Below are positions 1 through 35,607 of a stretch of DNA of 35,607 nt, piece after piece (position 1 is the stretch's first letter; every line of letters starts with the position of its first letter). The translations under genes were made by a program, and so were the position numbers. Under the pieces are notes generated by a model. It worked only from the letters and a program-made list of their open reading frames with translations, was not told where the DNA came from and made no database searches. Origin of the DNA: Chromatiales bacterium USCg_Taylor (GTDB taxonomy: Bacteria > Pseudomonadota > Gammaproteobacteria > JACCXJ01); the NCBI GenBank assembly GCA_002007425.1, contig MUGK01000011.1, positions 1 through 35,607 on the forward strand, given 5' to 3'.

Positions 1-708
1 TGGCAGTTCCGATATTTCTGGTTCCTCCGCCAGATCTTGCTCAAGAAGCTCTACCAGGCCCGGCCACAACTTCTCGCGGGTCTGAGAGTTGCGGGCCATA
101 CAGGCTGTGAAGCGGAATATATAAGACAGAAACGTGTCGCTTCTTTTCGCGATCTCTGTCCAGAGGCCATGATTGAGTACGCACACCCCAATATTGTAGG
201 GATTGACCTCGACTGCGCCTTCTCGTCGCGCGAGCGTGAAGAGCGCGTCCTCGTCCACGTAGAATGGGTCATAACCGTAGTGACTCGCTTTCGATGCCGG
301 TTCTTCTCGAGCATAGAATTGACGTTCCGAGTAACGCTCAAACAACAGGCCAACGTCGTCAAAGAAAAACGTGTCGCAGTCGGTCTGAAGGATCTGTGAA
401 GGGGCCAGCGCCTCAAGCTCGGAAAAGTTAAGCCACTTGTGGAGCACGGGATAGTGGGCAAGGGTTCGAAAGGCTCGAGGACGGATTCGTCTGATGGCAT
501 CGACGTACGCACCCCTATGATGGATGCTGACCGCATGGTCTTCGATCTCAGCGATGAAGGCGCAAGGATGTTCACCGTAAAGGAACACATGAATGGGTAG
601 GTTCTTGTTGTAGATACGCAGGCTTTTCACGCTGTAAATCAGCTGCTCGTGGTAGTTTGTCTTCTGCGGCGGACCGCTAGCGGAGAGGGAGTAGGTGACG
701 ATATTCAT
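1..708 (-). CDS. Partial GT-A fold glycosyltransferase-like protein (C-terminus off the left edge)
   Basis: The frame is open for 236 codons from an ATG at 708 to the window edge with no stop, so the gene is cut by the window. The product begins MNIVTYSLSASG and has no signal peptide. Residues 108-114 read QTDCDTF, a DxD-type motif of the kind that holds the metal and nucleotide sugar in GT-A transferases, and residues 169-178 (NPYNIGVCVL) resemble the N-x-G-hydrophobic segment that follows in such enzymes. It is probably cytoplasmic and sugar-transferring. It starts 42 bases after the stop of the 718-aa gene on the same strand, so the two are probably co-transcribed with the proline-rich repeat protein upstream. 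Donor, acceptor and exact GT family cannot be told from the sequence. Confidence 0.7.
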   Translation of the reverse strand, partial: MNIVTYSLSASGPPQKTNYHEQLIYSVKSLRIYNKNLPIHVFLYGEHPCAFIAEIEDHAVSIHHRGAYVDAIRRIRPRAFRTLAHYPVLHKWLNFSELEALAPSQILQTDCDTFFFDDVGLLFERYSERQFYAREEPASKASHYGYDPFYVDEDALFTLARREGAVEVNPYNIGVCVLNHGLWTEIAKRSDTFLSYIFRFTACMARNSQTREKLWPGLVELLEQDLAEEPEISELP

Positions 709-750
709 TGATTCCTGTCAATGTGCAGATTCACGTGTGAAAGTACCCGT

Positions 751-2907
751 TCAACCATGCTCCGGACTGGCTAACTTTTCGCTGCCGACATCAAAAAGAA
801 ACGAGTGTCTCTCAAGGAACGCTCTATTGTTTTCTATAGCTTCCATATACGCATCAAACTCATACCCCTCATAGGCTTTTTCAGCCAGCATCATCTTTCT
901 TTTCTTGTGCTTCCACTCTGAGCTCGCTGCCGTGTTAGGTTTGATCCGAAGATAGCCTCTGACAAGCGTATCCCAGTCAAGGAGTCGTTCTACGAATATC
1001 TGGTCAAATAACGCTCGCAGCCTTGGATCGCTCGATAACTTGTGCTGAGTCTTTTTATAAGCTTTTTTCAAGGCTATTCTTGCCAGCTTTTGCCCCTGCT
1101 GATAAACGCTGTCGCTGGTCCGATAAATACCCCGCAGGTGTCCAACTGTGCCAAGGGTAGAGCCCGATCTTCCCCAGATATAAGTTTCGTCCAATGTCAT
1201 GCCATGGAGTGCATCATGGGCGTAAAACTCTCTGTCCTGAGGGCCGGGAATTACGACAGCGTCATGATCCATGAAGATGATTTTTACTTGCCACTGGCCG
1301 GCGTCCCAAAAACTCTTTAAGCCGACGTTTCTGGCGACAAATGACTCGCCCCGAGAGTGACCTCTGACGGCCAATAACGTTCCCCAGAGCCTTCCGATTT
1401 CCTGCAATAGAGATAGATAGATCCCATCGGCTCTGGCGCGGTTTTCCGGTAAGCAAAACGCCGCCGCCAGATACTGCTTATGGCTTTGGTACGTGACATC
1501 TGGCGGTTGGTAGACACCCAGGACCTCCTCTATAATTGCATCTGCTAACCTCCGCGCATCGTGCCTTGAGTAAGCAATGCCTAAGCCCTCTTCGAAGTGC
1601 AGTCGGGGCCCTTCACTTGAAAGGTAGACAGCCAGCTTATCCAGTCGAAAAGAGCTCGTACCAGTGAGAAATGCTTGCGCGGGAGAAACAACTGCTATGA
1701 ATTGCGCGGTAAGTCCTAAGTCGCCCGGTAGGTCAGGCAGTTTCGCATAGCCTTCGGCTTTAAACGCGGCAACACCGTCGGCCATCGCTTGTCGCATCTC
1801 GCGAAATCCTTCTTCAAAAACTCGTGGTTCCGTGAAATAGGTGAGTGTCTGCACCTGTGCGCCGCCTGCCGGAATCGAGTATATGGTCGATCTGGAGATG
1901 TAATTGGCTATCGGCGCTTCTGTAGCATGCACGAGGCGATAAATGAGGCTGAGCTCGGCAGCGGCTTTGGCTTCATGCCGCAGGAGCCATTGCATATTTC
2001 CGCCGTCGAGCCGATGAGACGGTGCCACCTCATATCCATCGCGTGCGTAAACGACGGTCAGACCGAGTGGGCCTTTCCTGCCCGCCCTCTTAATTTCGAA
2101 CTCGATATCGCTTCCGGGCGGCTTAATAGTGAGGACAACCGTTGTTAGAGGATACTCAACGAGGGAGTTGATTTCAGAGCTGGTAACCTCGGACACCCAG
2201 TAGATCCGTGACGACGCACAGAGTTTCTTGAGGATACACGCCTCAAAATCGGGCAAGCGGCTTATGGCCCGTTCTACCTCAGCCTCCACGAATGAAGGTT
2301 GTGAAGTGTCCAGGTCTTTCGCTCCATCCGTAACGAGTAACTGACTAAGGATTTCGTCGACGACCTCGTCGGCTGTGAACAAATAGCGTGCAAGAGATAA
2401 CTTGCAATCGCGACGGGACAAGTCTATGAAGTCGTGTAATCCCGCGTCCGAGGTTCTCCGCCCTCTGATCTTTGCGTGAATGCGATTCAGTCTTTGGAGT
2501 CTGCGTCGAAACTCGGGAACGAACTGGCGAAGATCGGTTGTAGAGTATCCCTCCTTCAGCACCGAGCTCACCATTCCTGCGTTGAGTCCCGCTGCCTCCT
2601 TAAGATTCAGCCTGGTGAGTAAAAAATCGAAATCATCCAAATTTTCCGGATGAATCTTCAATATCTGATGCTCGAGCATCAGTACAGCCAGCCGCCTGAT
2701 ATTCCAGGCGGTCCCGGTTCTCTGTTGTGCAGCGGTAAGGAGTTTCAGACAAAGGCATTTGCTGTAGGTTTTATGCCGAAGCAATTCATCACATAAACCA
2801 TACGCCTGAGAGACGTGGTCAAACTGAGTTGTGAGAAAACTGAGGAGGCGGTCCTGCCCTGAAATGCTCGCCGGCCTTCCAAGATCTTTCATAATCTCAG
2901 ATTTCAA
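751..2907 (-). CDS. Large uncharacterised protein with weak kinase-fold landmarks
   Basis: 718 aa, soluble, no signal peptide or membrane segment seen; I do not recognise a named family. The N-terminal 230 residues are mainly helical. From about 250 to 560 the order of motifs resembles a protein or small-molecule kinase: strand plus Lys at 270-274 (FEIKR), a helix with Glu312 (RHEAKAAAEL), a loop ending in Asn527 (ARNVGL), then a strand plus acidic motif at 545-549 (FMDHD) that could be the metal-binding DFG equivalent. The usual catalytic HxD is not clearly present (RGES instead), so activity is uncertain. It lies between the repeat-protein gene (125-base gap) and the glycosyltransferase gene (42-base gap) on one strand. 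A modification enzyme acting on the repeat protein is a reasonable inference, not a demonstrated role. Confidence 0.8.
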   Translation of the reverse strand: MKSEIMKDLGRPASISGQDRLLSFLTTQFDHVSQAYGLCDELLRHKTYSKCLCLKLLTAAQQRTGTAWNIRRLAVLMLEHQILKIHPENLDDFDFLLTRLNLKEAAGLNAGMVSSVLKEGYSTTDLRQFVPEFRRRLQRLNRIHAKIRGRRTSDAGLHDFIDLSRRDCKLSLARYLFTADEVVDEILSQLLVTDGAKDLDTSQPSFVEAEVERAISRLPDFEACILKKLCASSRIYWVSEVTSSEINSLVEYPLTTVVLTIKPPGSDIEFEIKRAGRKGPLGLTVVYARDGYEVAPSHRLDGGNMQWLLRHEAKAAAELSLIYRLVHATEAPIANYISRSTIYSIPAGGAQVQTLTYFTEPRVFEEGFREMRQAMADGVAAFKAEGYAKLPDLPGDLGLTAQFIAVVSPAQAFLTGTSSFRLDKLAVYLSSEGPRLHFEEGLGIAYSRHDARRLADAIIEEVLGVYQPPDVTYQSHKQYLAAAFCLPENRARADGIYLSLLQEIGRLWGTLLAVRGHSRGESFVARNVGLKSFWDAGQWQVKIIFMDHDAVVIPGPQDREFYAHDALHGMTLDETYIWGRSGSTLGTVGHLRGIYRTSDSVYQQGQKLARIALKKAYKKTQHKLSSDPRLRALFDQIFVERLLDWDTLVRGYLRIKPNTAASSEWKHKKRKMMLAEKAYEGYEFDAYMEAIENNRAFLERHSFLFDVGSEKLASPEHG

Positions 2908-2985
2908 GGCTGCCGGAGATATAAGCTTAATGATCTATAGATGGGAATACACAGCCGTAGGACTGGGTGGGTTTGGTGGTCGTAG

Positions 2986-3018
2986 GAGTGCGGTAAGAGG
3001 TGTTTTCTTACCGCACTC
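2986..3018 (-). repeat. 12-bp perfect inverted repeat between two co-directional genes
   Basis: Arms at 2986-2997 and 3007-3018 (GAGTGCGGTAAG and its complement) enclose a 9-base loop. The hairpin begins 15 bases past the stop of the repeat-protein gene and about 80 bases before the 718-aa gene. No T-run follows on the minus strand, so a simple intrinsic terminator is unlikely; partial termination or protection of the upstream mRNA from 3' decay are the more likely roles. Confidence 0.6.
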
Positions 3019-3032
3019 TTCCGTATCACACT

Positions 3033-3641
3033 CTAGCGGCTACGAAAAAAACCTTTTTTGCTACCGCCGAGAGGCTTGCCACCAGGAGGCTTGCCAGCCG
3101 GAGGCCTGCCAGGAGCGGGCGGCTTGCCCGTTGGAGCCGGAGGTCTGCCGGGGGCAGGAGGCGTGCCACCGTAAGGATAACCGCCTCCGCCGCCACCGCC
3201 CTTACCCCCCTTACCGCCCTTACCTTTCCCTTTTCCGGGAGGCGGTACGATTCCAAGCGCGATGATCAGGGCGTTAAGTAACTCTACAGCACAGTACTTC
3301 TTGAGTATGAGCGAGACTACTTCGTCTGACCCGTAATCACCATAGTAGTAAGGCTTAGGGCCACCTGGAGGTTTACCAGGGGCAGGCGGCCTACCTGGAG
3401 CTGGAGGTTTACCAGGGGCAGGTGGCCTGCCTGGAGCTGGAGGTTTACCAGGGGCAGGTGGCCTGCCTGGAGCTGGAGGTTTGCCAGGAGCAGGCGGCCT
3501 ACCTGGAGCTGGAGGTTTACCAGGGGCAGGCGGCTTGCCAGTTGGAGCCGGAGGCCTGCCGGGAACGCGTGGTTTGCCAGCTGGAACTGGAGTTATGCCA
3601 GGAACGCCGCCCCGACCTGGTATGATTTTCTGGTTCGCCAT
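3033..3641 (-). CDS. Proline/glycine-rich repeat protein
   Basis: 202 aa. The start is well supported: a strong GAGGAGG stands 5 bases before the ATG at 3641. Layout: a basic N-terminus (MANQKIIPGRGG), then residues ~20-92 built of PAPGKP/PAPGRP hexamers, a central non-repetitive block at ~97-130 containing YYYGDYG, a hydrophobic stretch (VVSLILKK, ELLNALIIALGIV) with the only Cys, a Gly/Lys tract, a second short PPAPGRP block, and a basic tail. There is no N-terminal signal peptide; the central hydrophobic segment may insert in a membrane or drive assembly. At DNA level the repeats form a 36-bp minisatellite. The gene follows the giant multicopper oxidase by 178 bases and precedes the kinase-like and glycosyltransferase genes. 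It could be a structural, matrix or modified substrate protein; function unknown. Confidence 0.75.
   Translation of the reverse strand: MANQKIIPGRGGVPGITPVPAGKPRVPGRPPAPTGKPPAPGKPPAPGRPPAPGKPPAPGRPPAPGKPPAPGRPPAPGKPPAPGRPPAPGKPPGGPKPYYYGDYGSDEVVSLILKKYCAVELLNALIIALGIVPPPGKGKGKGGKGGKGGGGGGGYPYGGTPPAPGRPPAPTGKPPAPGRPPAGKPPGGKPLGGSKKGFFRSR
3367..3540. repeat. 36-bp tandem repeat (coding minisatellite)
   Basis: Four full units (3367-3402, 3403-3438, 3439-3474, 3475-3510) and a partial fifth share the core GGAGGTTTACCAGGGGCAGG. Each encodes 12 residues (two PAPG[KR]P hexamers) on the minus strand. Units differ by a few mostly silent changes, so copy number may vary between strains. The units abut with no spacers. 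Confidence 0.9.
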
Positions 3642-3819
3642 ACTTTCCTCCTCGCTGAAGATTGAATCTTTGTGCTTTTAGTGGTCTGCCGTGCCATGAC
3701 CACGTCGGGCTCTGGCTACCAGCACTGCATAATAGTTAAGGACAATCGGATGCATTCAAGACCATTGGTCGCAAGACCCCAAGGCGGTTATAAACCATCT
3801 CGGGCTAGCACCGAGGTAT

Positions 3820-6800
3820 TTAGAGCCTCAGATCCTTGTTAACTGGCTGCCTGATGAAGCGATCCAGATCATCCTTCTTGGGGACGACTGGACTGATCCG
3901 CCGCAATTGCGCTATCGGGCTACAAGCGGCATTAGACTGCGATGGTGTATTATTACTGCCCACTCGAAAAATGCCCCAAGCCCCTTGTCGCGCTTGGATG
4001 GGAACGAAGACTGTATATAAGTAGTCGCCTGCGCGGCCGCTTTCGCCACCGGTCTTATCCACCACGATATCAAAATGATCTGTCGAGCCATGATTGTCGC
4101 GCGAGCCTATCCACTGCGAGAGGTTATTATCACCCATTTCCCTGGAATCGTTCTTATAGGGATTTCGCTGCCAAACATGACCATGCAGTGAGAAGACTTG
4201 AGACGTCCCCGTTCCAAACGGATGCATCAGGCGAAATCTAGCCTTGTCCCCAACCTCAGCCGTGAAGATCGGGGTTTGGGGATCATTCTGCGCCTGCTGT
4301 ATGAGCTGGTTCGACAACATGCACGAGAAGTCTTTAGTTGCGTTGCCTGCATAGCGGAAGGTCATTGGCTCCGTTCGGTAATTAACGGCGCCGCTGTTCC
4401 CGTTTGAGATTATCATGGCATCACTGGTCATCAACGCAAACTCACGAAACTTCGTCTTATTCAGCAATGTGATCGTTGCTGAGGCGCGAGTTTTGGGCGG
4501 TGGCCCCCCGGATGGGTCACAGTCCGCCAGGCTTCCTGCGTCACCGCACTGCCAGCTCGAACCCTGCGGTTCGATAATCATCGCCCCGAAGAGACCGTTG
4601 ATATGCTGATACACAGGGTCAGACGGGAACAGATTGAGCGAACCGAATTCGACCGGAGTATAGACCAGCTTTCCGCCAGCGTCTCGATCAATCTTACCTG
4701 CGTACCATTGATACTTGATGGTCTTACCGAATCCCGCTACCTGGTCCGGCTGGCCCTGCCTGTTCCAACCTACGTTCATGCCACTGCTGCGAGCGGCATC
4801 GTAGCTAAGGAGTTGGGGATGTAGGCCAACGACGCCAGACATTTTCGACTTGAAGACCGGCTTTTGATTGACAGGGTTAACGCCATTGAACGGCGACGCC
4901 ATGAACAAGTTCTGCTGAAACACTTGCGCTGATGGCTCAAGCGCGTTACTTAAATTGACCTCAATACAGTCCCCGGCGTTAGCGCGCAGGATAAGCGGTT
5001 CGACGGGCACTCCGGGTTTTAACCTGCCTTGAGCATCCAAATCTTCTGTGCGGACATAGATGACCCCGGTCTCACTGCGAAGTGTCTGCCCGCGACTATT
5101 AAACACAATTTGCCCCTTCGGAGGATTAGAGCCCGGCACCGGAGTGATATTCGCCAGGGCCTTCTGCGCGGTCACGGCTGTAACGTTAAAGACTCGTTTC
5201 ACCGCGGGCGGGGGTAAGATCGCAGGACAGGTCGCATAGGTCACATTCGCGGCCGGCCCGACGGGATTGTTCGGAAGTGGCTGCAATTTATTCGCGACTT
5301 TGGTAGGGTCATAGGAGCGGAAAAGACCCCACATGCCATTCGCAATGCCAATATCGTCTAAGCTCGGACTGTACAAGTAATCGACGCAATTTGCCTGCGA
5401 CATGCCATCCGGGCATTGGCGACCGTTGTTCGGCGCTGAGGAAGATGGTACGCGAAAGAGCATCTCAAAGTGCTCGGAGAGCGCCATCGCCTGAGCGCTG
5501 CGATAGCCGGAGTTCTTCCACGACGGCTCGGAAAACCAGGTCGGGCCTTCGAGATTAAACTGGTGGGCAAACAAATGTGCTCCGACCAGTACGCGAACCT
5601 GCACGTTATCGTTCTGATAGGCGCGCATCAAAGGAGTAGCCGGGTCACCGTTCGGAGGCGCGTTGCTCGCTTGCTTCAAGGCCGAGTCGTAGGCGTACGA
5701 CATGTCATTAGCCGGCCCCACCCGCCACGCGATTGGGTCGTTGCGATAGTTAACTGACTGCGTGCCAGGCGAAGTGAAATTGCCAGTGGTAACCAGCTCC
5801 GGTCGTGCCTTAGTCGGGCTGCCCGACGGAGCGTTAATGGCGTACGCCGGGTCTATCCACCCTATCTTCGGGTCAGCGCTCGGTTGTGTTTTCGGGGGAT
5901 TCGTGCCACCTATTGTGGCCCAGGCGTATGCGAGTTGCAGATCCTGAAACTCGAGCAGGAATTCACGATAACTATCCTTGGTGTTACTCGTGATTATTCT
6001 GGCTTCCCAACTCGTTGGTCCGCCATCGGACCGCGCGCCGAATGGCGTCGCGCCATCGTTGGATGTCCAGGTTGAACCCATTGGCTCGACCACTAGTCCG
6101 GCATAAAGACCTACCTGTTGATGTGTGGATGGTCCAAAGTGATCGTGAGTAAAGACTGTTCGCAATGTGCGGTCGACGCCTGAATTGTCCACTAGAGGAT
6201 CGAGATACCAACGCTGGATAGTCGTCTGCGCACCCTCCCATTCCGCTGCACACTGTGCCGGAGGCTGAGGTCCGGAACAGATTTGAGCCGGAGGCGGTTT
6301 AAGCGCCGGTGGACCGGCCGCGCATCCCGGACAAGGCGTCCAGGAGCCACCGGGCTCGTTGATAGCGTGTATTATTTCCTGCACTTCTTCCGGGGCAAAC
6401 GTGCCGTCTTCATAGTTGAAGCCGTTCCCCGCCCCGTCAGAGGACGTCACATCAAACTTCACGAGGTGAATGTGCTGACCCAGAATGTCGGTGGGCGTGC
6501 GCACTTGGAAATCATCAACCTGATAGTAGTTAGGGACCAGATTGGTATGCCAGTACTCGATTATGTCTCCCGAATTACCACGGAAGAATAACGGTTCAGT
6601 CTTGCGGGTGGTGGCGATAGTTGGAGCAACGTCATCCCACAAGGTGAGGATGCGTTGTTGCGGAAAGTGCCAGCGCTTTTTATTGAAGACCACATCCATT
6701 TCAATAGCCGCAGCCTTGTAGACGCGCTTCTTCCCAACTGCGTTGCCATCATCATCGACCGCCGGATCCGCGAAAGGAGCGCCCATCTGCGGACCTAAAG

Positions 6801-9306
6801 GTAGGCCGTTCACAATGAAGCCGGTGGGCGGTTTCTGTTGAATGGCTGGTGGGGATGGGCACGAGCCAGGGGTTCCGTCCGGGAACGATGTCGGGTAACA
6901 CCGCTTCCTGAAGAAGCTGATGGCCACCTTCTCCACAGGGGTTCCTGCTTCAGCAAGCTGGGTGGCGTTGATCGTTTCCAGGTCCTTACTCCAATCAAAT
7001 AAGTCATGACTCTCAAACTTAATCGAGCCTCCAGTAACGAGGTGGCGCGGCAAGCCGCCGTCCATGAAGCCACCGGCTCCGTCCGGCGCGAAATCAAGCG
7101 GCGGATGCGGTGCGCGGGCGCCTGCCCTGCCAGGAATGAAAAAAGGAAATCCGGGATTGACCGTTACATTCTGCCCGGTCGTATCGGGCGTTGCGGGAGT
7201 TCCGTAAACGATCTGTCCCTGATCGATGAAGACCGGTGACGGCAACGGAGCCATGGGAAGCGTCGGCAACGGCACGATCGCGGGGTTGGGCGTCCCCGCC
7301 TTGATTTCACCGTCAGGCAGCGCACGCGTGCCGCTCACAGGAATTCCATCCTTGTTGAGTTGCGAGCCGGCTTCAAACACGTCATGGGTCCGCCACATCG
7401 CCCACATGCCCGCGGCGAAGTGCGGGTAGAAGTGGCAGTGGAAGATCGAATCTCCCACCACCTTGTTCCGATTGCCGCTGCCGTTATAGGTCATCTCCAG
7501 CGTGTAGCTGGCGCCAGGGCTAATCATCTGACTATCCAGGTAGCTTCCTTGGTCGCTGTTGGGCGACTGCAGCCACTGGTGTGCGTGCTGGTGATGGACA
7601 TGCGTCACGTCTCTTCCCCCGTGAAGAATCCTGAACTTGACGTGATCGTTGATGTAGCTGTGATAGACGTTGGATGGGTCGTCCGGGAAAAACGCTTTCG
7701 TGGCCTTAGGAAGCGGAGCAAGCGTATAAGGGAAACCTGATGTTGGCGTCCTTGCATTCGCGCAGGTCGGATGGGGCGATGTTGGCGGAGTTGTGCCTTC
7801 AAAAGTCGAGGTGGTGTTGCAGGGTGGAACGAGGTTCGTGTTGGTTGCCGGGTTGAAGGGTTGGGTTGAAAGATTGTTGGAGTTTGCCGGCTTATCGACC
7901 AGCATCGCAGGATCGCCCACCGACCACGCGCTAAGGAAAAACTCTTCAAACTTACAATCTACGCAATCCCCCATCGGGCCCACGCCAATCCGGTTAGCGT
8001 AAATTTCTGCTCCAATGCCGCCGGTGCCGTAATTGATGGCGAAGGCATCTTGGCCGGCTTGAGTCATGGCCGCCGTGTCCTTTTCCGCTTGCGTCGCATT
8101 TGCAGCTACATTGGACAAGATTGGAAAGGCCTGCGACGCAATCGGACTCAGTCCGCCATGATAGATAACCGTGATCTCGCGATAGGGCTGTTTGCGATCC
8201 GGCGAAGCTGGGTTCTGGCAAAACAGTGGATCGATTTTTCCACCCCGGGGTGCTGTCCCATTGTTCTCTGCGTTGCACGGTGGGTCGGGCTTGTTCGGAT
8301 TACCATTGGCGCCAGGGAATCGGCCGGCGTTCGGGCCCGTGATCATCGCAGTTAGATCACTGTGCACAATATTATTTTTGGCATCGAGCATCTTAAGGAT
8401 GGGAGTGCCGTTAGCATCGGTGGCATCATAATTGATGAGTGGATAGTTATCCGTCGTATTCAGCGACCCGTCTGCTTTCTTGATGACTTTGATCTGTCTG
8501 GCATTGGGGCCAGTGAACTTTAAGGTGCATGGAACTGCGGCAGTGCAAGCGCCAGCGCTTATACTCGCATTCGCCGGCAGGCTCTTGGCGTTGTAGGTAG
8601 CGCGCGCTAAAGCGTCGGCCGTTACCTGACTGCGATACCATTCCGCTTTTGCAGGTTGGACGTTTAAGGCCCCAAAGAGCCCTCGCGTTAATTGGTCTCC
8701 AAGGGTGGTCGTATCACCCATCGTGTAGAGTAGAAAGGTTCCCTCGGCCTTCGCGTAAAGAGTGTATTTTTGTGTCTGCGAAGGATTTGCCAGGCTTGAA
8801 TTATTTTTACCCACAAACGAACCATCATCCTGTGGGCCTGTTACCCATTGCATACCCTGAACGTGCAAAGACACCTCTTTTGTACCCGTACTAGCCGCGG
8901 GCAGTATTGTGTTTGAAAACGTGTTTGCGGGTATTGAATTCGTAAACGTGATCGTCAGGCAGTCTCCGACATTTGCGCGCAAGACGAGCGGACGTGGTCT
9001 CTTGGTGTCCTTGAGCCTAACCGGATTGCTGCCAGGCACGGTATCCTTCTTGAGCGCAAAAACCAACCCATCGGGAATTGCCGCTCCCAAGCGGTTCAGC
9101 ATGATAGGCTGTGATAGGGCCACCACATCGGCAGTGATCGTCCGCTTACAGACGGACAGAGAGGCTATGGTTTGAGCGCCTGCCGGGCCAGAGATGAATA
9201 GGAGAAACAGAATCAGGGAGCTGAAGAAGCGTGCCGAGGATACTCTTGCGGCCAAGCCTATTTTCTTCGATTCGCCGAGCGCACGGCTACGAGTGCTCAA
9301 GATCAT
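3820..9306 (-). CDS. Giant secreted multicopper oxidase, MofA/MnxG-like
   Basis: 1828 aa with an N-terminal export signal (hydrophobic 27-40, likely cleavage after AGA at ~44). Copper motifs are explicit: HVHHQHAHQW at 569-578 and HCHFYPHFAAGMW at 623-635, the latter a type-1/trinuclear HCHxxxHxxxGM signature. Further His clusters are HIH at ~945-947 and HDHFGPSTH at ~1054-1062, plus HGH near the C-terminus. Several cupredoxin-like units are repeated; later copies keep the surrounding pattern (GMWGLFR at ~1324-1330, GAWGIFR near the end) but have lost the HCH ligands. Size and motif style recall the large bacterial Mn(II) oxidases MofA and MnxG, but substrate cannot be assigned from sequence. 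It is divergent from the beta-propeller gene; a SCO chaperone and cytochrome c fusion lie nearby. A weak 5-bp hairpin (3799-3815) follows its stop. Confidence 0.9.
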   Translation of the reverse strand: MILSTRSRALGESKKIGLAARVSSARFFSSLILFLLFISGPAGAQTIASLSVCKRTITADVVALSQPIMLNRLGAAIPDGLVFALKKDTVPGSNPVRLKDTKRPRPLVLRANVGDCLTITFTNSIPANTFSNTILPAASTGTKEVSLHVQGMQWVTGPQDDGSFVGKNNSSLANPSQTQKYTLYAKAEGTFLLYTMGDTTTLGDQLTRGLFGALNVQPAKAEWYRSQVTADALARATYNAKSLPANASISAGACTAAVPCTLKFTGPNARQIKVIKKADGSLNTTDNYPLINYDATDANGTPILKMLDAKNNIVHSDLTAMITGPNAGRFPGANGNPNKPDPPCNAENNGTAPRGGKIDPLFCQNPASPDRKQPYREITVIYHGGLSPIASQAFPILSNVAANATQAEKDTAAMTQAGQDAFAINYGTGGIGAEIYANRIGVGPMGDCVDCKFEEFFLSAWSVGDPAMLVDKPANSNNLSTQPFNPATNTNLVPPCNTTSTFEGTTPPTSPHPTCANARTPTSGFPYTLAPLPKATKAFFPDDPSNVYHSYINDHVKFRILHGGRDVTHVHHQHAHQWLQSPNSDQGSYLDSQMISPGASYTLEMTYNGSGNRNKVVGDSIFHCHFYPHFAAGMWAMWRTHDVFEAGSQLNKDGIPVSGTRALPDGEIKAGTPNPAIVPLPTLPMAPLPSPVFIDQGQIVYGTPATPDTTGQNVTVNPGFPFFIPGRAGARAPHPPLDFAPDGAGGFMDGGLPRHLVTGGSIKFESHDLFDWSKDLETINATQLAEAGTPVEKVAISFFRKRCYPTSFPDGTPGSCPSPPAIQQKPPTGFIVNGLPLGPQMGAPFADPAVDDDGNAVGKKRVYKAAAIEMDVVFNKKRWHFPQQRILTLWDDVAPTIATTRKTEPLFFRGNSGDIIEYWHTNLVPNYYQVDDFQVRTPTDILGQHIHLVKFDVTSSDGAGNGFNYEDGTFAPEEVQEIIHAINEPGGSWTPCPGCAAGPPALKPPPAQICSGPQPPAQCAAEWEGAQTTIQRWYLDPLVDNSGVDRTLRTVFTHDHFGPSTHQQVGLYAGLVVEPMGSTWTSNDGATPFGARSDGGPTSWEARIITSNTKDSYREFLLEFQDLQLAYAWATIGGTNPPKTQPSADPKIGWIDPAYAINAPSGSPTKARPELVTTGNFTSPGTQSVNYRNDPIAWRVGPANDMSYAYDSALKQASNAPPNGDPATPLMRAYQNDNVQVRVLVGAHLFAHQFNLEGPTWFSEPSWKNSGYRSAQAMALSEHFEMLFRVPSSSAPNNGRQCPDGMSQANCVDYLYSPSLDDIGIANGMWGLFRSYDPTKVANKLQPLPNNPVGPAANVTYATCPAILPPPAVKRVFNVTAVTAQKALANITPVPGSNPPKGQIVFNSRGQTLRSETGVIYVRTEDLDAQGRLKPGVPVEPLILRANAGDCIEVNLSNALEPSAQVFQQNLFMASPFNGVNPVNQKPVFKSKMSGVVGLHPQLLSYDAARSSGMNVGWNRQGQPDQVAGFGKTIKYQWYAGKIDRDAGGKLVYTPVEFGSLNLFPSDPVYQHINGLFGAMIIEPQGSSWQCGDAGSLADCDPSGGPPPKTRASATITLLNKTKFREFALMTSDAMIISNGNSGAVNYRTEPMTFRYAGNATKDFSCMLSNQLIQQAQNDPQTPIFTAEVGDKARFRLMHPFGTGTSQVFSLHGHVWQRNPYKNDSREMGDNNLSQWIGSRDNHGSTDHFDIVVDKTGGESGRAGDYLYTVFVPIQARQGAWGIFRVGSNNTPSQSNAACSPIAQLRRISPVVPKKDDLDRFIRQPVNKDLRL

Positions 9307-9697
9307 TTCACCAACCCCCTTCCCCGAACCAAAGCGAAGCTAACGAGGGTTAACAGCTCTCGTTAGTAGATCAAAGGCTGAAATCTAGTCCAGTGAGAAA
9401 AACCGGTAAACGCCCTGTATACCTTGACGGTTAAGCGTATCTTCTTGGTTCTTATGTCTTGATAGTTGAAGCGTAGTTCTTCGAACTTTTTATGTCAAGC
9501 AGATATTTTTGCTGAGAAGCTAACCATTCGGCCCGTTTGTTTCGATGTATGAATAATGAGTACAACGGGGGTACTGTCCAAACTCGCCCTCTTAACAGTA
9601 GAATCGATGGATAGACGCTAGCCCCGAGGAGACTTGGTCACGGAAGATTTAAAGTTCAAGGTAGTGTTCTAGGCGGCTGGTTTCATGATGGAGACTT
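9307..9697. promoter_or_regulatory. Divergent intergenic region between multicopper oxidase and beta-propeller genes
   Basis: 391 bases, visibly AT-richer than the flanks and without an ORF. It must carry promoters for both directions. Two small dyads are visible: CTAACGAG / CTCGTTAG at 9340-9347 and 9359-9366, 34 bases before the oxidase ATG, and AGTTC-TTC-GAACT at 9475-9487. The first is well placed to be an operator or a leader hairpin for the oxidase. I could not choose -35/-10 pairs with conviction. Confidence 0.5.
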
Positions 9698-11842
9698 ATG
9701 GGCAACAAATCCTGCGCACGTAGTCAAATCAGCGAGACAAAATCTCGTCTCGCGATCCTATACATCCAGCTGCTCATAATGCTTGTGTCGCAGTTGGCTT
9801 TAAACGTTCCAGAGGTTTATGCGCAAGATAAGAGTAGATACATTCGGCCACCAACAAGGTTTGAGGGATCAATGGCCACTGGTTCAAATTCGCCCGCACA
9901 GGATAATTTGAGCCACGCAGGAGAGGATAAAGCGACAGCGGCAGGCTCGAGCGGCTTGTCCGCCCCAAGCGATCGGCCCCGGCAACCACAAAAATATTTG
10001 CGAGAGGGCGTAGCGGTCGAATTCACGATTGAACCCGTCGCAGCAAGAAAAGGAAGAGCCTCCGAACTGTTGGAAGGCACAGAGGCGACGATACGGTTCA
10101 AAATCACCGACACTAACGCGGGTAAAGCCCTAAGTAATCTTCGTCCTGCGGCGTGGATCGATCAGCGCGAGGCCGAAAGAGCTTCGGATCCGAGGGCGTG
10201 TCGCGAGAAAGTTCAATCGTTTCTGCAACCGAGCTTCAATAAGCGCCCTGACATCGACCTCAATGCCTACTTCGTTCTGGCCCTGAATCACGAACCCAAC
10301 ATTTCAGTCATAGATCCACTGTCGGGTTTCGGGGGAACCAAACTCTATGCCCTGGTCCCCTTGTCCGGCGCTGGAGAAGATTGGGTCATGAGCGCCGACG
10401 AAAAAAGGCTCTATGTCTCCATGCCGCTCGTTAATCAAATCGCCGTGATCGATGCCCTCACCTGGAAACTGATCGCGAACATTGATGCGGGCGTGAACCC
10501 GACGCGCATTGCGTTGCAGAACGATGGGAAATACCTGTGGGTGGGAAACGATGGCCCTGAAGACAAAGACAGCGGGGTCACTGTGATCGATACGGCAATA
10601 TTGAAAGTTGCAGCTCAACTCGATACAGGGATGGGACATCATGAAATTGCCTTCACTGGCGATGATCGCTGGGCCTTCATATCGAATAAACAAAGCGGAA
10701 CGCTGTCAGTAATAGACGTGCGCAAGCTCGCCGGGGTCACGGACATTAAGGTCGGCTCGCTGCCGACGGCATTGGCTTTTTCGCCTCTCAGCAAGGCGGT
10801 CTATGTGGCTAATGAAGGTGATGGAACGATAGTCGCGGTTGACGGGTTGCGCTTCGAGATCTTGGCGCGCATGAAAGCTCAACCCGGACTCCATATGGTA
10901 CGCATCCCGCCCGATGGCCGCTTTGGCTTCGTGGTCAATCGAACGGCGAGCACGGTCCACATTTTCGACTTGGCTACGAATCGTCTGGTCCATGCTGTGC
11001 CCGTTGGGCCCGCCCCCGATCAGATTACCTTTACCAGACAATTCGCTTATGTGCGCTCCGCTGACAGCGAGTTTGTCACCATGATCAAGATCACGGACCT
11101 CGGTAAGCAAGCTCAGGAAGTGGCAGTTACTCGTTTTCCTGCTGGCCAGAGAGCGCCACAAGAATCGCCCTCCACGTCGCTCGCCGATGCAATCGTTCCG
11201 GCCCCGGAGGAGGGTGCGGTGCTGGTCGCGAACCCTGCCGACAAAATGATTTACTTTTACACTGAAGGCATGGCCGCACCGATGGGTAGTTTTCAGAATT
11301 ACCGGCGCGAGCCCAAAGCAGTGCTCGTCTTGGATAATAGTTTGCGCGAGACCCCGCCCGGAGTTTATACCACCACTGTCCGGCTCACCGGACCGGGCCG
11401 CTACGACGTGGCATTTCTGCTGGATTCCCCTCGCCTGTTCAACTGTTTCGACCTCACCGTCGCGGAGAACCCCGGCTCGCCGAAGCAAAAAGCAGTCGCA
11501 ATCAAGATTGAGCCGCTCTTGAAAGATACGAGCCTTCGTGTTGGTGCAAGCTATAACCTACGTTTCAAGGCAAGCGACTCGAATTCCAACCAACCGCAGG
11601 CGGATCTGGAGGATATGGGTGTGCTGGTATTTCTCGCGCCGGGCATCTGGCAGCAACGCGAATGGGCCAAGCCGCTCGGCGATGGTATCTACGAAATGAG
11701 CTTTTCGCCGCCGCAAGCAGGCGTGTACTATGTCTACTTCCAGTGCCCTTCGCTGGGAGTCCTATTCAACCACATACCACACTTAACTCTGAATGCGACG
11801 AAGGGCGACGGTGTGTCCAGGGCAAAAGCGCCTGAGCCTTAG
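9698..11842 (+). CDS. Exported YVTN-type beta-propeller protein with C-terminal beta-sandwich domains
   Basis: 714 aa with a Sec-type signal (hydrophobic ~18-41, cleavage near VYAQ). After a low-complexity linker, residues ~110-160 form an Ig-like strand region. From ~190 to ~470 come propeller blades of the YVTN/cytochrome-d1-like kind: repeated variants of 'ADEKRLYVSMP...NQIAVID', 'KYLWVGND...VTVID', 'RWAFISNK...LSVID', 'KAVYVANE...IVAVD' and 'RFGFVVNR...VHIFD'. Two further beta-sandwich segments follow (about 545-600 and 620-705; the last resembles YtkA-like domains). No haem motif is present. It is divergent from the multicopper oxidase and convergent with the SCO gene. It may act as a periplasmic or extracellular scaffold or redox partner; the ligand is unknown. 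Confidence 0.85.
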   Translation: MGNKSCARSQISETKSRLAILYIQLLIMLVSQLALNVPEVYAQDKSRYIRPPTRFEGSMATGSNSPAQDNLSHAGEDKATAAGSSGLSAPSDRPRQPQKYLREGVAVEFTIEPVAARKGRASELLEGTEATIRFKITDTNAGKALSNLRPAAWIDQREAERASDPRACREKVQSFLQPSFNKRPDIDLNAYFVLALNHEPNISVIDPLSGFGGTKLYALVPLSGAGEDWVMSADEKRLYVSMPLVNQIAVIDALTWKLIANIDAGVNPTRIALQNDGKYLWVGNDGPEDKDSGVTVIDTAILKVAAQLDTGMGHHEIAFTGDDRWAFISNKQSGTLSVIDVRKLAGVTDIKVGSLPTALAFSPLSKAVYVANEGDGTIVAVDGLRFEILARMKAQPGLHMVRIPPDGRFGFVVNRTASTVHIFDLATNRLVHAVPVGPAPDQITFTRQFAYVRSADSEFVTMIKITDLGKQAQEVAVTRFPAGQRAPQESPSTSLADAIVPAPEEGAVLVANPADKMIYFYTEGMAAPMGSFQNYRREPKAVLVLDNSLRETPPGVYTTTVRLTGPGRYDVAFLLDSPRLFNCFDLTVAENPGSPKQKAVAIKIEPLLKDTSLRVGASYNLRFKASDSNSNQPQADLEDMGVLVFLAPGIWQQREWAKPLGDGIYEMSFSPPQAGVYYVYFQCPSLGVLFNHIPHLTLNATKGDGVSRAKAPEP

Positions 11843-11908
11843 AGGCATTCCACAGGCCGAGGAGAGCGAACGCGACGGGAGCACGCCTAGAGTAGCATCC
11901 GTGACGGA

Positions 11909-12478
11909 TTATTCGCGGTTCGCGGCTTCCGTGATCACTTTTACCAGTGTAGCCGGTGGTGTGAGGCCGTAAGCTCTCGTCCAATAGCCGGTCACATCAT
12001 TACCGACTAGGATCATCGGCGTATGGTCGTTCTTGTCGCCGACCGCGGCTCCGAGCGCTTGCAGTAACGCATCAATCTCAGCTTTGTTGCCGGTCACAAA
12101 TGTCCATCCCGGTCCAGCCTTAAACTTTGCGGCAAAGTCATGCAGTCTTTCGGGAGTGTCATTAGCAGGATCGACGCTGACAGAAATCAACCGTACCTCG
12201 AGCCCGATGCGTTCCCCCAGGTCCTGCTGGAGCTTACGAAACATTGCGGTCAAAGGAGGGCAGATGGTAGTGCAAGTGGTAAAAATAAAGTTGATGGCAA
12301 CCGTCTTGCCTTTAATCAGATCGGCATAAAAACTAAGCCGCTTGCCATTCTGATCGTAGACTGCGGTATCCGGGATCCGCAGTGATGAGATAGCACCTGT
12401 ATTCGCCGTCACTGAACCAGCCGTGCTACCTGGCACCGACATCAATGCAACGAGCATCACCAGTACTTTGATCGGCAT
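11909..12478 (-). CDS. SCO1/SenC family copper chaperone / thiol-disulfide protein
   Basis: 189 aa from the ATG at 12478, chosen because it opens a proper signal peptide (MPIKVLVMLVALMSVPGSTA) and has GGAGAAG just upstream; an in-frame ATG at 12631 would add a non-signal extension overlapping the preceding gene. The thioredoxin-like fold carries the copper-binding CxxxC (C69-TTI-C73) and the distant His152 (DHTPMILV). SCO proteins deliver copper to, or reduce cysteines of, copper enzymes, classically the CuA site of cytochrome oxidase. Here it is the last gene of the minus-strand operon and lies near the giant multicopper oxidase, which is a plausible client. Confident in family, less so in client. 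Confidence 0.93.
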   Translation of the reverse strand: MPIKVLVMLVALMSVPGSTAGSVTANTGAISSLRIPDTAVYDQNGKRLSFYADLIKGKTVAINFIFTTCTTICPPLTAMFRKLQQDLGERIGLEVRLISVSVDPANDTPERLHDFAAKFKAGPGWTFVTGNKAEIDALLQALGAAVGDKNDHTPMILVGNDVTGYWTRAYGLTPPATLVKVITEAANRE

Positions 12479-12527
12479 TGATTTCTTCTCCGTCTGCGCG
12501 ATCTTCTCGATCCGCTCGTGGCCCGGG

Positions 12528-14147
12528 TCAATTGCTGTCGATCCAACCGCTCGCGGGCAGGAACTGTTTCTTTTCCAAATCAATGGTAACGACGTATGCC
12601 CCCATCGCCCCGATGCGACGATTGAGCCCATAAGTGACTGCTGGTGTCACCCCCGTGGGATACTCATAAAGTCCTTCAAGAGCTTGTATCAGCTTTTCCC
12701 GGCTCAAGTCTTTACCAGCCCGTTTCAAACCCTCAATCAATATCTTAGCGGCACTATACACTGAACGTTGCACGCCCAAATGATGCGCGGGCAGCTTGTG
12801 TTTTGTCGCGAGGTCGCGAAATTCTTCCGTTCTAGTGTGGTCGTCGGGCGATGAAGGAACGGAGAAGAATATTTTCTTGGCGAAGCTTGGAGGAGCACCG
12901 AAAATTTCATTTCCCGCAATTGCTCCGAGGTAAAAGGTAGGCGACCAACGCAGCTCACTAGCCTCTTTCATTAGTGCTATGGCTTCCCTGCTCGTACCTA
13001 AGAAGAAAATGACACTCTTGCTTGTCTGTTTCAACTTTGCGGCGAAGCCCGGGACATCAGAATCCGCGTTCGGATACCCGTAAGGTTCGGGTGGACCACA
13101 GCCGCTCTTTCGACACTGATCCGTGATGGCTTCAAGCACACCCTTGGCCATTTCGTCATCAGAATAAACAATCAGCACAGCCGCTCTTTTCACCGGCATT
13201 CTCTGACAAGCGAAGTTGACAAGCGCGCGAGCTTGTCCTTCCACTCCCGAGAGTATATAGAAGACGTGACGATTCAAAGGATAGCCGCCCTGCGGATAGA
13301 GAGTGAGTGGACCCACCATTGGCACTTCCAAATTGTCCATGAGCGCGGCGAGCTCCTTGTCAGCACCCGCGGTAAAAGCGCTCGTCATTGCGAAGACCTG
13401 TTCGTTCTGAATGAAACGCTTGACGATCGCGCTGGTGGTTATGGGCGTATCGGACGTTGCGTTGATTTTCAGTTCGATTCTGCGATTGTAAATTCCGCCC
13501 CGACTATTCACTTCTTCAAAGAAGGCCGTCGTCACCGCTTTGATGGCCTGGCCAATTCCCGCCAAGTCGGCTCTGGCCGGAATAGTAGTTCCGATCGTGA
13601 TGCTGTTCTCTGTCAGTCCAGGATCGTGGTCTTTGCCAAGTCGCTTCAGATATGCAACGAGATCTCCCAGGTCCTCTTGCGACAGTTGGTAGTGGGGCAT
13701 GACATTGAGCAGTTTGTTGCCTGCCGGATCAAGACCACGCGTAATGGCCAGTTCAAGCGCCCGGTCGGTGTAAGGCGGATGCGTGCGTCCCTCTGGATGA
13801 GTCACTCCATACGGCTTTGTTAGCGCTTCCCAGGTAAGATTTGAGGGAACGACGCCACCCTCAGGCTTACCTCGTCCATCGAGTCCGTGGCAGTTCGCGC
13901 AGGGCATCGTCCTGCCCGGCACTTCTACTGATGATTCGCCCAAATAAGCCGAAATCTTGCGCCCACCGGGACTGGTGCCGTGCACATAGATCTGTTTGCC
14001 GGACTTCTCCTGAGCCGTTAATAGATATTGTGCCGCCCCACCCGCAAAGACAAGATCGCCAAATGAACCGGGGAGGATAAGGCCAGCAATACTAGCCAGA
14101 CAGATGATGTATGGTAGTGTGCACCTGTCATGCGCAGGTAAGCTCAC
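12528..14147 (-). CDS. Cytochrome c domain fused to a type-1 periplasmic (branched-chain amino-acid type) binding protein
   Basis: 539 aa. A signal/anchor at ~12-36 is followed by a class I cytochrome c: haem motif CANCH at 83-87 and a likely axial Met150 (NVMPHY). From ~183 to 530 the chain reads as a Peripla_BP_6/LivJ-like solute-binding protein (SITIGTTIPARAD..., FFEEVNSRGGIYNRRIEL, VPMVGPLTLYP, and so on). No LIV-type permease or ATPase accompanies it, so the binding domain may sense or bind a ligand rather than feed a transporter. The ATG overlaps the stop of the upstream ABC ATPase gene by 4 bases, implying translational coupling; SCO follows 49 bases downstream. The fusion joins haem electron transfer to ligand binding. 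Family calls for both halves are firm; the role is inferred. Confidence 0.9.
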   Translation of the reverse strand: MSLPAHDRCTLPYIICLASIAGLILPGSFGDLVFAGGAAQYLLTAQEKSGKQIYVHGTSPGGRKISAYLGESSVEVPGRTMPCANCHGLDGRGKPEGGVVPSNLTWEALTKPYGVTHPEGRTHPPYTDRALELAITRGLDPAGNKLLNVMPHYQLSQEDLGDLVAYLKRLGKDHDPGLTENSITIGTTIPARADLAGIGQAIKAVTTAFFEEVNSRGGIYNRRIELKINATSDTPITTSAIVKRFIQNEQVFAMTSAFTAGADKELAALMDNLEVPMVGPLTLYPQGGYPLNRHVFYILSGVEGQARALVNFACQRMPVKRAAVLIVYSDDEMAKGVLEAITDQCRKSGCGPPEPYGYPNADSDVPGFAAKLKQTSKSVIFFLGTSREAIALMKEASELRWSPTFYLGAIAGNEIFGAPPSFAKKIFFSVPSSPDDHTRTEEFRDLATKHKLPAHHLGVQRSVYSAAKILIEGLKRAGKDLSREKLIQALEGLYEYPTGVTPAVTYGLNRRIGAMGAYVVTIDLEKKQFLPASGWIDSN

Positions 14148-15724
14148 GGCACTCCTACAAGGACGTTCATACGCTGCTGAACGAGGCCCTGGATTTTCCG
14201 GGCGAGGCTAAGGAAGGCTTCCGGATCAACTCCGGTTGGCTCTTCGAGATCCGCGTCCGGCTGCAGGCAGCACACCTTCGCCGCGGCCCAAGGGAACCTC
14301 TTAACTGCCATCTGCTGCTGTTGTTTCGTCATGCAAAAGATGGTTTCAGCTTTAGCCGCAAGTCCGGTGCTTAGGTTTTGCGAACGGTGTTCGAAGGTCG
14401 GTATCCCTAACTGTCCCAGCGCTCGCTTCGCTCCAGTGGTCATCGGCGCGCCGGGCTCTGCCGACAAGCCGGCGCTGACGGCCTTTACTCCACTGACGCC
14501 CAGTGCTTCGAGCGGCACCTTTAGACGCCGCGCGATCTCGCCGCGGCAGACGAAGACAAACAGACGCTGCAAGGCATTGGGATGTCTTGTGTGAATCAAA
14601 TGACAAGAATGAGTTCGGATGACCATCCACACCTCAGCGGAAGCTTGAAGCCTCGCTGATGGTATGAAGCCGGGAGGTAGATGGACCCGAAACTCAGGGC
14701 CGCAGTCCACTCGAGCTTCAATCTTTGAGCCGCTACGATCGAGTCGCTTCAGCCGCCCACTGATCACGTTGCCAACGCCGACCATCTCGGGGCGCGCGGA
14801 CGCGAGCAGGATATCGCCGGCGCGGATGCCGAGGCGGACTTCCGCCCCTGGCGCAACCCTTGTCGGCGGAGCCTCAAGCTCGATAGAGCTACCGGCTATA
14901 CGGCAGGTCATAGTGCCGTTCTGCTCTTGGATTCCAACCACCGTCGCGTCAAAAAGGTTTTCGAAGCCGGCAAACTGTGCCATGGTTTCGTGACGCGGTG
15001 TGGACACAACGTCAAGAGGCGACCCTTCCGCCACAATCCGCCCCTGGTCGAGGGCAACCACCCGCTCTCCCAGGGCAAAGACTTCCTCATGAGCATGGGT
15101 GACGTAGAGTATGGGGATCCGCCGTGCTTCGTTCCATCTGCGCATGTCATCGATGATCCCGGTCTTGGTGCGAACGTCCAATGAAGACAGCGGCTCATCC
15201 AGGAGCAACACGCAGGGTTCGGGGACCAGAGAACGCGCCAGCGCAACCCGCTGTTGTTCGCCTCCAGAAATCTCCCGCGGCAGCCGCTTGCGAAGGTGCG
15301 CAATCTGAAACGATTCCAGGATATTGGCCATTCGCCGTTCGCGCTCTTTTGCATCCAGCCGGCGGAGGCCGTAGGCGACATTCTCTCGTACGTTTAAATG
15401 AGGAAAGAGCGCAAGGTTTTGGAAAACAAAGCCAACTCCTCGTTGCGCCGGTCCGACGCTTATCCGCTGTCCTGCGTCGAAGAGCACCCTCTCCCCGATG
15501 GCGATGCGGCCCTGCTCCGGATCGGACAAGCCGGCGATGCAGCGCAGAAGCGTCGACTTTCCCGCCCCCGACGGGCCGAGAAGGATGGTGATCCCCGGCA
15601 AGACCTTGAATTCTGTTTCAAGCTGGAAACCGGAATCTTTGCATGTCGCGTAACACTTGCGCACGCGGACCTCGAGTGCGTTGGCTGCCCCCGTTCGTTG
15701 ATGGGACTCTGCTACGGCGCTCAT
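14144..15724 (-). CDS. Tungstate/molybdate-type ABC ATPase fused to a LMW tyrosine phosphatase/arsenate reductase-like domain
   Basis: 526 aa. The ABC domain is complete: Walker A GPSGAGKST (50-58), Q-loop Gln102, signature SGGEQ (153-157), Walker B LLLDEP (173-178) and switch His210. Residues ~255-375 are TOBE-like regulatory repeats as in ModC/WtpC. Residues ~387-520 are an added domain with the LMW-PTP pattern: a P-loop FVCRGEIAR keeping CX5R (C393, R399), AVSAGLSAEPGAPMT, HRSQNL, and a DPxG-like site read as EEPTG (494-498), where the catalytic Asp is Glu. The usual second Cys and Ser/Thr of the P-loop are missing, so catalysis may be impaired. Coupled by overlap to the cytochrome-binding protein gene and one base from the permease gene. 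It powers oxyanion uptake; the extra domain may sense or regulate. Confidence 0.92.
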   Translation of the reverse strand: MSAVAESHQRTGAANALEVRVRKCYATCKDSGFQLETEFKVLPGITILLGPSGAGKSTLLRCIAGLSDPEQGRIAIGERVLFDAGQRISVGPAQRGVGFVFQNLALFPHLNVRENVAYGLRRLDAKERERRMANILESFQIAHLRKRLPREISGGEQQRVALARSLVPEPCVLLLDEPLSSLDVRTKTGIIDDMRRWNEARRIPILYVTHAHEEVFALGERVVALDQGRIVAEGSPLDVVSTPRHETMAQFAGFENLFDATVVGIQEQNGTMTCRIAGSSIELEAPPTRVAPGAEVRLGIRAGDILLASARPEMVGVGNVISGRLKRLDRSGSKIEARVDCGPEFRVHLPPGFIPSARLQASAEVWMVIRTHSCHLIHTRHPNALQRLFVFVCRGEIARRLKVPLEALGVSGVKAVSAGLSAEPGAPMTTGAKRALGQLGIPTFEHRSQNLSTGLAAKAETIFCMTKQQQQMAVKRFPWAAAKVCCLQPDADLEEPTGVDPEAFLSLARKIQGLVQQRMNVLVGVP

Positions 15725-15725
15725 G

Positions 15726-16550
15726 CTAACCTTCGTGCGGTCTTACCCCGAGAGGTGTCACAACGTACGCATGACCTGTTAGGCGACTGAAAAACATGGA
15801 AACCGCCACCACCGCCCCAGCCGCCAATACCAGCCAGAAGGCTACGGGCATGGCCCCGGCGAGGCCATCCGATTCGAACTTCACCCACATATAAACCGGA
15901 AGCGAGTGAGGGTTGTACGCCATAATGAGTGTGGCCCCGAATTCGCCTAGCGCCCGGATCCACGCTAGCGTAATCCCCGCTGCAATCCCGGGCCAAGCCA
16001 ACGGCAGAGAGATCCGCCGGAAAATCTGCCAGCGCGAATCGCCCAGCGTGGCGGCTGCCTGTTCCAGTTTGGGGTCCACGCTGGCGAATCCGGCGAGCGC
16101 GGAGACCACGACGAACGGCGAGGCTACAAAAAGCTGTGCCAGGACAATGCCCGCGAGGTTGTTGGTCAACTCGATGTTTCTGGCATCCAGCGGCTGGCCG
16201 ATCATTCCGTACGGGCCGAACATCTGCAACAGCAGAATTCCGCCAGCCAGGCCGGGCACGACCATCGGCAGAAACAGCAGGCTGATCCACAGTCTCCTGA
16301 AAGGCAGATTGGCTCGAGCCAGCAGGTAGCCGAGCGGCACGCCCAAGAAGGTCATAATGAGCGTGGAGATGACAGAGGCGGTCACAGAAGTCTTCAATGC
16401 TTGGCGGGCATCCGGTTGTGTCAACGCGGCCATCCAGCCTGACCAGTCGGCATGCAGCAGCAGGTTCATGATCGGCAGCACGAGATCGAGCAGGAGCAGG
16501 CTGCCTAGCAATCCGAAGACTATAAACGTCGGGTTCAGATGGCGGCTCAT
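15726..16550 (-). CDS. Molybdate/tungstate ABC transporter permease (ModB/WtpB-like)
   Basis: 274 aa with several hydrophobic segments typical of an inner-membrane permease of the sulfate/molybdate/tungstate class. The cytoplasmic EAA loop is evident: EQAAATLGDSRWQIFRRISL followed by PLAWPGIAAGITLAWIRALG, then GEFGATLIMAYN, a phrase characteristic of the family. Its ATG overlaps the stop of the binding-protein gene by 4 bases and its stop lies one base before the ATPase start, a tightly coupled transporter operon. Confidence 0.93.
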   Translation of the reverse strand: MSRHLNPTFIVFGLLGSLLLLDLVLPIMNLLLHADWSGWMAALTQPDARQALKTSVTASVISTLIMTFLGVPLGYLLARANLPFRRLWISLLFLPMVVPGLAGGILLLQMFGPYGMIGQPLDARNIELTNNLAGIVLAQLFVASPFVVVSALAGFASVDPKLEQAAATLGDSRWQIFRRISLPLAWPGIAAGITLAWIRALGEFGATLIMAYNPHSLPVYMWVKFESDGLAGAMPVAFWLVLAAGAVVAVSMFFSRLTGHAYVVTPLGVRPHEG

Positions 16551-17530
16551 GGTTTGAATGTTCCCGAGATGAATTCGCGCAGCCCCGCCGGAACCTGCAT
16601 CACGTCTCCGCCAACCTGATGATCTACGTTCCCGAATCCGAACTGCTTGAGTAAGTTGTCCGAAGAAAGCAGGAATCGCACGAACGCCAGGGCAGCCTCG
16701 CGGTGACGTACCGTCTCTGGAATTGTTATGGTGAAAAGGATGGGCGAGCCGCTGACCTGCCGCCCGGACGAAGTGGTGTAGGTTTGTCGTGCATAGCGGG
16801 CGGCAAAGCGTGGATCACCTAGGCTGATCTCGGGCGGGAGACTGATGTAAGGCATTTTATAGGCTACAACCTCATGCTGGTAAAAAACTCCGGCATCAAA
16901 CTGGCCGGATTCCACTTGGACCATCAGTACGATCTCAGGGAACACCTGGGCCGGGTTCCGGGGATCGCCCAATAAACCGGGAAGCCCCGGGCGATGGTAG
17001 TGCTGGCCGGCCAGAGCAAACATGAAAAGGGTCCTGTACCCCTTGGGATCGATGCTTGGATCACCCCGGCCAAAGCGTACGCCGGGCGTCTCCAGGACCT
17101 CATACCACGGGATCCGGTTGGTTGCTGCTGCTCTAAATCTTTCCGCGAATTCGCTGCGCGGGTTGTAGCCGAGCACGAGCTGCGAGGATGCCAGAACCAT
17201 AAACCACTTTACCATGCTCCCATTTTGCGGGCCCATCAGCAGGCTTTCATTCACCGCTGGATCTGAGCTGATGAAAATATCGGGTGTCCTCAGCCGACCG
17301 CGGATCATCTGCGCCGCGCCCAAAGATCCTTGCGCTTCACCCTGATATCCGTAACCGGTGGCTTTGACAAAGGCCGGGCCGATACCGTTTTCCATGACTG
17401 CTGCCAACGAACCCGCATAGAGGACGGAAACAGTGCGGTCCTGAGGACTGGCGGAGGCCGAAACGGAAGGCCAGGCGAGCACCACGGCACAGAGCATTGC
17501 CACGGTTTGCTCACGCTTTGTACCGATCAT
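16547..17530 (-). CDS. Tungstate/molybdate ABC transporter substrate-binding protein (WtpA-like)
   Basis: 327 aa with a Sec signal (hydrophobic 9-26, cleavage near SASAS). The mature protein opens with VSVLYAGSLAAVMENG, the hallmark of WtpA-type oxyanion-binding proteins, followed by a conserved GRGDPSIDPKGYRTL block and an acidic VESGQFDAGVFYQHE segment that in characterised homologues contributes carboxylate ligands to octahedral tungstate/molybdate. Located in the periplasm, it delivers the oxyanion to the permease encoded next. Whether it prefers W or Mo cannot be read from the sequence. Stop overlaps the permease start. Confidence 0.92.
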   Translation of the reverse strand: MIGTKREQTVAMLCAVVLAWPSVSASASPQDRTVSVLYAGSLAAVMENGIGPAFVKATGYGYQGEAQGSLGAAQMIRGRLRTPDIFISSDPAVNESLLMGPQNGSMVKWFMVLASSQLVLGYNPRSEFAERFRAAATNRIPWYEVLETPGVRFGRGDPSIDPKGYRTLFMFALAGQHYHRPGLPGLLGDPRNPAQVFPEIVLMVQVESGQFDAGVFYQHEVVAYKMPYISLPPEISLGDPRFAARYARQTYTTSSGRQVSGSPILFTITIPETVRHREAALAFVRFLLSSDNLLKQFGFGNVDHQVGGDVMQVPAGLREFISGTFKP

Positions 17531-17587
17531 GATCTGGTTACCGAAACTCGAAGGTGACCAAGCCGCAGCGGCACACTACCTTCAGGG

Positions 17588-18799
17588 TCAAGGTTTGTGA
17601 AACGATGGGTCATTTTGCTGGCCAAGCAAGGATTTTCCAATCGTCGCCAGAAGGTGATCGTCATTGTCATGACGAACATAGAATGAAAGGTCACGGTAAA
17701 TCCGTTCCAGCGGACTGGGGCGGTTCAAGCTGCGCGCGCCGCATGCCCTGATGCACCGTTTCACGACCTCTTCCGCCAGGTGTTCCATGGTATGTCGGAC
17801 GCGGCTACCTGCCATCTGCGCCTCGGCGTGGCGTCCTGTTTCCCACATGCGCGCTACGTGGTAAAGCCACAAATATCCTGCTTCGACGTTGATTGCGCTC
17901 TGAGCGATGTGCTGCTGGATGTAGGGATCTGCCTCTTTGGACTGGGAAGTTACGTATTCAATAGCAAACTCGTAGGCTGCTTCTGCCGCTCCTAGAAAGG
18001 TCGCGGCATAATGAGGAATGAAGCAGGTTTGCCAGCCATCGAGAAGATACTGGCCGGGGCGCCCGATCAGGTTAGCGTCCGGGATAAACGTGCGATTGAA
18101 CCGTACCACATGGCTTGCAGTGGCCCGCATGCCGATGGGATCCCACCAGGAGAGATCAATGCTCAACGACGGATCGGAAAGATCGCAAGCGAGCAAAAGT
18201 TGAGACGCAACCGCGTCGGTGCTATGTCGTGCCCCCCCCGGACCGGCCGTGCTCACTAGCAGGATGGCCCAGTGCGCGCCACCCGCGCTGGTGGCAAATG
18301 CCTTGCTTCCATCGACAATGTAGCCGCCTTCAACCTTGGTTGTCGTAGTTCCAAATTGCAACCTTTCTGAAGACGCTCGTGCCTGTGGTTCGCCGCTCCA
18401 GGCGACCCATATTTCTCCCCTGCGCACGACACCGCTGAACCAGCGTTCCTTTTGTTCATGCGTCCCCATGCCGTCAATCAAGACCAGCGAATTGGTATGA
18501 CCTTCCCAGCAGCGCGCCAGCGAAAGATCGGCCTTCGCGATTTCTTTGGTCATCAGCCAGAGCGTAAGGACATCTCCGCGGTAAGGACCGAGCCCCAGGC
18601 CGCCGTATTCGGAAGGCACCACCGGGGCGAGTAATCCTGCGCGGAAAAGATCGGTGAAATCCTCCGCCGGGAAAACGGCTGCGTGATCGTAGGCGTGCGC
18701 GCGAGGAGCAAAGTTAAGGCGCGCCAGGTCGCGCACAGCCTTCATGAGGTTTTGCTGCGTCGAGCTGAGCTCAATGGGGATCACAAAATTAGTTTCCAT
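17588..18799 (-). CDS. Acyl-CoA dehydrogenase-fold flavoprotein
   Basis: 403 aa, no signal. The three-part acyl-CoA dehydrogenase fold is evident: an N-terminal helical domain (FPAEDFTDLFRAGLLAPVVP, EYGGLGLG), the beta domain with WVAWSGEP and KVEGGYIVDGSKAFATSAG, then WDPIGMRATASHVVRFNRT, and a C-terminal helical domain ending in RIYRDLSFYVRHDNDDHLLATIGK. The usual catalytic Glu context is not obvious, and the C-terminal HDNDDHLL pattern resembles flavin-dependent monooxygenases of this fold (DszC/SfnC-type) as much as true dehydrogenases. It leads the minus-strand operon, 57 bases before the tungstate/molybdate binding protein. Family firm; reaction open between acyl-CoA oxidation and FMNH2-dependent sulfur-compound oxygenation. 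Confidence 0.85.
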   Translation of the reverse strand: METNFVIPIELSSTQQNLMKAVRDLARLNFAPRAHAYDHAAVFPAEDFTDLFRAGLLAPVVPSEYGGLGLGPYRGDVLTLWLMTKEIAKADLSLARCWEGHTNSLVLIDGMGTHEQKERWFSGVVRRGEIWVAWSGEPQARASSERLQFGTTTTKVEGGYIVDGSKAFATSAGGAHWAILLVSTAGPGGARHSTDAVASQLLLACDLSDPSLSIDLSWWDPIGMRATASHVVRFNRTFIPDANLIGRPGQYLLDGWQTCFIPHYAATFLGAAEAAYEFAIEYVTSQSKEADPYIQQHIAQSAINVEAGYLWLYHVARMWETGRHAEAQMAGSRVRHTMEHLAEEVVKRCIRACGARSLNRPSPLERIYRDLSFYVRHDNDDHLLATIGKSLLGQQNDPSFHKP

Positions 18800-19236
18800 C
18801 TCAGGAGCTGCATTCTAGGCCTCGTGCGCGTGTAGTTATGCCTGCAATTGGGTGTTGATGGACAACCACCGGATACCGCAATCTCACGTCCTGTGGAGGC
18901 CGGCATCGCTTTGCCGACCGACTGCTGCACCTGAGTCAAAAAACCCTTATAGCCGTCAATTACCGTGCCGTCCCGGGGTCACGGTTTCTGAAACCAGCGG
19001 CGTGGGATGGCCGTCCATTGGCGAAATAGACAACCACTGTATCGCGGCTCAGTAAATTGATGGCGAAGGGCAGGCCTTCATTCTCCCGTGCAACCAAGAA
19101 TAAGAGATCCAATGGGTTTTCTCAACGGCCCCCAGTGTCAGCATGGTTATCGCCTATTTATTCATTAGTGAGAGGCGAGGAACTAAAGGCCCTGCCCGCG
19201 CGTCCATAACGCCAGCTTCAACGTAACCTTAGCTCC
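18800..19236. other. 437-base non-coding stretch at the junction of accessory and middle blocks
   Basis: No convincing ORF, tRNA or mobile-element end on either strand. It separates divergent genes and should hold the promoter of the minus-strand operon near 18800-18900 and that of msrBA near 19150-19236. Short coding-like remnants appear on the minus strand (a frame reading RDTVVVYFANGRPSHAAG around 18980-19060) but are closed by stops, so decayed gene material is possible. Base composition changes across this interval, with the right flank looking clearly more GC-rich. Confidence 0.4.
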
Positions 19237-19755
19237 ATGAACAGACGAAACTTTATGCGCACCCTCGCCGGTGTCGGTGCCACGTTGGGATTGGGCATCG
19301 CTTCCGCGCGGGCCGCTGCCGCCGAGCCCAAGCCTAAGTTCAGCAAACTGATGAAATCCAAAGACGAGTGGAAGAAACTCCTCAGCCGCGAGCAGTACCA
19401 GGTGCTGTTCGAGGAAGACACCGAGCGCCCCGGTACCAGCCCGCTCAACGGCGAGAAGCGTCCGGGCCTGTTCCTCTGCGCCGCCTGTTACCTGCCGCTG
19501 TTCGACGCCAGGCACAAGTTCGAGAGCGGCACCGGCTGGCCCAGCTTCTTCGACATGCTTCCGGGCCGCATCGCCACGCGAACCGATTACAAGCTGATCT
19601 GGCCGCGCACCGAGTACCACTGCGCCCGCTGCGAGGGCCACCAGGGTCATGTGTTCAACGACGGCCCGGTGCCTACCGGGCTGCGCTACTGCAACAACGG
19701 CGTCGCGCTGCGCTTCGTGGCGGCAGGTGAGCCGCTGCCCGAGCTCCGGACTTGA
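19237..19755 (+). CDS. msrB: Exported peptide-methionine (R)-S-oxide reductase
   Basis: 172 aa. The N-terminus MNRRNFMRTLAGVG is a Tat-type signal (RRNFM) with a cleavage site near ARAAA. The MsrB fold is complete: zinc cysteines CAAC (81-84) and CARC (129-132), GTGWPSF, GHVFNDGP and the catalytic Cys152 in RYCNNG. It reduces the R-epimer of oxidised methionine in periplasmic proteins. It ends one base before msrA, so the two are translated together. Export by Tat suggests folding with zinc in the cytoplasm. Confidence 0.96.
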   Translation: MNRRNFMRTLAGVGATLGLGIASARAAAAEPKPKFSKLMKSKDEWKKLLSREQYQVLFEEDTERPGTSPLNGEKRPGLFLCAACYLPLFDARHKFESGTGWPSFFDMLPGRIATRTDYKLIWPRTEYHCARCEGHQGHVFNDGPVPTGLRYCNNGVALRFVAAGEPLPELRT

Positions 19756-19756
19756 C

Positions 19757-20371
19757 ATGAAGCCGTCAATCAAGCGTGCCGCCGCTGCGGTCGTGCTGGC
19801 GCTGTGCGCCGGCTTCTCCGGCGCCGGTTCGGCGGCCACCGCCAAGGCCACGTTTGCCGGCGGTTGCTTCTGGTGCACCGAATCCGACTTCGAGAAAGTG
19901 CCCGGCGTGATCTCGGCCGTCTCCGGCTACATCGGCGGCGCCAAACCCGACCCCAGTTACGAGGAAGTCTCTGCCGGCGCCACCGGTCATGCCGAAGCCG
20001 TGGAGATCGTGTTCGATCCGGCCAGAGTCAGCTACCAGAAGCTGCTTTACGTGTACTGGCGTAGCGTCGATCCCACGGTCAAGGACCGTCAGTTCTGCGA
20101 CAGCGGACCGCAGTACCGCACCGCGATTTTTACACATGACGAGACGCAGAAGAAACTGGCCGATGCGAGCAAGGCAGAGCTGGAGAAGTCCGGCAGATTA
20201 AAGAGCCCGATCCAAACCCAGATCGTCGCCGCCGGAATCTTTTATCCCGCCGAGGACTATCACCAGGACTACTACAAGAAGAATCCCCTGCGCTATCGGT
20301 ACTACCGCCACGATTGCGGGCGAGAGGTGCGGCTGCAAGAGATCTGGGGCGACGAGGCCGGCGCGCATTGA
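19757..20371 (+). CDS. msrA: Exported peptide-methionine (S)-S-oxide reductase
   Basis: 204 aa starting at the ATG one base after the msrB stop; an upstream in-frame ATG at 19649 lies inside msrB and would spoil the signal peptide. A Sec signal occupies residues 1-27 (VVLALCAGFSGAGSAA). The catalytic motif GGCFWCTE (Cys37) is followed by SGYIGG, TGHAEAVEI, FCDSGPQYR and YHQDYY, all standard MsrA elements; a C-terminal Cys (HDCGR) may be the resolving residue. It repairs S-epimer methionine sulfoxide, complementing MsrB in the periplasm. Confidence 0.96.
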   Translation: MKPSIKRAAAAVVLALCAGFSGAGSAATAKATFAGGCFWCTESDFEKVPGVISAVSGYIGGAKPDPSYEEVSAGATGHAEAVEIVFDPARVSYQKLLYVYWRSVDPTVKDRQFCDSGPQYRTAIFTHDETQKKLADASKAELEKSGRLKSPIQTQIVAAGIFYPAEDYHQDYYKKNPLRYRYYRHDCGREVRLQEIWGDEAGAH

Positions 20372-20451
20372 TGGTGAGCAAGAGCAGCCCGTAGGCCTCG
20401 CACCGCCGCAGTTCCGCGCACGTTTTTTGCCGGGAGAGTTTTTTTGACCTC

Positions 20452-21453
20452 ATGCAGATCGGTTCCATCCGTCTTAAGAGCAATCTGATCGTTGCGCCCA
20501 TGGCGGGCGTGACCGATCGGCCTTTCCGTCAGCTCTGCAAACTGATGGGTGCCGGAATGGCGGTCTCGGAGATGGTCGCGTCCAACTCTCTGTTATGGGG
20601 ATCGGAGAAAACCATCCGCCGGGGTAACCATGAAGGCGAGGTCGAGCCCAAGGTGATCCAGATCGCCGGCGCCGATCCGGGCATGCTTGCCGAAGCCGCG
20701 CGGTACAATGTCGACAGCGGCGCTCAGATCATCGATATCAACATGGGCTGCCCGGCCAAGAAAGTCTGCAATGTCTACGCCGGCTCTGCACTGCTGCAGA
20801 ACGAAGCGCTGGTGGCGCGCATTCTCGAGGCCGTCGTCAAAGCGGTGAGTGTTCCCGTCACCTTGAAGATCCGTACCGGCTGGAACAAGGACAATAAGAA
20901 TGCGCTCACTGTCGCCAGGATTGCCGAGCAATCGGGCATTCGGTCACTCGCAATCCATGGCCGCACGCGCGCCTGCATGTACATGGGCCACGCCGAGTAC
21001 GACACCATCAAGGCGGTTAAAAAATCGGTGAAGATTCCCGTGATAGCCAACGGCGACATCGCCACGCCGCAGAAAACGAAACACGTTCTCGAATACACCG
21101 GCGCCGATGCGGTAATGATCGGCCGCGCGGCGCAGGGCCGTCCATGGATTTTCCGCGAGATCGAGCACTACCTTAAGACCGGCATGGAGCTGCCGCCGCC
21201 GCAGGTTGAGGAAATTCATCGCATACTGCTCGGTCACCTTGATGACCTGTATTCGTTTTATGGAACCTTCACCGGCGTGCGCGTGGCGCGCAAGCACATC
21301 TCCTGGTACACCAAGGGCTTGGTCGGCTCCGCCGCTTTCCGCGCTCACATGAACACACTGGAAACGGTCGCAGCACAGCTTGAAACCGTGCATCGCTTTT
21401 TCGACGAACTAAGCGCACGCTGCAGACAATTACAGTACTCGACGACGATTTAG
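20452..21453 (+). CDS. dusB: tRNA-dihydrouridine synthase B
   Basis: 333 aa FMN-dependent TIM barrel that reduces specific uridines in tRNA with NADPH. Markers: VAPMAGVTDRPFR at the first strand, the catalytic Cys100 in INMGCPAKK, TLKIRTGW, AIHGRTR, IANGDI and the flavin phosphate-binding IGRAAQGRPWIF, with the C-terminal helical tRNA-binding region FYGTFTGVRVARKHISWY. The GSIRLKSN opening and overall length fit DusB rather than DusA/C. In many gammaproteobacteria fis follows dusB; here no fis is present, and the next gene is convergent. An 80-base gap separates it from msrA. Confidence 0.95.
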   Translation: MQIGSIRLKSNLIVAPMAGVTDRPFRQLCKLMGAGMAVSEMVASNSLLWGSEKTIRRGNHEGEVEPKVIQIAGADPGMLAEAARYNVDSGAQIIDINMGCPAKKVCNVYAGSALLQNEALVARILEAVVKAVSVPVTLKIRTGWNKDNKNALTVARIAEQSGIRSLAIHGRTRACMYMGHAEYDTIKAVKKSVKIPVIANGDIATPQKTKHVLEYTGADAVMIGRAAQGRPWIFREIEHYLKTGMELPPPQVEEIHRILLGHLDDLYSFYGTFTGVRVARKHISWYTKGLVGSAAFRAHMNTLETVAAQLETVHRFFDELSARCRQLQYSTTI

Positions 21454-21627
21454 CGCGCTCGCCGCTTCTATAAGCATTCTGCAGTAACCTGTCCGATTAT
21501 TCTGGCAACCTGGGACGCCCAGCGTGCCCGTGGATACCTCTATGAGGCGGGTGTTCGTGCGCGAATACACGGCCAAAAACGAAACCGGCTATTCATCTTT
21601 GAACCATGTTTCCTCTCCACATATCCG

Positions 21628-23019
21628 TCACGATTTCGCCCTGCACACGATGTCATTCTTTGGGACCTGCGTGGAAAGCAGAATTATGTAACGCAGAAAC
21701 TCGGTGACCCTATCGTCATAGATATCGTTGTGGTCCGGTATGATCCGTTTATCGACGTTGATGACAAGATAGGGGTTGCGTGCGACTGAGCTCGGCGTAC
21801 GTATCAGCGCGGAGCCGGGAAACTTGATCTCCTTACCCGGTTTATCCTCACACCATCCTCGTTTAACCTGCGTGAGAACTTGAGCTCCGGCATCCTCGGA
21901 GCCGGCCATTTGATCGCGGTACTCGAGTCTATGAGTCCGATAAGGTTCGAAATGCCCTACCGCGGTTCTGTCGGCGGAGCCTTCCGAGATGACTTCAGTT
22001 CCTTGTCCGACGGGCTTTCGGCGCGTCATATCCTTATGCTTCTCGAACAGCGTCGAAACGAATCGTCCGGCCGAGAATGCATATTTCGTCGCCCAGTCTG
22101 CCTCTGACGTAAGAATCGTCACTACAGGCAGTTGCAATGGAAAATATGTGCGCCTCGCGTTCGCCATATCGCTCAAGGGAGCGAACCGCAGTGCCTCAAA
22201 GGCGGGGTTAATTAAAACGACCAGGTCGGCGAACCCCGGTACATCCGTATTCGTGCCTAGCGGTCCCTTCGTGACCACGAAGCGTTGCGCCAAAATCTGC
22301 GACAGCGCCGAATAAACCAGAGCACCTCCAAAGCTGTGGCCGATGACGACCAGTCGGGTGTGACTCACCGGGTCACCGGTGATATCGTGCATCACGTTGC
22401 GAAGATCATCGAGCCTCGAGAGCACTTCGGTCACAGCCCCATGCCCGACCTTATGTGCGGTGTTTTTGCGATCCCAGAACGTAACATCATCCACCCAGGG
22501 AATATCGATCGACTCCCCGCGCCAACCGAAATAGATACCCACGACCTTGCGTGGAGCCCGGCCTTCCAGCTTGCTGGAAACAGTTTCCAAGTGACTGAGC
22601 TTTTCGAGCGTGGTTCTGAAACTGGCGACGTTGCCATCATCCGGCCTGGCATTGTGCTTCCAACCGTGAACAAAAACGACCATGAGAGCGTTTGTTGAAC
22701 GTGATTCATCACGTCTGGCCGTGTAGTTGATGATTTCGTCGATCACGGCGTCCATCTGCTTGCGATCTTGCAGTTGTCCTTGATCATCGAATTCAATGAA
22801 TCCTAACAGATAGTCATTGTCTCTGTGGCCGACATCCTCGTATTGTTCGATCGACTTGTTTTCACAGTCGGTGACGGGGTCCGTACTTGTGCAGACGTTA
22901 TAATCGGTGCGGTACTGCGAGTTCACTGTGCAACCGGAAATGCACAAGGACAGAACGACGAGTTGGAGTGCTCTCGCGTTTGTGATCCTGCAGATCATGC
23001 CTGCCACCCCTGTTTGCAT
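21628..23019 (-). CDS. Lipoprotein with alpha/beta-hydrolase domain
   Basis: 463 aa as drawn from the ATG at 23019, which has AGGAGG four bases upstream; an alternative ATG at 22998 gives a tidier signal (MICRITNARALQLVVLSLC). Either way a lipobox (CISGC) predicts lipid attachment. The hydrolase core shows VVFVHGWKHNA (oxyanion-hole His-Gly), a GHSFGG nucleophile elbow and YFGWRG, resembling DUF900-like esterases. The C-terminal ~120 residues match nothing I know but contain a possible catalytic Asp/His region (NVDKRIIPDHNDIYDD). It is a single-gene unit facing dusB. Substrate unknown. Confidence 0.85.
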   Translation of the reverse strand: MQTGVAGMICRITNARALQLVVLSLCISGCTVNSQYRTDYNVCTSTDPVTDCENKSIEQYEDVGHRDNDYLLGFIEFDDQGQLQDRKQMDAVIDEIINYTARRDESRSTNALMVVFVHGWKHNARPDDGNVASFRTTLEKLSHLETVSSKLEGRAPRKVVGIYFGWRGESIDIPWVDDVTFWDRKNTAHKVGHGAVTEVLSRLDDLRNVMHDITGDPVSHTRLVVIGHSFGGALVYSALSQILAQRFVVTKGPLGTNTDVPGFADLVVLINPAFEALRFAPLSDMANARRTYFPLQLPVVTILTSEADWATKYAFSAGRFVSTLFEKHKDMTRRKPVGQGTEVISEGSADRTAVGHFEPYRTHRLEYRDQMAGSEDAGAQVLTQVKRGWCEDKPGKEIKFPGSALIRTPSSVARNPYLVINVDKRIIPDHNDIYDDRVTEFLRYIILLSTQVPKNDIVCRAKS

Positions 23020-23399
23020 ATACCCTCCTACTATAAAGCGCTATGCTGGAAGTCTTAAGCCACGGGACGGCCCGGCGGCACTATTCCTGCGGTGCAGAAC
23101 CCGGCCCCTATTGTTCTTATATCACTCGTTGCTATTATCGCCGCGGCGGGTACTGGAGCGCCTAAGCGTCGGTCCACCCTGTAATAGTAACAGCTTTTCT
23201 TGCATACTTGCCCAATCTCCCAAGCGGGTCTCGAGAGACGGTGCTACGCCCAACATGTAGCGGCACGGCGTGACACACCGAGTATGCCGGTAGGCCTGGA
23301 TGATCAATGCCCGGAGGGTTATTTAGACCGCCGCCCCTGCCAGAAACACGCGCAGAACCCCTTCGGGTAGAGCTGGCTTCGCGGCGCTCATTTCCCCAG
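23020..23399. other. 380-base intergenic stretch upstream of the lipoprotein hydrolase
   Basis: No supported gene. At its left end on the minus strand a sigma70-like pair is visible: TTAAGA (23058-23053), 17-base spacer, TATAGT (23035-23030). Its predicted start site falls next to the 23019 ATG, which would favour the 22998 start if the promoter is real; the AGGAGG at 23029-23024 argues for 23019. The rest holds only short frames that are antisense or low-scoring. Confidence 0.35.
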
Positions 23400-24548
23400 T
23401 TAAGTCGCTTTCGGGAGCACGACCTTGTCGACCTCCACCGTCGCCGGCTTGTCGAAGCGCTTCCCCGAAGGCGCATCGCAGACCACCAGCGCCTGGTTCT
23501 TCTTCCACAGCGTGAGCGCTTCCGGGCGATCGTGTTTGCGCTCGGCATCCTTAAGTTCCGCCTGCACCCACAAGCCGAGCTCGCCGCTTTCCTGCCAGAC
23601 AAAACGTTGCCGCCCGTCCATGCGACTGCGGCCCTTCTTCCAACGGTAGATTGTCACCGGCCAGTCAATCGGCATCGTTGGCCCCGCGAGCACCAGCAAA
23701 TCGTTGCCGCGAAAACAAAGGTCGCGAACGGAGAGCCCATCCAGATCGAGGAAATGCCGCCGGAAAGGCTCACCATGTGCCCCGATCCGCTGGAGCCGCA
23801 GCCGGCCGACGCCACCAGCGCCCGCAAATTCCTCGGTGACCTTCAGCTCCAACAGCATGGCCATCCCACTCAATACCGGGCCGCGCAAACCCACAATCAG
23901 GCGCTTCTCCTTTGCGTCCCAAGCGAGCCCCTCGATGTCCACGCCATTGTCCTTCCCCGGCAGTTCATGTCCCGCAATGAGAAACTGCTTGAGAATCGGA
24001 TCATCGTGCAATGCATCGAGTAGCTCGCTGGTGCGCTCCGTGCCTGCCAGGCGTGCGCCGAAATGATCCGGCGCATAGGCTCCCCGCTGGACGACGCTGG
24101 ACCGCTCCTTTGCGTCCACCTTCAATGGAAGACGCCCCAGCAGAAAACGATTTCCATCGGTTGAAATCACCGAGAGCCGCGCGAGATTCTCCGCGTCATC
24201 GATCGGTTTGCCCTTCTTGGTGGCAAACTTCGCCGCTGTTCGCTTCAGGCTGTGCGAACCGATCATCCAGAGATAGCCGCCCTGTGCATCCCAGTCCATC
24301 CCTTCGAGGTCCACCTCGGGCAGCCCACCCCTCTCGTCCACTGTTTTGCCGGGCAGATCCAGCTCCTGCACGAGATCAATCTCGTCGACTCTGCGAAACG
24401 GCGGCTTGCTCCTGTCGCGTTTGTCACGGCGCAAACACATCGCTTTGGTGCCTTCGTCGCTCCCGACCCACAAGTCATCGCCTATACGAATCACGGCGGA
24501 GAGGGATTGGGCGAGGTCGGCGTCGTCCTGCGGAAACTCAAGTTTCAT
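23400..24548 (-). CDS. DUF3616 family protein
   Basis: 382 aa, no signal. The opening SAVIRIGDDLWVGSDEGTKA, the later EVDLEGMDWDAQGGYLWMIG and DIEGLAWDAKEKRLIVGLRG, and DLDGLSVRDLCFRGNDLLVL are the repeated 'xxEGLxxD...LxxGxRGP' blades of DUF3616, a propeller-like domain of unknown function. It lies 48 bases after the MidA-like methyltransferase gene on the same strand, so it may be co-transcribed. The exact start is uncertain because no clear Shine-Dalgarno precedes the ATG at 24548. Confidence 0.85.
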   Translation of the reverse strand: MKLEFPQDDADLAQSLSAVIRIGDDLWVGSDEGTKAMCLRRDKRDRSKPPFRRVDEIDLVQELDLPGKTVDERGGLPEVDLEGMDWDAQGGYLWMIGSHSLKRTAAKFATKKGKPIDDAENLARLSVISTDGNRFLLGRLPLKVDAKERSSVVQRGAYAPDHFGARLAGTERTSELLDALHDDPILKQFLIAGHELPGKDNGVDIEGLAWDAKEKRLIVGLRGPVLSGMAMLLELKVTEEFAGAGGVGRLRLQRIGAHGEPFRRHFLDLDGLSVRDLCFRGNDLLVLAGPTMPIDWPVTIYRWKKGRSRMDGRQRFVWQESGELGLWVQAELKDAERKHDRPEALTLWKKNQALVVCDAPSGKRFDKPATVEVDKVVLPKAT

Positions 24549-24596
24549 GGGTCGTGCAAAGACGGGGTCAAGGGGTTGAGCTTTGCGGTGCTGGCT

Positions 24597-25814
24597 CTAC
24601 AAACGATACCGCTGATCGTAGGTCTTGAAACCCGTAAGCGGTCCATCCCACGCCCTTCCTACGGCCATCACCTTGAACCGCTCTCCCATCTCCGCGGGCA
24701 GGGTGAGTTGTTTCGCCTCCTGGATATGTTTCAAGTATCTCTGCGGGTCGGCCGCTTGCAGGGACTTAAGCGCTTCTTCAAGACCACAATCGACCAGGAA
24801 ATGGGCCTGGGTCGAGTAGCCCAACACCGCGAACCCGCAAGTTTCCGCCGATTCAGCTAAGGCCGTGAAATCGACAAAGCTACTGATATCCTGGAGTCCG
24901 GTGAGGATCAGCGGATCGGCGTGGACTCGATGGCGGTGGTGGCAAGTCAGCGTGCCCTCGCGGCGTTCGGGCAGGTAGTACTCGCGGCGCGTGTAACCAT
25001 AATCGATGCACAGAAATATTCCACGGCTTAGAAATTCCGTCACTGTTCCTAACCACGGCGTTAAGGCGAGATTGACCTCGGAGACATAGCCTTCCGGGAG
25101 TGGGAAGCCCAATGCCCTTTGGATCACCTCGATCTGTGCTCGCAGGCGCGGTTCGGCGGAGACCTCCTCGCCCCATGTGAAGCTATCGCCCTGCCACCCC
25201 ACGTGTTGTTCGTAAACATTCCCACCAGCGATGCGAAAGCGGTGCACGGGCAGCGCGTCGAGCACCTCGTTAGCGATCACGATCCCGCGCCAAGGCCCGC
25301 TGGGCGGCTGCTCTAGCCATGCGACCCTTGAGGCCAAATGTGGCACGGCGCTTTCTATCCATTCCTGTTGGCGCGTGCGCAGATCCGCGCTGATCTCAAG
25401 AATAAAGTAAGCTTCCGGCAAGCTACCCCGGCGTTCGAGCTCGGTCAGGATCTCGACGGCGAGCCGGCCCGTGCCCGCGCCGAGCTCGCAGATGGCGCCG
25501 CCGCCGAGCCGCGCGAGGACCTCGCGGCATGGCTGCGCGAGGCAACGCCCGAACAGTGGGGAGAGCTCCGGGGCGGTGACGAAATCGCCGCTCGATCCGA
25601 GTTTCACGCTCCCGGCGCTATAGTACCCGAGACCGGGGGCGTAGAGCGCGAGCTCCATGTAGCGCGCGAAGCTCATGCTCCCACCGGATACGGCCAATTC
25701 CTCGCGGATCGCCTCGATCAGCCGCGCGCTATGGACCGAGGCCTCGGGGCTAGGCGGAAGTCGCCTGCCGGGTACATACCCCGCAGGCGATATATATTGG
25801 CTCAAGCTATTCAT
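24597..25814 (-). CDS. MidA/NDUFAF7-type class I SAM-dependent methyltransferase
   Basis: 405 aa from the ATG at 25814, which overlaps the stop of the upstream lipoprotein gene (ATGAATAG). A longer in-frame start at 25919 would run deep into that gene. Core features: FARYMELALYAPGLGYY, GDFVTAPELSPLFG, the SAM-binding CELGAGTGRLAVEIL, and IVIANEVLDALPVHRF, all diagnostic for the MidA (DUF185) family, whose mitochondrial member methylates an arginine of complex I NDUFS2. Residues ~8-19 (ISPAGYVPGRR) are encoded by a palindromic repeat that is also found 550 bases away, so the true N-terminus has been reshaped by the element. Confidence 0.9.
   Translation of the reverse strand: MNSLSQYISPAGYVPGRRLPPSPEASVHSARLIEAIREELAVSGGSMSFARYMELALYAPGLGYYSAGSVKLGSSGDFVTAPELSPLFGRCLAQPCREVLARLGGGAICELGAGTGRLAVEILTELERRGSLPEAYFILEISADLRTRQQEWIESAVPHLASRVAWLEQPPSGPWRGIVIANEVLDALPVHRFRIAGGNVYEQHVGWQGDSFTWGEEVSAEPRLRAQIEVIQRALGFPLPEGYVSEVNLALTPWLGTVTEFLSRGIFLCIDYGYTRREYYLPERREGTLTCHHRHRVHADPLILTGLQDISSFVDFTALAESAETCGFAVLGYSTQAHFLVDCGLEEALKSLQAADPQRYLKHIQEAKQLTLPAEMGERFKVMAVGRAWDGPLTGFKTYDQRYRL
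25761..25790. repeat. Palindromic repeat inside the midA 5' coding region
   Basis: 12-base arms TCGCCTGCCGGG and CCCCGCAGGCGA around TACATA, with one mismatch. It is nearly identical to the element at 26329-26358 (same arms, loop TACATG). It is read in frame through the start of the methyltransferase. Confidence 0.85.
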
Positions 25815-26202
25815 AGTGGCGCTGAAAATCCGGCAATTCGCCATCCAGGAACCAGCGTTTCGCGGCCGCGGCATACCACCATTTCTGCACATCGCGAAGC
25901 GTGGCGACCTGGCCCACATCCTGGTAATAATAACGAAACAGGACCGTCACGGTGGCCTCGGTCTGAGTTGCGTTCAGGGTTTGATTGACGATCTCGTAGG
26001 AGGCGACCCGGATAGCTTGAAGGGGTTCCGTGTTAATCGGAGGATAGGGGCCGGTACGGGAAACACGATACAACGCCGCCGCGTCGTAATCGCCCCAGCG
26101 CAACGCGCTTTCGTAGGTAGTCACGCTCAACTCCAGGTTGTCCAGACGGTCGCGGGTTTCCATCCCCGCGCACGCCGTCACTATCAAGGCGACGCTGAGC
26201 AC
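25807..26202 (-). CDS. Small putative lipoprotein of unknown function
   Basis: 131 aa if started at GTG 26202, which yields a short signal and a lipobox-like VTAC (MLSVALIVTACAG). The frame is open back to an ATG at 26421, but that extension would be made of palindromic repeats and overlaps the end of folK, so I reject it. The mature part (LELSVTTYESALRWGDYDAA, VLFRYYYQDVGQVATLRDVQ, KWWYAAAAKRWFLDGELPDF) looks like a small NTF2-like alpha+beta domain with the pattern of a test of load/attachment, but I do not recognise the family. Its stop overlaps the methyltransferase ATG. Confidence 0.65.
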   Translation of the reverse strand: MLSVALIVTACAGMETRDRLDNLELSVTTYESALRWGDYDAAALYRVSRTGPYPPINTEPLQAIRVASYEIVNQTLNATQTEATVTVLFRYYYQDVGQVATLRDVQKWWYAAAAKRWFLDGELPDFQRHYE

Positions 26203-26260
26203 CGCCGCATGACGCCCCGCAAAGGTTCTTTGCGACGCTTGTATTCTATTCGGTAATGTT

Positions 26261-26358
26261 CCGCCGCTTGCGGCGGGCACTTTAGCATTGGGGTTTCCAA
26301 AGGGGAGTAGTGCAACTCTCCCCTTTGGTCGCCTGCGGGGTACATGCCCCGCAGGCGA
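26261..26358. repeat. Cluster of three adjacent palindromes (REP-like)
   Basis: Three inverted repeats stand in a row between folK and the lipoprotein gene: CCGCCGCTTGCGGCGG at 26261-26276; CCAAAGGGGAG...CTCCCCTTTGG at 26297-26328 (11-bp arms, 10-base loop); and TCGCCTGCGGGG...CCCCGCAGGCGA at 26329-26358 (12-bp perfect arms, 6-base loop). The last abuts the second with no gap and recurs at 25761-25790. These could fold in RNA to separate expression of folBK from the genes behind, or be mobile REP/RPE-type elements. Confidence 0.85.
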
Positions 26359-26417
26359 AATATTTTGACTCTGCATAACGCTGCCCTCGATAATGGAATC
26401 GCCAAGACATAGGATGT

Positions 26418-26945
26418 TCACGCGCGCGGCTCCGAAGCGCTTGCAGACGGTCCCAGGAGGTCTGCATGGGGAACCGGCGCAAGCGCTTGTCCACTCTTAT
26501 CAAACTCCGCCCAAAGCTCCCGGATCCGCCGGCCCTCGAGCGGGTGCATGACCTCGCCCGCAATGTCCGCCAAGGGCCGCAACACGAAGGCATAACGGGT
26601 GATGTCCTTACGCGGCAGGTGCAAGCCATTGTCTCGAATCACGAGATCATCATAAAGCAAGATGTCGAGGTCGAGCGGCCGGGGCGCATAGCGCGGCGTA
26701 TCGGGTGTGCGGCCATGCTGAGACTCGATCGCGGCTAGGCGCGTCCGCAGTCCGTGCGGATCTAAATCGGTACTGAGGCCCACGACAAGATTATAGAAAT
26801 GATCTCCGGGAAAGCCGATGGCGGCGCTCTCGTAGACGGGCGACAGCATCAATTCTCCGAACTGGCCGCGCAGTGATGCGATAGCGCTGCGAATGTTTTC
26901 CCGGCGCCTTACATTGCTGCCTATGCTTACATAGACCCGTGCCAA
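26418..26945 (-). CDS. folK: 2-amino-4-hydroxy-6-hydroxymethyldihydropteridine pyrophosphokinase
   Basis: 175 aa, cytoplasmic. It transfers pyrophosphate from ATP to the pterin in folate synthesis. Family markers: VYVSIGSNVRRRENI at the N-terminus, SPVYESAAIGFPGDHFYNLV, the RYAPRPLDLDILLYDD block that binds Mg-ATP, and LPRKDITRYAFVLRPLADIA. The start overlaps the end of folB by 19 bases, so the pair is translated together. The C-terminal ~20 residues (PSASASEPRA) extend beyond the usual end and are low-complexity. Confidence 0.95.
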   Translation of the reverse strand: MARVYVSIGSNVRRRENIRSAIASLRGQFGELMLSPVYESAAIGFPGDHFYNLVVGLSTDLDPHGLRTRLAAIESQHGRTPDTPRYAPRPLDLDILLYDDLVIRDNGLHLPRKDITRYAFVLRPLADIAGEVMHPLEGRRIRELWAEFDKSGQALAPVPHADLLGPSASASEPRA

Positions 26946-27304
26946 GCTTCCTCCCGGCGGCCGCGTTCGATGATGACGCCGACGTCGCGCACACCGCGCA
27001 CGGCGCCCTGCTTGTTCAGCCGTAAGCGGAGCCAGGGAGTATCGAACTCCTTGAGGATGAGCTCGGCGACGGCCTCGGCAAGCGACTCAACCAACTGGTA
27101 GCGGCTGTCTGTGCCGAAGGCCATGACCCGTTTGGCGACCTCTTTATAATTCAGCGTGTCGGCCACCGAATCGGTGAGCGCCGCTTTCCGGATGTCGGTG
27201 CCGAGCTCGAGGTCGAAGATGAGCACTTGCTTGAGCTGCCGCTCCCAGGCATAGACCCCGATCACGGCTTCGATGCGCAGATCGTTTATGTAAATGATAT
27301 CCAT
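26927..27304 (-). CDS. folB: Dihydroneopterin aldolase
   Basis: 125 aa, cytoplasmic. It splits dihydroneopterin to the hydroxymethyl pterin used by FolK and glycolaldehyde. The sequence shows MDIIYINDLRIEAVIGVY, the conserved TLNYKEVAK with the active-site Tyr, LVESLAEAVAELIL and the late Lys in LRLNKQGAVRG. It leads the folB-folK operon and is divergent from plsY, the order seen in many gammaproteobacteria. Confidence 0.95.
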   Translation of the reverse strand: MDIIYINDLRIEAVIGVYAWERQLKQVLIFDLELGTDIRKAALTDSVADTLNYKEVAKRVMAFGTDSRYQLVESLAEAVAELILKEFDTPWLRLRLNKQGAVRGVRDVGVIIERGRREEAWHGSM

Positions 27305-27392
27305 ACGCCGTTCAATGGTATGCGCCTGGCCACGGCTACGTGTGCGGTTTTCACATTACTTTTCCGGTCCGATGATAGACCACTAAACCCGA

Positions 27393-27420
27393 TGCTTGCT
27401 TGACCTGTCAAGGCCAAGCA
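27393..27420. repeat. Nested inverted repeat upstream of plsY
   Basis: TGCTTG-CTTGAC-CT-GTCAAG-GC-CAAGCA forms a 12-bp stem with a 2-base bulge, 15 bases before the plsY ATG, in the folB/plsY divergent gap. It could be an operator for either gene or a leader hairpin; nothing in the sequence decides. Confidence 0.4.
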
Positions 27421-27434
27421 ACTCCAATAGCGCC

Positions 27435-28046
27435 ATGCTGCTCGAGCTCGCCCTGATTTGCTTCAGTTATCTTTTGGGATCGATTTCCTCGGCCATCGTC
27501 GTCTGCCGGGCGGGCGGATTCCCCGATCCGCGCGCGCAGGGCTCGGGCAACCCAGGCGCGACCAATGTCTTGAGGCTTGCCGGCACGCCGGCGGCGGTCA
27601 TTACCTTGGCGGGGGATCTGCTCAAGGGTTTGCTGCCGCCGGTCATCGGGCGCGTGCTGGGCATGTCCGATCCAAGTCTCGCCTTGATGGGCCTCGCGGC
27701 GTTCTCGGGCCATCTGTACCCGTTATTCTTTGGCTTCCACGGAGGCAAGGGGGTCGCGACCTTCATCGGCGTGCTCTATGGCCTCGCTTGGCCGGTCGGG
27801 ATCGGCTTCATGTTGGTATGGCTGGCCTTAGCGAGCCTATTTCGCTATTCGTCCCTGGCCGCCTTGGGGGCAGCCGCATGCGCGCCGTTCATGGTTTTTC
27901 TGCTTGACGGCACCTGGATGCATGCCGCGGTCGTCGGGTTGATGGTGGCGCTGATCTTCTGGCGGCACCGGGGGAACCTGCGCAAGTTGCTCGCGGGGAC
28001 CGAATCGAAAATCGGTGCCAAAAAGTCGGCCGCACGGGCGGAATAG
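27435..28046 (+). CDS. plsY: Acyl-phosphate glycerol-3-phosphate acyltransferase
   Basis: 203 aa integral membrane enzyme that makes lysophosphatidate, the first step of phospholipid synthesis. Start taken at ATG 27435 because MLLELALICFSYLLGSI matches the usual PlsY opening; an earlier ATG at 27396 adds a polar non-homologous leader over the hairpin. Conserved cytoplasmic motifs: GSGNPGATNVLR, DLLKG and FHGGKGVAT. Five or so hydrophobic helices are visible. Convergent with tsaD (7-base gap). Confidence 0.95.
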   Translation: MLLELALICFSYLLGSISSAIVVCRAGGFPDPRAQGSGNPGATNVLRLAGTPAAVITLAGDLLKGLLPPVIGRVLGMSDPSLALMGLAAFSGHLYPLFFGFHGGKGVATFIGVLYGLAWPVGIGFMLVWLALASLFRYSSLAALGAAACAPFMVFLLDGTWMHAAVVGLMVALIFWRHRGNLRKLLAGTESKIGAKKSAARAE

Positions 28047-28053
28047 CGCGGAT

Positions 28054-29064
28054 TTAAACGGGAGGCAGCTCGGCGAGCGGCCATCGCGGCCGGACCGGGA
28101 ACTCGAGGCCGTCGCGGTGGCCGGCGCGAAGGCGCACCCATCCCGCATAGGCAATCATCGCGCCGTTGTCGGTGCAGAACTCGGGCCGTGGATAGTAGAC
28201 CTGAATCCCCTCGCCGCTAAGCTCGCGCAAGCGAGCGCGCAAGGCGCGGTTGGCGCTCACGCCGCCCGCTGCCACGAGCCGCCGGTAGCCGGTCGCCTTG
28301 AGCGCGCGCCGGCACTTGATCACCAGCGTGTCGACCACCGCATCGGCGAAAGCGCGCGCGATATCCGCACGCGTCTTTTGATCGTCGCGTGTCGTCCGCA
28401 GGGTTTGGAGCGTAAACGTCTTCAAGCCGCTGAAACTAAAGTTCAGGCCGGGCCGGTTGGTCATGGGACGTGGAAACACGAATCGGCCCGCTTCACCCAG
28501 CTCCGCAAGACGCTCGAGCGCGGGACCGCCCGGGTAACCGAGGCCGAGCAGCTTCGCCGTCTTGTCGAAAGCCTCGCCCGCGGCATCGTCCACGGACTCG
28601 CCGAGGATGCGATAACTCCCGACCCGCGCCATGTCCACAAGCTGGGTGTGCCCGCCGGAGACTAGGAGCGCGAGCAAGGGCGGCTCGGGCGGGGTGGGCT
28701 CCAACATCGGGGCGAGCAGATGGCCTTCCATATGATGGACCCCTAAGCATGGGATCCCGAGCGACCAGGCCAGGCTGCGCGCCACGGCGGCCCCGGCGAG
28801 AAGCGCGCCGATGAGGCCCGGCCCCGCGGTATAGCTGACACCGGCGAGATCCTGCGCCTCACAGCTCGCCTCACAGAGTGCCGATCGGATCAACGGGATA
28901 AGGTGGCGAACATGATCGCGCGAGGCTAGCTCGGGCACCACGCCCCCGTAGTTGGCATGAAGGGGGGCCTGGGTGCGCAACACATGCGCCAATAGCCCGT
29001 GCTCGGAATCGTAGATCGCGATCCCGGTCTCGTCACACGAGGTTTCTATTCCCAGCACGCGCAT
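28054..29064 (-). CDS. tsaD: tRNA N6-adenosine threonylcarbamoyltransferase
   Basis: 336 aa ASKHA-fold protein that, with TsaB/TsaE, places the threonylcarbamoyl group on A37 of ANN-decoding tRNAs. Motifs: [19 protein letters not shown] at the start, the metal-binding HHMEGH (His111, His115), [39 protein letters not shown] and [12 protein letters not shown]. Full length. Divergent from rpsU, as in E. coli. Confidence 0.97.
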
Positions 29065-29092
29065 GGACTGCTTTTTAGCTACGGTATGGTCT

Positions 29093-29120
29093 TTGCCAAC
29101 GGAACAGAGTCGATTACACT
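29093..29120 (+). promoter_or_regulatory. Candidate sigma70 promoter for rpsU
   Basis: TTGCCA (29093-29098), 16-base spacer, TACACT (29115-29120), leaving a ~40-base leader to the rpsU ATG. An AT-rich tract with TATATT further down offers an alternative -10 but lacks a matching -35. Confidence 0.4.
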
Positions 29121-29168
29121 ATGTCGTTTTTGTAATTCAACTATATTTCAACAAGGATCCGATTCTCA

Positions 29169-29453
29169 ATGCCGTCAGTAAGAGTGAGAGACAACGAACC
29201 CTTCGACATCGCCTTGCGGCGCTTCAAGCGCGCCTGTGAAAAGGCGGGCGTCCTGGCCGAGGTGCACCGGCGCGAATTTTACGAGAAACCGACCCAGGTG
29301 CGAAAGCGCAAGGCAGCCGCGGCCGTCAAGCGTTGGCAAAAGAAACTCGCACGCACCCAGGCCCGCCTCACACCCTCCGCATTCGGGCAGCGGGGCAAAC
29401 CCATTGTCCGGCGTTTCCATCGAGGCTCATACGCGGATGCCGCTCGCGCTTAA
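29169..29453 (+). CDS. rpsU: 30S ribosomal protein S21 with C-terminal extension
   Basis: 94 aa; the usual protein is about 71. Residues 1-68 are standard S21 ([40 protein letters not shown]), which helps the small subunit start translation. Where S21 normally ends (…RRTRLY), this one continues for ~25 residues ([17 protein letters not shown] and onward), basic and uncharacterised. A simple frameshift could be responsible, but the extension keeps a basic character. AAGGA lies 11 bases before the ATG. It leads the rpsU-dnaG-rpoD block; the yqeY gene often found after rpsU is absent. Confidence 0.93.
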
Positions 29454-29554
29454 GGAGTGCGTGCAGGGCCGCCCGGACATGGCACAAGTTACCCAGGCGC
29501 ATAATCACCGCCTGGGCAGATGAATCGGGCGGCGCGAACCGTTACCGCGACAAA

Positions 29555-29583
29555 CTGGCATTGTGGCTTGCCGCGTCTATACT
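29555..29583 (+). promoter_or_regulatory. Candidate sigma70 promoter for dnaG
   Basis: CTGGCA (29555-29560), 17-base spacer, TATACT (29578-29583), about 20 bases before the dnaG ATG. The same hexamers, with an 18-base spacer, precede rpoD. Confidence 0.5.
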
Positions 29584-29603
29584 CGAAAGAGTAAGGCATA
29601 GGC

Positions 29604-31364
29604 ATGACCCGCCGCATTTCACAGCCGGTCATCGACGAGCTGTTGTCCAAGACGGACGTCGTCGAGGTGATCGAAGAATTCCTCAGCTTGCGCAAGGCCG
29701 GGCGCAATTATACGGCGCTTTGCCCTTTCCACAACGAGAAAACCCCCTCGTTCAGCGTCAACCGCGAGAAACAGTTTTATTATTGTTTCGGGTGCGGCGC
29801 GGGTGGTTCCGCCATCAACTTTTTAATGAATTATCTGCGGCTGAGCTTCGTCGAGGCGTTATCTGAGCTTGCCGATCGCGCTGGCATGACGCTCCCCAGC
29901 ACCGATCCTGAAACGCCCCGAGCCCCAAGCGCCGATCTATACGATATCTTGGCGCAGGCAGCCAAGCACTACGCGGCGCAGTTGCGCCAACGTCCCGCCG
30001 CAAATCGTGCCGTCGCCTACCTCAAGCAGCGGGGTTTAACCGGCCGTGTCGCCGCCGATTTCGATCTGGGTTATGCCTCACCGGATTGGGATCAACTGCA
30101 GCGGGCCTTGGGAACTTCCCCGGAAGCCTTGCGGACGCTTAGCCTGGCGGGGCTTGTGATCGCGAAACCGTACGGTCGCTATTACGACCGCTTTCGCGAC
30201 CGGATCATGTTCCCGATCCGGGACGCCCGGGGCAGGATCGTCGGGTTTGGCGGACGTGGCCTGGACGGCGCCGAGCCCAAGTACCTCAACTCGCCTGAGA
30301 CTCCCATTTTTCACAAAGGGGCCGAGCTGTACGGATTTCACCGGGCTTTAAAAATCGGCGCGGATCCGCAGCGTCTTTTGGTGGTCGAAGGTTATATGGA
30401 CGTAATCGCCCTGGCGCAGTTCGGGATCAACCGTGTGGTCGCGACCCTCGGCACCGCCCTAACCCGAGATCACGTCACCCGCTTGTTTCGCGCGGTTCCC
30501 GAGGTCATCCTATGCTTCGATGGCGATGAGGCCGGAGAGCGCGCCGCTTGGCGCTCGCTTAACGTGATCCTGCCGCAGATGAAGGATGGGCGAACGGTGG
30601 GCTTTCTTTTTTTGCCGGCCGGGGAGGATCCCGACAGTTGGGTGCGTAAGTCGGGCGCCACGCTATTCGAAACCACGGACAAGGTGACAGCGCTCTCGGA
30701 ATTCCTCTTCGCAAGCCTATTAAAAAGGGTCAACCTGAATACGCCTGAAGGTAACGCCCGGCTGGTCGCGCTGGCAAACCCATACATAAACCTGCTGCCG
30801 CCCGGCGCATTACAACAGCTTTTGCGACGCCGCTTAGGGGAACTTTCAACGTTGGATGCGGACGAATTAGCGGGTCTGGCGCGAACGACGCGTCCGGCCG
30901 AGCAAGTCGTCATCCCCACTCGCCGTCCAGCGCCATCCATAATTCAATCTGCGATTGCAATCATGCTGCGGCGGCCGGAATTAGCCATGCGAGTCGATCT
31001 GACGCAGGATCTCACGGGGGTGAAACTTCCCCACATCGGGATATTTTTGGAGTTGGTTCGTTTGATCCAGGATCATCCCGCACTCCATTGCGGCGCCCTT
31101 CTCGAGCGGTGGCGCGGCGCCGAGGAAAGCAGTTTATTGAATCGGCTGGCGGCCGAGGACCCGCTGGTATCGAATGAAGGCTTGGAAGCGGAATTTGCGG
31201 GGGTCATGGAGCGCCTGCAGGCCCTTGCCAACAAGCAACGGCGTGTTCGGTTGCTGACATCGAATCCGGGCGCGCTTACCCAGCGAGCAAAAGCGGAACT
31301 GCGCGCAGCACTCGCCATAAACAGCGGAGCAGCCACGAGCGCTAGCGATACCCTTAACGAGTGA
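29604..31364 (+). CDS. dnaG: DNA primase
   Basis: 586 aa. It makes RNA primers at the replication fork with the DnaB helicase. Zinc-binding domain: CPFHNEKTPSF (C40, H43) and CFGCG (C61, C64). The catalytic core includes RDRIMFPIRDARGRIVGFGG, YLNSPETPIFHKG, the TOPRIM motifs VVEGYMDVIAL (Glu262) and FDGDEAGERA (Asp306, Asp308). The C-terminal helicase-binding part is present but divergent, as is usual. Second gene of the macromolecular-synthesis block. Confidence 0.97.
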   Translation: MTRRISQPVIDELLSKTDVVEVIEEFLSLRKAGRNYTALCPFHNEKTPSFSVNREKQFYYCFGCGAGGSAINFLMNYLRLSFVEALSELADRAGMTLPSTDPETPRAPSADLYDILAQAAKHYAAQLRQRPAANRAVAYLKQRGLTGRVAADFDLGYASPDWDQLQRALGTSPEALRTLSLAGLVIAKPYGRYYDRFRDRIMFPIRDARGRIVGFGGRGLDGAEPKYLNSPETPIFHKGAELYGFHRALKIGADPQRLLVVEGYMDVIALAQFGINRVVATLGTALTRDHVTRLFRAVPEVILCFDGDEAGERAAWRSLNVILPQMKDGRTVGFLFLPAGEDPDSWVRKSGATLFETTDKVTALSEFLFASLLKRVNLNTPEGNARLVALANPYINLLPPGALQQLLRRRLGELSTLDADELAGLARTTRPAEQVVIPTRRPAPSIIQSAIAIMLRRPELAMRVDLTQDLTGVKLPHIGIFLELVRLIQDHPALHCGALLERWRGAEESSLLNRLAAEDPLVSNEGLEAEFAGVMERLQALANKQRRVRLLTSNPGALTQRAKAELRAALAINSGAATSASDTLNE

Positions 31365-31416
31365 GATAGGATATATAGTTTTGCGCCGAATTAATGGTAA
31401 TCCTGATCATGGCGAC

Positions 31417-31446
31417 CTGGCAGATTGACAATTGCTTTACTATACT
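31417..31446 (+). promoter_or_regulatory. Candidate sigma70 promoter for rpoD
   Basis: CTGGCA (31417-31422), 18-base spacer, TATACT (31441-31446). A consensus TTGACA at 31425-31430 is only 10 bases from that TATACT, so it cannot pair with it. A second TATACT at 31478-31483 lies six bases before the ATG. Confidence 0.45.
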
Positions 31447-31489
31447 TTCAATTGATCTTTTAACGCATTGAACAGTTTATACTTAAACT

Positions 31490-33352
31490 ATGGATACTCC
31501 TGAAGATATCGACTCAGGCGACGAACGCTCGCAGATTAAACAACTCATCGCAAAAGGGAAGGAGCAAGGTTTTCTGACCTATCACGAGGTCAATGACCAC
31601 CTCCCGGAGGGCATCGTCGATCCCGAGCAAATCGAGGACATCATCGGCATGATCACGGACATGGGAATCGAGGTCCATGAAACGGCGCCCGATATCGAAT
31701 CCCTGCTGTTAGCCGATACAGTGATCGCCGCCGATGAGGATGTCGCGGAAGACGCCGCGGCCGCCTTTGTGCCTGTCGACGACGAGTTTGGCCGCACCAC
31801 CGATCCGGTTCGCATGTATATGCGCGAGATGGGCACGGTTGATCTGCTCACGCGCGAGGGTGAGATCGCGATCGCAAGGCGCATCGAAGAAGGGCTCAAG
31901 CAAGCCCTCTCGGCGCTCGCTGACTTCCCTTACATCATCGACAAACTGCTGACTGAATACGGCCAGGTAGAGGTCGGCGAGTCGAAACTAAGCGCCGTGC
32001 TCAACGGTTTCTCTTTCGGAGAGGTGCTAAAGGCCGGCGAATTGAAGCCACCGATCGCACCGGCGAACGTTCGCCCCCTAAAAGACGAGGATGAGGAGGC
32101 CGAAGAACGAGAACAGGACGACGAGGCCGACCCATTGAGTTCCGCATTGAATCCCGAGGAGGTCAAAGTGAGGTTTGTCGCCCTTCAAAAAATGCACCAA
32201 AAGATCCTCAGCGCGGTAAAAAGAAACGGGCGCAATGATCCCAAGACCAAAAGGCTGCGAGACGGACTTTCCGTGTACATCCTCGAGTTTCGGCTGGCAC
32301 CCAAGCTTGTCGATAAGCTCACGAGCGAAGTTCGGCAAATCGTCGAGAATATCCGCGTGCTGGAACGGGAAATCATGGAGATTTGCACGCAGCGTGCGAA
32401 TATGCCACGCAAAGACGCAATCAGCTCGTTGCAGAACAACGAGACCAATCTCCAATGGACTAAATCCTTAACGCGTTCGCGTAAACCGTGGGCGGCCGCT
32501 ATCAGGGCACACGATGATGAAATCGTCCAGGCGCAAAAGAAGCTCGCTACGATTGAAAGAAACACCGTACTGACGATTGTTGAAATTAAGGACATTAACC
32601 GCCGTATGTCGATTGGGGAGGCAAAAGCACGTCGTGCAAAGAAGGAGATGGTTGAGGCAAACCTGCGGCTGGTCATCTCGATTGCGAAGAAGTACACCAA
32701 CCGCGGCTTGTTGTTCCTGGATCTGATTCAGGAAGGGAACATCGGTCTGATGAAGGCGGTGGATAAATTCGAATACCGCCGGGGTTACAAATTTTCCACC
32801 TACGCCACCTGGTGGATACGGCAAGCGATCACTCGCTCGATCGCCGACCAAGCCAGAACGATTCGAATTCCCGTGCACATGATTGAAACGATCAACAAGC
32901 TCAACCGGATCTCGCGCCAAGTCGTCCAGGAAATGGGCCGGGAGCCGACCCCCGAAGAGCTCGCCAAGCGCATGGAAATGCCCGAGGAAAAGATCCGCAA
33001 GGTATTAAAAATCGCTAAGGAACCGATCTCTATGGAAACCCCCATCGGTGAGGACGAAGACTCGCATTTAGGGGATTTCATTGAAGACCAAAACACCCTG
33101 ATGCCGGTGGACCTCGCTACCTTCGAGGGCCTGTGCCGGACGACGCGGGAAGTATTGGCCGGATTAACTCCGCGTGAAACCAAGGTATTACAGATGCGCT
33201 TCGGAATCGACATGAACACCGATCACACCTTAGAAGAAGTAGGTAAGCAATTTGACGTCACACGAGAACGGATTAGACAAATTGAAGCCAAAGCGTTGCG
33301 GAAGTTGCGCCATCCTTCCCGTTCGGAACAACTTCGTACCTTCCTCGATTAA
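31490..33352 (+). CDS. rpoD: Primary RNA polymerase sigma factor (sigma-70)
   Basis: 620 aa housekeeping sigma factor. Region 1.1 ([20 protein letters not shown]) and 1.2 ([11 protein letters not shown]) are followed by the gammaproteobacterial-type non-conserved insert, then region 2 ([40 protein letters not shown]) that melts the -10 element, region 3 ([20 protein letters not shown]) and region 4 ([20 protein letters not shown]) that reads the -35. Intact to the usual FLD end. No Shine-Dalgarno is seen before the ATG, although the N-terminus aligns with known RpoD. Followed within 14 bases by a tRNA gene. Confidence 0.98.
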
Positions 33353-33366
33353 CGGTTGATGGCCGC

Positions 33367-33440
33367 GGGCCTGTAGCTCAGTCGGTTAGAGCAGGGGACT
33401 CATAATCTTCAGGTCGCAGGTTCGAATCCTGCCGGGCCCA
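33367..33440 (+). tRNA. tRNA with CAU anticodon, probably tRNA-Ile2 (lysidine type)
   Basis: 74 bases fold as a full cloverleaf: acceptor GGGCCTG with CGGGCCC, D-arm TAGCTCAGTCGGTTAGAGCA, anticodon loop CTCATAA (stem with two G-U pairs), T-arm GCAGG-TTCGAAT-CCTGC, discriminator A. CCA is not encoded (CTC follows), so it is added enzymatically. CAU could be Met or the Ile2 that TilS modifies; in E. coli the tRNA near rpoD is ileX (Ile2), and the GACTCATAATC loop agrees, so Ile2 is favoured. Confidence 0.93.
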
Positions 33441-33701
33441 CTCCTTTCAATTCAACGAGTTAGCTCTACATTAGCGGTAGGAGCGGGGAGACCACAATCT
33501 CCTGCTCTCGTTTCGTCACTTGCTACTTCGATTCTGGCTTGCCGAATATTGGTTGGTCCTTGGACGTAACTCTTTCCCATTTGGCTGTCGAGCTTCTGCG
33601 CCTGGAGCCGCATCGGTGCGTCCGAGCGCTCACCAAGCGGGATGTACAGCATCGCGTCCGGTCCGAAGGCTTCCATCGACGGCCTGCTCTGCCGCATGTG
33701 T
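33441..33701. other. Non-coding or unassigned stretch after the tRNA
   Basis: An 81-codon minus-strand frame (33452-33697, starting MRQSRPSMEAFGPDAMLYIP) begins four bases after the stop of the 70-aa ORF and could be its partner, but it has no recognisable family and ordinary composition for chance ORFs. No repeat of the tRNA 3' end is seen, so there is no evidence for an integrated element. Confidence 0.3.
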
Positions 33702-33914
33702 TCAATCCACGTGGTACCGGGAGAGCAAGTCTCTGCCCTTGCGTGTTAGGTATCCATCCTCACTGATGTAGCCAAGATGGGTCGCCAGAGAAAATACTTG
33801 TCTGGGCATACCGGCGGGCAAATAGATAGTCCCGTCACCGAACCGGTGGCTAAGGAGTCGTGCAAGCTCAGCTGGAGTCGGTTCCACCTGCCGCCGAGCG
33901 GTTAACGCGTTCAT
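33702..33914 (-). CDS. Small hypothetical protein
   Basis: 70 aa starting MNALTARRQVEPTPAELARL, with GGAAG 7 bases before the ATG. The pattern ELARLLSHRFGDGTIYLPAG followed by PRQVFSLATHLGYISEDGYL and a basic RKGRDLLSRYH end looks like a compact winged-helix-like or regulatory domain, protein-like in hydrophobic spacing, but I do not know the family. Alone in a sparse region behind the tRNA. Confidence 0.4.
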   Translation of the reverse strand: MNALTARRQVEPTPAELARLLSHRFGDGTIYLPAGMPRQVFSLATHLGYISEDGYLTRKGRDLLSRYHVD

Positions 33915-34342
33915 GCGATCACTTCCAATTCAAATTCCCTCGTCCGGTCTCTGTGTGCTGGTTGATTGTCCCCAGCTACGAAATAGGTAAAAGGTCTCAC
34001 GGGTTCCGAACAAATAAATTCCTCGTTGAAGGTTAAACCGTCTTAATGTTGCAAGTGCACGACAAAGTATATCAAAAATGTAACGAAGACACAACAACCA
34101 GATTGGTGATCGGTCTCTCCAAGTAGATTACCAAGGACGGCGGCAGTTCCAGCCGGTGGCGGCGTGAATGCAGTGCTTTTAGTAGGTGTTTGTGAACCAT
34201 GGGGTCTTCATCACAGCCGTTATTCAACCGTCTACAGCCATGTAAAGCGTTGGTTTTGCGCTACTAAACAAACTCCTTCATACGACATCGACATCCAAAG
34301 TCCGCAGGAACCCTCACGAGTGCCCGCAAACCCGCGCAAAAA

Positions 34343-34367
34343 AAGGCCAACCACAATGGTTGGCCTT
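34343..34367 (-). terminator. Rho-independent terminator, minus strand
   Basis: 11-bp perfect arms AAGGCCAACCA / TGGTTGGCCTT with a 3-base loop; read on the minus strand it is followed by a run of seven T. It lies 9 bases past a CCACCA end, implying a minus-strand transcript ends here. Confidence 0.85.
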
Positions 34368-34375
34368 GGTTGAAA

Positions 34376-34420
34376 TGGTGGAGGGGACGGGGATTAAACC
34401 TTCCCCAGCTTGAGCAGCCT
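34376..34420 (-). ncRNA. tRNA/tmRNA-like 3' end ending in CCACCA (possible RNA gene or remnant)
   Basis: On the minus strand the sequence runs GGGGAAGGTTTAATCCCC then GTCCCCTCCACCA, i.e. a T-arm-like hairpin, a 3' acceptor strand and an encoded CCA, then the terminator. The loop lacks the canonical TTCGA, and I found no 5' strand (GGAGGGG) within 300 bases, nor a tmRNA tag reading frame. It may be a decayed tRNA-Ser-like gene, or the 3' end of a structured RNA whose 5' boundary I cannot place. Confidence 0.3.
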
Positions 34421-34657
34421 ATTTTCCATCTAGCGTTTCTTTGTGAAAGCTCGGGCGCAAGCTCACACAATAGAGCTGAGGCGGCTATCGGGCCTCCTCG
34501 TTTTCGGGGGTCGCTGTCCCTGGCTTCGTTAGTTTAAGTTATTGAACTACCGTAAGAAAACCAGCAGAGCGATGTAAAATTCAATCCAATCCAAACGAGC
34601 CCCGACTGATCGCGACGCTCAGTAGGAATCTGCCGGCCGACACAGGGGGCTGAGTAT

Positions 34658-35461
34658 TCACGGCTTATCAGCCTTGAGGGCGATCAACGCCCGAATCTCG
34701 CGCAGCTTTGCCTTGACCGCCGCCGCGTTCACGGGTCCCATGCGGATCAGGGTTTTCTGGCCCCAGGAACGTTTTTCCACTTCTGGATCGGCGAACTGGT
34801 AGAGCACCTTGGGCTGGACGAGCTGGGTCGGCTCGCTGATGTCGGGCGTTGCCAGCAAATGGTCGAGGATGGGGATCAGGCGGTCGTTGAAGTAGCGGCC
34901 CGGATAGCCTAGAGCCTCGTAGGCGTTCTGAAAGAGCGGGTAGTAATGCCGGTACACATCCGCGAACCGTTTGGCGTCTACTGCGCGCAGTGCCGAGATG
35001 TACGGCTCATAGCGCTTCGCATTGTCCGGACTCAAGGTAACGATTGTGTCGCCCTTGGCGTTGACCACCGGCAGCCCAGGGACATGCTTCACGGGGCGGA
35101 AGTGCAGCGGCACGGGGCCGCGATCCAGGCTATCGATCGTCGCGACTAAGTGTCGAATGATCTCCGTCGGGACGAGAAAAGCCTCAACGGGCGCCTTGCC
35201 GAAGCTTTTCTCCATGGAGCCCCGCACGGCTTCGTCGCTCTCGTCGAGCGCGGGCAGCGGCGGCGCCTGCTCCGGCGCTTCGGTCGCCGGAACGGGGTAG
35301 TGGACCTCCGGTTGATCGCTTGCAGGCGCCAGCGCTGACGGCTTGGGCGGCGGAGCGCTCGCGGTCTCCGTTGGTTGCGGGCCTTGCCCGTAATAAAAAA
35401 CCGCCGCAGCGACAGTGAGCACCGCCACAATCGCCAGGACAATCCATCTCGTTGTCGTCAT
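34658..35461 (-). CDS. DUF3014 membrane-anchored protein
   Basis: 267 aa. One N-terminal membrane helix (WIVLAIVAVLTVAAAVFYYG, about 6-25) is followed by a Pro/Ala-rich linker (~30-75) and a periplasmic alpha-helical domain: AFLVPTEIIRHLVATIDSLD, LHFRPVKHVPGLPVV, the hallmark RYEPYISALRAVDAKRFADV, YRHYYPLFQNAYEALGYPGR and FNDRLIPILDHLLATPD, as in DUF3014. Function unknown; likely cell-envelope associated. It starts the minus strand from an ATG at 35461 and has no partner in the window. Confidence 0.9.
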   Translation of the reverse strand: MTTTRWIVLAIVAVLTVAAAVFYYGQGPQPTETASAPPPKPSALAPASDQPEVHYPVPATEAPEQAPPLPALDESDEAVRGSMEKSFGKAPVEAFLVPTEIIRHLVATIDSLDRGPVPLHFRPVKHVPGLPVVNAKGDTIVTLSPDNAKRYEPYISALRAVDAKRFADVYRHYYPLFQNAYEALGYPGRYFNDRLIPILDHLLATPDISEPTQLVQPKVLYQFADPEVEKRSWGQKTLIRMGPVNAAAVKAKLREIRALIALKADKP

Positions 35462-35607
35462 GCGCCTGAGCCCAGGATGGGTTTAATTTGGGCCTTCGAA
35501 AAATCAGTCAGACCCTGTGGGATCCCCACGAATTTAGGCTCAATTTGAGCTCTCCTGGCAGTGTCGCTGTAGGATTCCATGGAGGCTATGGATGGCCGCG
35601 ATCACAT

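What the first reader, a model, noticed from the sequence alone, without database searches (positions are those of the whole stretch)
1..3641. Candidate new cassette: repeat protein + kinase-like protein + GT-A glycosyltransferase
Three same-strand genes: a Pro/Gly repeat protein with a strong SD, a 718-aa protein with weak kinase landmarks (K273, E312, N527, D547/D549) and a DxD glycosyltransferase. I recognise no described system with this trio. The obvious hypothesis is a repetitive acceptor (many Pro, few Ser/Thr, one Cys) and two modifying enzymes, but the acceptor chemistry is not evident: the PAPGKP repeats lack hydroxyl residues unless proline is hydroxylated.
Basis: partly seen in the sequence, partly recalled or inferred. 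Interest (0 to 1): 0.8.

Follow-up and report, generated by a model that had tools for sequence, protein, structure and literature searches.

The report
Repeat-peptide maturation cluster beside copper oxidase
A small lysine/glycine- or proline-rich repeat protein, a previously unnamed kinase-shaped enzyme and sugar-transferring enzymes form a conserved gene set, usually beside a giant copper oxidase, in two bacterial phyla; it looks like an undescribed way of making a heavily modified repeat protein.

Summary
The trio is on the minus strand of 1-3641; the GT is cut by the contig end, and the 718-aa protein more likely starts at an ATG (2892, 713 aa). The interpretation partly survives. Homologues of the 718-aa protein are rare: 13 loci, in Gammaproteobacteria MAGs and the phylum of a Pyrinomonadaceae MAG. 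In 11 of 12 testable loci a small peptide with one conserved strand-plus-helix core and a low-complexity tail lies just upstream; P0003 is the Pro-rich version (held-out HMM E=1.5e-8). AlphaFold2 on 13 sequences (pLDDT 87.6) gives a kinase-like fold, nearest SelO, with the HRD aspartate replaced. Best reading: a new RiPP-like cluster for a hydroxylated, glycosylated repeat protein used with the oxidase. All chemistry is inferred.

The parts
3033..3641 (-). P0003, putative precursor/acceptor: 202-aa Pro/Gly/Lys repeat protein with GKPPAPGRPPAP repeats on both sides of a conserved core
   Evidence: C-terminus conserved in L007:1-70
3246..3326 (-). Conserved core (DEVVSLILKKYCAVELLNALIIALGIV), candidate recognition sequence, followed by a K/G block (3180-3245)
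   Evidence: HMM of cores of nine other loci finds it in six-frame search at E=1.5e-8; alignment A5
2986..3018 (-). 13-bp perfect hairpin between precursor and enzyme genes (attenuator or mRNA end, inferred)
   Evidence: fold z=-3.6; a matching inverted repeat follows the precursor gene in L007
751..2892 (-). P0001, kinase-fold enzyme, 713 aa from ATG (718 aa if the TTG at 2907 is used)
1..708 (-). P0002, putative GT-A glycosyltransferase (DxD), 3' end missing at contig end
   Evidence: no Pfam/NCBIfam/PDB hit; not homologous to the GTs of the other loci
3820..9306 (-). MnxG-like giant multicopper oxidase (1828 aa), linked partner
   Evidence: NF041487 970 bits, below its cutoff of 3100; beside the pair in 7 loci; co-occurrence
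9698..11842 (+). YncE/cytochrome d1-like beta-propeller, also beside the oxidase module in L037
11909..12631 (-). SCO1/SenC protein; similar proteins in L034, L037 and L026
   Evidence: PF02630 71.8 bits; L034/L037/L026 group, likeness to the window's copy by inspection
12528..14147 (-). Cytochrome c fused to periplasmic binding protein, conserved in L037 and L026
   Evidence: PF13458 and PF00034

Best explanation
This is a biosynthetic cluster for a ribosomally made, post-translationally modified repeat protein that works with a MnxG-like multicopper oxidase. Shown from sequence: a small precursor with a conserved strand+helix core and repetitive tail(s), encoded just before a kinase-fold enzyme, usually with GTs, often with 2OG hydroxylases, methyltransferases and luciferase-like monooxygenases, and usually next to the oxidase. 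Inferred: the core docks the precursor on the kinase-fold enzyme, which uses ATP on it (nucleotidylation or activation is likelier than plain phosphorylation, since the HRD aspartate position holds Ser); dioxygenases hydroxylate Lys and/or Pro in the tails; GTs glycosylate the new hydroxyls; the product is exported and acts at the cell surface with the oxidase, for example as a metal- or oxide-binding matrix.
For: Precursor immediately upstream in 11 of 12 testable loci, held-out HMM support. Kinase fold, pLDDT 87.6, nearest SelO then protein kinases; K273, N527, D547, D549 invariant down to 32% identity. PhyH overlaps the enzyme's stop codon in L036 and follows closely in L034 and L037; PhyH in six loci and GT25 in four (domains); HPAT family above Pfam cutoff in L007 and L008. 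Oxidase beside the pair in 7 loci; in 162 genomes of one class all 5 enzyme carriers have the same oxidase clade (62-71% identity) against 1 of 157 others, and that one has a cluster-type GT32 beside an oxidase cut by the contig end. Precedent: SelO-like MchC/MceJ in microcin maturation (PMC3281104).
Against: No modification was observed. The window's contig ends after P0002, and one PhyH query found nothing in its own genome, so hydroxylation there rests on the 92%-identical relative L007. L016 and L018 have the pair without GTs, hydroxylases or oxidase in reach, so those parts are optional. L027 has the enzyme but no recognisable precursor. The Foldseek match is weak (E=0.013, TM 0.42 on target), and profile comparison with one SelO sequence found nothing.
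Confidence: 0.55

Rival explanations
1. The pair is a metal-homeostasis or stress protein with a regulator: the Lys/Gly-rich peptide is a structural, metal- or polyanion-binding protein used unmodified, the kinase-fold protein is a pseudokinase chaperone or regulator for it, and the GT, PhyH and MTase genes are an adjacent exopolysaccharide or O-antigen island.
For: L016 and L018 have the pair with housekeeping or unrelated neighbours only; GT content varies between loci and P0002 matches none of the others; HRD aspartate lacking.
Against: PhyH is packed against the enzyme gene in three loci, and the same hydroxylase, GT25, MTase and luciferase-like families recur around it in distinct genomes.
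Confidence: 0.25
2. A lanthipeptide-like system: P0001 phosphorylates and dehydrates Ser/Thr in the precursor and Cys closes thioether rings.
For: Kinase fold; several other precursors have Ser/Thr-rich tails.
Against: No LanM or LanC Pfam/NCBIfam match in window or distant members even at E of 5-10; no LanM structure in the top 50; P0003 has 4 Ser, 4 Thr, 1 Cys in 202 residues.
Confidence: 0.05
3. A secreted antibacterial (microcin-like) conjugate: the kinase-fold protein attaches a small group to the precursor terminus, as MchC/MceJ does for siderophore microcins.
For: SelO is the nearest fold and MchC is a remote SelO relative needed for microcin modification.
Against: No siderophore genes, immunity gene or exporter recognised in the loci read; long polycationic repeat tails; oxidase linkage.
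Confidence: 0.1

Closest known systems
SelO protein adenylyltransferase (YdiU) and its remote relatives MchC/MceJ of microcin clusters
   Same: Nearest predicted fold; kinase Lys, metal-binding Asn and Asp kept; HRD Asp lost; MchC also modifies a ribosomal peptide within a cluster (PMC3281104)
   Different: No sequence match; GESFVxRN instead of HGVMxTDN; extra helical N-terminal region of about 230 residues; different partners
LanM class II lanthipeptide synthetase
   Same: Kinase-fold enzyme next to a precursor peptide
   Different: No LanM or LanC domain match; precursor poor in Ser, Thr and Cys
Plant extensin maturation (prolyl hydroxylase, HPAT GT95, ExAD GT47)
   Same: Pro-rich repeats; L007/L008 GT above the HPAT Pfam cutoff; GT47 and dioxygenases in L008
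   Different: Dioxygenases are PhyH-type; most precursors are Lys/Gly-rich; the window's own GT is not HPAT
Collagen Lys hydroxylation and GT25 glycosylation
   Same: 2OG dioxygenases and GT25 with Gly/Lys repeats
   Different: No Gly-X-Y collagen repeat in P0003
MnxG manganese-oxidising multicopper oxidase
   Same: Giant multicopper oxidase, about 1000 bits to the model
   Different: Well below the curated cutoff of 3100 bits; not known to be linked to such a peptide cluster

Membership tests
SelO | Detectable sequence homology to SelO | tested here: not met
   No Pfam or NCBIfam hit; hhalign to a single E. coli SelO sequence gave no match
SelO | Kinase fold without HRD Asp, keeping Lys/Asn/Asp | tested here: met
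   the residue equivalences are by motif alignment, not read off coordinates
LanM lanthipeptide synthetase | Dehydratase domain and LanC cyclase domain | tested here: not met
LanM lanthipeptide synthetase | Ser/Thr/Cys-rich core peptide | tested here: not met
   window precursor
RiPP cluster (general) | Small precursor with conserved recognition part beside modifying enzyme(s) | tested here: met
   that the core is a recognition part is inferred from its conservation
RiPP cluster (general) | Demonstrated post-translational modification | not testable with these tools
   needs mass spectrometry
MnxG | NF041487 curated cutoff 3100 bits | tested here: not met
   970-1062 bits
HPAT (GT95) | PF23452 gathering score 23.9 | tested here: not met
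   P0002 no hit; neighbours in L007 36.2 and L008 33.3 bits do pass
Collagen-like protein | Gly-X-Y triplets | tested here: not met
   P0003 unit is GKPPAPGRPPAP

The most novel reading that the evidence does not exclude
A new class of ribosomal peptide/protein maturation in which a kinase-fold enzyme of an undescribed family, with 2OG hydroxylases and glycosyltransferases, turns Lys/Gly or Pro repeat proteins into hydroxylated glycoproteins - a bacterial counterpart of extensin or collagen - that serve as matrix or partner of a MnxG-like metal oxidase.
Probability: 0.3. Interest if true: 0.92.

Novelty: new variant of a known kind. Interest (0 to 1): 0.72.

Why it matters
It gives two protein families without any name or domain model (precursor and kinase-fold enzyme) a conserved partner set and a testable chemistry. 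If right, it would extend hydroxylation-then-glycosylation of repeat proteins, best known from plant and animal matrices, to uncultured bacteria. It would also offer a handle on what giant MnxG-like oxidases work with at the cell surface, where the physiological purpose of bacterial metal oxidation is still unclear.

Tried and rejected
G178 match (L004/L006; E=0.003, a short out-of-context frame at 1236-1538 between unrelated genes): spurious. L010 core match (E=1.35, inside a helicase-like gene): spurious. First AlphaFold run with 3 near-identical sequences: pLDDT 32.6, unusable. Plasmid tblastn, PHROGs and viral-contig scans for P0001: nothing. PDB profile search with A4: nothing. Direct hhalign to E. 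coli SelO: nothing, but only one SelO sequence was used. P0002 against all other locus genes: nothing. HPAT family search of four whole genomes missed even the L008 gene that passes on direct scan, so its negatives carry no weight. Mis-binning of the cluster: unlikely for the window, since dnaG and an rpoD-type sigma factor gene lie on the same contig (naming by inspection).

Full report
OBSERVATION. The three genes are as described, all on the minus strand. The window is the start of a contig of a 2.96-Mb assembly of 246 contigs, so P0002 is cut at base 1. P0003 has a strong Shine-Dalgarno sequence (GAGGAGG). The TTG start given for P0001 is TTA in the 81%-identical L008; the ATG at residue 6 (window 2892) is conserved and preferred. 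P0001 is under purifying selection (dN/dS 0.35-0.38). P0001, P0002 and P0003 match nothing in Pfam or NCBIfam even at E of 5. A 13-bp hairpin lies between P0003 and P0001 and a matching inverted repeat is in L007.

RELATIVES. P0001 is rare. Of 56 genomes nearest to the window's own, none but itself has it; a class-level scan of 369 found G164 (92%) only, besides a spurious match. A genome-collection scan found L007 (Gammaproteobacteria MAG, the same contig as in G164) and L008 (Pyrinomonadaceae MAG, 81%). Profile searches around L008's genome then gave ten more, down to 32% identity. A phylum-wide sample of 399 genomes around the window's own found none but itself.

THE CONSERVED UNIT. Reading upstream of each homologue shows a small ORF with one shared core: a beta-strand-like stretch, then a helix-like stretch of the type A-x-E-L-L-x-A-L-x-x-A-L-G, then a K/G-rich block and a repetitive tail. 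Tails vary: KKDGGG (L034), GGGGK (L035), KGKD (L036), KTTTGGG (L026), Ser/Lys-rich (L016, L018), GKPPAPGRPPAP (window). An HMM built from the other loci finds P0003 at E=1.5e-8 among 350,000 six-frame residues, and held-out cores of five other loci are also recovered, the weakest at E=0.001. Of 13 loci, L008 ends about 70 bp before the enzyme and cannot be tested, L027 lacks the core, and 11 have it; in L007 only the last 22 codons or so of the repeat protein are on the contig, and they match P0003's C-terminus. L017 has two precursors in tandem (the second weaker, E=0.0003).

THE ENZYME. With three sequences AlphaFold2 failed; with thirteen it gave pLDDT 87.6 and pTM 0.88. Foldseek against the PDB ranks SelO/YdiU first (E=0.013, probability 1.00, TM 0.42 on target) followed by protein kinases. 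These scores are modest, so I claim a kinase-like fold, not SelO descent. By motif alignment the HRD Asp position (PKA D166) is S522. Loss of this Asp is a SelO trait as well (PMC3281104); SelO transfers AMP and SidJ glutamate (PMC12599244). Hence plain phosphorylation is not the default prediction.

ACCEPTOR CHEMISTRY. Related loci supply what the window lacks: PhyH-type dioxygenases in six loci, with the gene overlapping the enzyme's stop codon in L036; TauD; GT25 in four; GT2, GT32-like, GT47 and other GTs; luciferase-like monooxygenases and methyltransferases. The GT next to P0001's homologue in L007 and L008 passes Pfam's cutoff for hydroxyproline O-arabinosyltransferase (36.2 and 33.3 bits against 23.9). 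Lys and Gly are common to all precursors; Pro dominates only in the window, so Lys, Pro, or both may be hydroxylated. This is inference from neighbours; no modification has been measured.

THE OXIDASE. Immediately upstream of P0003 lies a 1828-aa multicopper oxidase scoring 970 bits to MnxG but below its cutoff. Orthologues flank the pair in L034-L037 (same strand) and L025 and L026 (divergent). Of 162 genomes in the class of L008's genome, five carry P0001 and all five carry this oxidase clade (62-71% identity; only a fragment in G369); among 157 without it only G904 does, and its contig has a cluster-type GT32 gene and ends inside the oxidase. Ignoring shared ancestry the chance of this overlap is about 7e-9 (hypergeometric, my arithmetic); relatedness of the genomes weakens that number. 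An SCO1 protein, a cytochrome c/binding-protein fusion and a beta-propeller are also shared with some of the loci. Mn oxidation itself is not shown.

NOVELTY. Literature searches on hydroxyproline arabinosyltransferases in bacteria, RiPPs with multicopper oxidases or hydroxylysine, kinase-fold RiPP enzymes and MnxG returned no description of this set in the titles and abstracts listed; only open-licence papers were searchable. I file it as a new variant of RiPP-like maturation because precursor plus modifying enzyme is a known plan; the enzyme family, the precursor core and the link to an oxidase appear new.

Noticed in passing
window 14144-15724 (-): ABC transporter ATPase (ModC-like by position beside ModB/ModA-like genes) fused at its C-terminus to a low-molecular-weight phosphatase-like domain (PF01451); an unusual fusion.
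   Followed up: partly
window 12528-14147 (-): Cytochrome c domain fused to a branched-chain amino-acid-type periplasmic binding protein; also beside the oxidase in L037 and L026.
   Followed up: partly
L025:9697-10446: Precursor with two core-like segments in tandem before K/G/S/T repeats.
   Followed up: no
L027:6195-6410: No core-type precursor; only a 25-aa Lys-rich ORF (MGKAKAKPKPFVKKGQAPRTPRSRG) before the enzyme gene.
   Followed up: no
L008/L019, L036 and window: Cluster proteins are 69-81% identical between a Gammaproteobacteria genome and Pyrinomonadaceae or related genomes, suggesting horizontal transfer of the cluster between phyla.
   Followed up: partly
L035:4845-5747 (+): Protein matching the N-terminal domain of plant GINT1 (PF24793, 219 bits), another plant-type glycosylation family in these clusters.
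   Followed up: no
L034, L036, L037, L019 (e.g. L036:11904-12732): Pairs of small (about 140-aa) unnamed paralogues sharing a W-x-N-(S/T)-N motif, conserved in four clusters, function unknown.
   Followed up: no
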